45,267 bases of DNA, taken from positions 1 through 45,267 of IMG/VR virus record IMGVR_UViG_3300042323_000413; one strand, written 5' to 3'. Below the pieces are notes generated by a model. The model worked only from the letters and a program-made list of their open reading frames with translations, did no database searches and was not told the origin of the DNA. The stretch is from a virus. Below, piece after piece: positions 1 to 45,267 of the stretch (positions are counted from its first letter, which is position 1; every line of letters starts with the position of its first letter). The position numbers and the translations under genes are program-made.

Positions 1-127
1 GGGGGGGGGAGCCCCATAGGGGGCCCCTAGGGGTACCCATGGGGGCCCATGGGGGCGATCTATATCCCCTCCCGGGGCCTCCCGTATCCCCTCCCGGAGC
101 CCCATAGGAGCCCAGTACCGGGCCATC
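1..127. repeat. Terminal direct repeat, left copy (127 bp)
   Basis: Identical to the last 127 bases of the window (45141-45267). T7-like phages have direct terminal repeats, but 127 is also the largest k-mer commonly used by de Bruijn assemblers, so this may be only the overlap left when a circular assembly graph was cut. If so, the unit genome is 45140 bp and the true terminal repeat may be longer and placed elsewhere in the 44961-1061 non-coding stretch. Confidence 0.9.
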
Positions 128-201
128 TAGGGGTACCCTAGGGGAGACCATAGGGATACCCATAGGTAGATATCTCGGAGATATATCCTAGGAGTAACCC
201 T

Positions 202-226
202 ATATATCCTGGTCCCTATATTAGCG
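202..226 (+). promoter_or_regulatory. Phage RNA polymerase promoter candidate, left end
   Basis: Core GGTCCCTATATTAGC at 211-225, preceded by ATATATCCT. It differs by one base from the sites at 22004, 22053 and 39052, and shares about 20 identical bases with the 22053 site. The CTATA part resembles the initiation end of T7-class promoters (ACTATAG). It lies inside the repeat array. Assignment to the phage polymerase is inferred from repetition and placement. Confidence 0.6.
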
Positions 227-354
227 TAGGGGGAACCCCTAGGGAGCCCCTAGGAGGCCCATAGGGGGAACCCTAGAGAGCCCCTAGGGTATATCTCCTA
301 GGGGAGATATCTCGGATATATCTCCTAGGGGAGATATCATAGAAGATAACCCTT

Positions 355-376
355 ATCTATCCTGATCCTATAGAGA
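355..376 (+). promoter_or_regulatory. Weak phage-promoter-like site
   Basis: ATCCTGATCCTATAGAG resembles the GGTCCCTATAG core, with the first Gs changed and one base missing. It sits in the left array about 150 bp after the better site at 211. It may be a decayed or weak copy. Confidence 0.3.
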
Positions 377-585
377 ACAGGGAGCCCCTAGGGGTACCAA
401 GAGGAGCCCCTAGGGTTTCCCCTATTGTATCCTCCGGAGAATCATGAGACATTCAAGGCCTCGGCTGATTCAAGCCTGAGGGATTAGGTCTAAGGGTAAA
501 CCCTATTGACCTGTCTTAAAAGGCATGGGATAGTTGGGACAAGCTAGAAGCCACTAGGAAGCCACTAGGGGCCCTCATTAGGGGG

Positions 586-614
586 TTGACAAGGGGGCTG
601 AATTGTGGTAGTAT
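586..614 (+). promoter_or_regulatory. Sigma70-type host promoter 1
   Basis: Perfect -35 TTGACA at 586-591, a 17-bp spacer, then -10 TAGTAT at 609-614. This is a near-consensus host promoter directly after the left array, the expected place for an early promoter entered first by host RNA polymerase. It is the upstream member of a tandem pair. Confidence 0.8.
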
Positions 615-666
615 GACCCACAAGCTGGATAGAGCCTTTCGGCAATGTCCGGTGAGAAATGGGGGG

Positions 667-695
667 TTGACAAAGCCCCCGGATTGTGATAAGAT
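667..695 (+). promoter_or_regulatory. Sigma70-type host promoter 2
   Basis: Perfect -35 TTGACA at 667-672, a 17-bp spacer, then -10 TAAGAT at 690-695. It lies 81 bp after promoter 1 and resembles it from the G run through the spacer, and again downstream (GCTGGAYAGAG), so the pair looks like a duplication. Predicted transcription start near 702, at the head of the structured leader. Confidence 0.8.
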
Positions 696-701
696 AGTCG
701 C

Positions 702-1000
702 TACGCTGGACAGAGAGTCTGCCCGGTGCCGATGATATCCGACCCTAGGGGCCGATGGTATCCGACACCACTATGGCAACAAGACCACGGCCGATAAGCG
801 TGAACGGGACGCAGCCCGTAAACTGCCGTGAGACTAAGTACCCATCACGTTAAGCCGGGGCAACCATGACGACCGTGGAATAGTGGAGTGCTATAGTGGC
901 ACCGAGCGAAAAGGCGGAAGGGTCATGGCTAGGGTATCGGTTGCAAGAGTGCCGATGCTGATGCCCTAGTGAATAATCGGTGCCTCACCTAGAGTGACAG
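702..1000 (+). ncRNA. Candidate structured leader RNA
   Basis: This 300-base stretch has no credible gene and follows the predicted start of sigma70 promoter 2. Complementary arms suggest a compact fold: 768-774 with 880-886 (an alternative partner is 893-899); 785-790 with 873-878; hairpins 804-808/815-819 and 827-831/845-849; and a separate 3' hairpin 929-934/964-969 continuing as 936-940/952-956. A 16-base word, GCCGATGATATCCGAC, occurs at 728-743 and again with one change at 751-766. I do not recognise a known RNA family. It could be a small RNA, a processed leader or a regulatory 5' UTR. The fold was drawn by eye. Confidence 0.4.
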
Positions 1001-1020
1001 TCTAGGGTCTAGGGTATAAT
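994..1020 (+). promoter_or_regulatory. Possible sigma70 promoter just before the first gene
   Basis: A consensus -10 TATAAT at 1015-1020 with a -35-like GTGACA at 994-999. The spacer is only 15 bp, so strength is doubtful. A transcript would start near 1027 and open with the hairpin at 1032-1047, a possible stabilising 5' structure. Confidence 0.4.
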
Positions 1021-1031
1021 GTACCTTAGAC

Positions 1032-1051
1032 CCTGCATTGTTGCAGGTTTT
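1032..1051 (+). terminator. Short hairpin plus T run before the first gene
   Basis: Inverted repeat CCTGCA / TGCAGG (1032-1037, 1042-1047) with loop TTGT, followed by four Ts. It has the form of a weak intrinsic terminator or attenuator, or it could stabilise the 5' end of the mRNA of the gene at 1062. The stem is only 6 bp, so termination would be partial at best. Confidence 0.35.
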
Positions 1052-1061
1052 GGAGATATAC

Positions 1062-1559
1062 ATGAATCAGTCCAATTCGCTGACCGTCAGCCTGAAGAAC
1101 GAATACGCCATCAAGGTTGGCACCAAGGAGCGGCTGGTCACGGCCGAGACTGTGATGGTTAAGGGTGGCAAGATGGCCGCAGGTCTCTTGGCGGAAGTGG
1201 GCTTCGCTTCCGCCTACACCAAGGCACAGCACGGGAACTTCCGCGCTGCCGTGGAGATCATGAGCTTCGGCGCGACCCCCTCGCAAGTAAAGGGGCTTGC
1301 ACCGCAGCCGAACGCGGCAGGGCAGATCGTCTGGACCAGGGCCCGTGTGGCGATGCTGGCGGAACTGGTGTTGGACCGCAAGCCCGCGGATGGCAAGTCC
1401 TGGTCCAAGCAGGCCCTCAAGGGTCGCACCATGGCAACCCTCGTCAAGGGCCTGTTCGAGAAGCCCCCGGTCGTCCATAGCACTCCGGCCGACGACGCCA
1501 CGGATGCCACCATCCGCCAGCCGGACGCCCTGGCTGGCCTTGAGCCCGCCCTGATGTAA
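1062..1559 (+). CDS. Hypothetical early protein (165 aa)
   Basis: First gene of the early region. ATG at 1062 is chosen because GGAG at 1052-1055 stands 6 bases upstream; an upstream in-frame TTG at 1038 falls in a hairpin. The protein begins MNQSNSLTVSLKNEYAIKVG, has a hydrophobic/alanine-rich middle and an acidic, Ala/Asp-rich C-terminus. I see no signal peptide, membrane segment or known motif. It looks like a soluble phage early protein of unknown function. Its place right behind the host-type promoters suggests expression immediately on infection, as for T7 class I host-takeover proteins (inference only). Confidence 0.8.
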   Translation: MNQSNSLTVSLKNEYAIKVGTKERLVTAETVMVKGGKMAAGLLAEVGFASAYTKAQHGNFRAAVEIMSFGATPSQVKGLAPQPNAAGQIVWTRARVAMLAELVLDRKPADGKSWSKQALKGRTMATLVKGLFEKPPVVHSTPADDATDATIRQPDALAGLEPALM

Positions 1560-1579
1560 CCCGCAAGGGGCAGCCCATA

Positions 1580-1615
1580 GGGCCCTTAGGGGCCCCTTGG
1601 AGTGCGTCTTGCACT
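1580..1615 (+). promoter_or_regulatory. Intergenic hairpin element, copy 1
   Basis: GGGCCC-TTA-GGGGCCCC (1580-1596) followed by hairpin AGTGC/GCACT (1601-1605, 1611-1615), ending shortly before the start of the gene at 1634. The same two-part arrangement recurs before the genes at 4296 and 4678. It could be an RNase III-type processing site or an mRNA stabiliser; there is no T tract, so it is not an ordinary terminator. Confidence 0.5.
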
Positions 1616-1633
1616 GCTCTATGGAGATCAAGC

Positions 1634-1831
1634 ATGATCGCCTGGTTTGTTGCGCTGTACTTGGCTGTCGGGGCGTACTATGCCCTGGATATGCTGAAGC
1701 ACGTCCCCAAAGATGAGTGCCCAATGGATTTCATCACGTCCATCTTCTTCGCTGGTGGGGTGATGCTGCTGTGGCCTCTCGTGCCCCTCGGTCGCGTCGC
1801 TGTTGCCATCGGCGAGCGGATCATCCGGTGA
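1634..1831 (+). CDS. Small membrane protein, two TM segments (65 aa)
   Basis: ATG at 1634 has GGAG at 1623-1626. Two hydrophobic stretches are visible: roughly residues 2-19 (IAWFVALYLAVGAYYALDML) and 34-55 (TSIFFAGGVMLLWPLVPL), joined by a short polar loop containing KHVPKDECP. It is therefore a predicted inner-membrane hairpin protein. It overlaps the next gene by four bases (GTGA). Small early membrane proteins in T7-like phages can serve in superinfection exclusion or host takeover, but nothing here identifies the role. Confidence 0.75.
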   Translation: MIAWFVALYLAVGAYYALDMLKHVPKDECPMDFITSIFFAGGVMLLWPLVPLGRVAVAIGERIIR

Positions 1832-1968
1832 GTTGGGCCGAGTACCTCGTCGTGCTCACCTATCTCGTTGCCGGCTACGTCGCGTTGTGGCGTACCCATC
1901 GAGTGGGTGGACTGTGGTTCTTCCGCTTGGGGCGTTTTGGCGGTAGCTTTTACTGGACCAAGCAGTGA
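1828..1968 (+). CDS. Small membrane protein with GTG start (46 aa)
   Basis: GTG at 1828 overlaps the stop of the previous gene (GTGA), typical of translational coupling. The product starts MSWAEYLVVLTYLVAGYVAL, a single predicted membrane segment (about residues 5-20), followed by a basic/aromatic tail ending FGGSFYWTKQ. Too short for ordinary gene callers. It is supported by overlaps at both ends (its own stop overlaps the GTG of the next gene) and by the coherent TM-plus-basic-tail pattern. Function unknown; it may act with the neighbouring membrane protein. Confidence 0.6.
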   Translation: MSWAEYLVVLTYLVAGYVALWRTHRVGGLWFFRLGRFGGSFYWTKQ

Positions 1969-2171
1969 AAGAAGAGGTCTTCACTGTCGGCCAGCGTGTA
2001 GTTGCCATAAGCAGCTTTGAGTGGTACCTCACAGAGGGCCGAGAATACCGGGTTGTTGAATACATCCCGCGCCTGCCCCTCGAGAGATTCACTTTCCCTG
2101 CTTACGTTACTGTCGTGGGCGACCATGGCAAGAACATAACTGTGCACGCCTGGAGATTCAGGGTCATCTAG
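1965..2171 (+). CDS. Small beta-rich hypothetical protein (68 aa)
   Basis: GTG at 1965 overlaps the preceding stop. The product starts MKEEVFTVGQRVVAI and alternates hydrophobic and charged residues in short beta-strand-like runs (EYRVVEYI, YVTVVGDHG, VHAWRFRVI), suggesting a small SH3-like barrel such as phages often encode. No catalytic motif is seen. It is the last member of the first early cluster; a 363-base gap without a confident gene follows. Confidence 0.65.
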   Translation: MKEEVFTVGQRVVAISSFEWYLTEGREYRVVEYIPRLPLERFTFPAYVTVVGDHGKNITVHAWRFRVI

Positions 2172-2534
2172 CATGCGACATAGAACGGGCTTGTAGTGCA
2201 CCCATGTGCCCGCACCAAGGGTTGGCCCTCCGCCGGTAGGTTAAGCCGGTAAGGTAATCGCGCAAGACTGGCTGCGCTTCGGCGCGTAAGCCAGCGGCTT
2301 CGTGACTACAGGGCTGCCCGCCCTGTGAGTGTGCAAATGCTATCGTCAATGCGACGCTCTAGCGGACGCCACAATCCCGGAAGGGCCTCGCACTGGATCG
2401 TGCCTGTACTGCGCAGTATCGCAGAGCCACCCCCCGCCGGCTGATAAACGCGGGGGCCGTCCAGGGCTGCAGACCTGGGCACACGGCAGAGTGGGTATCC
2501 GCCTCTTCTGCCGTGTGCAACGACGGAGCTACAC
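2172..2534 (+). promoter_or_regulatory. Non-coding stretch with a series of strong hairpins
   Basis: 363 bases between genes. Three clear inverted repeats: 2268-2273/2289-2294 continuing into GCGC-TTCG-GCGC (2274-2285), a UUCG tetraloop hairpin; 2308-2314/2320-2326 (ACAGGGC/GCCCTGT); and a perfect 12-bp arm pair 2479-2490/2507-2518 (GCACACGGCAGA/TCTGCCGTGTGC) ending 16 bases before the next start codon. None has a T tract. RNase III sites, a small RNA or leader control of the next gene are all possible. A Cys-rich open frame (2329-2568) exists but has no ribosome site. Confidence 0.5.
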
Positions 2535-3073
2535 ATGCTCACACAGAAGGAACTGGCCTCCAGGATGATGCGTCTGCGTGCCGCCCTGGACCGCAACATC
2601 GAGAACCTCAACTACGGGGGCTGCGGAGTATTCGCAGTCTCACTCGCCAAGGCCCTGCGCAAGATTGGCATTACCGAGGTCGAGATCATCCTGCCTGACC
2701 AGTGGGAAAATGGCATCGCCCCCGCGAGGTCTACGAGAACGGCGTGAAACCCTCCAACATGGATCGCGCACACGTTGGCGTGCGCTACCGGCTGCGTGGT
2801 AAGGTATACACGGCCGACAGCACCCGTGTCGGCCTCGACAAGGGCTCTTTCGGGCGCAGCCGCTGGGGAAGCGGCCCCAAGACGCAGGCGCGGCTTGGCC
2901 GCAACGGCGCCTACGAGGTCAAGTTCAGCTACCCGTTCGGTGGGGGCCTGACTGTCGAGCAGTTCGCACCCTGCACCAGGGTACAGCGGCACTGGAACCG
3001 GCAGTTCGACCGCCGGCAAATCCCAACGCTACAGGCGCTGATGGACGCATACTTGGTGGCCGGCGTCAAGTAA
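2535..3073 (+). pseudogene. Frameshifted gene; papain/transglutaminase-like Cys-His-Asp pattern
   Basis: ATG at 2535 has GGAG at 2524-2527. Reading frame 1 gives MLTQKELASRMMRLRAALDR, then NLNYGGCGVFAVSLAKALRK, and stops at 2747. The -1 frame, open from 2702 to 3073, continues naturally (REVYENGVKPSN, then AHVGVRYRLRGKVYTADS). One missing base, for instance a C in the CCCCC run at 2719-2723, would join them into about 179 residues. The order Cys (GGCGVFA), His (AHVGVRY) and Asp (YTADS) resembles small phage proteins with a papain- or transglutaminase-like fold. No canonical slippery heptamer is present at the junction, so a sequencing error or real mutation is likelier than programmed frameshifting. 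Substrate unknown. Confidence 0.6.
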
Positions 3074-3079
3074 TCAACT

Positions 3080-3126
3080 ATGCACCCTACGGGGTGCAGT
3101 CCAAAGCGCGCATCTGTGCGTTTTGG
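3080..3126 (+). promoter_or_regulatory. Tandem intergenic hairpins, one with a UACG tetraloop
   Basis: TGCACCC-TACG-GGGTGCA is a perfect 7-bp stem with a C(UACG)G loop, one of the exceptionally stable UNCG class. It is followed at once by a second, imperfect hairpin (CCAAAGCGC ... GTGCGTTTTGG). They lie between the frameshifted gene and the gene at 3150. Likely mRNA processing or stability elements; a UACG loop is also used in the hairpin at 39028. Confidence 0.5.
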
Positions 3127-3149
3127 CCTGCAACAACATGGAGGTATCC

Positions 3150-3398
3150 ATGCATATCCAAGCCCTTTCAGGGCGACCCCGGTCAGCCCTGCTGACGCGC
3201 GCATTCACTGCCGTGGCTCAGGCTAGGCTGGACCTCGAGGCCCTGGAGAACTCCGGGGCACCCCACGCAGTCATCGACGCAGCCCGCATGGCGGTGCGCT
3301 GTGTCGAACAGGGCGTGAGCCCTCCGGCGCATCTGCACCGGGCCCTTATGGAATACTGCCGCAAGCATCGCCAGGAGCAGAACCGATGGGGTCAGTGA
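3150..3398 (+). CDS. Hypothetical protein (82 aa)
   Basis: ATG at 3150 follows GAGGT at 3141-3145; the in-frame ATG at 3138 lacks a ribosome site. The product begins MHIQALSGRPRSALLTRAFT and is predicted largely helical, with many Ala/Leu/Arg residues and a basic C-terminus (MEYCRKHRQEQNRWGQ). No known domain recognised. It overlaps the next gene by 13 bases, so the two are probably co-translated. Confidence 0.65.
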   Translation: MHIQALSGRPRSALLTRAFTAVAQARLDLEALENSGAPHAVIDAARMAVRCVEQGVSPPAHLHRALMEYCRKHRQEQNRWGQ

Positions 3399-3775
3399 TC
3401 CTCAACATTGGGCTCAACATCGAGCCCGACCGCTACGTCCCAGGACTATCTAGGACATGGGCCCAAAACCTGAGCACCGCTGCGGGGCTGCTCCTGCTGG
3501 CGTCTCCGCGCGTTCCTGTGGGCATGTTCCTGGAGCCCATGGCGTGGCAGACGGCGCCGTTCCAGCCCGCCGAGCCCACCCTGGTAGCTCGCCTGGAAAT
3601 CACGGACCCTCGCAAGATAGCGGATTTGTGTTGGGCCATCTGCAAGGACACCTCACAGGACTGCATTGCAGCAAAGTGGGAAGACACGCCCTACGGCGTG
3701 GGTACCCTGTTTGGGCCGCGGCCCGACAGGTGGTTGCCCTTCAACGAGGATTACTTCATCCCCTGGAGATCATGA
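3386..3775 (+). CDS. Hypothetical protein (129 aa)
   Basis: ATG at 3386 has AGGAG about 11 bases upstream, inside the previous gene. It begins MGSVILNIGLNIEPDRYVPG and has a moderately hydrophobic central stretch (AAGLLLLASPRVPVGMFLE) that is not clearly a membrane segment. The later part carries two Cys (ADLCWAICKDTSQDC) and ends in aromatic-rich sequence (RWLPFNEDYFIPWRS). I do not recognise the family. The stop overlaps the start of the next gene. Confidence 0.7.
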   Translation: MGSVILNIGLNIEPDRYVPGLSRTWAQNLSTAAGLLLLASPRVPVGMFLEPMAWQTAPFQPAEPTLVARLEITDPRKIADLCWAICKDTSQDCIAAKWEDTPYGVGTLFGPRPDRWLPFNEDYFIPWRS

Positions 3776-4206
3776 TGGGACTTCGACCTGAATCTGTGGG
3801 CGGGGATTACCCGCTGACTCCCATGCTGGTTGGAGACAAGTGGTACGTCTTCGACTGCCACAGTGGGCTTGTGGCTGGCAGCCCCCTAAACGGCCCCCGT
3901 ACATGGGCCTATGCGGAGGGGCCCATATCCTTCATCGACTTATACAAGAAAGGGCGGATAAACGCGAATTTCCTGGTCTGGGCTCCCCTGAAGGAAGAAC
4001 CCAAGCCCCGTCCAGTGCTGGATGACCTCTTCAAAGAGAAGTTCAGGTACGTCAAGGAACTGGATGCGCTTCGTAGTGCCGCTGCCTTCACCGCTGACAG
4101 CTTGTGGAGCGAGGGCAGGGAGGAAGAATCTTTGAAGTTCCTCCGGAATGCTACCGAAGAACTTAAAGCGATTACCCTGAAGCTGCGCCGGGACTACGAC
4201 CTCTGA
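3772..4206 (+). CDS. Hypothetical protein (144 aa)
   Basis: Two adjacent ATG codons (3772, 3775) follow GGAG at 3765-3768; 3775 has the better spacing, while 3772 overlaps the previous stop. The N-terminal half looks beta-rich (MLVGDKWYVFDCHSGLV, FLVWAPLKEE). The C-terminal half is a charged helix typical of a coiled coil (FKEKFRYVKELDALRSAAAF ... EEESLKFLRNATEELKAITL). No motif identified. The open frame runs further upstream inside the previous gene, but that part is out of frame with a better-supported product. Confidence 0.65.
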   Translation: MMGLRPESVGGDYPLTPMLVGDKWYVFDCHSGLVAGSPLNGPRTWAYAEGPISFIDLYKKGRINANFLVWAPLKEEPKPRPVLDDLFKEKFRYVKELDALRSAAAFTADSLWSEGREEESLKFLRNATEELKAITLKLRRDYDL

Positions 4207-4218
4207 TGCCAGCCGCTT

Positions 4219-4255
4219 GGGCCCATTGGGGCCCTTGCGGGTGTCTTCGACACCC
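4219..4255 (+). promoter_or_regulatory. Intergenic hairpin element, copy 2
   Basis: GGGCCC-ATT-GGGGCCC (4219-4234) followed by GGGTGTC-TTC-GACACCC (4239-4255), 40 bases before the start at 4296. Same layout as the elements at 1580 and 4625: a GGGCCC inverted repeat, then a short GTGY hairpin. Confidence 0.5.
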
Positions 4256-4295
4256 CGAGGAAGCGCCCTCGGCCCATCAACTTTCTGGAGAGTAC

Positions 4296-4592
4296 ATGAG
4301 CATTTCCAAGCAGATCGAGGCCATCGACACCAAGATCGCCGCCCTCACCACCAAGCGTGCCGAACTCGTCGCCAAGCAGGGCCTCGAAGTGGATGTGGAA
4401 ACCCTCGTGCCCGGTGTGACGCAAATCACCTTCGTCACCGGCAAGGCGGACGCCAAGCGCGCCTTGACGGGCATCTTCCTGGGCTCCAAGCGTGCCGAGA
4501 AGGGTGGCACCGTGGTCAAGGCCCAGGTGGGCACTGGCATCGACACCGAGATCATCGGCCTGTTCCCGAGCCAGATCGTCAGCGTGGCCTAA
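4296..4592 (+). CDS. Hypothetical protein, N-terminal coiled coil (98 aa)
   Basis: ATG at 4296 follows GGAG in CTGGAGAGTAC. Residues 1-30 (MSISKQIEAIDTKIAALTTK ...) form a short heptad-like helix; the rest is glycine- and valine-rich and likely beta-barrel (TQITFVTGKAD, GIFLGSKRAEKGGTVVKAQV, TEIIGLFPSQIV). Such helix-plus-barrel proteins are common among small phage structural or DNA-associated proteins, but I cannot assign a function. It stands alone between two copies of the intergenic hairpin element, so it may be expressed from a separately processed transcript. Confidence 0.7.
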   Translation: MSISKQIEAIDTKIAALTTKRAELVAKQGLEVDVETLVPGVTQITFVTGKADAKRALTGIFLGSKRAEKGGTVVKAQVGTGIDTEIIGLFPSQIVSVA

Positions 4593-4624
4593 TGGCTGCG
4601 AGCTACGCTCGAGTGTAGCCAGTC

Positions 4625-4661
4625 GGGCCCCTAGGGGCCCCTCTGAGTGCACTTTCGCACT
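4625..4661 (+). promoter_or_regulatory. Intergenic hairpin element, copy 3
   Basis: GGGCCCCTAGGGGCCCC (4625-4641) followed by AGTGC-ACTTTC-GCACT (4646-4661), 16 bases before the ATG at 4678. Closest to copy 1 (1580-1615). The GGGCCCCTAGGGG core also occurs in the left-end array near bases 20-34. Confidence 0.5.
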
Positions 4662-4677
4662 GCCATTGGATCACACC

Positions 4678-4833
4678 ATGATCGCAAGCATCAAGTCCAA
4701 GTGCAGCCGCTTCGAGCTGCGTTTCCGCAACGGGCAGTGGGTGGCGTTCTCTTACCACACGTTCAAGCACGAAGACAAGTTCCGCACCCTCAAGGATGGG
4801 GTCGAGAAGTTCAAGTCCTTCGGCTACCTGTGA
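4678..4833 (+). CDS. Small hypothetical protein (51 aa)
   Basis: ATG at 4678 with only a weak TTGGA upstream. The product starts MIASIKSKCSRFELRFRNGQ and continues WVAFSYHTFKHEDKFRTLKD: basic, aromatic and short. It ends where the GTG of the DUF2591 gene begins (GTGA overlap), which supports it as a real coupled gene. Function unknown. Confidence 0.5.
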   Translation: MIASIKSKCSRFELRFRNGQWVAFSYHTFKHEDKFRTLKDGVEKFKSFGYL

Positions 4834-5219
4834 GGATCAAGACAAGTGAGCTGAGCGGCGCCGCCCTCGACTGGGCGGTGGCGAAGGCTCTTGGTCTGAA
4901 CCCCAACACGAATCCTGAAGTTCGCCGACAGTACGTGGGCTACCCCGGCTTTGCAGAAGCCAATGGGTTTGGCTACCCGATCAAGAACTATGGCTCGGAC
5001 TGGTCCCAAGGCGGCCCAATCATCGAGGAGAAAGAAATCTATGTGGTGCCGAGCGGCGGGGGTTCCACAAAGTGGAAGGCTTGGTTTTGGGTCTCTGAGA
5101 CCCAGAACTTCACGCCGGACCAGTACGGCCCCACACCACTCATCGCAGCCACGCGCTGCTACGTCGCCAGCGAACTCGGTGATAAAGTGGAAGTCCCCGA
5201 TGAACTCCTAAGGAACTGA
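4830..5219 (+). CDS. DUF2591 (NinX-like) phage protein (129 aa)
   Basis: GTG at 4830 overlaps the previous stop. The product starts MRIKTSELSGAALDWAVAKA, the signature opening of DUF2591 phage proteins, and keeps the family's inner and end motifs: DWSQGGPIIEEKEI, then QYGPTPLIAATRCYVASELG and a closing DKVEVPDELL. Length is normal for the family, which includes the NinX-type proteins of lambdoid phages. The molecular function is not established. It lies among other early genes of unknown role. Assignment rests on remembered family motifs. Confidence 0.8.
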   Translation: MRIKTSELSGAALDWAVAKALGLNPNTNPEVRRQYVGYPGFAEANGFGYPIKNYGSDWSQGGPIIEEKEIYVVPSGGGSTKWKAWFWVSETQNFTPDQYGPTPLIAATRCYVASELGDKVEVPDELLRN

Positions 5220-5246
5220 CATGACCCTCAAGCGAATGAGTTACCC

Positions 5247-5711
5247 ATGAGCACACAGATCACCAACCAGCAGGCGTTCGACGCTGCACTCTTCGGCATC
5301 CGCGCGCAGAACTACGAGCGCTCGGGCTGGATGGACGAGGGCGACTTCCACTGCATGTACCGCGACAGCGCCGGGCGCAAGTGCGCCGTGGGGCACATCC
5401 TCCCCGACGCCATCTACACCCCCGACATCGAGAACACGGGGGTCCAGTGCCTCTGCAGGGGCATGCGGACCGATGCCAACCTCAGCGAAGACGACAACCG
5501 CAACAACCCCGCCAGCCAGCGCCTGCAGCGAGCACAGCACGTCTTCGATCTCCTGGAAGCGCTCAACCCGGGGCTCCTCTTTGCGCTGCAAAGCGCGCAC
5601 GACGACGACTTGGACCCCACCGGCTTCCACTGCGGCAACCCCGGGCGCTTCGAGGGCCGTATGCGCGACATCGCCGCTACCTACGGACTGACCTACACCC
5701 CCACAACCTGA
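5247..5711 (+). CDS. Conserved phage hypothetical protein with KCAVGH motif (154 aa)
   Basis: ATG at 5247; the ribosome site is weak (GAGTTACCC). It begins [20 protein letters not shown]. The centre reads [20 protein letters not shown], a pattern seen in many uncharacterised phage proteins (Arg, Lys-Cys-Ala-x-Gly-His/Cys, Pro-Asp), followed by an acidic helical part ([20 protein letters not shown]) and a C-terminal segment. Several Cys and His residues could bind metal, but no regular CxxC pair is present. Role unknown. It directly precedes the GroES gene, whose Shine-Dalgarno site starts at its stop codon. Confidence 0.7.
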
Positions 5712-5721
5712 AGGAGTGAGC

Positions 5722-6027
5722 ATGAAGCTGCACCCGTTGCAAGATCGTGTAGTCGTGAGGCGCCTGGAAAACGAAACCAAGACCGCCTCAGGTATCGTGA
5801 TTCCCGACAACGCCGCCGAGAAGCCCGACCAGGGCGAGGTCCTGGCCGTGGGCCCCGGCAAGCGCGACGACAAGGGTAACGTGGTGCCCCTTGATATCTA
5901 TGTAGGGGACCGCGTTCTGTTCGGCAAGTACAGCGGACAGACCATCACGGTGGAGGGACAGGACCTCTTGGTGCTGCGTGAAGCGGACATCTTTGCGGTA
6001 GGTACAGCCAGCGGCAATGAATCTTAA
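5722..6027 (+). CDS. groES: GroES-like 10-kDa co-chaperonin
   Basis: ATG at 5722 follows AAGGAG at 5711-5716. The 101-residue product matches GroES along its full length: [20 protein letters not shown]; the mobile loop [20 protein letters not shown] that contacts GroEL; then [27 protein letters not shown]; and a final [12 protein letters not shown]. GroES forms a heptameric lid on GroEL; a phage copy would act with host GroEL, as T4 gp31 does for its capsid protein. The sequence is strikingly like Burkholderiales GroES, suggesting capture from a betaproteobacterial host and a similar present host. It is unusual in a T7-like genome. The C-terminus (GTASGNES) diverges from cellular GroES. Confidence 0.93.
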
Positions 6028-6265
6028 CCCGTTCAACTGCCGGCCGTACTACCACCATTACCCGGAGGCTGACCGCATTGCTGCGGAATTCCGGGTATTC
6101 TACGCGAAGCGTAAGGAGAAGCATGAAGAACAAGCAAAAGGCATGGCGCCTGGGCGCCGCCGTGATGGCCCGCCGGGCAAGGGCGAACAAGGAGACAGCG
6201 ACCGTCTTCGGGAGCATCTTCCGGGAGTTTCCTCAACGCCTGCCGGCGGTGCACCGCAAGCGTGA
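6017..6265 (+). CDS. Possible small hypothetical protein (82 aa)
   Basis: ATG at 6017 lies inside the end of the GroES gene, without a clear ribosome site. The first 40 residues look protein-like ([40 protein letters not shown]) and fill the gap before the next well-supported start at 6123. The remainder overlaps that gene in another frame and turns into low-complexity Gly/Pro/Arg, as shadow frames do. It may be a real short gene whose tail overlaps, or nothing. Confidence 0.3.
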
Positions 6266-6455
6266 AGCCCTGAAGGGCAAGAACGAGGGGCGCCAGTTCT
6301 GCCGCCACACGGGCGCCCTGCTGGCACCTTGGACGGGGTACACGGCGCAGCAGGCCGGCGACTGCTTCGGCGATGGCTACGTGCTCACCCCTCAGGCCCA
6401 CCGTGGTCGTAGCGAGGCGTGGACTGCATTGTCCCGCATTTGGGAGATCATATGA
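6123..6455 (+). CDS. Hypothetical protein (110 aa)
   Basis: ATG at 6123 with a good AAGGAG upstream (GTAAGGAGAAGC). It begins [20 protein letters not shown] and is strongly basic in its first 65 residues ([20 protein letters not shown]), compatible with nucleic-acid binding. The C-terminal part is more neutral (WTGYTAQQAGDCFGDGYVLT). No domain recognised. Its stop overlaps the ATG of the next gene. Confidence 0.6.
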   Translation: MKNKQKAWRLGAAVMARRARANKETATVFGSIFREFPQRLPAVHRKREALKGKNEGRQFCRHTGALLAPWTGYTAQQAGDCFGDGYVLTPQAHRGRSEAWTALSRIWEII

Positions 6456-6745
6456 GAACCGTCTTTCGTGCTCGGGTCAAGCCGGATGGGCCCCGTAGGT
6501 CCCCTTGGACAGACTTCCTTGGTCACATGGAGAGAGAACTTGTAGGCAAAGACCTACACGTCACCGCCATGAGGCCCATGCCATACCAGGACTTGTTCAT
6601 CGTTGTGGGCCCCGCCGGTGTAGACCAGTGGTTCATCCACAAGGATGACCTGGACCTCTTCGAGTCCTGGGTGGAGTGGCCCAAGGGTGCCGAACTCATC
6701 GCCTCAACCTACACCGCCGAGCGGTTGCTTCCGGAGATCACCTGA
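6452..6745 (+). CDS. Hypothetical protein (97 aa)
   Basis: ATG at 6452 overlaps the previous stop (ATGA) and has GGGAG just upstream. The product starts MRTVFRARVKPDGPRRSPWT, has a central beta-like segment (YQDLFIVVGPAGVDQWFIHK) and ends with an amphipathic stretch. No known motif. Member of a chain of overlapping small genes (6123-7511) that leads into the primase gene. Confidence 0.65.
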   Translation: MRTVFRARVKPDGPRRSPWTDFLGHMERELVGKDLHVTAMRPMPYQDLFIVVGPAGVDQWFIHKDDLDLFESWVEWPKGAELIASTYTAERLLPEIT

Positions 6746-6999
6746 TGTTCTCAGCATTCATGCGGTGGGCGGAGCGCACGAGGCCCGACATCCATCAGCG
6801 CCACTGGAAACGCCAAGCTGCCATCGACGCTCGCCGCGACGACTTGCACCTGGACGGCATGGCCCGGGGTCTCACCTGGGCCGAGTCCTACAAGGCCGCC
6901 TGTGATGCCGTGCGTGACGCGGAGCGCGAGGAGGCCATTCGCTACTACAGCGAGCGGTTCAAGGTCAGCCTGAGTGAGGCCCGCAAGGCGTTCCCGTGA
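6745..6999 (+). CDS. Hypothetical helical protein (84 aa)
   Basis: ATG at 6745 shares a base with the previous stop codon (TGATG), with GGAG upstream. The product starts MFSAFMRWAERTRPDIHQRH and is highly charged and helical, ending RYYSERFKVSLSEARKAFP. No known domain. The stop lies inside the first copy of a 17-bp direct repeat (6995-7011) that recurs at the start of the primase gene, suggesting that this gene once abutted primase directly. Confidence 0.65.
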   Translation: MFSAFMRWAERTRPDIHQRHWKRQAAIDARRDDLHLDGMARGLTWAESYKAACDAVRDAEREEAIRYYSERFKVSLSEARKAFP

Positions 7000-7011
7000 G
7001 ACTCAGCCGGG
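6995..7011 (+). repeat. 17-bp direct repeat, copy 1 (flanks the gene at 7029)
   Basis: CGTGAGACTCAGCCGGG, identical to 7507-7523. Here it spans the stop of the gene at 6745 and an in-frame GTG that, in the second copy, is the primase start. The pair brackets exactly one gene. Confidence 0.9.
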
Positions 7012-7028
7012 GGCGAAGGAGAATTGAC

Positions 7029-7511
7029 ATGACCGAAGAACCGCAGGGCAACGCTGCCGTAGCGGGTCAGCTTGAGCGAGGGGTTAGGCCTGCCGTGCCG
7101 AAGCGCGGACTGGTGGCGCGCCTGCGGGATGACGCGCAAGGCGAAGACCTGGGCGCGGATGGTATGGGCTGGAGCCCAGACCCAGCGCTGAAACGCGAGG
7201 CCGCCGACGAGATTGAGCGGCTGCGCACCGCGTTGAGTGGGGAGCTGGGGCCTCTGCCACCAACACGAGTGTTGGACAGGCACCTACCTACCAGCATTGC
7301 GCTGCACGGGTATAACGCGGAAGACATGCGTGCATACGCCCTACAAGAGCGGGCCGCTGAGCGCGCCCGCTTGCGCGGCTATTTCCGCGATGCGCTTGCC
7401 GACACCACCATTACGTGGCCCGAAGAGGTAGCCATTCTGTACGACAAGTGCTTTGGGCTACCCTCTGAGCCAGGAGATGCGCGCCACTGGGCCTGCAAGG
7501 CTGCCTCGTGA
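7029..7511 (+). CDS. Hypothetical protein, likely inserted cassette gene (160 aa)
   Basis: ATG at 7029 follows AAGGAGA at 7017-7023; an in-frame GTG at 6996 belongs to a 17-bp repeat and is less likely. The segment GLVARLRDDAQGEDLGADGM, then AADEIERLRTALSG, resembles Ea22-like/Ead-type accessory proteins of phages and prophages, which share an LxxxLRD ... AADxIExL layout. The C-terminal half (RAYALQERAAERARLRGYFR ... WPEEVAILYDKCFGLPSEPG) is helical. The gene is bounded by direct repeats, so it is probably a recent acquisition. Function unknown. Confidence 0.65.
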   Translation: MTEEPQGNAAVAGQLERGVRPAVPKRGLVARLRDDAQGEDLGADGMGWSPDPALKREAADEIERLRTALSGELGPLPPTRVLDRHLPTSIALHGYNAEDMRAYALQERAAERARLRGYFRDALADTTITWPEEVAILYDKCFGLPSEPGDARHWACKAAS

Positions 7512-7523
7512 GACTCAGCCGGG
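7507..7523 (+). repeat. 17-bp direct repeat, copy 2 (primase start)
   Basis: Identical to 6995-7011. This copy contains the stop of the gene at 7029 and the GTG start of primase (7508). The arrangement looks like insertion of a one-gene cassette with duplication of the junction. Confidence 0.9.
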
Positions 7524-8296
7524 AGTCCTGGGTACACCATACCGAGGGTCTCCCGGACGGGCACTCAGTCCGCGTCGAGCATGACTGCGGGCCTGGACGG
7601 GTCCTCAAGGTATCCCGCGAGGGAGCCCGCTTCAGGGCCTTCTGCTTCCGCTGCGATTTGTCCGATGGCCTCGAGATCCAGCTGTCCGCCCGGCAGCGGA
7701 TCGCTCAGCTTACCCAGCTTGCCGCTGCGGATGCCTCAGCAAGGGCCCTAGAAGCCCCGCCAAGCGGCGTTCTGGACCCGGGAGCATGGCCCCTAGCTTG
7801 CGCCGCTTGGGTCTTCCGTGCGGGCCTTTCGCGGGCGGACATCGGGCGCGTGGGGATGCGGTACAATGAGGCCCTGGATAGGGTCGTCATACCCACCCCC
7901 TGTGGGCGCTTCTGGCAGGCCAGAGCAGTGCAGCCAGGGCGGCAGCCCAAGTACCTGTCCCCGGGGTACAAGCCGGCTAATATGTTGGCCTCTTGGGGCT
8001 CTGCTCCTGTGCCGACCCTAGTGGAAGACATGCTTAGTGCCATAAAGATTGGCAAGGTAGCCGAGGGATGGGCTATCCTAGGCACACACATTAGCCCCCA
8101 CATGATCGCTACGATCCTGGCACGGGGGCGGAAGTGTAACCTATGGATGGACCCCGACCATGGCGGCGAAGCCGCGGTGGCCCGGTACATCCGCCCGTTG
8201 CGTGCGCGTGGGGTAGACGTGCGGATCATCCGTAGCGAGAGGGACCCCAAGCTGCACAATCTGGACTACATCAAGGAAGTACATGGACAAGATTGA
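7508..8296 (+). CDS. DNA primase (zinc-binding plus TOPRIM, no helicase domain)
   Basis: GTG at 7508 overlaps the previous stop. The 262-residue protein has an N-terminal zinc-binding pattern (H25, C27, C46, C49 in EHDCGPG and FCFRCD), as in T7 gp4 and DnaG-type primases. A TOPRIM-like catalytic part follows, with the acidic TLVEDMLSAIK, WAILGTHIS, and the DxD of CNLWMDPDHGGEAA. It would synthesise RNA primers for lagging-strand replication by the phage polymerase. In T7 primase and helicase are fused; here the helicase is the next large gene, as in phiKMV-like phages. The catalytic assignment rests on motif recognition. Confidence 0.85.
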   Translation: MRLSRESWVHHTEGLPDGHSVRVEHDCGPGRVLKVSREGARFRAFCFRCDLSDGLEIQLSARQRIAQLTQLAAADASARALEAPPSGVLDPGAWPLACAAWVFRAGLSRADIGRVGMRYNEALDRVVIPTPCGRFWQARAVQPGRQPKYLSPGYKPANMLASWGSAPVPTLVEDMLSAIKIGKVAEGWAILGTHISPHMIATILARGRKCNLWMDPDHGGEAAVARYIRPLRARGVDVRIIRSERDPKLHNLDYIKEVHGQD

Positions 8297-8459
8297 AATT
8301 TCCATCGTAGGCGGCGTGGCCTGCGGAATCGTGCTTATTGTCTGGCTCATCGTATGGAGTGCTAACGTCCGGTCCACGGGGTACGCCGCAGCATGCGAGG
8401 CGAGCGGGGGCAAGGCTGTGTCGAACGGGCGCTTTGATGAGTGCCTCTACCCGCGATGA
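8283..8459 (+). CDS. Small single-TM protein (58 aa)
   Basis: ATG at 8283 lies within the last codons of primase, with AAGGA at 8274-8278. The product begins MDKIEISIVGGVACGIVLIV and continues WLIVWSAN: a clear N-terminal membrane segment (about residues 7-25), followed by a short soluble tail with two Cys (YAAACEASGGKA ... FDECLYPR). The stop overlaps the helicase ATG. Membrane topology would be N-in or a signal anchor. Function unknown. Confidence 0.6.
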   Translation: MDKIEISIVGGVACGIVLIVWLIVWSANVRSTGYAAACEASGGKAVSNGRFDECLYPR

Positions 8460-9775
8460 GCCTGGACATCACCACCCTGCGCATCCTCAAGCACAGGGAC
8501 AAGTACGAGAAGCTGATCCGCGGGGTACCTGAGAAGGCCCTCGACCAGCACACCCGTTCCCTGCTCCGGTACTTCGGCCGGTACTTCAAGGAAATGGGGA
8601 CCGTCCCGAAGATCGAGCATGAGCCCTTCATGCTGTGGTTCCGCATGGTCAACCCCAAGATGACTGCCGAAGGGTATAGCATCATCGCGGACGTCATGAC
8701 CCAGGCGCAGACCGAGGAGGACCCCGGCGTCGAAGCGGGCCTCATGGAGCGCCTGATTGCGGCTGAGGTAGCAGCAGAGACTGCCGAGATTCTCCAGCAG
8801 TGGAACGAGGGTGCGGAGATCGACCTGTACCTGCGCTTCCGGGGCATGATGGAGGGCTACGAGAAGCGCCTGGACCGCAAGGTCAAGAACCCCCAGGTGC
8901 TGGACCCAATCGAGGACCTTCTCAAGGCTGAGGAGGATGACACCGGCCTGCACTGGCGCCTGGACTGCCTGAACCAGCACATCAAGCCCCTGCGCCCGGG
9001 GGACTTCGTTGTGGTGGCCGCCCGCCCGGACAAGGGAAAGACTACGTTCGTGGCTGACCAGCTTACCCACATGGCGGCCCAGGTTGATGGCCTGTACCCC
9101 GGGCAGAACAGGAGCATCCTATGGTTCAACAACGAGGGGCCCGGTAACCGCATCGTCCTACGGAACTTCCAGGCTGCTCTCAATGCCACGGTCGAAGACC
9201 TCGTGGCTCTGAGTAACACCCCGTCGGACCTGGACTTCGCGCACTACAAGACCATGGTACGGCAGAAGTATGCGGCCGTACTGGGTGGGCGGCCGGGGGT
9301 GCTCAGGGTCATGGACATCCACGGCTTTTGGAACCATGAGGTCGAGGACTTGATCGCCACCCACAGGCCGGCTGCTGTTGTGTTCGACATGATCGACAAC
9401 ATCAAGTTCGGCGGGGGTACTACCAACGGGGGCGAGCGCACCGACCAGCTACTGGAGGCCATGTACCAGTGGGCCCGCCTGATGGGCGTCAAGTACGATA
9501 CCGCTGTGCTCGCTACCTCGCAGATCAGTGCGGATGGTGACGGTCTGCAGTACCCAACGCTGCCCATGCTGAAGGACTCCAAGACCGGCAAGCAGGGCGC
9601 GGCCGATGTCATCATCACCATCGGTGCGGTCAACGACCCGGCCCTGGCCCGAAGCCGGTACATCGGTGTCACCAAGAACAAGAAGGTCCGCACGGGTAAG
9701 GCCATGTCTCCGATGAAGGAAGTCATCCTGGATGGGGACCGCGGACGTTACGTGGAGGTATCCTATGGACAATGA
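8456..9775 (+). CDS. Replicative DNA helicase, DnaB/gp4-like
   Basis: ATG at 8456 overlaps the preceding stop (ATGA); upstream in-frame GTG 8441 is less likely. The 439-residue protein has an N-terminal helical region, then a RecA-type ATPase core. Walker A is VVVAARPDKGKTTFVADQ, with the catalytic Lys near residue 195; Walker B is AAVVFDMIDNI; a sensor-like motif ATSQIS and a C-terminal NKKVRTGK follow. This matches the helicase half of T7 gp4 / DnaB family: a hexamer that unwinds the fork 5' to 3'. It works with the separate primase at 7508 and the polymerase at 11186. Confidence 0.9.
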   Translation: MSLDITTLRILKHRDKYEKLIRGVPEKALDQHTRSLLRYFGRYFKEMGTVPKIEHEPFMLWFRMVNPKMTAEGYSIIADVMTQAQTEEDPGVEAGLMERLIAAEVAAETAEILQQWNEGAEIDLYLRFRGMMEGYEKRLDRKVKNPQVLDPIEDLLKAEEDDTGLHWRLDCLNQHIKPLRPGDFVVVAARPDKGKTTFVADQLTHMAAQVDGLYPGQNRSILWFNNEGPGNRIVLRNFQAALNATVEDLVALSNTPSDLDFAHYKTMVRQKYAAVLGGRPGVLRVMDIHGFWNHEVEDLIATHRPAAVVFDMIDNIKFGGGTTNGGERTDQLLEAMYQWARLMGVKYDTAVLATSQISADGDGLQYPTLPMLKDSKTGKQGAADVIITIGAVNDPALARSRYIGVTKNKKVRTGKAMSPMKEVILDGDRGRYVEVSYGQ

Positions 9776-9854
9776 GACTGAACCCGGGTGGTCTTTCTGG
9801 TTGGGCTTCCTGGTTGGCGTCCTCTTCTCGTTGCTGTTTGTGGTGACGACATGA
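9765..9854 (+). CDS. Very small single-TM peptide (29 aa)
   Basis: ATG at 9765 lies within the helicase end, with GAGGT upstream. The 29-residue product opens MDNETEPGW and then has one uninterrupted hydrophobic segment (WLGFLVGVLFSLLFVVTT): an acidic head with one membrane helix. Its stop overlaps the next ATG (ATGA). The perfect coupling at both ends and clean TM pattern support it, despite the size. Function unknown. Confidence 0.5.
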   Translation: MDNETEPGWSFWLGFLVGVLFSLLFVVTT

Positions 9855-10054
9855 GCGTGCCTGGATTCTTTCGAGACCCACGTATTCAGGTATACATCAA
9901 CGGTGTACCATACCAAGGTAGGGTGACAATCAACGAAGACCATATCCGACTGAAGACTGAGGTGGGAATCTACCTGCCAAAGGAGCTACCCGAAGGGCTG
10001 GTCCTGCATAGCCTTGACGAAGTCATCCGCCTGTGGGCGAAGGAGAGCAAGTGA
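9851..10054 (+). CDS. Small hypothetical protein (67 aa)
   Basis: ATG at 9851 overlaps the stop of the TM peptide. The product begins MSVPGFFRDPRIQVYINGVP and continues with beta-strand-like sequence (YQGRVTINEDHIRLKTEVGI) before an amphipathic C-terminus. No known motif. It ends in the GTG of the next gene and carries that gene's AAGGAG within its last codons. Confidence 0.6.
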   Translation: MSVPGFFRDPRIQVYINGVPYQGRVTINEDHIRLKTEVGIYLPKELPEGLVLHSLDEVIRLWAKESK

Positions 10055-10587
10055 GCATCAACAAGGTCTACGTCATCGGTTCCCTGCGGAACCCCAATGT
10101 AGCCACCGTGGCAGGTACCCTGCGGCAGCGCCTGGGTGTCGAGGTCTTCGATGACTGGCTCGCCGCCGGCCCCGAGGCGGACGACAAGTGGAAGGCATAC
10201 GAAGAGGCCCGCGGACGCACCTACGAGGAAGCCCTCAAGGGGTACGCTGCTGAGCATGTCTTCCGTTTCGACAAGCTCCACCTGGACACCGCCGATGCGG
10301 CCGTCCTGGTCCTGCCTGCGGGGCGCTCGGCGCACCTGGAAGCGGGCTACATGGTGGGTCAGGGCAAGCCTGTGTACATCCTGCTGGATGAAGTCTCTGG
10401 CAGCGCCCGCTGGGACGTGATGTACAAGTTCGTCACCGGGGTGTACCGTAACCTGGAGGACATCATCACGGCAATCAGCGTGCAGCCCAGAAGCGGCCTC
10501 ATCCATTACCCGAGCTTCGCCACTGGGGGCCCCTCGTTGGGTTCGGCTGGCAACTGGCGGGACATCGCCGCTCTGGAGATCGAATGA
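10051..10587 (+). CDS. Nucleoside 2-deoxyribosyltransferase-like protein
   Basis: GTG at 10051 overlaps the previous stop, with AAGGAG upstream. The 178-residue protein fits the deoxyribosyltransferase fold: opening strand VYVIGSLRNP, FDDWLAAGPEADDKW, then DTADAAVLVLPAGRSAHLEA and GYMVGQGKPVYILLDE. Asp82 and Glu97 fall where the family has its acidic active-site residues. Classical members transfer deoxyribose between bases; phage relatives are mostly unstudied. The next gene is an HD phosphohydrolase, so a role in nucleotide salvage, hydrolysis of modified nucleotides or nucleotide-based anti-defence is plausible (inference). The C-terminal 50 residues are unassigned. Confidence 0.7.
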   Translation: MSINKVYVIGSLRNPNVATVAGTLRQRLGVEVFDDWLAAGPEADDKWKAYEEARGRTYEEALKGYAAEHVFRFDKLHLDTADAAVLVLPAGRSAHLEAGYMVGQGKPVYILLDEVSGSARWDVMYKFVTGVYRNLEDIITAISVQPRSGLIHYPSFATGGPSLGSAGNWRDIAALEIE

Positions 10588-11189
10588 CCGTCATCAAGAC
10601 CGTGCTCGGGCGGTACTTCGATCTCGCCAAGCCGCGAGAGCAGGAGTATCCCATCGAGGAGATCGCGTGGCACCTAGCCCACATCAACCGCTTCACGGGC
10701 GCCGCTGAGGTACCCGTGAACGTGGCCTACCATAGCATCCTGGTGAGCCGCTATGTGCCACCAGTGCATGCTCTGGCGGCCCTCCTGCACGACGCCGAGG
10801 AAGCCTACTACGGGGACATCAGCAGCCCGGCCAAGCAGTTGGTGGGCGCCAAGTACAGGCGCCTCGCTGAGGAAGCCCGTCTGTGCGCAATGGAGCAGAA
10901 CGGGGTGACGCAGGACGCCTGGGTGGATGCCAGTGCGTCGATTCACGCGGCGGACTCCTTCACCCTCCGCCTTGAGACCATGTACCATACGGCACCCCAG
11001 GTGGCCCCGCATCCTCATGGCTTCTACTTTGAGCAGGAATACCGGAAGCACACCTACTGGGCCAAGCGCCGGCCTAGGGCCCGGGAGGCTCTCCAAGACT
11101 GTCAGGGGCCAGCGGCGGCTGACGCATTCCTGCTCAGGTACTACGAGATTCTGAGTCCCGAACAACTCACCTTCGTGGAGTACGATTGA
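10584..11189 (+). CDS. HD-domain phosphohydrolase, YfbR-like
   Basis: ATG at 10584 overlaps the previous stop. The 201-residue protein has the HD-superfamily layout: His33 in WHLAHINRF, His69-Asp70 in ALLHDAEEAYYGDIS, and a later Asp (SIHAADSFTLRLE, about 124). These match the metal ligands of YfbR-type 5'-deoxynucleotidases and related phage phosphohydrolases, which dephosphorylate dNMPs. Together with the deoxyribosyltransferase, DUF5664 and MazG-like genes it suggests active reshaping of the nucleotide pool during replication. It overlaps the DNA polymerase start (TTGA). Confidence 0.75.
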   Translation: MTVIKTVLGRYFDLAKPREQEYPIEEIAWHLAHINRFTGAAEVPVNVAYHSILVSRYVPPVHALAALLHDAEEAYYGDISSPAKQLVGAKYRRLAEEARLCAMEQNGVTQDAWVDASASIHAADSFTLRLETMYHTAPQVAPHPHGFYFEQEYRKHTYWAKRRPRAREALQDCQGPAAADAFLLRYYEILSPEQLTFVEYD

Positions 11190-12621
11190 CACACGCACTT
11201 CCAAGATACCGCGTCTGGGACGTGGAGACAACTACCTACGAACTGATGAAGCGCAAGGCAAGCGCTTTCGATCCTCGGAACTGGGTAGTCACCCACGCCT
11301 GGAAGCGCTACGACGAGGCTTCCGTCACCGAAGAACGCTTCGGCAGCGAGCGGCCCCCTGCGGGCTGGTTCGTGAAGCTCCTCCAGGGTATCACCCTGCT
11401 GGTGGGCTTCAACATCAAGTTCGATCTACTGCACGCCATCTATGCCGACAAGCAGAACCTCGAAGCATGGATGGGCTTCGTGGCCCGCGGGGGCATGGTG
11501 TGGGACTGCCAGCTTGCGGAGTACCTCCTCAATGGCATGAGCCAGCGGGACCACATGCTGAGCCTGGACGAGGTGGCACCCCGCTACGGTGGCGAAACCA
11601 AGGTGGACGAGGTGAAGGTCCTATGGGCCTCCGGCGTGCAGACCGATGAGATCGAGCCCGAGCTTCTGACTCGCTACCTGTGCGGAGGGGCCGACGAGCA
11701 CGGTCACATCTGCAAGGGGGACATCGAGAACACCGAGACTGTGTTCCTCGGACAGCTTCAGCGGGCCCGGGATGTTGATCAAGTGAACTCCATCATGCTC
11801 AACATGGGCGCCATTATCTCCACCACGGAGAAAGAGCGCAACGGCATGTTCGCGGATGTGGAACAGGGGTGCGCCCAGGCTGAGGAACTGCGGGCCGAGA
11901 TCGCTGACCTGACGGTCAAGCTGGCGACCTACCTGCCGGCCGACCTCCCGCTGGACTTCAACTGGGCCTCCCGATTCCACAAGTCCGCCCTCATCTTCGG
12001 CGGCAAGCTGAGGTACCCCAAGCGGGAGTACCTGCTCGAAAGGCCCTACGGTAGCACCGCGGCCGGTGAGTATCTCTTCGAAGAGGACTTCGCCAGCGCC
12101 GATGACTTCCTCCTGGGCTACCGGGCCTACGCCAGCAAGACCGAGAGGCACTACGTTCTCAAGGACGGGTCCACTACCCCGAAGCCGCCGAACCTGCATA
12201 CCGAAGGTGGGGACGCGGCCTATGCCAAGTTCACCAGCGGCAAGAATGCGGGCCTCTACAAAACCAAGAACGTCAGCGTCCCGGACTACGACAAGCCCAA
12301 GTCCCGCATGGGCGAGGACTACTACCTCTTCAATGGGTTCGCCCCGCCGCAGAAGAAGTGGGAGACGAGCGACCCAGGTGTGTACTCCGTCACCGACGAG
12401 GTGATCGAGGAGCTTGGTGTCCTGCACAACGTGCCCTTCCTGAAGGACCTTGCTCGGCTTACCAAGCTGACGAAGGACCTGGGCACGTACTACATCGCCA
12501 CGGACGCCCAGGGGCGACAGAAGGGGATGCTCTCCCTGGTGGGCCCCGATGGGATCATCCATCACAAGATCAACCAGACATCCACTGTCACCGGGCGAGT
12601 CAGTTCAAGTGATCCGAACCT
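11186..12621 (+). CDS. DNA polymerase (family A, T7-type), exon 1
   Basis: TTG at 11186 overlaps the HD gene stop; no ATG before the first exonuclease motif is possible. This part holds the proofreading 3'-5' exonuclease: DxE in YRVWDVETT (Asp12, Glu14), LLVGFNIKFDLLHA, and the later aspartate region. The start of the polymerase domain follows, ending in VTGRVSSSDPNL. In T7-type polymerases this motif continues directly into QNIPKG; here an intron interrupts it within the Leu codon. After splicing, exons 1 and 2 give 820 residues. Unspliced RNA would give a stop at 12625 and a protein lacking all polymerase catalytic motifs. Confidence 0.93.
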
Positions 12622-13319
12622 TTAATTTTTGGGGGTTCTAAAACTCCGTGAACTCAGGGGAACCCCAGGCCGGGCAATCCTGAACCAAAGCCACCATATC
12701 TCCCAAAGAGGGACAAGATGGACATAAAGCATTACTACGAGAACACCGAGCTAACGCTAGAACAGATAGCGGCACGCACTGGTACCACATACAAGGTGGT
12801 ATGGGGCTACGTCGCCCGCAACTACAGCAAACAGCACAGACAGCAGCGCAAACGTAACAGCTACCGCCTGTCCAAGATGGCTGACCTAAACCCGATGTAC
12901 AACAAGCTGCGGGAGCAGCATCACAACTATGTCGGGCAAGTTGCGGATGGTAAGGGTTACCTAATGGTGCTCAAGCCTGACTGGTATACTGGGCGTAAGG
13001 GCAGTAAGCACGTCTTTGTGCATCATATAGTTATGTGCGGTCATCTTGGTATCACCGAGATACCGGCCGGGTGGTGCGTACACCACTGTGACGAGAACCC
13101 ACATAACAACTGCATTGATAATCTCGTAATGCTTACTATGGGCGAGCATGCAGCATTGCACTCGTGGCTAGGCGCAACGACTATCTCGAAAGAGAGTACA
13201 GCCAAGTGGCTGGAAGCGCGGAGAGCAGCCAAGGCTGCTATGATATAGTCTACTCTGCATGGGAACATGCAGCAGCCCGTAAGGGCGGGCGGGGCCTAAC
13301 GCACCCCGTTGAATTACAG
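12622..13319 (+). other. Group I intron in the DNA polymerase gene (698 nt)
   Basis: Several group I rules are met. The 5' exon ends GAACCT (12616-12621) and pairs with GGGTTC (12633-12638), giving P1 with a U.G at the splice site. TTTTG (12627-12631) can pair with exon 2 CAAAA (13321-13325) as P10. The intron ends in G (13319). A core segment GGGCAATCCTGAACCAA (12672-12688) is almost identical to the conserved segment of chloroplast trnL introns. GATATAGTC (13242-13250) matches the S element. Hairpins with GGAA (13255-13272) and GTAA loops follow, as P9-type stems. Excision restores ...DPNLQNVPKG. The intron encodes an HNH protein. Confidence 0.88.
12718..13248 (+). CDS. HNH homing endonuclease within the polymerase intron
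   Basis: ATG at 12718 follows AGAGGGACAAG. The 176-residue protein has an N-terminal helix-turn-helix-like part (ELTLEQIAARTGTTYKVVWG), a basic linker (RQQRKRN), and an HNH domain: KHVFVHHIVM, then WCVHHCDENPHNNCIDNL and MGEHAALHSW. The His-His, Asn and His residues fit the HNH_3 subtype of phage homing endonucleases. It would cut intron-less polymerase genes at the insertion site and so spread the intron. Its last codons overlap the conserved S element of the intron. Its base composition looks less G+C-rich than its flanks, consistent with mobility. Confidence 0.9.
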   Translation: MDIKHYYENTELTLEQIAARTGTTYKVVWGYVARNYSKQHRQQRKRNSYRLSKMADLNPMYNKLREQHHNYVGQVADGKGYLMVLKPDWYTGRKGSKHVFVHHIVMCGHLGITEIPAGWCVHHCDENPHNNCIDNLVMLTMGEHAALHSWLGATTISKESTAKWLEARRAAKAAMI

Positions 13320-14346
13320 ACAAAACGTTCCGAAGGGAAACAACTCGAAGGTTAAGTCCGTCTTCGTGTCCAGGTTCGGCAGTGATGGGAAGATCATCCA
13401 GTCGGACTTCTCCTCTCTCGAGGTCTACATCCAGGCCATCCTGACCCAGTGCAAGCAACTCATTGAGGACTTGAAAGCGGGCCTGGACATGCACGTCAAG
13501 CGACTGGCCGCCAAGGAAGGCATCAGCTACGAGGAGTGCTTCAGGCGCTGCAAGGGGTACACACTGGAGGACGGCACCAAGGTACCGCCTGATCCGGCGT
13601 GGGACTACAAGCGGACGGGCGCCAAGCAGTTCAGCTTCCAGCGGGCATACGGCGCAGGCGCGCCCAAGATCGCAGCCTCGACGGGCATGGCTATCGAGGA
13701 CGTGATCGCGCTGATCGAGGCTGAGGACCTGATGTACCCGGAGATTTCCGAGTTCTACGTCAAGCTGACGGCCGCCATCAAATCCACCCGCAAGCCCACT
13801 GGTCGTGTCATCCCGCACCCCGAGGTGCGTGGCCTGATGTGCCATATCGGCGAGGGTGTGTACAGGACGCCTGACAACAAGCTCTACCTGTACACCGAGC
13901 ACCCGGCCCCGGAGTTCGCGGTCAAGCGTGGCGAGTTCCAGAACTTCAGCCCGACCGAGATCAAGAACTACGTGGTCCAAGGGGAGGGTGGTGAGTGGGC
14001 CAAGGCTGCGGACTACATTGCCACCCGTGAGTTCTACCGCCGCAAGAACTTCGATCACCGGGCTCTCCTGGTGAACCAAGTTCATGACGCCCAATATGCA
14101 GACGCTGCTGCGGAGGTTGCCTTCGAGGCCGCCGCCCTGTTGCACGCCAGCATGGAAGCCGCCTCTGACTACATGGAGTGGCGCTTCGATTGGCCCATCC
14201 CAGTTCCTGTACCGAGCGACACTACCTGGGGTCGCTCGATGATGGAAGAAGAACCCATCCCCGGAGTGCGGGCACGCGCCGCCGAGTTGCGGCAGGACAT
14301 CCGCCGCCTGCAGATGGGTGGCTACACACCGAGCTTTGCTCACTAA
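13320..14346 (+). CDS. DNA polymerase (family A, T7-type), exon 2
   Basis: Begins with the last base of the split Leu codon, then QNVPKGNNSKVKSVFVSRFG. It carries the polymerase catalytic motifs: motif A KIIQSDFSSLEVYI (Asp about 508), motif B RTGAKQFSFQRAYGAG, and motif C VNQVHDAQYAD (His734-Asp735). It replicates the phage genome with the separate primase and helicase; T7 polymerase also uses host thioredoxin, but I could not verify a thioredoxin-binding loop here. The downstream gene encodes the ssDNA-binding protein, 10 bases after the stop. Confidence 0.93.
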
Positions 14347-14355
14347 GGAGAACGC

Positions 14356-15231
14356 ATGACTTTCGATTTCAGCAAGCTGGACGCAGACCTGGGCGCCAAG
14401 GGCGTGGACCTGTCGCAGGCCAAGAGCGGCGGGGACTTTGAGCGGGAGGTGCCTGCGGCTGGCACGTGCCGCCTGCGGTTCGTCGGTTACATCGAGACCG
14501 GCGAGCACATGGACGAGTACCAGGGCAAGCCCAAGAAAGTGAACACCGCGTACCTGACCTTCGAGGTCAGTGGCCCCCGCCATCCGCCCGTCAAGACCCA
14601 GGATGGGAAGGAACTCCCGCACCTCATCACGTTCGACCTGAACGTGAGCCAGAGCGAGAAGGCCCACTACTACAAGCTGTTCAACAGGATGAACCACGAG
14701 GGCTCCGCAAAGCACTTCGTCGGCCTGCTCGGCAAGGCGTACAAGGGGGAGATCATCCACAAGCCCGGCAAGCGTAACGGGAAGGACGTTATCTACGTCG
14801 AACTGTACGACAAGAAGGCGGGCTCGTTCACCATCGCCCCCGCCTTGTACGACGACCCGGAGACTGGCGACATCAGGCCCCTGCCGGTGGCCCCCGCCAA
14901 GACCCCCATCCGCTGCTTTGTCTGGGCCCTGGCGGACAAGGCCATGTGGGACAGCATCTTCATCGACGGTGAGTGGGAAGCCCGCAAGGATGCCCAAGGG
15001 AACATCACCATGCCGGCCAAGTCCAAGAACCGCTATCAGAACGAGATTCGGGCGGCCATCAACTTCGCGGGCTCCCCGGCCCAGCTTGTGAGCGGGGCCC
15101 AGCCGCTGAACCTGGACCTGACCCCGGAGACCCCGGCACGGCCTGCGCCGGAGAAGGCCGCCAGCGCAGTGCCCCCGAAGGGCCGCAAGCCGGACGCCCT
15201 GGCCGCCCTGGACGACGACACCCCCTTCTGA
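14356..15231 (+). CDS. Single-stranded DNA-binding protein, gp2.5-like
   Basis: ATG at 14356 with AAGGAG upstream. The 291-residue protein is predicted beta-rich in the middle (GTCRLRFVGYIETG, NTAYLTFEVSG, LITFDLNVSQSEK), a probable OB fold. It ends in a Pro/Ala-rich linker and an acidic tail with terminal aromatic residue (ALDDDTPF), the hallmark of SSB proteins such as T7 gp2.5 that dock partner proteins through the tail. It would coat ssDNA and bind polymerase and helicase. Position right after the polymerase supports this. It is longer than gp2.5 (232 aa). Confidence 0.75.
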   Translation: MTFDFSKLDADLGAKGVDLSQAKSGGDFEREVPAAGTCRLRFVGYIETGEHMDEYQGKPKKVNTAYLTFEVSGPRHPPVKTQDGKELPHLITFDLNVSQSEKAHYYKLFNRMNHEGSAKHFVGLLGKAYKGEIIHKPGKRNGKDVIYVELYDKKAGSFTIAPALYDDPETGDIRPLPVAPAKTPIRCFVWALADKAMWDSIFIDGEWEARKDAQGNITMPAKSKNRYQNEIRAAINFAGSPAQLVSGAQPLNLDLTPETPARPAPEKAASAVPPKGRKPDALAALDDDTPF

Positions 15232-16202
15232 TGGACCTTCAGGACTCTATCCGTAAGGTGGAGGAGTCCAGCCAGCTCGCCAACGCCAGCCTCCCGCCCG
15301 TCCCCGGGCGGATGCTGCTGGTGGATGGTGATGGGCTGGCGTACTCCTGTGCCGGTAGCGACGACACCGACCCAGGCCAAGCCCGCATTAACATCCTGCA
15401 GAAGATCGAGCAGGGTATGCGGGCTGGGCGCTGCGAGAAGGCGTGCATTCTCCTCACAATGCCCGGTAGCCACAAGGGGCACCGCTTCGCCATCGCTACC
15501 GGCAAGCCTTACCAAGGGCAGCGCAGCAGCGGCAGGCGGCCCAAGAACTGGGCGTACCTTCGGAGCCTGCTGGAGAACAGCAAGCTACCGTACCCCATTG
15601 TCCGCACGTTCACGGCCGAGGCGGACGACTTGTTCGGCCGCGCCGGTAAGTCCCTCGGGTGGGACAACGTGGTGATCCTTACCGAGGACAAGGACATGCA
15701 GATGGTCCCCGGGCACCACCTGTCCTGGCGGGACTTCAACTACGTCTGGGTACCCGAGGACGCATGGGCAATCGAGGCCCACGGCAAGGTCTTCGGCCGC
15801 AAGTGGTTCTGGTTGCAGATGCTACAGGGGGACACAGCGGACAACGTGCCGGGCCTCCCGGGCTACTTCAACGAGAAGGGCGCGTTTAAGCCCGTGGGTC
15901 CCGTGACCGCGGCGAAGTTCCTGGAGGACTGCAAAGACGAGGCCGAGGTACGGGCCGTTGTGTTCGGCCTGTACCGAAACACCTTCAACGACAACGCGGC
16001 TACCGCCATGGCTGAGCAGGCAGTCCTCCTATGGATGCGCCGGGATGCGGGCTCCACATGGGTGGACGTGTTCCGCGAGGGTCATCCTTTGCAGGGATGG
16101 CTCGGATGTCCTGCATTCCAGGAGATCGCCGAGAGAGTGGCGGCGGCGGACGAGCTGAACAAACTGAGGGATACGGTATGTCCACCTTGCCCCGCAAGCT
16201 GA
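15231..16202 (+). CDS. 5'-3' exonuclease (FEN/PIN-like, gp6-type)
   Basis: ATG at 15231 shares a base with the preceding stop (TGATG). The 323-residue protein shows the FEN-family acidic clusters: MLLVDGDGLAYSCAG, FTAEADDLFGRAGKSLGWDN, VVILTEDKDMQMVPG, and the helix-hairpin region MLQGDTADNVPGLPG. T7 gp6 removes RNA primers and degrades host DNA; this gene likely does the same. An upstream extension of the frame overlaps the SSB gene and is not coding. Its last 25 bases overlap the endonuclease VII gene. Confidence 0.9.
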   Translation: MDLQDSIRKVEESSQLANASLPPVPGRMLLVDGDGLAYSCAGSDDTDPGQARINILQKIEQGMRAGRCEKACILLTMPGSHKGHRFAIATGKPYQGQRSSGRRPKNWAYLRSLLENSKLPYPIVRTFTAEADDLFGRAGKSLGWDNVVILTEDKDMQMVPGHHLSWRDFNYVWVPEDAWAIEAHGKVFGRKWFWLQMLQGDTADNVPGLPGYFNEKGAFKPVGPVTAAKFLEDCKDEAEVRAVVFGLYRNTFNDNAATAMAEQAVLLWMRRDAGSTWVDVFREGHPLQGWLGCPAFQEIAERVAAADELNKLRDTVCPPCPAS

Positions 16203-16564
16203 AGTTCTCTGAGGTAGCCGATGTACGGGAAAGCCTTCTGGCCCAGCAGGGCGGGAAGTGCAACCTATGCAAGCTACCCTGTACTTCGGACGAGGCTGTG
16301 CTCGATCATGACCACGACACCGGAGCTATCCGGGGTGTGCTCCATAGGGGATGTAACTCTCTTCTGGGCAAGGTCGAGAACAACCACAAGAGGTACGGAG
16401 TCAAGAGCCTCCCGGCATTCCTGGGTGGCGCCTCGGCCTACCTGAGCACCCACCGCGAGAACCGCACTGGGCTTCTGCATCCGACCCACAAGACGGACGA
16501 CGAGAAGCGACTCGTCCGCAACGCCAAGGCGCGCAAGCGCCGGGCTACCAAGGAGACCACATGA
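16178..16564 (+). CDS. Recombination endonuclease VII-like
   Basis: ATG at 16178 overlaps the exonuclease end. The 128-residue product has the endonuclease VII zinc/HNH signature: KCNLCKLPC (Cys28, Cys31), VLDHDHDTGAIRGVLHRGCN (catalytic Asp/His cluster near 43-46, Cys59), and SLLGKVENN. The family cuts branched DNA, such as Holliday junctions and packaging intermediates; in T7-like phages of the phiKMV branch it occupies the role of T7 gp3. The C-terminus is basic (RNAKARKRRATKE). Its stop overlaps the next ATG. Confidence 0.9.
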   Translation: MSTLPRKLKFSEVADVRESLLAQQGGKCNLCKLPCTSDEAVLDHDHDTGAIRGVLHRGCNSLLGKVENNHKRYGVKSLPAFLGGASAYLSTHRENRTGLLHPTHKTDDEKRLVRNAKARKRRATKETT

Positions 16565-16869
16565 TCCGAGTCAACCGTGGCGTGATGGAGCAGGCCCTCC
16601 GTTATGGTCAGCCGCTCTCGTCCTCCACCGAGCGCGCGGTCGGCAAGACAACTGGGGCCATCCTGCTGGCCATCGGGGAAAGCTACAGTAAACCCGGGAG
16701 GAACGTGGTCATCCAGGACCCGGACATGGAGACCGTTCATCAGAGGATGAACGTCAGGGACCTTGCCGAGGACATCCTGAGTAAGCTGAACTTGACCAAC
16801 ATCCGGGTCAAGTTGGTCGGCGTCTCGGTGTACATCGAAAACAACTTCAGCGAGGTTCTCGTCAAGTGA
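16561..16869 (+). CDS. Hypothetical protein with degenerate P-loop (102 aa)
   Basis: ATG at 16561 overlaps the previous stop. The stretch SSTERAVGKTTGAILLAIGE followed by RNVVIQDPDM resembles a Walker A loop and following helix/strand of P-loop NTPases, but the leading Gly of GxxxxGKT is replaced and there is no room for a full ATPase core. It could be a remnant, a nucleotide-binding accessory subunit, or an unrelated phage family. It lies between two nuclease genes and overlaps the next by four bases. Confidence 0.55.
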   Translation: MIRVNRGVMEQALRYGQPLSSSTERAVGKTTGAILLAIGESYSKPGRNVVIQDPDMETVHQRMNVRDLAEDILSKLNLTNIRVKLVGVSVYIENNFSEVLVK

Positions 16870-17654
16870 CCCAACCCAAGATCAAGACCATCGACATCGA
16901 GACCAGCCCGCTGGAGTCCTACACCTGGGGCCTGTGGAACGTCAACGTGGGCGTGCCGCAGATCAAGACCGAGTGGTCCATCCTATCGTTCGCCGCCAAG
17001 GACCTCGGCCGAAAGCGGGTCCGTTACATGGACGCCGGCGGGCGGGGCGCCAGCAAGGTACGCGATGACTACCACCTGATTCAGGCTCTGTGGCATGAGT
17101 TGCACGAGGCGGACATCGTGGTGGCCCAGAACGGCAAGCGGTTCGACGTGCGCAAGATCAACGCCCGTCTGATCCAGCATGGCTTCAGCCCGTACTCGCC
17201 GATCAAGGTGGTGGACACCAAGGTCGAGGCCCAGAAGGTGGCGATGTTCACATCGAACCGCCTGGAGTGGCTGTCCAAGCACTTGACCGAGACCGAGAAG
17301 TCCAAGCACACCAAGTTCCCTGGCTTCGAGCTTTGGGTGCAGTGCCTTGCAGACAACCCAGCGGCCTGGGCGGAAATGAAGAAGTACAACATCCCCGACG
17401 TGGTTTCCACGGAGGAGCTGTACCTTCGGCTGCGCCCGTGGATCGTCGGGCATCCGAACCTCGCTGTCTACAACGAGGCCGGTGAGGTGGTACAATGCCC
17501 GAAGTGCGGGAGCCATGACATCCACCGTGAAGGGGAGTGGCATACCCAGGTCAACACCTACCCACGCTTCCAGTGCCACGATTGCGGCGGGTGGTCTCGA
17601 GGGCGCTTCACTACCACGAGCACGGAGCGGCGCAAGCTGCTGCTGGTGAACTGA
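16866..17654 (+). CDS. DnaQ/RNase H-fold 3'-5' exonuclease with C-terminal zinc ribbon
   Basis: GTG at 16866 overlaps the previous stop. The 262-residue protein has the exonuclease motifs KTIDIETSPLESYTWGLW (DxE), VAQNGKRFDVRKINARL (Exo II) and IPDVVSTEELYLRL (Exo III-like, D-x3-E). A C-terminal zinc ribbon follows (CPKCGSHDIHREG ... FQCHDCGG). It resembles YprB-type predicted ribonuclease H-like exonucleases carried by phages, distinct from the proofreading domain of the polymerase. Substrate (RNA primer, ssDNA or structured DNA) unknown. It sits in the nuclease cluster after endonuclease VII. Confidence 0.75.
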   Translation: MTQPKIKTIDIETSPLESYTWGLWNVNVGVPQIKTEWSILSFAAKDLGRKRVRYMDAGGRGASKVRDDYHLIQALWHELHEADIVVAQNGKRFDVRKINARLIQHGFSPYSPIKVVDTKVEAQKVAMFTSNRLEWLSKHLTETEKSKHTKFPGFELWVQCLADNPAAWAEMKKYNIPDVVSTEELYLRLRPWIVGHPNLAVYNEAGEVVQCPKCGSHDIHREGEWHTQVNTYPRFQCHDCGGWSRGRFTTTSTERRKLLLVN

Positions 17655-18136
17655 TGTACAAGCCTGTACCGGAGATCAAGGAGAGGTCTTGTTTCGGTTG
17701 CGCGATCATTGCGCACGGTGACGAGGAGGGCGTGTGCACGCCTCTCCAGTGCCTGAAAAACCGCACCATCTACATCAAGGACGAGACCATGACGCAAGAA
17801 CAGGACCCCACGGGCCGTGATGCCCACGCACCCGGCGCCAAGCTGGACGCCGGCAAGAACCGCCTGGGCCTCGTACTAGGGGGATTCACTCGAGCCCTCC
17901 AGGAGGTCGGCAAGGTTGGCACCTTCGGGGCCGCCAAGTACACCGACAACGGGTGGCTCTCGGTCCCCAACGGACAGGCCCGCTACACGGACGCCATGTT
18001 CCGCCACCTTCTCAAGGAAGCCGAGGGTGAGGCCAACGATCCGGACAGCAAGCTGAAGCACGCGGCGCACGCCGCCTGGAACGCGCTGGCCCGCCTGGAG
18101 CTGGCCCTCATTGAGGAGGCCAATGAGAAACGGTGA
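17654..18136 (+). CDS. dATP/dGTP diphosphohydrolase-like (DUF5664) with Cys-rich N-terminus
   Basis: ATG at 17654 shares a base with the previous stop. Residues from about 60 (GAKLDAGKNRLGLVLGGFTR, then VGTFGAAKYTDNGW, RHLLKEAEGEANDPDSKLKH, AAHAAWNALARLELAL) match the DUF5664 family, related to the N-terminal part of a phage dATP/dGTP diphosphohydrolase. The first 45 residues hold SCFGCAIIAHGDEEGVC and PLQCL, a possible zinc-binding knuckle. A later in-frame ATG (17789) would remove that part, leaving the choice of start open. Likely acts on the dNTP pool. Confidence 0.7.
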   Translation: MYKPVPEIKERSCFGCAIIAHGDEEGVCTPLQCLKNRTIYIKDETMTQEQDPTGRDAHAPGAKLDAGKNRLGLVLGGFTRALQEVGKVGTFGAAKYTDNGWLSVPNGQARYTDAMFRHLLKEAEGEANDPDSKLKHAAHAAWNALARLELALIEEANEKR

Positions 18137-18398
18137 GCATCCCCAGGCATTGACCCTCTCCCTCCTCATTCATGCCGAGGGTCTACGTGTCGCCGGTGCG
18201 GACTTCGAGGAGGGCATCCACACGGTCATCGACAAGTACCTCACGGAGCGGGACTTTCACGACGAGCGCAAGGCAGACCTGTACGCCCTGTTGGCAGAGA
18301 AGCTGAAGCCCAACATGCTCCACTCCCAGATGCGCGAGGTGTGCGATGCCTGCCTCAAGCTGAACGCCACACACTGGAGCTTCAATCATGGCCGGTGA
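18123..18398 (+). CDS. Hypothetical protein (91 aa)
   Basis: ATG at 18123 with GAGGAGG upstream, overlapping the previous gene by 14 bases. The product begins MRNGEHPQALTLSLLIHAEG and is mainly helical and charged (YLTERDFHDERKADLYALLA), with two Cys near the end (VCDACLKLNATHW). No recognised domain. Lies between the diphosphohydrolase and ligase genes and overlaps the latter. Confidence 0.6.
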   Translation: MRNGEHPQALTLSLLIHAEGLRVAGADFEEGIHTVIDKYLTERDFHDERKADLYALLAEKLKPNMLHSQMREVCDACLKLNATHWSFNHGR

Positions 18399-19338
18399 GT
18401 TGATCCTGAAGGCGGTCGAGTTCGATAAGACCTCGGCTGCCTTCCGCAAGCAGTACAAGGACGAGGACGCCCTGCATAAGGCAGGGTGGATTGTCCAGCC
18501 CAAGTACGATGGGATCTTTGGTATGGCCTGCATCCGTGAGGAGCTGATGCAAAGCCGCATGCTGAGCCGCACTGGTGAGGACTACACTCTCCAATGCCAG
18601 CACATCATCCAGTCCCTGTGGGCCGCCCTTATGTACGTTCGCGGCGAGGGCTGGTACGGTGCGGTGGTTCTTGGTGAAGTGTGGCACCCCGAGCTACCAC
18701 AACGCACGATCTCCGGGGACTTCCGGCGGCACAAGCCAGCGCCCCATCTGATCTTCATGGCGAACGACCTTCTGCCCATGGCAGCGGACGGTATGGCGGC
18801 GGACACCAAGTGCCAGTACAGCGCGCGATACGCAGACCTGTACGCCACCGTTGTAGCCGGGCGCAGCCGTGAGCCTGTGCAGGTGGTTCATGGTGCCGTC
18901 CTGAGCAGGGCTGACAGGGCCACGATCATGTCCGATGCCCGTGCCTACGTCAAGCGCGGCGGCTACGACGGCCTGATCCTGCGTGATCCACACGCCGGCT
19001 ACCAGCGGGGCCTCGCCAGGAACGGCGAGATCGTCAAGGTCAAGCCCAGCCTGACACTGGACCTCCGGGTGGTCGGGATCGAGGGGGGCCTGGGCAAGCA
19101 TGCTGGGCGCCTGGGCTCGGTCACGGTGGAGTACCGCGGCGTGCAGACCAGGGTGGGCACTGGTTTCACAGATGGCGACCGCATCGCCTACTGGCCGGTA
19201 GCCGAGCTGCTTGGCGACCATCTGGACATCATCGGCAAGATCGTAGAGATCGAGGCGATGGGCCTGACGGACGCGGGCGCCCTCCGGGAGCCTCGCTTCA
19301 AGGGCGTGCGGTTTGACAAGACGGAGCCTGACGCATGA
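18388..19338 (+). CDS. ATP-dependent DNA ligase
   Basis: ATG at 18388 overlaps the previous gene. The 316-residue enzyme has the nucleotidyltransferase motifs: motif I IVQPKYDGIFG (adenylated Lys39), motif III GAVVLGEVWH, motif IV GYDGLILRDP, motif V GEIVKVKPSLTLDLRVVGIE. A C-terminal OB domain follows (GSVTVEYRGVQTRVGTGFTD). It seals nicks between Okazaki fragments; T7 gp1.3 is the counterpart. Size is close to small phage ligases. It overlaps the MazG-like gene by four bases. Confidence 0.9.
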   Translation: MAGELILKAVEFDKTSAAFRKQYKDEDALHKAGWIVQPKYDGIFGMACIREELMQSRMLSRTGEDYTLQCQHIIQSLWAALMYVRGEGWYGAVVLGEVWHPELPQRTISGDFRRHKPAPHLIFMANDLLPMAADGMAADTKCQYSARYADLYATVVAGRSREPVQVVHGAVLSRADRATIMSDARAYVKRGGYDGLILRDPHAGYQRGLARNGEIVKVKPSLTLDLRVVGIEGGLGKHAGRLGSVTVEYRGVQTRVGTGFTDGDRIAYWPVAELLGDHLDIIGKIVEIEAMGLTDAGALREPRFKGVRFDKTEPDA

Positions 19339-19571
19339 TGGACTACCTCCTCACCAAGCTGGCTGAGGAGGCCGGGGAGCTGGTGGTAGCGGCGCTCAAG
19401 CACCGTACCCACCGCTCAGCGAAGACACGCCGGGACCTCCGCAAGGAGTCCGGCGACGTACTCGCACTCCTGGGCATGCTTGTCAGGGAAGGCGAAGTCG
19501 ATCAGGCTGCGCTGCACAAGTCAACCCAGCGCCGGGCGGCGCGTGAACGTAAGAGGTGCAAGAACCGATGA
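19335..19571 (+). CDS. MazG/HisE-like pyrophosphohydrolase (78 aa)
   Basis: ATG at 19335 overlaps the ligase stop; a second ATG follows at 19338. The product begins MMDYLLTKLAEEAGELVVAA, with the E-x-x-E (EEAGEL) helix and the later E-S-G-D (KESGDVLALLGMLV) of the all-alpha NTP pyrophosphohydrolase superfamily. Members hydrolyse NTPs or phosphoribosyl-ATP. Phage MazG-like proteins are thought to tune nucleotide or alarmone pools. Short but complete for a one-domain subunit. Its stop overlaps the RNA polymerase ATG. Confidence 0.75.
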   Translation: MMDYLLTKLAEEAGELVVAALKHRTHRSAKTRRDLRKESGDVLALLGMLVREGEVDQAALHKSTQRRAARERKRCKNR

Positions 19572-22000
19572 CGCTACTCACCCAGGTCCAGATCGAGCAG
19601 CAGATGCGAGAGCAGGGCCGGGACCGCATCCTGGCAATGATCCAGACCGCAGAGGAGAAGGGCCGCGCCGCCACGGCACCCTATGCTCAGCGGGTCTTCC
19701 GGCAGTACGTCCTACCACTGGCCGCAGCCATCCGCGCGGACCTGACAGCAGAACGAGCAGGCCCCTACAAGGCGCACGCCAAGCTGCTGATGGAACTAGA
19801 GATAGACTCCGTGGCCTTCCTCACTGTGCGCCACGTTCTGAATTCCTGCCTTGCGAGCCCACAGCATCATCGCCAGTTGGGCTACAGCATTGGGCGCACC
19901 ATCCACCGGGAGCTTGTCCTAGCCCAGATCAAGGACGAGCTACCTGACCTGTACCATACGCTTGCTCGGGACTTCTCTCGTCGCATGAGTCAAGACGAGC
20001 GTCACCGCCTCACGGTCTTCAGGATGCAAGCCCAGAAGGCTGGCATGGAGATCGGGGAGTGGTCCATAGGTAGCAGGGATCAAGTGGGCCTCTACATGAT
20101 CCACCTCCTGGTGGAGATCGGGATGATCGACCTAGGCCCCATCATGTGCGATCCCCACACGCACAAGCGGGAGTACCGGGACGTGCACCTGACCGACGAG
20201 GCCCTCCGGATTCTGGACGAGGTGCGGGGCTACATGGCTGAGACGCTACCAAGCTACGGGCCTTGTGTCGAGGTTCCCATCCCCTGGACCGCCATGGTAG
20301 GCGGCGGATTCCACACCCCCGACATGCGCCGAATCCATCGCACCCTGGTCAAGACCAGTGCCACGGCGCGGCCTTGGGTTTTGAAGCACAGCCCGCCCGT
20401 TTTCCTGAGCGCCGTAAACGCCCTACAAGGCACCGCATGGCGTGTCAATAGGGGTGTGCTCCAGGTGGTCCAAGAACTCGCCTCCAAAGGGCTATACGCG
20501 GGCGAGGTGACGGCTCCGACGCCGCCCCAGAAGCCGGAGCGGCTGCCGTGGATGGATTCCGTGGAGCCCGGGACCATGACGCCCGATCAACAGGCGCAGC
20601 TCAAGACCTGGAAGATGGCGATGGTGGAGTGGTACGAGGCCCGCAAGCTACACACAGGGAAGTACGGGAGATTCTACACAGCCACCCGGCAGGCCGTGAC
20701 GTTCAAGGACTATCCTGAGCTGTACTTCGTGTACTTCGCGGACTCCCGCGGGCGGCTGTACCCGATGACCTACGGCATGAGCCCCCAAGGTAGCGACCTG
20801 CAGAAGTCCCTCCTGGAGTTCGCCCGTGGGATGCCCCTCAACACAGACAGCGCGATCTCATGGTTCCTGATCCAAGGGGCCAACAAGTGGGGCTACGACA
20901 AGGCTACCCTGGAGGAGCGCGAGCAGTGGGTCAGGGAAAGGCTGCCCCAGCTCACCAACATGGCAGAGGACCCGGTGAGCAACCGGGAGTGGCTGCAGGC
21001 TGACAAGCCTCTGCAGTTCCTGGCGTGGCTGCTGGAGTTCCGAGCATGGCGGCAGGACCCTAGCGGGTTCCTCTCCCGCATCCCCATCAGCATGGACGGG
21101 TCGTGCAACGGACTGCAGAACTTCTCGGCTATGCTGCGGGACGAGGTGGGTGGGCGCGCCACCAACCTAACCGACAACGACACCATGCAGGACATCTACA
21201 TGGAGGTCGCCAGGGCAGCAACAGCACGGCTGCCGTCAGTTGTCACAGAACGCACGGACCTACTGGACCTGTGGATCAAACGTGGCATCGAGCGCGGGCT
21301 GGTCAAGCGGGCTGTGATGACCACACCCTACGGGGTAACCTATCGTAGCGCGGTCAAGTACGTCGTCAGCGACTACCTTGCCACAGGCGCAGCCCCGGAG
21401 TTCCCCCGCAAGGAGTGGCCCAGGGCGGCAGAGATCGTCATGACTGCTGTGTGGGCCGCTATCGGTGACGTGGTGGTCAAGGCACGAGAGGCCATGGACT
21501 GGCTCAAGAAAGTCGGGAATCAACTAGCCGACCAAGCCAAGACGAATCCTGATCCCTTCCTGGCATGGACTACCCCAAGTGGGTTCCCTGCTTCGCAGGC
21601 GTACTTTGAAATGCAGGTCCACCGTATCCGGACTCTGCTCCATGGCGCTGCCCGCATTCGGGTTGTAAGCGAGACTGATGACACGGACATACGTAGGCAC
21701 TCCCAGAGTTTCGCCCCGAACTTCGTTCACAGCATGGATGCTTCACACCTACACCTTGTCTCAGCGAGAGCAGTCAAGGAAGGTATCATGGATCTCGCCA
21801 TGATCCATGATGACTACGGAACCCATGCGGCTAACGCTGGGAGACTGTACGACATCATCCGAGAAGAGTTCGTATTGATGTATGAACAGAATGACCCTAT
21901 CGAAGATATAGCCCGCCAAGCGCCTACTGTGCCGGGTAAACCAGAAAAAGGTACTCTCGACCTATCTGAAGTTCTTAGATCCAAATTCTTCTTTTCTTGA
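19568..22000 (+). CDS. Phage RNA polymerase, T7-type single subunit
   Basis: ATG at 19568 overlaps the previous stop; a GTG at 19556 gives four more residues. The 810-residue protein has the diagnostic motifs: catalytic Asp510 in MDGSCNGLQNFSAMLRDE; Lys580 and Tyr588 in KRAVMTTPYGVTYRS (counterparts of T7 Lys631 and Tyr639); SFAPNFVHSMDASHLHLV; and a final catalytic Asp in MIHDDYGTHA (about 748). It would transcribe the virion, lysis and packaging genes from the GGTCCCTATAGTAGC sites, the first two of which start 4 and 53 bases after its stop. Its position after the replication genes is phiKMV-like. Confidence 0.96.
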   Translation: MTLLTQVQIEQQMREQGRDRILAMIQTAEEKGRAATAPYAQRVFRQYVLPLAAAIRADLTAERAGPYKAHAKLLMELEIDSVAFLTVRHVLNSCLASPQHHRQLGYSIGRTIHRELVLAQIKDELPDLYHTLARDFSRRMSQDERHRLTVFRMQAQKAGMEIGEWSIGSRDQVGLYMIHLLVEIGMIDLGPIMCDPHTHKREYRDVHLTDEALRILDEVRGYMAETLPSYGPCVEVPIPWTAMVGGGFHTPDMRRIHRTLVKTSATARPWVLKHSPPVFLSAVNALQGTAWRVNRGVLQVVQELASKGLYAGEVTAPTPPQKPERLPWMDSVEPGTMTPDQQAQLKTWKMAMVEWYEARKLHTGKYGRFYTATRQAVTFKDYPELYFVYFADSRGRLYPMTYGMSPQGSDLQKSLLEFARGMPLNTDSAISWFLIQGANKWGYDKATLEEREQWVRERLPQLTNMAEDPVSNREWLQADKPLQFLAWLLEFRAWRQDPSGFLSRIPISMDGSCNGLQNFSAMLRDEVGGRATNLTDNDTMQDIYMEVARAATARLPSVVTERTDLLDLWIKRGIERGLVKRAVMTTPYGVTYRSAVKYVVSDYLATGAAPEFPRKEWPRAAEIVMTAVWAAIGDVVVKAREAMDWLKKVGNQLADQAKTNPDPFLAWTTPSGFPASQAYFEMQVHRIRTLLHGAARIRVVSETDDTDIRRHSQSFAPNFVHSMDASHLHLVSARAVKEGIMDLAMIHDDYGTHAANAGRLYDIIREEFVLMYEQNDPIEDIARQAPTVPGKPEKGTLDLSEVLRSKFFFS

Positions 22001-22003
22001 TCT

Positions 22004-22020
22004 GGTCCCTATAGTAGCTA
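22004..22020 (+). promoter_or_regulatory. Phage RNA polymerase promoter candidate (virion block, first)
   Basis: GGTCCCTATAGTAGCTA, identical to the core at 39052 and nearly so to 22053. By analogy with T7-class promoters (ACTATAG), transcription would begin near G22014. It stands four bases after the RNA polymerase stop codon and reads into the virion genes. Confidence 0.75.
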
Positions 22021-22221
22021 AGGAGATATCCTAGGGATAACTTATATATCCTGGTCCCTATAGTAGCTCATAGGGGGAGCCCCAGGGAGCCCATAGGAGA
22101 GCCCCAGGGTAACCCATAGGATATACCATAGGAGATATACCCTATGGTAGATATCTCGGGATATATAACTAAGGAGATATCCTAGAGATATATCCTAAGA
22201 GAGATAACTAAGGAGACTCCA
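22015..22221. repeat. Internal CCTAGGG/CCATAGG/GAGATATC repeat array
   Basis: Non-coding stretch between RNA polymerase and the virion block, built of the same words as the left-end array: CCATAGGAGA, CCCTATGG, GAGATATCCTAG, ATATATCC. With the site at 22053 it shares about 20 identical bases with 201-220. It is less G+C-rich than the genes around it. Possible replication origin or processing region (inference). The last part (AAGGAG) is the ribosome site of the gene at 22222. Confidence 0.7.
22053..22068 (+). promoter_or_regulatory. Phage RNA polymerase promoter candidate (virion block, second)
   Basis: GGTCCCTATAGTAGCT, 49 bp after the first copy and preceded by TTATATATCCT as in the left-end site at 211. 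Tandem polymerase promoters next to relatively A+T-rich DNA are also the make-up of the T7 primary replication origin. Confidence 0.75.
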
Positions 22222-22401
22222 ATGAGTACACCTACGAATATCAAAGAGGTTATGAGACTATCTCATGACCAGTATGCTGCCCTAGAGAGACAACTACCAG
22301 GGCCTGTAGCACAACCTACTGCATCAGAGCACCATGTAGGATACCTATTGGGTATCCAATATGTGCTACTGAAACTCAGGCAGGGCTTTACTGTGGGGTA
22401 A
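22222..22401 (+). CDS. Small hypothetical protein (59 aa)
   Basis: ATG at 22222 with AAGGAGACTCCA upstream. The product starts MSTPTNIKEVMRLSHDQYAA, carries ASEHHVGYLLGIQYVLLKLR and ends QGFTVG. Helical and amphipathic, without a definite membrane segment. It is the first gene after the tandem phage promoters, so likely a late product, perhaps a small virion or morphogenesis protein. Short but with a strong ribosome site, and the next gene begins three bases after its stop. Confidence 0.65.
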   Translation: MSTPTNIKEVMRLSHDQYAALERQLPGPVAQPTASEHHVGYLLGIQYVLLKLRQGFTVG

Positions 22402-22404
22402 TCT

Positions 22405-23328
22405 ATGCCTGTTAACTTGACATTGAATGGTATTGCGTTCGCCAATACGACAACCCCTGGGTACTTCCAAGGTATGAGGGTTATTGTTGAGGTGAACCTA
22501 ACCGTCTCTGATCCGACCATTGCTTTGATCGACGCACAGCAGGGTGGGGATTACACGACTAGCATAACCCCTACACTGGTGCAATACCGCTCGGCAACCA
22601 CTGGGGCAGTGTTAGGGACTGGCTCCCTGGTCAGTACCAGTGTCAAGTTCCATAGCCTACAGCGGGCATACCCCAACATAGGCAGGCTTGTGTCTTTGTC
22701 TCAGGGTGGCTCGTTCTACAGTGGTACTGCGCTATGCACTACCTTTGCTGTGGTAGGGGCCAGCGTTGTCGCGGACTCCGCCCCAGGTGCTCCGGCAGTT
22801 CCGGACGTTGGGGGACTGTACGCCCGGTACTACAACAACCTGGACTGTGTGGGCCTGCCGGTGCTGGCAGTCAAGGAAGTCCCCGCATTCTTTGGAAGAT
22901 GGGGGGACCCCGCGGTTCGACCCGCAGTCGATAGTTCAAGCGGGTTCTTCTCTGCCCGGTGGACAGGCTTCATCCGGGTACCTACCTCCGGTAAGTGGCA
23001 GCTCGTGGTTGAGTCCGACGATGGAAGCAACCTGTGGTTCCAAGGCCAACTTGCCATTAGTGCATACGGAGCACCTGCCGGTATACGTGGCACAGGGTGG
23101 CTCGACATGCAGGCTGGTGTGAACTACAGTGTCTGGCTCGAATACGTCAACAGCGCGCCCCCTGGGTACGCTATGTCATTCCAGTGGCGACAGCAGCAGC
23201 CCGATGGTAGCCCTGGCCCCTTGACAGTCGTACCGGGTAGTGCCATGTACGCCTCACTCCCTGCTGCGCCTACCAAGGTCATTACGGTCGATACCCGACA
23301 CTCGGCCAAAGCCATCAACCGTTACTGA
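22405..23328 (+). CDS. PA14-domain protein, probable virion/glycan-binding (307 aa)
   Basis: ATG at 22405. Residues 1-130 are beta-rich and of unknown type (MPVNLTLNGIAFANTTTPGY ...). From about 136 the sequence fits a PA14 domain: GGLYARYYNNLDC, FSARWTGFIRVPTSGKWQLV, VESDDGSNLWFQGQLAI, and GWLDMQAGVNYSVWLEYVNS. PA14 domains are beta-barrels common in glycosidases, adhesins and toxins, and often bind carbohydrate. T7 has no such gene between RNA polymerase and connector. It may decorate the virion and attach to host polysaccharide (inference). The base composition of the first part looks lower in G+C than its neighbours. Confidence 0.8.
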   Translation: MPVNLTLNGIAFANTTTPGYFQGMRVIVEVNLTVSDPTIALIDAQQGGDYTTSITPTLVQYRSATTGAVLGTGSLVSTSVKFHSLQRAYPNIGRLVSLSQGGSFYSGTALCTTFAVVGASVVADSAPGAPAVPDVGGLYARYYNNLDCVGLPVLAVKEVPAFFGRWGDPAVRPAVDSSSGFFSARWTGFIRVPTSGKWQLVVESDDGSNLWFQGQLAISAYGAPAGIRGTGWLDMQAGVNYSVWLEYVNSAPPGYAMSFQWRQQQPDGSPGPLTVVPGSAMYASLPAAPTKVITVDTRHSAKAINRY

Positions 23329-23337
23329 GGAGGACTA

Positions 23338-23688
23338 ATGGACCCACTGCTACTCTTGGGTGCTGCCAGCCTCGGACTCCAGGCATTCCAGGGACGAAGC
23401 GCCAAGAAGGCTGCCCGTAAGGCAGCTGACGCAGAGGCCCGCAGGCTGGCGGCAGATGCCGACCGGCAGGCCCAGGCCCTGCTCGCTGAGAGCGAGGCCG
23501 CGAACAATGCCCGCCTGTTGGCATTCGAGCGAGATGCTCTGGCTCAGGCTTCCGAGAAGCAGGCCCGTAAGCAGGCCCTGGCCGCGGAGGGCCCCGAGCT
23601 TTCGCTGAGCCGTGATGAAGCATTCACCAGGGCTTCTCGTGAGCGCCGCCGACAATCCTTCTTCTCGTCTGGAGGCTCCGCACTGTGA
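23338..23688 (+). CDS. Probable minor virion protein (gp7.3-like position, 116 aa)
   Basis: ATG at 23338 with GAGGAGG upstream. It starts with a hydrophobic/glycine stretch (MDPLLLLGAASLGLQAFQGR), then a long Ala/Arg/Glu coiled coil (AKKAARKAADAEARRLAADA ...), and ends SRERRRQSFFSSGGSAL. The basic, serine/glycine-rich end and the position just before the connector resemble T7 gp6.7/gp7.3, small head-tail proteins ejected early in infection. Similarity is in layout, not clear sequence identity. The stop overlaps the connector GTG. Confidence 0.6.
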   Translation: MDPLLLLGAASLGLQAFQGRSAKKAARKAADAEARRLAADADRQAQALLAESEAANNARLLAFERDALAQASEKQARKQALAAEGPELSLSRDEAFTRASRERRRQSFFSSGGSAL

Positions 23689-25205
23689 AGCAACGACCAT
23701 CAGAGTTTTGGTCTACCCGCAAGAGTCTAAGGGCAGACCTGGAGCGGCGCTGGGAGCGGCTGGCCCAACTGACACTGCCCTACCTGTACACCCCGACAGG
23801 CACGGACCCCGACCGTGACGGTGCTGCCAGGGACTTCCAATCCCTGGGTGCCACGAGTGTGAATCACCTCAGCACCCGGCTGATGCTGACGCTGTTCAAT
23901 CCGGCCAAGCCCTTCATGCGGCTGGACCCTACCCCAGAAATGCTGGTGATGGCGGCAGAGTCAGGCGTACCTGAGGCGGACTTGCGCGCTGCCCTGGTAG
24001 AGGGTGAAATGGCCGCTGTCAAGCGCATGGACCAGAAGGCCCTGCGGCCCAAGCTGTTCGAGATTCTCAAGCACCTCATTGTCCTCGGTAACGTGCTGAT
24101 GGTGATGGACGAAGAGGATGAGGACTTGCGTGCGATCTCAGTCAAGCACTATGTTGTCCAACGCGCAATCTCTGGTAAGGTCATCCGCGCTACCCTCTGC
24201 GAAGAGGTACTGTACGAGGAGCTTGAGGAAGACATCAGGGACTTGCCGGCGATCTCGTCCCTACAGCGTAAGGATGGAGACAAGGTAAAGTTCTTCATCG
24301 ACATCGTCCGCTCTGGCAACAAGTTCACGGTCAGTCAGTGGGTTGAGGATGTCCAGCTCGATATGGACAAGACCTACGATGAACAGGACTGCCCCTACCG
24401 CATCCTGTCCTGGAGTCTACCTGATGAGGCAGACTACGGTATCGGCCTTGCTGGGGAAGTCGAAGGGGACCTGGAGGCACTGAGTACCCTGAGCCGCGCG
24501 ATGATCGAGGCCGCACTGCTGGCTTCTGAGTATCGCTGGCTGGTCAACCCCGGGGGCTCTACCCGGCCAGAGGACTTCAGTTCCTCCGTAAACGGTGCGG
24601 CAATCCCTGGCCTGGAGGGGGATGTCGTCCTGCTGCAGGCTGCCGCGGAGGTGGCCTCTGCCATCGGCGTGCAGGAGAAGATCTCCCTCGGTTACATCAA
24701 CCGTCTGGGGCGTACCTTCCTGCTTGGCAGCGCAGTTACCCGGGACGCTGAGCGCGTTACCGCAGAAGAGATCAGACTACTCGCAGCCGAGCAAGAGTCC
24801 GGCCTGGGTGGGGCGTACAGCCGACTGGCCGTGGATCTCCAGTTCCCGATGGGCCTATGGCTCCTGAAGCTGGTCAAGGTTGTAGTCAACGAGCGCGAGG
24901 TTACGCCTTCCGTCGTTACTGGCCTGGACGCACTCTCCCGGAACGGGGAGGTGGAAGCACTCGGGCGCTTCCTGGACAAGATCGTCAAGGTAGCAGCGAT
25001 GCCACCTGAGGTCCTGGAGTGGCTGGAACTGGACGCCATCTTCACCGACATCGGCAACGGCGAGGGAGTCAAGGCCCAGAAGTACGTCAAGAAAGCAGCC
25101 GCGGTGATGGAAGCCCGTCGCCAGCGACAAGCCCAAGAGGTGGCACAGGCCACAGCAACCGCAGCCGGTGAGGCTGCAGCGCAACAAGGAACCCAACCGC
25201 AATGA
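23685..25205 (+). CDS. Head-tail connector (portal) protein, gp8-like
   Basis: GTG at 23685 overlaps the previous stop, with GGAGG upstream. The 506-residue protein begins MKQRPSEFWSTRKSLRADLE and carries the T7-type portal signature LARLTLPYLYTP-like sequence (RLAQLTLPYLYTPTGTD), followed by GATSVNHLSTRLMLTLFNPA. The late part contains TFLLGSAVTRDAERVTAEEI and GLGGAYSRLAVDLQFPM, both typical of the family. It forms the dodecameric ring through which DNA enters and leaves. Length is close to T7 gp8 (536 aa). The C-terminus is Ala/Gln-rich. Confidence 0.93.
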   Translation: MKQRPSEFWSTRKSLRADLERRWERLAQLTLPYLYTPTGTDPDRDGAARDFQSLGATSVNHLSTRLMLTLFNPAKPFMRLDPTPEMLVMAAESGVPEADLRAALVEGEMAAVKRMDQKALRPKLFEILKHLIVLGNVLMVMDEEDEDLRAISVKHYVVQRAISGKVIRATLCEEVLYEELEEDIRDLPAISSLQRKDGDKVKFFIDIVRSGNKFTVSQWVEDVQLDMDKTYDEQDCPYRILSWSLPDEADYGIGLAGEVEGDLEALSTLSRAMIEAALLASEYRWLVNPGGSTRPEDFSSSVNGAAIPGLEGDVVLLQAAAEVASAIGVQEKISLGYINRLGRTFLLGSAVTRDAERVTAEEIRLLAAEQESGLGGAYSRLAVDLQFPMGLWLLKLVKVVVNEREVTPSVVTGLDALSRNGEVEALGRFLDKIVKVAAMPPEVLEWLELDAIFTDIGNGEGVKAQKYVKKAAAVMEARRQRQAQEVAQATATAAGEAAAQQGTQPQ

Positions 25206-25957
25206 CGACTGAGAACACGCAAGGCGAGCAGGCGAACCAAGAAGGCCAGCAGCAGGGTACCCAGCAGGGCCAGCAGCAGGTCAATACCCAGCAGGGTACG
25301 CCGGCTGAGCCCAAGGTCGAACTCTCTCTTCCGGCGCCTGCTGCGGAACCTGATACGCCCACGGGTGACGCCCGACAGGACGTAGCTTTCGGTTGGCTTA
25401 AGGCTGCGGGCATTCAGCGCACGAGCCCGGCAGTGAAGCACGCCATGGACACCGGGGACTTCGCTCTCCTTGAGGCCGTCCTGGCAGAGAAGGGTGTGAA
25501 GGGTTCCGAGCCCTACGTCACCCTGCTGAAGGATGCCCGCGCTGCCACTGAGCAGCAGGCAGCCGCCGCCAAGACGGCAGCCAAGACAGCCATCCTGGCC
25601 GTGTTCGAGAACGAGTCCGCATGGGACGAAGCCCGCGCCTGGGTTGGTACCAATGCCGACGAAAGCGAGAGGGAAGTGCTCAGTGGGCTGCTCAATGGTG
25701 GCAACCCTGTAGCCGCCCGCATCGCGGCCCGCTTCATCCAGCAGGCCAAGCTGGCAGCCTCGGGCGCATCGCCTCGGGCGGGCTCGGCCCTGAAGAAGGA
25801 TGCGGCTCGCGCAGGCGGCCCCACCGGTGGTGCCCTCAGCCCGCAGGACTTCAGCCGTGAGCTGGGCAAGCTGGTGAGGGAGCACGGGGACCGTGCAGCC
25901 TTCGACCGACCAGAGTACAAGGAACTCCGAGCCCGTCGCAGCCTCTGGCGCGGCTGA
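25202..25957 (+). CDS. Capsid assembly (scaffolding) protein, gp9-like
   Basis: ATG at 25202 overlaps the connector stop. The 251-residue protein has a Gln/Glu-rich disordered N-terminus (MTTENTQGEQANQEGQQQGT), Pro/Ala linkers, a helical middle (FALLEAVLAEKG), and a C-terminal helix with basic residues (ELGKLVREHGDRAAFDRPEY). This acidic, disordered composition and its place between connector and major capsid genes are standard for T7-like scaffolds, which guide procapsid assembly and leave before maturation. Confidence 0.85.
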   Translation: MTTENTQGEQANQEGQQQGTQQGQQQVNTQQGTPAEPKVELSLPAPAAEPDTPTGDARQDVAFGWLKAAGIQRTSPAVKHAMDTGDFALLEAVLAEKGVKGSEPYVTLLKDARAATEQQAAAAKTAAKTAILAVFENESAWDEARAWVGTNADESEREVLSGLLNGGNPVAARIAARFIQQAKLAASGASPRAGSALKKDAARAGGPTGGALSPQDFSRELGKLVREHGDRAAFDRPEYKELRARRSLWRG

Positions 25958-25960
25958 CCC

Positions 25961-25975
25961 GGTACCTATAGTAGC
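25961..25975 (+). promoter_or_regulatory. Phage RNA polymerase promoter candidate (capsid)
   Basis: GGTACCTATAGTAGC, one base different from GGTCCCTATAGTAGC. It starts four bases after the scaffold stop and about 60 bases before the capsid start, the same place as the strong T7 phi10 promoter. Confidence 0.7.
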
Positions 25976-26019
25976 GGCATTCGCGCCGTCTACTATGCAA
26001 CCCATCAAGGAGAAACGCA

Positions 26020-27027
26020 ATGCCGTTGGACGATACCTTCCTGGTCACTCGACCGAACCAACAGAACAGCACGGGCAGTGAACTTGCCCTCGTCATCGAA
26101 GAGTTCACGGGCATGGTCGAGGGTACCCTCGCCCGCAAGTCCGTACTCAAGGGCTGGGTGAATGTCCGCCCCGTCAAGGGCACCGCCACGATTCGTGACG
26201 ACGCCGTTGGTGAATCGACCATCCAGGTCCTGCAGCCGAACGGTGCCACGGTCGATTCGACCCGCAACGACTTCGCCAAGAACACGCTCACCGTCGATAC
26301 CGTAGTGTTGGCGCGGGCAACCTTCCCGGTCCTGGAAGTCTTCCAGACGAACTTCGACAAGCGCCGCGAGGTTGCATCGGAGCACGGCAAGATTCTGGGC
26401 AAGCTGTGGGACGAGGCCATGTTCATTCAGGCCATCCGTACCTCGCTGCGCACGGAGAGCACCTTCGACCAGGGCGCCCCTGGTGCCAAGCCTGCGGGCC
26501 ACTTCGGCGGCAACCTGGAGACCCTGGCCGCGGCTGGCGACGCTCTGGACCCGGCGCGCCTCTATGCCGCCATCGCGCGCCTTCTGGTGCGGATGGAAGA
26601 CAAGGACGTGGACCCCCAGGGCGACGACTGTATCCTGGCCCTCAAGCCGGCCCAGTTCTACACCCTGCTCCAGGCCGAGCAGCTCATCAGCGGTGAGTAC
26701 ATCACTTCTGAGGGCAACAAGGTCAAGGGCATGGTCCTGGCGGCCTACGGCATCCCGGCGGTGCGGTCCAACAACTACCCGGCTGGCAAGAACGTCACGG
26801 CCCACCCCCTGAGCAACGCCGGTAACGGCAACGCTTACAACGGGGACTTCACCAAGGCTGTTGCCTCGGTGTTCAGCCCGCGTGCCTTGCTCGCCGGTGA
26901 GACCATCCCGCTGACCTCGGAGATCTTCTACGACAACGTGACGAAGCTGCACTTCGTCGATGCCCACATGGCCTATGGTGCCACGGGCCGTCGTGCGGAG
27001 TTCGCCGGTTCGATCTACGCGCCGTAA
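26020..27027 (+). CDS. Major capsid protein, gp10-like
   Basis: ATG at 26020 follows AAGGAGAAACGCA, a strong ribosome site. The 335-residue protein starts MPLDDTFLVTRPNQQNSTGS and includes NDFAKNTLTVDTVVLARATF, FDKRREVASEHGKILGKLWD, and a C-terminal FVDAHMAYGATGRRAEFAGS, a familiar T7-type capsid layout (HK97 fold). Size matches T7 gp10A (345 aa). It has its own promoter upstream and an intrinsic terminator 15 bases after the stop, so it should be the most abundant late product. Capsid folding might be the target of the phage GroES (inference). Confidence 0.93.
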   Translation: MPLDDTFLVTRPNQQNSTGSELALVIEEFTGMVEGTLARKSVLKGWVNVRPVKGTATIRDDAVGESTIQVLQPNGATVDSTRNDFAKNTLTVDTVVLARATFPVLEVFQTNFDKRREVASEHGKILGKLWDEAMFIQAIRTSLRTESTFDQGAPGAKPAGHFGGNLETLAAAGDALDPARLYAAIARLLVRMEDKDVDPQGDDCILALKPAQFYTLLQAEQLISGEYITSEGNKVKGMVLAAYGIPAVRSNNYPAGKNVTAHPLSNAGNGNAYNGDFTKAVASVFSPRALLAGETIPLTSEIFYDNVTKLHFVDAHMAYGATGRRAEFAGSIYAP

Positions 27028-27041
27028 TCCGGCGCAGCCCA

Positions 27042-27078
27042 AGCCCTGCTTGCCCTCCTGGGTGGGCAGGGCTTTTTT
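27042..27078 (+). terminator. Intrinsic terminator after the capsid gene
   Basis: Strong hairpin AGCCCTG-C-TTGCCC / GGGTGGGCAGGGCT followed by six Ts. It lies directly after the major capsid gene, where T7 has T-phi, and would limit read-through into tail genes. Confidence 0.92.
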
Positions 27079-27095
27079 CGTAAGGAGCCTATCCC

Positions 27096-27683
27096 ATGCG
27101 TACCGAACTCGATGTAGTCAACTCCTGCTTGGCGAGCATGGGACAGGCCCCCCTGCTTAACCTGACTCGCCCTAACCGTGTGACGCTGCTTGCGCTTGAT
27201 TACCTGAGCAAGATGAATCGTCGTGCGCAGCTTCGTGGTTGGTGGTTCAATACGTTCACCAAAGAAGTCACCCCTAACGCGACTACCTACCGGGTGGACG
27301 ATCAACTGCCTGAGAACATGCTCTCCCTGAGGGCTGCACCGGATCACCCGTCTGTGACACTTCGGTCTCCTGGTATCTTGTATACTCAGGACAATGAGCC
27401 CGTGACGTACCCAATCTTCCTAACCTTCGTGGTGGAGATCCCATTCGTGGGGCTGCCGCCGGTGGCCCAGGATGCTATCGAGGAGCGCACCGTCCGCTCA
27501 TTCTCTGCGCGTATCTCGGGGAACGCGCCGACCGAGCAGGAGCAGGATACCCTGGACTCGCTTACTGCCTTGATGGCTGAGCACATCCGTAACTCGAACG
27601 TCAACATTCTGAACCGGCCGGAGCTTGCCCAGAACTTGCTCTACGTCCGCGGCAGCCGGCCTTACCTTCGCTACAGGAGCTGA
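27096..27683 (+). CDS. Tail tubular protein A (gp11-like, adaptor)
   Basis: ATG at 27096 with AAGGAG upstream. The 195-residue protein starts MRTELDVVNSCLASMGQAPL, the classic opening of tail tubular protein A, then RRAQLRGWWFNTFTKEVTPN. It continues with the beta-rich part and a helical end (LDSLTALMAEHIRNSNVNIL). It forms a dodecameric ring between portal and nozzle. T7 gp11 is 196 aa. The nozzle gene starts three bases after its stop. Confidence 0.93.
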   Translation: MRTELDVVNSCLASMGQAPLLNLTRPNRVTLLALDYLSKMNRRAQLRGWWFNTFTKEVTPNATTYRVDDQLPENMLSLRAAPDHPSVTLRSPGILYTQDNEPVTYPIFLTFVVEIPFVGLPPVAQDAIEERTVRSFSARISGNAPTEQEQDTLDSLTALMAEHIRNSNVNILNRPELAQNLLYVRGSRPYLRYRS

Positions 27684-27686
27684 TCC

Positions 27687-30600
27687 ATGAGTCGTCTCAA
27701 CGGTGCGTATCCCAGCGTTGTTGCTGGTGTCAGCCAGCTTCCCGATGTCTCACGCACGTTGGGGCAACACTCGGAACAGGTCAACATGGTGAGCGATCCC
27801 GTCCGCGGCCTGAGCCGGCGGAAGGGCTCTATCCAGCTCAGCGCGGTAGCATCCGCGGGCGAGCCGAATGCGTCCACCAGTCAGGATGCCACCATAACCC
27901 AGACTACCTCATTCCAGGTTAACGGTGCACCATTCAGCGTCACCATGAGAACTAAGGCACGCCCGCCCGGCAGCACCCTGCCGGACCTGACTGTGGTGAA
28001 CGACGCCACGGGCGCACAGCTAGTCATTTCCAGGCAGACTCCTGATGCCGACCTGGACCTCCTGCTGGCTGGTGGCGTCAAGGCTATCACGCCACTTGGT
28101 CGCTTCCTTGTGATGTCCGGCAATACTCTTCCGGTGGCCTTCACAACCACGGAAAACTTCCTGGTCGAGGCGAACCAGCAGCGCCACATTGTTTGGGTGC
28201 GCGGCGGTGCGTACAGTCGGACCTTCCAGATCAACCTGATCCGGGGCAACAACAAGTTCTCGGTGTCCTTCACTACCCCGAGTGCGTCTTATCCTGAGGC
28301 CCTGGATACCTCGGACCTGTTGGCGACCGACCCGGACTACCTGAAGAAAGTCAACGACCGCACGAACGTATACAACAGCGCCGCGACGAAATGGGCGGGT
28401 GACGCCCTGGCGCTGTCCAGCCCGGAGTCCGTGGCTGCGCGCTTGGCTGCGGAGCTTACGAACAGCGGCTTCCTGTCTGCTGGCGCTACGGTCTCTGTCG
28501 TCGGTAGCTCTGTTGCCATCACTGACCCCTCTATCGAGGACGTGGAAGTGGATGATGGCGGGGATCAGAGCCTGATGACCGCCGCGGGCAACACTGTCAA
28601 GTCCGTCGAGACTCTGACCAGCGTGCACTTCCCTGGCAAGATTGTCAGGGTGAGGGCCCAGGACGGCGCTGATGCTGTGGCCTTCTACATGAAGGCAGTG
28701 GCGAAAGATGGCAGCACTGGGGCCTACACCGAGGTCTCCTGGGAGGAGGCTGCGGGCACGACCTTCCAACCCACCCGCGGGTTGTGCTTCGGCACGGTCA
28801 TCGGAAACACCTTCCACATCGGCAGCAGTCCCGCCGCCATCCGCGCCCTCACGGGCCTGAGCTTCCCGGACTACCAGCCGAACCGCTCGGGTGACGCCAC
28901 CACGAACAAGCCACCGGAGTTCCTGCGGGATGGCCGTGTAGACATGCTGACGGTCTTCCAAGACCGCCTGATGATTGGTGCCAAGAACGCCGTCAATACC
29001 TCAGTCGTTGGGGACTACCTCAACTTCTTCAGGGCCAGCGTGGTCACGGTTTCCCCTGCGGACCCTGTAAACTTCGGCATCATCGGCGGTGAGGAGGATA
29101 CCCTCAGGAAGGCCCTGAAGTTCGACCTGAACTTGATCCTGTTTGGGGATGCCCAGCAGTACAGCATCAATGGCCGTCGCCCCTTCGTGCCTGGGCAGGT
29201 GAACGCATCCGTGATGTCCACCATCCCCTCGGCGTCTGCGGTTCAACCTGTCATGGGTGAGAACTACATGCTGTTCACGAAGGCGAATGGTATCTCCGGT
29301 AGCCTGCACCGCTTCCGCCCGGGTGAGGTGGATGGTAGCCCGGTAGTGGAGGAGGTCAGCGACGAGCTGGACGACTACATCAAGGGTGCCCCGGTGGGGC
29401 TCGTGGTGCACGACACCCCGAACTTCGCCTTCGTGCGTACTACGGCGGATCACAACACCGTCTACGTCTACCAGTTCAAGGACTACCTGAACGGGAAGAC
29501 GGCGCATCGGTCCTGGCACAAGTGGACGTTCTCCCCTACCCTCGGGGTACTCTACGGCCTAAGCACCTACAACGGGTACCTGCGGTTGTTGTTCCGTAGG
29601 AACGGGCACATCATCGTGGACTCCATTGCGCTGGATGTCGAGCCCGACGAGCGCCCGTTCTTGGACAGCATGGTCACGAACGCGGTTGGCGTGAAGCCCC
29701 CTGTTGGTGGCGACAGCTTCCAAGCCGCGGGGCGGGCTGCTGGCTACGTCGGTTGCAGTACGAACAGGGTCCTTGGCTTGGGGGCCAATGCTGGGTGGTA
29801 CGGGGTTGGCTTCCAGTCCTACTTCATCCCAGGTGTGCCGTTCCTGCTGGACCGGAACGGGCTGCCACTAGTGGGCGGGGAGACCACTGTACAGACCCTG
29901 CGGGTGCACACGGTTGACACTGGTGGGTTGTCATACCAACTGCGGGCCCAGGGGTCAACCGTGGGGGCTGGCCTACGAGGCGCGCCCCCACCGCCGCCCC
30001 CACCAGGGGATCCTAACTGGGCAAACGTGGTACTTGCCTTGGACTTTGAGGGGCCGGGCTTTGTTGATCGCAGCAGCTCACCGAGGACCATCGTTGTGTC
30101 CGGGGATGCGCAGATAAGTGGCACAGACCCGAAGTTTGGGGCGGGTTGCGGGTTGTTCGGCGGGTCTAATGACTTTCTCCAGGTTACTGACATTGGGAAC
30201 TTCGCGGCTGGGGACTTCACGGTTCAGGCATGGGTGTTCCTGAATAGTGCGGCAACTGGGTCACGTATTATCGTTGACACGCGGACTAGCAACACATCGT
30301 CAGGATTCGGCTTGTACGTGAGAAGTGACAGCAAGCTAACTTTGGTGATCACGTATGAGGGTTCACTTTCGTCGCAGCTTCCCCTGGTCGCTGACCCTAT
30401 AACTACCTTCCCAAAAGATCAGTGGGTGCACGTAGAGCTTGTCAAGAAGTTCTACCCCGCAAACACAAATACACCCAAAGGGCTCTTTACTTACGACATT
30501 AATCTGGTCTGGGTGTTTGCTAACGGCGTGCAGCTACTCGCTGACCAGGGAGAGGGACAGCCCCTGGCCACTATCCCCTTCGTGTTGCCGCCGGCGCCGA

Positions 30601-30755
30601 GTTATAACTTCAACAGTACCTCCCTACTCATCGGCGCTAGATGGGGCGGGGGTGCCAACTTCTGGTCAGGCCGCATTGATGACCTCCGCATCACCAAGAA
30701 AGCCCTCCATACCTCGTCCTTCGTCCCACCCACCGCAGCCCTACCCAACTACTAA
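27687..30755 (+). CDS. Tail tubular protein B (gp12-like nozzle) with C-terminal LamG-like lectin domain
   Basis: ATG at 27687. Residues 1 to about 765 are a normal nozzle protein, starting MSRLNGAYPSVVAGVSQLPD, with VSDPVRGLSRRKGS; T7 gp12 is 794 aa. Then comes a run of seven prolines (767-773) and an extra domain to residue 1022: VVLALDFEGPGFVDRSSSPR, GDFTVQAWVFLNS, TFPKDQWVHVELVKKF, FWSGRIDDLRITKKALHTSS. This is the concanavalin A-like LamG/laminin-G layout, usually glycan-binding. The nozzle is a homohexamer, so six lectin domains would sit near the tail tip. The extra domain has visibly less G+C-biased codons, suggesting later acquisition. Confidence 0.88.
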   Translation: MSRLNGAYPSVVAGVSQLPDVSRTLGQHSEQVNMVSDPVRGLSRRKGSIQLSAVASAGEPNASTSQDATITQTTSFQVNGAPFSVTMRTKARPPGSTLPDLTVVNDATGAQLVISRQTPDADLDLLLAGGVKAITPLGRFLVMSGNTLPVAFTTTENFLVEANQQRHIVWVRGGAYSRTFQINLIRGNNKFSVSFTTPSASYPEALDTSDLLATDPDYLKKVNDRTNVYNSAATKWAGDALALSSPESVAARLAAELTNSGFLSAGATVSVVGSSVAITDPSIEDVEVDDGGDQSLMTAAGNTVKSVETLTSVHFPGKIVRVRAQDGADAVAFYMKAVAKDGSTGAYTEVSWEEAAGTTFQPTRGLCFGTVIGNTFHIGSSPAAIRALTGLSFPDYQPNRSGDATTNKPPEFLRDGRVDMLTVFQDRLMIGAKNAVNTSVVGDYLNFFRASVVTVSPADPVNFGIIGGEEDTLRKALKFDLNLILFGDAQQYSINGRRPFVPGQVNASVMSTIPSASAVQPVMGENYMLFTKANGISGSLHRFRPGEVDGSPVVEEVSDELDDYIKGAPVGLVVHDTPNFAFVRTTADHNTVYVYQFKDYLNGKTAHRSWHKWTFSPTLGVLYGLSTYNGYLRLLFRRNGHIIVDSIALDVEPDERPFLDSMVTNAVGVKPPVGGDSFQAAGRAAGYVGCSTNRVLGLGANAGWYGVGFQSYFIPGVPFLLDRNGLPLVGGETTVQTLRVHTVDTGGLSYQLRAQGSTVGAGLRGAPPPPPPPGDPNWANVVLALDFEGPGFVDRSSSPRTIVVSGDAQISGTDPKFGAGCGLFGGSNDFLQVTDIGNFAAGDFTVQAWVFLNSAATGSRIIVDTRTSNTSSGFGLYVRSDSKLTLVITYEGSLSSQLPLVADPITTFPKDQWVHVELVKKFYPANTNTPKGLFTYDINLVWVFANGVQLLADQGEGQPLATIPFVLPPAPSYNFNSTSLLIGARWGGGANFWSGRIDDLRITKKALHTSSFVPPTAALPNY

Positions 30756-30766
30756 GGAGACCCCGT

Positions 30767-31090
30767 ATGGCATCCATACCGGGGTGGCCCACTCTACCGT
30801 CCACCTCGACTGTACTGCCGCCCCCGAGTAACCCCCTGTGGGAACTCGGGGCACTTCCACCTGAACAGGGGCACGTAGAGTCCGGGGTACTGCAAGAGGA
30901 AGCCACCCAAGATCCCAGTACCGAGGACGTAACCGTCCTGTTCCCGTTCGACACCGCGTCTTTCTCCCTCCCAGTGATGGCCCCACGTGACGACTATGCC
31001 GCCACCTTTGGGTCATACCTCTGGGCCCCGCTCACAGTCGTCCGCCTGGAGTACGAGAGCCGGTACTTCAACGTCACCCGCAGGGTGTAG
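30767..31090 (+). CDS. Hypothetical virion-region protein (107 aa)
   Basis: ATG at 30767 follows AGGAGACCCCGT. The first half is Pro/Ser/Glu-rich and probably disordered (STVLPPPSNPLWELGALPPE); the second half is more ordered (DDYAATFGSYLWAPLTVVRL) and ends RYFNVTRRV. No family recognised. It stands between nozzle and internal-core genes, so probably a late structural or assembly protein. Confidence 0.65.
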   Translation: MASIPGWPTLPSTSTVLPPPSNPLWELGALPPEQGHVESGVLQEEATQDPSTEDVTVLFPFDTASFSLPVMAPRDDYAATFGSYLWAPLTVVRLEYESRYFNVTRRV

Positions 31091-31098
31091 GAGAATCC

Positions 31099-31845
31099 AT
31101 GAACAGTTCTGTACCCATGGACACCATCGGCGCTATGTTCGAGCTTGGCGGCGCCCTAATTAAGAGTGACACTGAGCGCAGCATCCGGAAGTCCAACCGC
31201 AAGGTTGCGGATGCCCTCGCGAGTTCCCGGGAGGTTGTTCGCGGTGCGGCCAACCAGCGGGCGGCCTCGGTCGCCAGCCTGAGCCGTGCCCTGCAGAGCA
31301 TCAACAACGCACGCTTTGTCCGCGGCCGGGAGGCCGCCATCGCGCGGGCGCAAGGCGCCAGCATCCGGGAGCAGCAGGCATCCTCAGCAGGGGGCCTAGA
31401 AGCCCGCCTACGGGCCTCTGAGGAGGCAGGAGCTACCCATGCCGCTTCCGCCTTCTCCGGCGCCTCTGGGGGCTTCCTAGACGTTGCCCTGGCGACCCAG
31501 GCCCTGTCAGAGCAGCGGCTGGAGCAGCGGCGCAGGATGGATAGCCGGTTCCGCCTTGTTGGGGACGCGGACGCCATCGGGGGCATGCAGGAGTCCATGA
31601 TCGCTGGGCAGGATACCAGCATCATCAACACCAACCTGGACATGACTTCGAGCCCAGCTGGCAATGACCCCTACAGCCCGGGCGTGATGTCCCAGGTACT
31701 GACTACTGCTCTGGACAAGGACCTACTCAGGCCCCTGGTTAACTGGGGCGCAGGGTTCTTCAGCAAGAGGTCCACGCAGAGCGCAACAGACACTCCTGTC
31801 TTCGGTGGGGACTTTGTATCCCGCCGCGGGCAGCTCGACGAATAA
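31099..31845 (+). CDS. Internal virion protein, gp14-like
   Basis: ATG at 31099 with GTAGGAGAATCC. The 248-residue protein is strongly Ala/Ser/Arg-rich and helical (FELGGALIKSDTERSIRKSN, then RGAANQRAASVASLSRALQS), including a long coiled-coil zone, and ends in a more polar segment. In T7, gp14 is the first ejected core protein and forms an outer-membrane pore. Position, composition and order (gp14, gp15, gp16) support this assignment. T7 gp14 is shorter (196 aa). Confidence 0.8.
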   Translation: MNSSVPMDTIGAMFELGGALIKSDTERSIRKSNRKVADALASSREVVRGAANQRAASVASLSRALQSINNARFVRGREAAIARAQGASIREQQASSAGGLEARLRASEEAGATHAASAFSGASGGFLDVALATQALSEQRLEQRRRMDSRFRLVGDADAIGGMQESMIAGQDTSIINTNLDMTSSPAGNDPYSPGVMSQVLTTALDKDLLRPLVNWGAGFFSKRSTQSATDTPVFGGDFVSRRGQLDE

Positions 31846-31854
31846 GGAGACACC

Positions 31855-34053
31855 TTGGACTCTTACGCATTGCCTGACCGCCAGCCGGTAGGCCCGGGAA
31901 GCGCCCCGGATACCGTCAGCATCCGTGGCGGGGTCCAGGGTGGAGTGAACACCGGGATCAACACCAACTTCTCCCCCACCAACCCTAGCGCGGCGAACAG
32001 TACGCTGGACAGCTTGGCGCGGTTCAGCCAGCGGACGCTTGCGCCTGCCATCCAGCGGGAGCGTGAGGCCCGGTTCCTGCGTGGCGCCAGCAGGGTGGCC
32101 CAAGGGGAGGCCGCCGCGGACATCGACGAGCAGCGCCCCGCCTGGGCCAGGGCCTTCGGTGACACCGACGAGGTGCTCGGGGCGCGGGCCTACGAGGGCA
32201 AAGCTGACGCTGCCCGCGCAGAGCTGGCCCTGCGGGACACCATGGAGCAGGACGCCGAGCTTCCGCCCGACGAGTACGTCCAGGTTCTGCAGAAGCGGCT
32301 GGCCTCCCTGGAGACCGGGGACGTGGACCGGGATACTGTCTGGAAGTCCCAGGTTATGGGCAGCCTGCCTCTTCTGATGAAGGAACAGGCCAAGACCCAT
32401 AAGTCCTGGTCACAGAAGAAGGCGCTTGTTGCACGGGATAATGCCATCGGCGCACACGTCACGGCATTCGAGACGGCAGCCAAGAACGCGGGCTCCACAT
32501 GGAGCGTCGAAGACCGGCGAGCCTACGTGTCCAAGCTACTAAGCGACATCGCTCCGATAGCCCCAGGGGAGAACCCTGAGGTGCGGGATGCCCAACTTGC
32601 GCGGCATCTCGAGGCCCAGGTGGCGGCCGGCCGGTTCGCCACAATCAGCGTATTCAAGGAAACGCCAGAACTGTGGCAGAGTATCCCCACTGCTGTACAG
32701 GACCGCCTGGAGCAGATGGTGCGCACCCGCGCCAGCCAAGAGATCGGCAAGTCCATTGGGGACCATCCCGACCTGTGGGAGAGTGTGTACGGCATGAGCA
32801 GCAAGCGGTTCGGTAGCGTAGAGGAACTCCTTGGCGAAGCTCGGAAGATCAACGACGAGTTGCGCATCCGCACGGGTATCCCTGCGGACCTGATTACCCA
32901 GAACGATCTCATGCGTATGTGGGGACAGCAGCACGCCCAAACTGCTGCCGAGGCTAAGGCAACCGCAGCAGCCATCCGCAAGGCTCTCGGTGCAAAGGCC
33001 CGGGGTACTGCACCTGAGGCGGTACAAGATAACCGAGCTATGGCGGTGTTCGATATTCCGGGTGGGGCTGCACGGGCAAAGGACCTGGGCGTGCATACCA
33101 ACAGGGAACTGAACATCGCAGCGGACACCAAGTTCGGTCAGGTCTACCCGGACCCTAAGGCGACCGCGCAGTTCATCCTTAACGCAGGCCCGCACAAGAT
33201 CCCCGCAATGGAACAACGTGCGGCTGCCCTGGAGCAGGCTACGCAATGGTCCTCAGAGTTCGACGCGCAACTCCGTATTGTCCAGCAACTGGGCCTTGAG
33301 CGTGCCAAGTCCTCTGGCTACTGGTCCCCATTCACCATGCGGGTGATCGAGGAGTACGAAGGTCTCATCAATCAACGAGACTCCCGGGGCAACCCAGCTA
33401 CCACACCCCAGCTTGCCTTTGCCGAAGCACGGTCCAGGATTCTTGCGGAGCCCATCCGTGCCGCTGCTACCAAGGCGCGCCCTGATAAGGTCAAGAAGGC
33501 CATCGCCAAAACTGTCGATGACTGGGCGGACAAGTTCTTCGGGCCGAATCTTGCTACGGACCAGTCCAAGAAACTTCTGGGCAGTCTTGTGGGCATGGAG
33601 GTAGATCGCTCCCCTGTTGGGATGGACGACAGCTCTGCCGTTGCGAACGCTTGGGCACGGGTACAGTCCACCGCGAAGTCCATTGGCCCGCACTTCTACC
33701 TCGACAAGAGCGGTTCCTCCAAGGAACCGTGGGAGTTCTTTTCTGGCGCGGGGTATAGAGGGGCTGCCATTGCCCCTGCTTTCGAGGCAGTCATCCAGGA
33801 GAAGCTCGGCAAAGGCGCCAAGATCAACGAGGCTGATGTGATCATGCGCCTACCCGGCGGGTCTGATGACGACCCTGCCCAGGACTTGGTGTTCTTCACC
33901 ACTGCCGTAGGAAAGGATGGGGACATCATTCGGGTAGTTATCCGGAAGCAGGATCTCCAGCGGCACATAACCTCACAGGCACTGGCCCGCATCCCGCGCG
34001 CTGGTGTGGGCAACACCGTTAGCCCAGAGTTCGACACGGGGCTTTCACAGTAA
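31855..34053 (+). CDS. Internal virion protein, gp15-like
   Basis: TTG start at 31855, clearly indicated by AAGGAG eight bases upstream and the lack of a nearby in-frame ATG. The 732-residue product is close to T7 gp15 (747 aa). It opens MDSYALPDRQPVGPGSAPDT, has helical segments (RFSQRTLAPAIQREREARFL), and lacks membrane segments or enzyme motifs. gp15 and gp16 build the ejection conduit across the periplasm. Location between the gp14-like and gp16-like genes supports the call. Confidence 0.85.
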   Translation: MDSYALPDRQPVGPGSAPDTVSIRGGVQGGVNTGINTNFSPTNPSAANSTLDSLARFSQRTLAPAIQREREARFLRGASRVAQGEAAADIDEQRPAWARAFGDTDEVLGARAYEGKADAARAELALRDTMEQDAELPPDEYVQVLQKRLASLETGDVDRDTVWKSQVMGSLPLLMKEQAKTHKSWSQKKALVARDNAIGAHVTAFETAAKNAGSTWSVEDRRAYVSKLLSDIAPIAPGENPEVRDAQLARHLEAQVAAGRFATISVFKETPELWQSIPTAVQDRLEQMVRTRASQEIGKSIGDHPDLWESVYGMSSKRFGSVEELLGEARKINDELRIRTGIPADLITQNDLMRMWGQQHAQTAAEAKATAAAIRKALGAKARGTAPEAVQDNRAMAVFDIPGGAARAKDLGVHTNRELNIAADTKFGQVYPDPKATAQFILNAGPHKIPAMEQRAAALEQATQWSSEFDAQLRIVQQLGLERAKSSGYWSPFTMRVIEEYEGLINQRDSRGNPATTPQLAFAEARSRILAEPIRAAATKARPDKVKKAIAKTVDDWADKFFGPNLATDQSKKLLGSLVGMEVDRSPVGMDDSSAVANAWARVQSTAKSIGPHFYLDKSGSSKEPWEFFSGAGYRGAAIAPAFEAVIQEKLGKGAKINEADVIMRLPGGSDDDPAQDLVFFTTAVGKDGDIIRVVIRKQDLQRHITSQALARIPRAGVGNTVSPEFDTGLSQ

Positions 34054-34085
34054 CCTAGACGGCCCACAGGGCTCTCAGGAGAACC

Positions 34086-37000
34086 ATGAGCATTGAACGA
34101 TTCCTGGCTGGCCTTGCCCAGCTTGAGACCGCTGGCGGAGCCAAGACCATCAAGGACCCCAGCGGCAAAGGCTTTCGTGCCTTTGACCGCGTGGAGAAAT
34201 CCAATGATGCCTACCGTGTGTTCGCGTCCCGCGAGGACGGCACACGGGAGGTGCTCGGGCTACTGGAGCGTCGCTACCCTCGTGCCCTTACGGCAAAGAC
34301 TTCCAGGGAGTTTGCCGAGGCCCTGAAGGCAGGCGGGTATGCCACGGACAAAGACTACGTTGAGAAGCTCACGCGGGTGATCGACGGGTTGCCGGCAGAT
34401 GCCTCGATCATTGCTTCTGCGGCGCCTGCTCCCGCTGCCGCCCCGCGCGCGGCTCTGCCAGCCAGTATCGGGGCGCCTACTGCGACACAGCCGGAGAACA
34501 TTGCGGCTGCCCAGGAGGCCCGCCTTGCAGACGAAACACGCCGAGAGGGTATCCAGTTCATGGATACTGTCCGAGTTGCCCTCGGTGATCCGGACACCAT
34601 GCTCGGATGGCAGGTTCTCGACGTGGCCTTGCGTGACCAAGAGCAGCGTCCCGATGGTTGGGATTGGATGCTGGTTCGTAATGACACCATCAAGGACCGC
34701 ACTCTGGAGGAGATCGAGGAGCTTGACGAGGACGCCAACAGCCCTGCGGCTGTCTTGCGTATCATAGGGGCGCAGAACAGGCGCAGGGAGAACAACAAGC
34801 ACTACCAGGACGCTGGCGGCTGGCAGACGTTCGCGGCGGGCACCTTGGCCTCCTTGGCCGACCCCTTGGGTATAGCCGTAAACGTCGCAACAGCAGGCAT
34901 GTTCCGCGCTGCCCGGATCGGCTCTGGTGCCTACATGGCCGCCGGTAAGACCCGCAGTGCTGTTGCCTCAGCCATCGCGGAGTCCACGGCCTCGGAGCTG
35001 GCTGTGACGTTCGCTGCAGATCTTGCCACCGGGCGGCAGACTGCGGAGGACTACGCCATCGCCACAGCGGCGGGTGCCCTGTTCGGCACGCTACCCGCGG
35101 CCAGTGCTTACCGGGGTGCGGCTGAGGTCGCAAACCTGAACATGGCCCAGGACATGATCGACAAGGCCATCCGAGAGAAGCTCGACAAGCCCCCGGAGGT
35201 TCGCCGGCAGGAGCAGGCCCAGGCCCTGACCGAGCTTACTGGGGACAACATCACCGCCAAGAAAGTGATGCCCGATGACCTCCGGCGGGAGATCGAGAAC
35301 GAGTACGATGGTCGCCCCAATGAGGCCAAGAAAGAGGCCAAGCTCGAGGCTGACGAGGCCGCAGCCCAGGAACGAGCGCGCATCCAGAAGGAAGCTGATG
35401 ATGCCGTTGCCGCTGGCAGGGAAGCTCCGCAGGGGCCATCTGAACCCAAGAGCTTTGTCCAAGAGCTTCGGGAAGCTGTGGTCGAGATGCGGGAGGCCCA
35501 CAAGGCAGGGGACTACACCAAGACCCGCACGCGAGTCAGGGAGCTGTTTGAGCGCGACGACGGGGGCATGACGGGGCTGCATGAGAACTACCTCGTTGAG
35601 CTGCTGACGGAGGCGGACCATGCTATCCTCGGCTCGGCCAGCAACAACTGGACGAAGCAGCGCCCTGCTACGAAGTCCGGGGACCCGGTAGTTCTACGGA
35701 CGGCGGGCAATACCCAAGAGTCCAAGCTCCGGGATATGAGGGAAGAGACTCCGGAGAAGGGCTACAATGTCAAGGAGACTTCCATCAGGAACGTCCTCCA
35801 GGCACTGACCCGCCAGACGCGCAACCCGGCCCATGCGAAGCTCGCCAAGTTTCTGCTTGAGCGTCTGAGCAAGCGGTTGCCCGGCGGTAAGGACGACCCG
35901 GTGCTCGATACCGTCCCGGTAGTCTTTAAGCGGTTCGCCGATACGGCCGATCCCAAAAGTAGCCCGCGCGGTATGTCTGCGCCTGAGGGTGCCGTCAGTG
36001 TTGGCATGACCGACAGGCGGCCCAAAGGCACAGCCCGTACCGTCGAGGAAATGAGGGACGCTTCTCTAGACGACCTTCTAGAGGACGCCACAGACTGGAC
36101 CATGGACACGACTCTCCACGAGATCATCCATGCAGTTACGCAGCAGGTAGTCTACCTGTACAGCCGACCAGAGCTGCGCGGCCTCCTGACCCCGGAGGTA
36201 GTGTCCGCACTGGATCGCATGAGTGATGTCCTGAAGCGCCTCCGGGTAGAGGTCAAGGGGCAGTATCCGGACAGCCCTACCTGGGACGGCAAGACGGTCG
36301 TTACCCTCGGGCCGAACTACGCTGCCTGGAATCTGGACGAGCTGTTCACTATGGCCTTGACAGACGCCGCAACCCAGCGGATGCTGTTCAAGATGCCAGC
36401 CAGTCCCACGTTCGGCGGCAAGTACAGCAACGCCCTACGGGAAGTCTTCGACACGATCCTGCGGGTACTCCGGGTCAAGCTGAAGGCCAAGAGGTCCTCG
36501 AACGCCATGGACGAGGTGATGTTCGCCTTCGAGATTCTCATGGACCGCCGCATTGGGGGCCTCAAGGATACCGCGGGTAACTTTCTCGGGTGGCGCGGTG
36601 ACAAGTTCGGACCTACCGCAGGCCCGCTCGATGCACAGGCCACCATCAACCCTATCCTGACGGTGAACCCTGCCAGGAAGTTCGCGGCCCGCATGCTGGA
36701 GCACGCGAGGGAGTGGGTCCGGGAGAACCCCATCGACCAGGACAAGGTGCGGGTACTGACGGACAAGATCGCAAGCCGCAGCGACGGGATCATCCTAGCC
36801 CGCAGCAAGAACCCTGTCATGCAGATGGTAGCTGGTATGGTCACGGAAGTCACGACAGGGGCAGCCGGGCGTAGGGCCACTGTAGCCATCCGTAAGAAAA
36901 TGCTGGAGTCCAAGCTCACAGGACGGGCCATTCAGGACTACCGGGCGGCCTTCTCCAACTGGCTGCGCACCAACAACCGAGGCGTTGTCTCTGAGGCTGT

Positions 37001-39026
37001 AACGGGGGACGGGGAGCGGGAGTTCGACCGCATCGTCTACGAGGAGATCCTAGCTCGGCGCGACGAGCAACAGGCGGTGTCTCAGGACCCCTCCGTGCGG
37101 GCCGCGGCGGACGCCCTGGAGCAGGTGTTCACCCGTGCCCTGGACGCCCAGAAGAAGGCGGGTGTGCTGGGTGCGCAGCGCCTACCGCCGCACTCCGTGG
37201 GCTACATTCCTCAGGCCCTGGATGGGCGCCGACTGGCTACGGCCAGTCTGGAGCAGATTCAGGAGCTTGAGGCGCACCTTGCGAAGCACTGGGCTACAGC
37301 TATCGGGTGGTCTACGGACTTCAGCCGGGAGTTCGCTCGGTACTACACGACCCGGGCAAGAGAGCGGGTGCAGAACACCAAAGGCGTCGATACTGCGGGC
37401 GGGGACAACTCGGCAGCCGTCATCCGGGACACCCTGGAGATCATGAAGGAGTTTCGGGCCAATGACCCGGCGGGCCTCGTGGAGATCAAGCGTGCTGAGG
37501 CCATCCTCGCCAAGGGTGGACAAGGGCACACCAAGCACCGCCTAGACGTTGATCTCCTGGCTGAGCTTCCCAGCGGTGCCCGGGTGATCGACTACTACGA
37601 GACTGGCAGCCTGAACCTGATGCGTCGGTACGTCGGGCGCACAAGTGGCACGGTGGCCCTGACGGAGTTCGGGATTCACGGCGCCACGGGCGCGCGGCAC
37701 TTGAGGAGGGCGATCTCCGAGTCGGGAGACTTGGCAGAACGGGCCACGCAAGAGGAGCTGGACGCCTTTGATCGTGTCATGGGCGAGATCCTGAACGGGC
37801 ACATTGAGGGCGAGCAGGCTGTACGCTGGGCGTCCAACCTTGCGAGCCTAGTACGAGTCCAGCGACTGGGCTCCCTGGTGTTCACGCAGTTCGCGGAGAC
37901 GATGAACATGGTGCACCACTTGGGCCTCACGACCACGCTCAAGGGTATCGCGTCCCTTCCGCAGATCATGGGTGAGGTTGGTCGTGTCAAGCGAGGGGCC
38001 CCGCGGAATCGCCACCTACTCACCCATATCGAGGTGTGGGGTGGTGACATCGGAATGGAGAACTACCAGCTCCGCGCCCCGCTGGAAGCCCCTGATGACC
38101 GGCTCGCTGAGTACACCCGTGATGCCGGCGTAACCGCTCGCCTGCTGTCCGGAATGCAGCACATACAGGGCAAGGTGACTGGCTTCCGCCGCCTGATGGC
38201 AGCGCAGCACCGCATGGTGGCCGAGCAGATCGTCATGAAGGCAGTCCGCTATGTCCAGGAGGGGAAGAACGACATCTACCTCAGGGACATGGGCCTGAAC
38301 GACGAACTGATCGCGCACATCCGGGAGAACCTGGATCGTGTGGCATCCTGGGACGACAAGGGCCAACTGACCCGGTTCGACGTTACCATGCTGCCAAACC
38401 CGGCGGCTGCTGAGGAGTTTGTCCAGATGGTCCATCGGGGCACCTCGCAGATCATCCAAGGTACCTTCGTGGGTGAGCGGACGGCGTGGATGCACAACGA
38501 TTACTGGAAGGTGATCGCACAGCTCCGCACCTTCGGCATCACCGCGATGGAGAAGCAGTGGTCTCGCACGGCCCGCCTCAACGGTGGTGGCACGTCAGGC
38601 TACGGCATCGCTGCCATGGTCCTGGTTGCGCAGATGGCCCTGATCCTGCCTATCCACTTGGCCCGTGTGCACCTCATGAGTGTTGGTCGTGAGGACCAGG
38701 AAGAGTACATCGAGAAGAACTTGCAGCCCGCCATGCTCGTGCGTGCGGTTGCGAACTACGCCTCGATGTCCGGCCTCCTGGGTGACTTCCTGGAGCTGAC
38801 TGGTGGCGTGGCTACTGGGTGGTCTGGAGACCCTGACCTCCTGGGCGGCCGGCACCCGAGCCAGCTTACCGTGGCTGGCGTCATCCCTGCGCTGGGAAGC
38901 GTGGACGCTGCAAGTAAGCTACTGCTTCAGGGGCAAGTTGTAGACAACCCATACTGGGCGCTCAAGCAGCTACCCGGGGCCAACATCCCATACGTCATCC
39001 CCTTCCTCAACCTGTTCAAGGAATAA
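34086..39026 (+). CDS. Internal virion protein, gp16-like, with HExxH metallopeptidase motif
   Basis: ATG at 34086 with CAGGAGAACC. At 1646 residues it is longer than T7 gp16 (1318). The first 100 residues resemble a shortened glucosaminidase/FlgJ-type peptidoglycan hydrolase: FLAGLAQLETAGG (candidate Glu14) and FAEALKAGGYATDKDYVEKL. T7 gp16 carries a transglycosylase at this place. Near residue 678 is TLHEIIHAVTQQ, an HExxH zinc motif (His678, Glu679, His682), with a possible third ligand at Glu752 in WNLDELFTMALTD. The rest is long helical conduit sequence with hydrophobic C-terminal segments (GIAAMVLVAQMALILPIHLA). It should be ejected into the cell envelope. Confidence 0.88.
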   Translation: MSIERFLAGLAQLETAGGAKTIKDPSGKGFRAFDRVEKSNDAYRVFASREDGTREVLGLLERRYPRALTAKTSREFAEALKAGGYATDKDYVEKLTRVIDGLPADASIIASAAPAPAAAPRAALPASIGAPTATQPENIAAAQEARLADETRREGIQFMDTVRVALGDPDTMLGWQVLDVALRDQEQRPDGWDWMLVRNDTIKDRTLEEIEELDEDANSPAAVLRIIGAQNRRRENNKHYQDAGGWQTFAAGTLASLADPLGIAVNVATAGMFRAARIGSGAYMAAGKTRSAVASAIAESTASELAVTFAADLATGRQTAEDYAIATAAGALFGTLPAASAYRGAAEVANLNMAQDMIDKAIREKLDKPPEVRRQEQAQALTELTGDNITAKKVMPDDLRREIENEYDGRPNEAKKEAKLEADEAAAQERARIQKEADDAVAAGREAPQGPSEPKSFVQELREAVVEMREAHKAGDYTKTRTRVRELFERDDGGMTGLHENYLVELLTEADHAILGSASNNWTKQRPATKSGDPVVLRTAGNTQESKLRDMREETPEKGYNVKETSIRNVLQALTRQTRNPAHAKLAKFLLERLSKRLPGGKDDPVLDTVPVVFKRFADTADPKSSPRGMSAPEGAVSVGMTDRRPKGTARTVEEMRDASLDDLLEDATDWTMDTTLHEIIHAVTQQVVYLYSRPELRGLLTPEVVSALDRMSDVLKRLRVEVKGQYPDSPTWDGKTVVTLGPNYAAWNLDELFTMALTDAATQRMLFKMPASPTFGGKYSNALREVFDTILRVLRVKLKAKRSSNAMDEVMFAFEILMDRRIGGLKDTAGNFLGWRGDKFGPTAGPLDAQATINPILTVNPARKFAARMLEHAREWVRENPIDQDKVRVLTDKIASRSDGIILARSKNPVMQMVAGMVTEVTTGAAGRRATVAIRKKMLESKLTGRAIQDYRAAFSNWLRTNNRGVVSEAVTGDGEREFDRIVYEEILARRDEQQAVSQDPSVRAAADALEQVFTRALDAQKKAGVLGAQRLPPHSVGYIPQALDGRRLATASLEQIQELEAHLAKHWATAIGWSTDFSREFARYYTTRARERVQNTKGVDTAGGDNSAAVIRDTLEIMKEFRANDPAGLVEIKRAEAILAKGGQGHTKHRLDVDLLAELPSGARVIDYYETGSLNLMRRYVGRTSGTVALTEFGIHGATGARHLRRAISESGDLAERATQEELDAFDRVMGEILNGHIEGEQAVRWASNLASLVRVQRLGSLVFTQFAETMNMVHHLGLTTTLKGIASLPQIMGEVGRVKRGAPRNRHLLTHIEVWGGDIGMENYQLRAPLEAPDDRLAEYTRDAGVTARLLSGMQHIQGKVTGFRRLMAAQHRMVAEQIVMKAVRYVQEGKNDIYLRDMGLNDELIAHIRENLDRVASWDDKGQLTRFDVTMLPNPAAAEEFVQMVHRGTSQIIQGTFVGERTAWMHNDYWKVIAQLRTFGITAMEKQWSRTARLNGGGTSGYGIAAMVLVAQMALILPIHLARVHLMSVGREDQEEYIEKNLQPAMLVRAVANYASMSGLLGDFLELTGGVATGWSGDPDLLGGRHPSQLTVAGVIPALGSVDAASKLLLQGQVVDNPYWALKQLPGANIPYVIPFLNLFKE

Positions 39027-39027
39027 C

Positions 39028-39053
39028 GCGAGGGCCTACGGGCCCTTGCGCGG
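39028..39053 (+). promoter_or_regulatory. UACG-loop hairpin before the lysis/packaging promoter
   Basis: CGCGAGGGCC-TACG-GGCCCTTGCG is a 10-bp stem (one G.U) with a C(UACG)G tetraloop, directly after the gp16-like stop and directly before the promoter at 39052. No T tract. It may be an RNase III processing site or a pause/termination structure for phage polymerase. Confidence 0.6.
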
Positions 39054-39068
39054 TCCCTATAGTAGCTA
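39052..39068 (+). promoter_or_regulatory. Phage RNA polymerase promoter candidate (lysis/packaging)
   Basis: GGTCCCTATAGTAGCTA, exactly the 22004 sequence, 15 bases before the holin start. Its position before holin and terminase matches T7 phi17. Confidence 0.78.
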
Positions 39069-39082
39069 ACAAGGAGTTCGCC

Positions 39083-39280
39083 ATGAAACATGAACAACTA
39101 CAGACTGGGCTGGCGGCTCCCCCTGCCGCGGTGTCGGGTCTGGTCGTAATGGGTGTCCCCCTGGACACTTGGGTACTGATCCTCACTGCCTTGTACACGG
39201 TGCTTGCCCTTGCGGCACTCATCCGGGACAAGTACTGGAAGCACTACAAGAACAGACAGAAGGAGAAAGCTGATGGCTGA
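39083..39280 (+). CDS. Holin, gp17.5-like (65 aa)
   Basis: ATG at 39083 with AAGGAG upstream. The product has a polar start (MKHEQLQTGLAAPPAAVSGL), a hydrophobic region (VPLDTWVLILTALYTVLALA), and a strongly basic tail (RDKYWKHYKNRQKEKADG): one or two membrane helices, as in the 67-residue T7 class II holin. Position before the small terminase is exactly that of T7 gene 17.5. It would open the inner membrane and trigger release of the SAR endolysin. It overlaps terS by eight bases. Confidence 0.85.
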   Translation: MKHEQLQTGLAAPPAAVSGLVVMGVPLDTWVLILTALYTVLALAALIRDKYWKHYKNRQKEKADG

Positions 39281-39599
39281 CACCGGCTCGCAAGACGACC
39301 TCTCCGCGCTGCATAAGCTGATGACTGACAACTTCTCGAAGCTCCTGCGCGGGGAAGTGAAACGCATCGGCGAAGACGGTATGGAGCACACGGTGCAGCC
39401 GACAGCCTCGGAGTTGGCCGTAATCCGGGCCTTCCTCAAGGACAACAACATCACGGCACCCATCCGTAGGGGTGGCAAGCTCGATGAGCTGCACAAGAAG
39501 CTCCAAGAAGGTCAGTCTGTACGTGTACGGGCTGCCACCCTGCCGGTGGCTGAAGACCTAGCCGACCATCTACGATTCCCGGGAGAACCCCTGCAATGA
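39273..39599 (+). CDS. terS: Small terminase subunit, gp18-like (108 aa)
   Basis: ATG at 39273 lies in the holin end, with AAGGAGAAAG upstream. The product begins MADTGSQDDLSALHKLMTDN and includes FSKLLRGEVKRIGEDGMEHT and a helical, basic centre (SELAVIRAFLKDNNITAPIR). It precedes terL with a four-base overlap. T7 gp18 (89 aa) forms the DNA-recognition ring for packaging concatemers; the same role is expected. Sequence similarity is modest but the context is decisive. Confidence 0.85.
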   Translation: MADTGSQDDLSALHKLMTDNFSKLLRGEVKRIGEDGMEHTVQPTASELAVIRAFLKDNNITAPIRRGGKLDELHKKLQEGQSVRVRAATLPVAEDLADHLRFPGEPLQ

Positions 39600-41389
39600 G
39601 TCGTCGAGAAGGGCCAGAGGAGGCCGCTGAACGCTGGGCCCTGCTGAACGCAGTGGCCCTGCACTACAAGGACTTCGTGGACTTCCTCCGCGATGGTATG
39701 GCCTTCCTCGGGTTCTCCTCGTCTGAGATTCAGGAGGACATCGCTAAGTTCATGGTGGATGGCCCTGCCAGCATCATGATCCAGGCGCAGCGGGGCCAAG
39801 CCAAGACTACCATCGCGGCCTTGTTCGTGGTGTGGTCCCTAGTGCACGCCCCGCACCTGCGGTGCTTGGTGGTGTCCGCTGGTGGCACCCAGGCCAACGA
39901 GATCAGCACCCTCATCGTGCGGATCATCCTGACTTGGGACATCCTGGAGTGCATGCGGCCGGACCCCAACAACGGGGACCGCACCTCCGTCGAGCACTTC
40001 GACGTGCACTACAGCCTCAAGGGCATCGACAAGTCCCCCAGTGTGGCCTGCGTGGGTATCACCGCCAACCTACAAGGTAAGCGTGCTGACATCCTGCTGG
40101 CTGACGACGTTGAGAGCGCCAAGAACTCCCTGACCGCGGTGATGCGTGGGCAGCTCTTGCACCTTACCCGGGACTTCACCTCGATCTGCATGGGCCTTGA
40201 TGGGCGCCCAGGGCGCATCATCTGGCTCGGTACCCCGCAGAGCACGGACAGCATCTACAACACGCTGCCCTCGCGGGGCGTGGCTATCCGCATCTGGCCC
40301 GGCCGGTACCCCACTGCTGCTGAGGTAGACAACTACGGCGAGTACCTCGCGCCTTTGCTGGTCCGCCGCATTCGAGACGATCCTGCATTGCAGACCGGAG
40401 GCGGGCTCCTTGCTGACAAGGGCCAGCCGATTGACCCCTCCTACCTGGGAGAGGAAGTCCTACGGCGCAAGCTGCTGGATCAGGGCGAAGCGTACTTCCA
40501 ACTCCAGCACATGCTGGACACCCGCCTGTCGGATGCCCTGCGGTACCCGCTGAAGCCCGAGAGGTTGATCTTCATGCGCCTGGACCAGACTGGCCGGGTA
40601 CCCATGGAGATCATCCCTGGGGGCACCAGAGACAGTCTGGTGGACTTCTCTGTAGGTACGCACAGGTTCCGCATGAACCAGCCGCAGTCCGGTACAATGG
40701 CCTCCTACACGAAAGTCGTAGGCATCCATATGTACGTGGACCCCGCTGGTGGCGGTCAGAATGGGGACGAGACTGGCTTTGCCGTCAGTGGTGCAGCCAA
40801 CGGTAACATCTTCCTGTTCGCTGTAGGTGGTGTGCCGGGTGGATACGAGCTAAACAAGCTAGAGACCCTAGCTGAGGTAGCTAAGCGGTGGAAGGTAAAC
40901 ATCCTGACCATCGAGAAGAACATGGGCTATGGTGCATTCCGAGAGGTGTTCCTGCCTGTGCTCAAGCGTATCCACCCGGACTGCGCCATCCTGGATGACC
41001 TAGTGCACGGTCAGAAGGAACGGCGGATTCAGGGTACCCTGGAACCCATTGTAGGGCGCGGGAGCCTCATTGTCAATGAGGACTGTGTGGCCGAGGACTG
41101 GCAACAGGCCCAGCGGTACGGCCCCTCTGCGGCCCTGACCTACAGTTTCTTCTTCCAGTTCTGCAAGCTCACGCTCGAGCGGGGCGCCCTCATCCATGAC
41201 GACAGGCTTGACGCCGTTGAGGGTACCTGCCGGCACTGGCAAGTTCAACTCGGGCAGGATCAGGGCAGCCTCCGGAAAAAGCATGAGGAGCAACTTTGGA
41301 AGCAAATGACCTCAGACCCTCTCGGGTACAAGCGGTACGCCCCTCCGCAGGAAAAGAAAAGCATCCTGGACCGCCTGCGCCGGCGGTGA
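39596..41389 (+). CDS. terL: Large terminase subunit, gp19-like
   Basis: ATG at 39596 overlaps terS. The 597-residue protein has the packaging ATPase motifs: Walker A-like IMIQAQRGQAKTTIAALF, Walker B RADILLADDVESAK, and LVVSAGGTQANEIS. The C-terminal RNase H-fold nuclease shows MYVDPAGGGQNGDETGFA, LTIEKNMGYGAFREVF, and IHDDRLDAVEGTCRHW (acidic metal ligands). It pumps DNA into the procapsid and cuts concatemers. T7 gp19 is 586 aa. The GNAT gene overlaps its stop. Confidence 0.95.
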   Translation: MSRREGPEEAAERWALLNAVALHYKDFVDFLRDGMAFLGFSSSEIQEDIAKFMVDGPASIMIQAQRGQAKTTIAALFVVWSLVHAPHLRCLVVSAGGTQANEISTLIVRIILTWDILECMRPDPNNGDRTSVEHFDVHYSLKGIDKSPSVACVGITANLQGKRADILLADDVESAKNSLTAVMRGQLLHLTRDFTSICMGLDGRPGRIIWLGTPQSTDSIYNTLPSRGVAIRIWPGRYPTAAEVDNYGEYLAPLLVRRIRDDPALQTGGGLLADKGQPIDPSYLGEEVLRRKLLDQGEAYFQLQHMLDTRLSDALRYPLKPERLIFMRLDQTGRVPMEIIPGGTRDSLVDFSVGTHRFRMNQPQSGTMASYTKVVGIHMYVDPAGGGQNGDETGFAVSGAANGNIFLFAVGGVPGGYELNKLETLAEVAKRWKVNILTIEKNMGYGAFREVFLPVLKRIHPDCAILDDLVHGQKERRIQGTLEPIVGRGSLIVNEDCVAEDWQQAQRYGPSAALTYSFFFQFCKLTLERGALIHDDRLDAVEGTCRHWQVQLGQDQGSLRKKHEEQLWKQMTSDPLGYKRYAPPQEKKSILDRLRRR

Positions 41390-41775
41390 GGGTCATCGAC
41401 CCACTAACCCACTGGGCCTCTATTGAGCGCCTACAAGCCATCTGCTTTCCTGCGGATGACCCAGTGAGGATTGGCCCTTATGACGTGTGGGTGGGGGCTT
41501 TTATGGGCAGGGACCTTGTGGGTTTCACCTGCTTGACGTGGGTAGGAGTCTGGTACTACAGTCGTGCTGGGGTTCTCCCTCGCGCTACTGGCAAGCGCCT
41601 GCAGCTCCGTATGCTGCGCCGTGCCCTGCGGGAGACCCAGGGCCTTGTCGTAAGTGACTGCACCACGAGCAACCCAGCCTCAGCCAACACCATGATCCGG
41701 GCGGGCCTCAAGCCCTACTGGCCGGCGGCCCCCTGGGGCTTGCCAAACTCGATCTACTGGAGACTCGACCGATGA
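41386..41775 (+). CDS. GNAT-family acetyltransferase-like protein (129 aa)
   Basis: GTG at 41386 overlaps the terL stop (GTGA). The open frame extends upstream from 41296 but that part lies wholly within terL. The product reads MRVIDPLTHWASIERLQAIC; the centre GRDLVGFTCLTWVGVWYYSR then AGVLPRATGKRLQLRMLRRA fits a GNAT fold with acetyl-CoA loop (R-x-x-G-K/R). VSDCTTSNPASANTMIRAGL resembles GNAT motif B (N ... A ... GL). Target unknown: GNAT proteins in phages may modify host or virion proteins. No strong ribosome site, so probably translationally coupled. Confidence 0.7.
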   Translation: MRVIDPLTHWASIERLQAICFPADDPVRIGPYDVWVGAFMGRDLVGFTCLTWVGVWYYSRAGVLPRATGKRLQLRMLRRALRETQGLVVSDCTTSNPASANTMIRAGLKPYWPAAPWGLPNSIYWRLDR

Positions 41776-41987
41776 GGCTCGAACACCTGCCCACCCCGGG
41801 CCCCTTGTCCAATGGCGTGCTGCTCTCGAAAGAGGTCCTGAAAGCCATCAACTACGCCCAAGTCCAGGCGGAACTTTCCAAAGGTTCCTCTGAGGCTGGC
41901 GCTGCCCTCTCAAAGTTCTTCCTGGAGTGCGCCAAGATTTGCGCCCCGCTGACCATCAAGAAGGAGAAGAAGCATGCCATCGAATGA
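41772..41987 (+). CDS. Hypothetical protein (71 aa)
   Basis: ATG at 41772 overlaps the previous stop. The product starts MRLEHLPTPGPLSNGVLLSK, is helical in the centre (EVLKAINYAQVQAELSKGSS) and ends in a basic tail (IKKEKKHAIE). Two Cys sit in FLECAKICAP. No known domain. It overlaps the next gene by 14 bases and contains its AAGGAG. Confidence 0.6.
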   Translation: MRLEHLPTPGPLSNGVLLSKEVLKAINYAQVQAELSKGSSEAGAALSKFFLECAKICAPLTIKKEKKHAIE

Positions 41988-42459
41988 CGCCCTCTCGCGC
42001 GAGATCAATGCCCTCGCCAGTGGCGAGCGCCTGCGCAACGCCCTGGCCCGCGCCATTGACGAGGCCCTGGCTGACCCCCAGAACCGCAAGCGGACGCGGC
42101 TGATCGCCGTGCTGAACAGTGCAATCGCCCTCCTGCCTACGCCGGACGCGGCTGCGCCCACCATCACGGCTCGCCAGAATCTCGCGGGCGTGAACACCAT
42201 CCGCATCACTTGCAGCGAGGGCCTGGACCCCGAGCAGGTTCCGCTGCCGGCGGCCTTTGCCATCGCACCCGCGCGTACCATCATGGATGTTGAGATTCAG
42301 GGTGCGTTCATCCTGCTGCACTATGCCGGCGCAAAGCTCGTCGCCGGTGACAGCCCGACCGTTGCCTACACACAACCCGCAGCGTCCCAGCTTCGGGTCA
42401 CGGACAACGCTGGTCTCCTGCTGGCTACCTCGGCGGCAACCGCAGTCACGGTGCTGTAA
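41974..42459 (+). CDS. Probable virion/decoration protein, Ig-like C-terminus (161 aa)
   Basis: ATG at 41974 with AAGGAGAAGAAGC. Residues 1-60 are helical (REINALASGERLRNALARAI). From about 70 a beta-sandwich-like part follows (NTIRITCSEGLDPEQVPLPA, then GAFILLHYAGAKLVAGDSPT and VAYTQPAASQLRVTDNAG). This resembles SwmB-type Ig-like repeats, in which a Ser-Glu-x-Leu-Asp motif is typical. Such domains occur in adhesins and phage surface proteins. It likely belongs to the virion, but direct support is lacking. The stop is joined to the endolysin start (TAATG). Confidence 0.6.
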   Translation: MPSNDALSREINALASGERLRNALARAIDEALADPQNRKRTRLIAVLNSAIALLPTPDAAAPTITARQNLAGVNTIRITCSEGLDPEQVPLPAAFAIAPARTIMDVEIQGAFILLHYAGAKLVAGDSPTVAYTQPAASQLRVTDNAGLLLATSAATAVTVL

Positions 42460-42929
42460 TGGTCCTCGCCCGCCGTATTGTCGTGGGTGTCGCACTCGCC
42501 ACTTCAGCGGCGGGTGTTGCGCTTGTTGGGCACCATGAGGGCTTTCGCAAGCAGGCTTACCGGGACCCCGTAGGGATCGTGACTGTGTGCTACGGGCACA
42601 CGGGTACGGCCCGTATGGGGCAGTCGTACTCCAAGGAGGCCTGCCAAGCCCTCCTACAGAGTGATCTCCGTGCGGCCGAAGCCGCTGTGCGGCGGCTTGT
42701 AAAAGTGCCGCTGACGCAAGAGACTTTCGACGCCCTGGTGAGCTTCACTTTTAACGTGGGTGAAGGAAATCTTGCAAAGTCCCGCTTGCTTCGTAAGCTG
42801 AATGCTGGGGATTATGAGGGAGCCTGCCGTGAATTGCCACGCTGGATTTACGCCCGTGGGCAGATTCTGCCCGGACTCATTACCAGACGCAAGGACGAAA
42901 AGCACTTGTGTCTGTCAGGTCTGCAATGA
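42459..42929 (+). CDS. SAR endolysin, T4-lysozyme/GH24-type
   Basis: ATG at 42459 (TAATG overlap). The 156-residue enzyme has an N-terminal hydrophobic, Gly/Ala-rich segment (IVVGVALATSAAGVALVG), typical of a signal-arrest-release anchor. The GH24 catalytic triad follows with exact spacing: Glu27, eight residues, Asp36, five residues, Thr42 (in HHEGFRKQAYRDPVGIVTVC). The remainder matches phage R21/P22-type lysozymes (FDALVSFTFNVGEGNLAKSR). It cleaves peptidoglycan after being released from the membrane when the holin collapses the membrane potential. phiKMV also has a SAR endolysin. It overlaps the fibre gene (ATGA). Confidence 0.93.
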   Translation: MVLARRIVVGVALATSAAGVALVGHHEGFRKQAYRDPVGIVTVCYGHTGTARMGQSYSKEACQALLQSDLRAAEAAVRRLVKVPLTQETFDALVSFTFNVGEGNLAKSRLLRKLNAGDYEGACRELPRWIYARGQILPGLITRRKDEKHLCLSGLQ

Positions 42930-43531
42930 AGCGGTATGACCCTACTGCTGGTCGCCTGCAGCCCGTCGTACCCATGGTGCCAGCCTCGGGCTCCGGGCCC
43001 ATACCCGCCCGCGGGCAGCCCACCAGTGAGCAAGCCAGCGCAGATGACGTAGGCACGATTGTCGCTGGCGGTACCCAGGATGGCATTACGGCAGTGTACA
43101 ATACGCTGCTGCGGGCCATTAACCTCACGAACACCGACAAGGGTTCCTCTGCGGTGACTGCTCACACAGCCCTCGCAGACCCCCATCCCCAGTATCATAC
43201 AGCGGCAGAAGTGGCGAGCAACATTGCTACCCACAGCTCCGCTGCTGACCCACATGGGGACAGGGCGTTTGCGACCACAGCTGTAGCCAACCACGTTGCG
43301 CTCTCGGACCCCCATACGCAGTACGTGCCGAAGGCCGGTGGTACTATGACAGGTGCCCTGGTGGTGCCGAACGTGGATTCCACAGGGGACAACACCCGCA
43401 TCCGTACTGCACGGACCCCTGCAACAGCAACCGCTACTGGGCTGCCAGGGCAGATCTGCTGGGACGCTACCCACCTGTACGTCTGTGTTGCCACCAACAC
43501 CTGGAGGCGCGTTGCTCACTCGACTTGGTAA
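42926..43531 (+). CDS. Tail fibre-like protein with DPH repeats (201 aa)
   Basis: ATG at 42926 overlaps the endolysin stop; upstream in-frame GTG 42908 is less likely. The centre has three related repeats: HTALADPHPQY, HSSAADPHGD and HVALSDPHTQY, leading to VPKAGGTMTGALVVPNVDS. The end reads GLPGQICWDATHLYVCVATN. Such D-P-H-x-Q-Y repeats and GGTMTG motifs are found in phage fibres and collar-type proteins. It lacks the N-terminal adaptor domain of T7 gp17, so it may attach to another virion protein. Unusually it lies inside the lysis cassette. Its last 20 bases overlap the spanin gene. Confidence 0.75.
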   Translation: MKRYDPTAGRLQPVVPMVPASGSGPIPARGQPTSEQASADDVGTIVAGGTQDGITAVYNTLLRAINLTNTDKGSSAVTAHTALADPHPQYHTAAEVASNIATHSSAADPHGDRAFATTAVANHVALSDPHTQYVPKAGGTMTGALVVPNVDSTGDNTRIRTARTPATATATGLPGQICWDATHLYVCVATNTWRRVAHSTW

Positions 43532-43904
43532 TCACCTGATAGTCACCCTTCTCCTAGCTACCCTGGTGGTAGCTCTAGGCGGAGGGCTTTTCGTCGTTTG
43601 GAAAGACAAAATCCAGCAGGCCGCTACCCACAAGGCGGAAATGGCCGCAATGCAGGCAGCCCTTCAGAGCCTCTACAAGGCGCGCGAAGCCGATCAGGCT
43701 ACCTTGGCTCGTCTTCGCCAGAAAAACGCCGCCACGGCCCGAAAAACGGCCTTCCTGGGCATGTCTGTTGGGGCTGCCATCGGCGCAAACCCCGATTGGG
43801 CGGGCCAACCGCTCCCGAAGGAGGTAAAAGATGCTCTTGAAGCCGCTCGGGCTGGGGCTCCTGGCCCTGATGTTGGCGGGCTGCGGGACAGTCAGGCCCC
43901 CTGA
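43512..43904 (+). CDS. Inner-membrane spanin (i-spanin, Rz-like; 130 aa)
   Basis: TTG at 43512 is preferred because GGAGG at 43503-43507 stands directly before it; the open frame starts earlier (43353) but overlaps the fibre gene in another frame. The product has an N-terminal TM anchor (LIVTLLLATLVVALGGGLFV), then a periplasmic coiled coil (IQQAATHKAEMAAMQAALQS and on), as expected for Rz. It would pair with the lipoprotein at 43831 to join inner and outer membranes at lysis. The o-spanin gene begins inside it. Confidence 0.85.
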   Translation: MLTRLGNHLIVTLLLATLVVALGGGLFVVWKDKIQQAATHKAEMAAMQAALQSLYKAREADQATLARLRQKNAATARKTAFLGMSVGAAIGANPDWAGQPLPKEVKDALEAARAGAPGPDVGGLRDSQAP

Positions 43905-44085
43905 GGTCCAAGTTTTGGTGCCCCCTGCGGCACTTCTGCAAGATTGCGTGTACGTCGCGCCCCCTCTCCGAACCAACGGGGAGCTTGTGCAGGCTTACGT
44001 GGCGCTGCAGGGTGTCTTGGCACTGTGCAATGATGACAAAGAGGCCCTCCGTGAGTGGGCGCAACGCTTGAAAGGTACACAATGA
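43831..44085 (+). CDS. Outer-membrane spanin lipoprotein (o-spanin, Rz1-like; 84 aa)
   Basis: ATG at 43831 with GGAGGT upstream, overlapping the i-spanin by 74 bases in another frame. The N-terminus MLLKPLGLGLLALMLAGCG is a lipoprotein signal with lipobox L15-A16-G17-C18. The mature part is Pro-rich at first (RPPEVQVLVPP), as Rz1 proteins often are, then helical. Together with the i-spanin it would fuse the membranes in the last lysis step. The stop overlaps the next ATG. Confidence 0.87.
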   Translation: MLLKPLGLGLLALMLAGCGTVRPPEVQVLVPPAALLQDCVYVAPPLRTNGELVQAYVALQGVLALCNDDKEALREWAQRLKGTQ

Positions 44086-44960
44086 GTTCTCCGTACACCA
44101 GCACCTTCCCCATTTCTGTACTCGCGGATGGTCCACAGGCCATCAACGCTGTGTTGTGGGAGGCGGACCTTGGGGACACCGAAGATTCGCAACTCGTCCT
44201 ACAGTTGTGGGAAAACGGTAACCCCGCTACCCTCAACGTAGATTTTTCGACCGACCCGTTGGTCGCCGGCTGGACTACCGGCTGGGTGGAGAGTTCGGTG
44301 CCGGCGGGGGTGCCGGTGGTGGGCTTTAACGCCCTGGGCTTGTACACTGTCCCCAAGCTGGCGCGATTTGTCCGTGTGCGGGCGGTCAATGCCACCACGG
44401 CGGGCAACGTGCGCTTCTCTATCGGGGTCAGTCATGGCTGGGTACGAGCCCTGGCATCGTCTATCCAGGTCAACACTGGGCAGTCGGCGCACGATAGTGC
44501 CATTGCTGGTAACCCTGTGCGCATTGGTGCTCGGGCCCTGGCTGTGCCATACACTGCAGTGGCCTCCGGGGATGTTGCGGACCTCACGAGTACCCTGAAC
44601 GGGGCTTTGATCCAGAAGCCCTTCAGCATCCCGGACTTGGACTGGGTGTATGCTCCCCCTGCGGGCGGCATTGCGGTAGCAACGGACATCGTGGTACGGG
44701 CTGCCCAGGCGGCTGGTATCCGTAACTACGTCACTGCTATCCAGGTACGCAACACCAACGCTGTGGCTACGGAACTGGTCATCAAGGATGGCCCGTCCAC
44801 GGTACTGTGGCGTACCTTGCTGCCGGCCAACATGACCTTCAGCATGGACTTTGACTTCCCGACGCCTCTCCGGGGTACTGCGGCTACGGCCCTAAACGTG
44901 CAGTGCGTCACCGCGGGCGCTGCAGTGTACCCGAACTTGCAGGGGTACTCGGCGTCCTAA
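44082..44960 (+). CDS. Beta-sandwich protein, probable virion/receptor-binding (292 aa)
   Basis: ATG at 44082 overlaps the o-spanin stop (ATGA). The product starts MSSPYTSTFPISVLADGPQA and is beta-rich throughout: SQLVLQLWENGNPATLNVDF, RFVRVRAVNATTAGNVRFSI. The C-terminal part (YVTAIQVRNTNAVATELVIK, DGPSTVLWRTLLPANM, YPNLQGYSAS) matches a domain I associate with uncharacterised phage and prophage surface proteins. As the last gene, after the lysis cassette, it may be a receptor-binding or decoration protein (inference). No signal peptide. Confidence 0.65.
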   Translation: MSSPYTSTFPISVLADGPQAINAVLWEADLGDTEDSQLVLQLWENGNPATLNVDFSTDPLVAGWTTGWVESSVPAGVPVVGFNALGLYTVPKLARFVRVRAVNATTAGNVRFSIGVSHGWVRALASSIQVNTGQSAHDSAIAGNPVRIGARALAVPYTAVASGDVADLTSTLNGALIQKPFSIPDLDWVYAPPAGGIAVATDIVVRAAQAAGIRNYVTAIQVRNTNAVATELVIKDGPSTVLWRTLLPANMTFSMDFDFPTPLRGTAATALNVQCVTAGAAVYPNLQGYSAS

Positions 44961-44984
44961 CAGGAGGCTCCCTAGCGGGGGTGG

Positions 44985-44999
44985 ACCCAAAAATTGGGT
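44985..44999 (+). promoter_or_regulatory. Short inverted repeat after the last gene
   Basis: ACCCAA-AAA-TTGGGT, a perfect 6-bp stem with a three-base loop, 25 bases after the last stop codon. No T tract follows; it may act with the larger hairpin just downstream. Confidence 0.4.
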
Positions 45000-45006
45000 T
45001 GGGCAT

Positions 45007-45063
45007 GCGAGGGGGGCCCTCCCCCATCGATCCCCCACCCGCTCCCCCATGGGCCCCCCTCGC
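45007..45063 (+). promoter_or_regulatory. Large GC-rich inverted repeat at the right end
   Basis: Perfect 13-bp arms GCGAGGGGGGCCC (45007-45019) and GGGCCCCCCTCGC (45051-45063), with a 31-base C-rich loop. It lies between the last gene and the genome end. A termination block for late transcripts or a packaging/processing signal is possible; without a U run it is not a standard intrinsic terminator. Confidence 0.6.
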
Positions 45064-45122
45064 GATACCGCGCGCGCCAAGGGCAGCCCCCGGGGGTCGC
45101 CCGGCAGGGGCACAGACAACCC

Positions 45123-45136
45123 GGTCCCGATAGTAA
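45123..45136 (+). promoter_or_regulatory. Phage-promoter-like site at the right end
   Basis: GGTCCCGATAGTAA differs from the GGTCCCTATAGTAG core at two positions. It faces the terminal repeat, so in a concatemer it would transcribe into the left-end array. In T7 the phiOR promoter has this place and is linked to replication and packaging. Confidence 0.45.
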
Positions 45137-45140
45137 GGGA

Positions 45141-45267
45141 GGGGGGGGGAGCCCCATAGGGGGCCCCTAGGGGTACCCATGGGGGCCCATGGGGGCGATC
45201 TATATCCCCTCCCGGGGCCTCCCGTATCCCCTCCCGGAGCCCCATAGGAGCCCAGTACCGGGCCATC
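45141..45267. repeat. Terminal direct repeat, right copy (127 bp)
   Basis: Exact copy of bases 1-127, beginning in a long G run. It directly follows a phage-promoter-like site, so if the ends are joined that promoter reads into the left-end repeat array. See the left copy for the assembly-overlap caveat. Confidence 0.9.

Follow-up and report, generated by a model that had tools for sequence, protein, structure and literature searches.

Genome context and the ejection-protein gene

The window analysed in this study is the whole virus record of 45,267 bases, which is assigned by gene content to a T7-supergroup podophage. It carries portal, capsid and tail genes, genes for three internal virion proteins, a terminase and a single-subunit RNA polymerase, the last encoded by a separate gene (19556-22000) apart from the ejection protein. 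The internal virion proteins lie on the plus strand in the order gp14-like (31099..31845; phrog_5745, E 3e-16), gp15-like, the ejectosome partner (31855..34053; phrog_3883, E 3e-62), and gp16-like, the ejection hub (34086..39026). A sequence-only reading had placed the last gene at 34086-36400; the start is correct, but the true end is 39026, giving a protein of 1646 residues. Upstream of this cluster, the nozzle (tail tube B) protein (27687-30755) bears a Laminin_G_3/lectin-like domain C-terminally at residues 826-916, and a small ORF just downstream of its gene (30767-31090) aligns with the final 48 residues (746-793) of phrog_457, the usual nozzle family, so that the nozzle C-terminus may have been displaced or duplicated.

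The profile phrog_342, named 'internal virion protein with endolysin domain', matches residues 74-1645 of the gp16-like protein with an E-value of 4e-149, and profile comparison retrieves T7 gp16 (E 2e-10) and phiKMV gp37 (E 1.5e-30). Both the family profile and the gp14-gp15-gp16 gene order identify it as a T7 gp16-type hub. When ejection proteins are compared, VPv81 (Autographiviridae), a Variovorax phage, is the nearest named one. Pfam and PHROG profile searches revealed no RNA polymerase domain within the gp16-like protein, and no anti-phage defence family was matched. Two hydrophobic segments, residues 249-267 and 323-341 (34830..35108, plus strand), were located by hydropathy; they fall in the part that profile alignment pairs with residues 297-444 of T7 gp16. 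The conserved C-terminal hub/membrane part, residues 841-1646 (36606..39023, plus strand), is found in all 60 non-redundant gp16-like proteins compared here.

A shortened N-terminal glucosaminidase

Residues 1-105 (34086..34400, plus strand) form a GH73/FlgJ-like glucosaminidase segment, with matches to PF01832 and to FlgJ structures (E 6e-6). The PF01832 match is genuine (E 4.3e-9), its 37.5 bits exceeding the curated cut-off of 30.2, but no more than positions 50-119 of the 123 in the profile are covered, which agrees with the earlier description of this N-terminus as shortened. The catalytic domain is incomplete, as 14 residues including NLFNIK are missing in comparison with the sister contig L002. 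This contig, with 97% identical DNA, contains 42 bp more, and its PF01832 match starts from profile position 18 with an E-value of 7e-14. The lost segment is GPNGEDSHNLFNIK, and the deletion junction at 34148..34161 (plus strand) is marked by imperfect direct repeats of the form CATCAAGGxCCCCAxxGGC. An assembly slip in a single contig was considered as the source of the short glucosaminidase and rejected, as the same 42-bp loss is seen in another contig, L001/L022, which shows 4 differences from the window over 11.3 kb (99.96% identity); the two contigs could stem from one population. The candidate catalytic residue Glu14 is retained in the shortened segment.

The N-terminal hydrolases differ among the relatives, being a glucosaminidase, an SLT or a Phage_lysozyme2 domain, or none that could be found. 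The closest full-length relatives, VPv81 and the IMG/VR proteins L024/L025 and L028, share 45-52% identity in the C-terminal part and possess the same zincin slot described below, whereas VPv81 and L028 differ from the window protein by their N-terminal hydrolases, Phage_lysozyme2 and SLT, respectively.

The HExxH motif and its conserved ligand set

The sequence-only reading had pointed to an HExxH motif near residue 678 and to Glu752 as a possible third ligand. The motif HEIIH is found at residues 678-682 (36117..36131, plus strand), with His678 and His682 as predicted ligands and Glu679 as the predicted catalytic residue. Glu752, in the sequence NLDEL (36339..36341, plus strand), is the predicted third metal ligand and sits in a helix predicted by AF2. 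The two histidines and the glutamate of HExxH together with a downstream glutamate constitute the ligand set of zincins.

A lone HExxH is weak evidence, as shuffled sequences give an expectation of 0.023 per protein of this kind. Most relatives were gathered from IMG/VR by scanning with the conserved C-terminal part while the motif region was left unused, so that the motif played no part in choosing them; a phage collection contributed a few named phages as well. Exactly one HExxH is present in 38 of the 60 proteins (about 1.4 would be expected in all 60), always 944-1046 residues before the C-terminus. When the 38 slot domains were aligned, with a mean column identity of 18%, the only invariant columns were His678, Glu679, His682 and Glu752. 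The same four columns are invariant in further alignments of different make-up (A2, A3, A4 and A7 in all), one of which includes phiKMV-type proteins, so the conservation by which the motif had been proposed to stand or fall holds in all four alignments. In addition, the pattern NxxE[FLM] occurs 45-125 residues downstream of HExxH in 29 of the 38 proteins; random positions in the same proteins gave a mean of 2.9 and a maximum of 8. The HExxH observation in the gp16-like protein is thus confirmed.

Homology and predicted structure of the zincin-like domain

The core of the domain spans about residues 562-802 (35769..36491, plus strand). Taken alone, the domain of the window matches phrog_2206, the N4-type virion RNA polymerase, with an E-value of 3.5e-9. 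A profile of the HExxHAxT-type members matches residues 2097-2383 of N4 gp50 (E 1.1e-10 at Z=1000), which coincides with domain C1 (residues 2124-2375), the HExxH-bearing domain in the solved N4 polymerase (PMC12633501); this region had been assigned to the zincin-like MPTases (PMC5512222). N4 is not listed among the matches of the wider A2 profile. The family profile also matches solved ejection proteins, namely 9sfn (3e-13), 8vb2, which is PhiM1 gp48 (9e-8), and 23sg (5e-4). In single-sequence tblastn searches the domain alone gave only weak matches (E 0.5-10), so its homology rests on profiles. None of the Pfam metallopeptidase models matches the window protein, even at E 10; MPTase-PolyVal (PF18818) likewise shows no match to it up to E 10, and matches 1 of the 38 members at E 0.017.

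The same family profile yields weak matches to thermolysin (0.007), IrrE (0.016) and lethal factor, all of which are zincin peptidase folds. Non-proteolytic HExxH enzymes of the iron/alpha-ketoglutarate type also exist and have been mentioned for N4 C1 (PMC12633501). In the window protein the predicted third ligand is a distant glutamate in the following helix, and together with the weak profile matches this makes an enzyme of that type the least probable identity of all those considered. The slot domain is very likely related to the zincins, with its set of ligands intact; zinc binding and proteolysis are predicted activities.

The AF2 model has an overall pLDDT of 68, with the core helices mostly at about 80-93 and residues 626-657 low. 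The active-site helix, the Glu752 helix and the C-terminal helices are of high confidence, and the beta sheet, three-stranded in zincins, is weak, with short strands only. A second, trimmed structure model was poorer than the first. BFVD matches of the AF2 model are phage polyvalent, core and vRNAP proteins, all of them predicted structures. A Foldseek search of the PDB with this model, which is of moderate confidence, gave no usable match and no solved zincin. This result would suit a domain of structural or regulatory function whose metal site is inherited but unused, such as a core packing element or a DNA guide. The PhiM1 authors suggest that grooves formed by the domain guide DNA (PMC11440229). 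In N4, encapsidation requires the CTD (PMC5512222), which also acts as an inhibitor of the polymerase (PMC12633501). A purely structural role leaves unexplained why only the predicted metal-site and catalytic residues are invariant in 38 sequences, and the domain is wholly lost in many relatives. We therefore regard such a role as improbable.

The corresponding domain in phiKMV-type ejection proteins

The zincin domain is widespread in phiKMV-type gp37 proteins. The tetrameric ejection protein gp48 of PhiM1 (8vb2, PMC11440229) and phiKMV gp37 contain the same domain at an equivalent insertion in the hub, with HExxH and the downstream glutamate kept; they differ from the window protein in a shorter N-terminus without glucosaminidase and in being labelled endolysin-like. 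The phiKMV gp37 protein (L103 3567-7580) is 1337 residues long, as is the solved 9sfn chain, and shows HEAVH at residue 423 together with a zincin profile match.

According to this label the domain would be a peptidoglycan hydrolase. In the databases, phiKMV gp37 and its relatives go under the name 'internal virion protein with endolysin domain', and residues 268-528 of the PhiM1 protein were termed endolysin/exotransglycosidase-like (PMC11440229). However, the zincin profile matches residues 278-512 of PhiM1 gp48, inside that very domain, and neither phiKMV gp37 nor PP16 gp48 has a Pfam peptidoglycan hydrolase match. In the window protein the hydrolase is a separate, N-terminal part. The label was probably carried over from T7 gp16, and a peptidoglycan hydrolase at this position is very unlikely. 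From the sequence comparisons, we think that the 'endolysin' domain of PhiM1 and phiKMV is a misassigned zincin-like domain.

According to a study of 2020, prediction yielded no proteolytic domain in Phikmvvirus (PMC7552054). The zincin was also considered as the LUZ19 protease that cuts the alpha subunit of host RNA polymerase, and this assignment was rejected, as expression of Rac alone, free of phage, causes the cut (PMC7552054).

An insertion slot in the ejection hub

The zincin-like domain lies in a slot of about residues 441-840 (35406..36605, plus strand), an insert that is missing from the relatives without HExxH. Occupancy of the slot columns is about 0 in the 22 motif-less proteins and mostly 0.3-0.9 in 37 motif-bearing ones, and both flanks align throughout in all 60 proteins. 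An empty slot measures 12-31 residues and a filled one 270-540. Comparison of the close pairs L019/L017 and L069/L093 revealed a single clean insertion, and at least 4 changes are required for the presence and absence of the insert on a tree of the C-terminal part. The PhiM1 paper independently reports insertion of the corresponding region into the hub in comparison with T7 (PMC11440229). In the VSW-3-like clade (L069, L087, L068, L081) the zincin aligns about 60 residues upstream of the slot of the window, which may be an alignment error or a second insertion point.

T7 gp16 resembles the window protein in synteny, in its hub and membrane parts and in an N-terminal peptidoglycan hydrolase, but it has no insert; a chance HERLH near residue 560 aligns outside the slot. 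The slot maps in the alignment between T7 gp16 residues 444 and 499, within gp16-C, which has been modelled as extending into the host cytoplasm (PMC8954989). By hydropathy, hydrophobic segments flank the slot at residues 249-341 before it and 1508-1614 after it. If the T7 topology applies, the insert would come to lie beyond the first membrane region, facing the cytoplasm, which makes a target in the cytoplasm more probable than one in the envelope.

Although its catalytic residues are fixed, the domain core has a mean pairwise identity of just 21%; the neighbouring hub has 25% and the C-terminal body 45%. Such divergence is by itself no proof of an arms race, since the neighbouring hub is nearly as divergent. 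Compared with the 97%-identical sister contig, dN/dS is 0.22 in the zincin domain and 0.04 in the compared part of the C-terminal region, and the zincin domain is under purifying selection.

Other enzymes in the slot of relatives

The protein of the window combines a hydrolase and a zincin only; relatives add an ADP-ribosyltransferase (ART) or a GNAT acetyltransferase. In L031, an ART-PolyVal ADP-ribosyltransferase occupies residues 507-640 directly before the zincin, with 77 bits against a cut-off of 31. A second strong ART-PolyVal match was found in another Pfam-scanned set; judged by a weak direct comparison, it most likely belongs to L138, at about residues 373-540, before the zincin. In L041, a GNAT acetyltransferase is found before the zincin at residues 339-420 (27.9 bits, cut-off 20.7), flanked by an imperfect, partial duplicate of the adjoining sequence, whereas L042 lacks the GNAT though its C-terminal part is identical to that of L041. 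The motif-less L065 has a part-filled slot with a GNAT at residues 589-635 in place of the zincin. Polyvalent proteins, which are injected, are well known to contain ART and MPTase domains (PMC5512222), and because these domains are typical of such proteins the slot looks like a payload bay. One gp16-like protein is unusually long (L133 2372-7789; 1806 residues, HExxH at 857); the approximately 400 residues upstream of its HExxH have no Pfam match and may hold an unknown payload.

The order of these domains also bears on the main rival to a host target, namely that the zincin cuts the hub itself or its gp15- or gp14-like partners after ejection, freeing the payload or hub or dismantling the channel. 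The zincin is C-terminal to the ART or GNAT in L031, L138 and L041, as if releasing them. Such processing has been proposed for the MPTase domains of polyvalent proteins, with a precedent in the processing of DdrB of phage P1 (PMC5512222), and the ejection channel must come apart after use. On the other hand, the zincin is the sole payload in most relatives, and the zincin-less relatives (22 of the 60) still eject. Moreover, the homologous domain of PhiM1 gp48 is visible and uncleaved in the core after assembly (PMC11440229), and the vRNAP of N4 enters the capsid whole and unprocessed (PMC5512222), so any cleavage would be post-ejection. We judge self-cleavage of the ejection apparatus unlikely.

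Proposed mechanism

Based on the computed features, we propose an ejection hub with an exchangeable payload slot, whose zincin probably cleaves one or more host proteins in the cell after ejection. The domain, its ligand set, its homology to N4 and to solved ejection proteins, the one place of insertion and the other effectors in the slot are all computed observations; beyond them, we infer that the metal is zinc, that the domain is proteolytic and lies in the cytoplasm, and that its substrate comes from the host and not from the phage. In the virion, the hub protein would be packed in the core above the portal. During ejection, it would thread through the tail ahead of the DNA and refold in the host envelope and cytoplasm, where the N-terminal hydrolase would open the peptidoglycan and the membrane segments would insert into the inner membrane. 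His678, His682 and Glu752 would then serve as the metal ligands and Glu679 as the general base of a zincin-type metallopeptidase, and the cytoplasmic zincin would cleave at least one host protein at the very start of infection, in an effector or anti-defence role. The earlier suggestion of a zinc peptidase ejected with the DNA is borne out as far as a metal-peptidase-like site with Glu752 in an ejected protein is concerned. As candidate targets it named envelope proteins, host defence proteins and the internal core itself; the uncleaved state of the PhiM1 gp48 domain and of packaged N4 vRNAP speaks against cleavage of the core ahead of packaging or within the particle.

Relation to known systems and implications

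The polyvalent-protein MPTases and N4 vRNAP (Iyer et al. 2017, PMC5512222; PMC12633501) share with the present family a homologous domain with HExxH and a downstream glutamate, packaging of a giant protein in the capsid for ejection, and co-occurrence with ART domains. The present domain differs from that of N4 vRNAP in its setting: the hub into which it is inserted is of the T7 gp16 type and has no RNA polymerase, and the conserved slot that it fills may in relatives be vacant or taken by other enzymes. Polyvalent proteins and N4 thus already provide examples of phage zincins that are ejected; phiKMV, gp16 and internal virion proteins are unmentioned in the text of PMC5512222. Within the literature covered, mostly papers outside subscription, the conserved exchangeable slot in T7/phiKMV-type gp16/gp37 hubs, its alternative payloads and the reassignment of the 'endolysin' domain appear to be new. 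The removable nature of the insert, its spread in phiKMV-type gp37, the other slot enzymes and the 42-bp deletion behind the short glucosaminidase also go beyond what the sequence-only reading had noticed.

The zincin reading would correct both the common labelling as 'endolysin domain' and the claim that a proteolytic domain is not predictable in Phikmvvirus, and the domain is already contained in the deposited virion structures 8vb2 and 9sfn. We lean towards the view that the gp16/gp37 hub is a general effector-delivery platform in many T7-supergroup podophages, in which interchangeable slot enzymes, the 'endolysin-like' domain of PhiM1 and phiKMV among them, would enter before the genome and act before phage gene expression. 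Searches for new anti-defence enzymes could start from the slot. If the protease is active, T7/phiKMV-type phages, whose internal proteins have long been seen as delivering a DNA channel only, would also deliver enzymes at the onset of infection.
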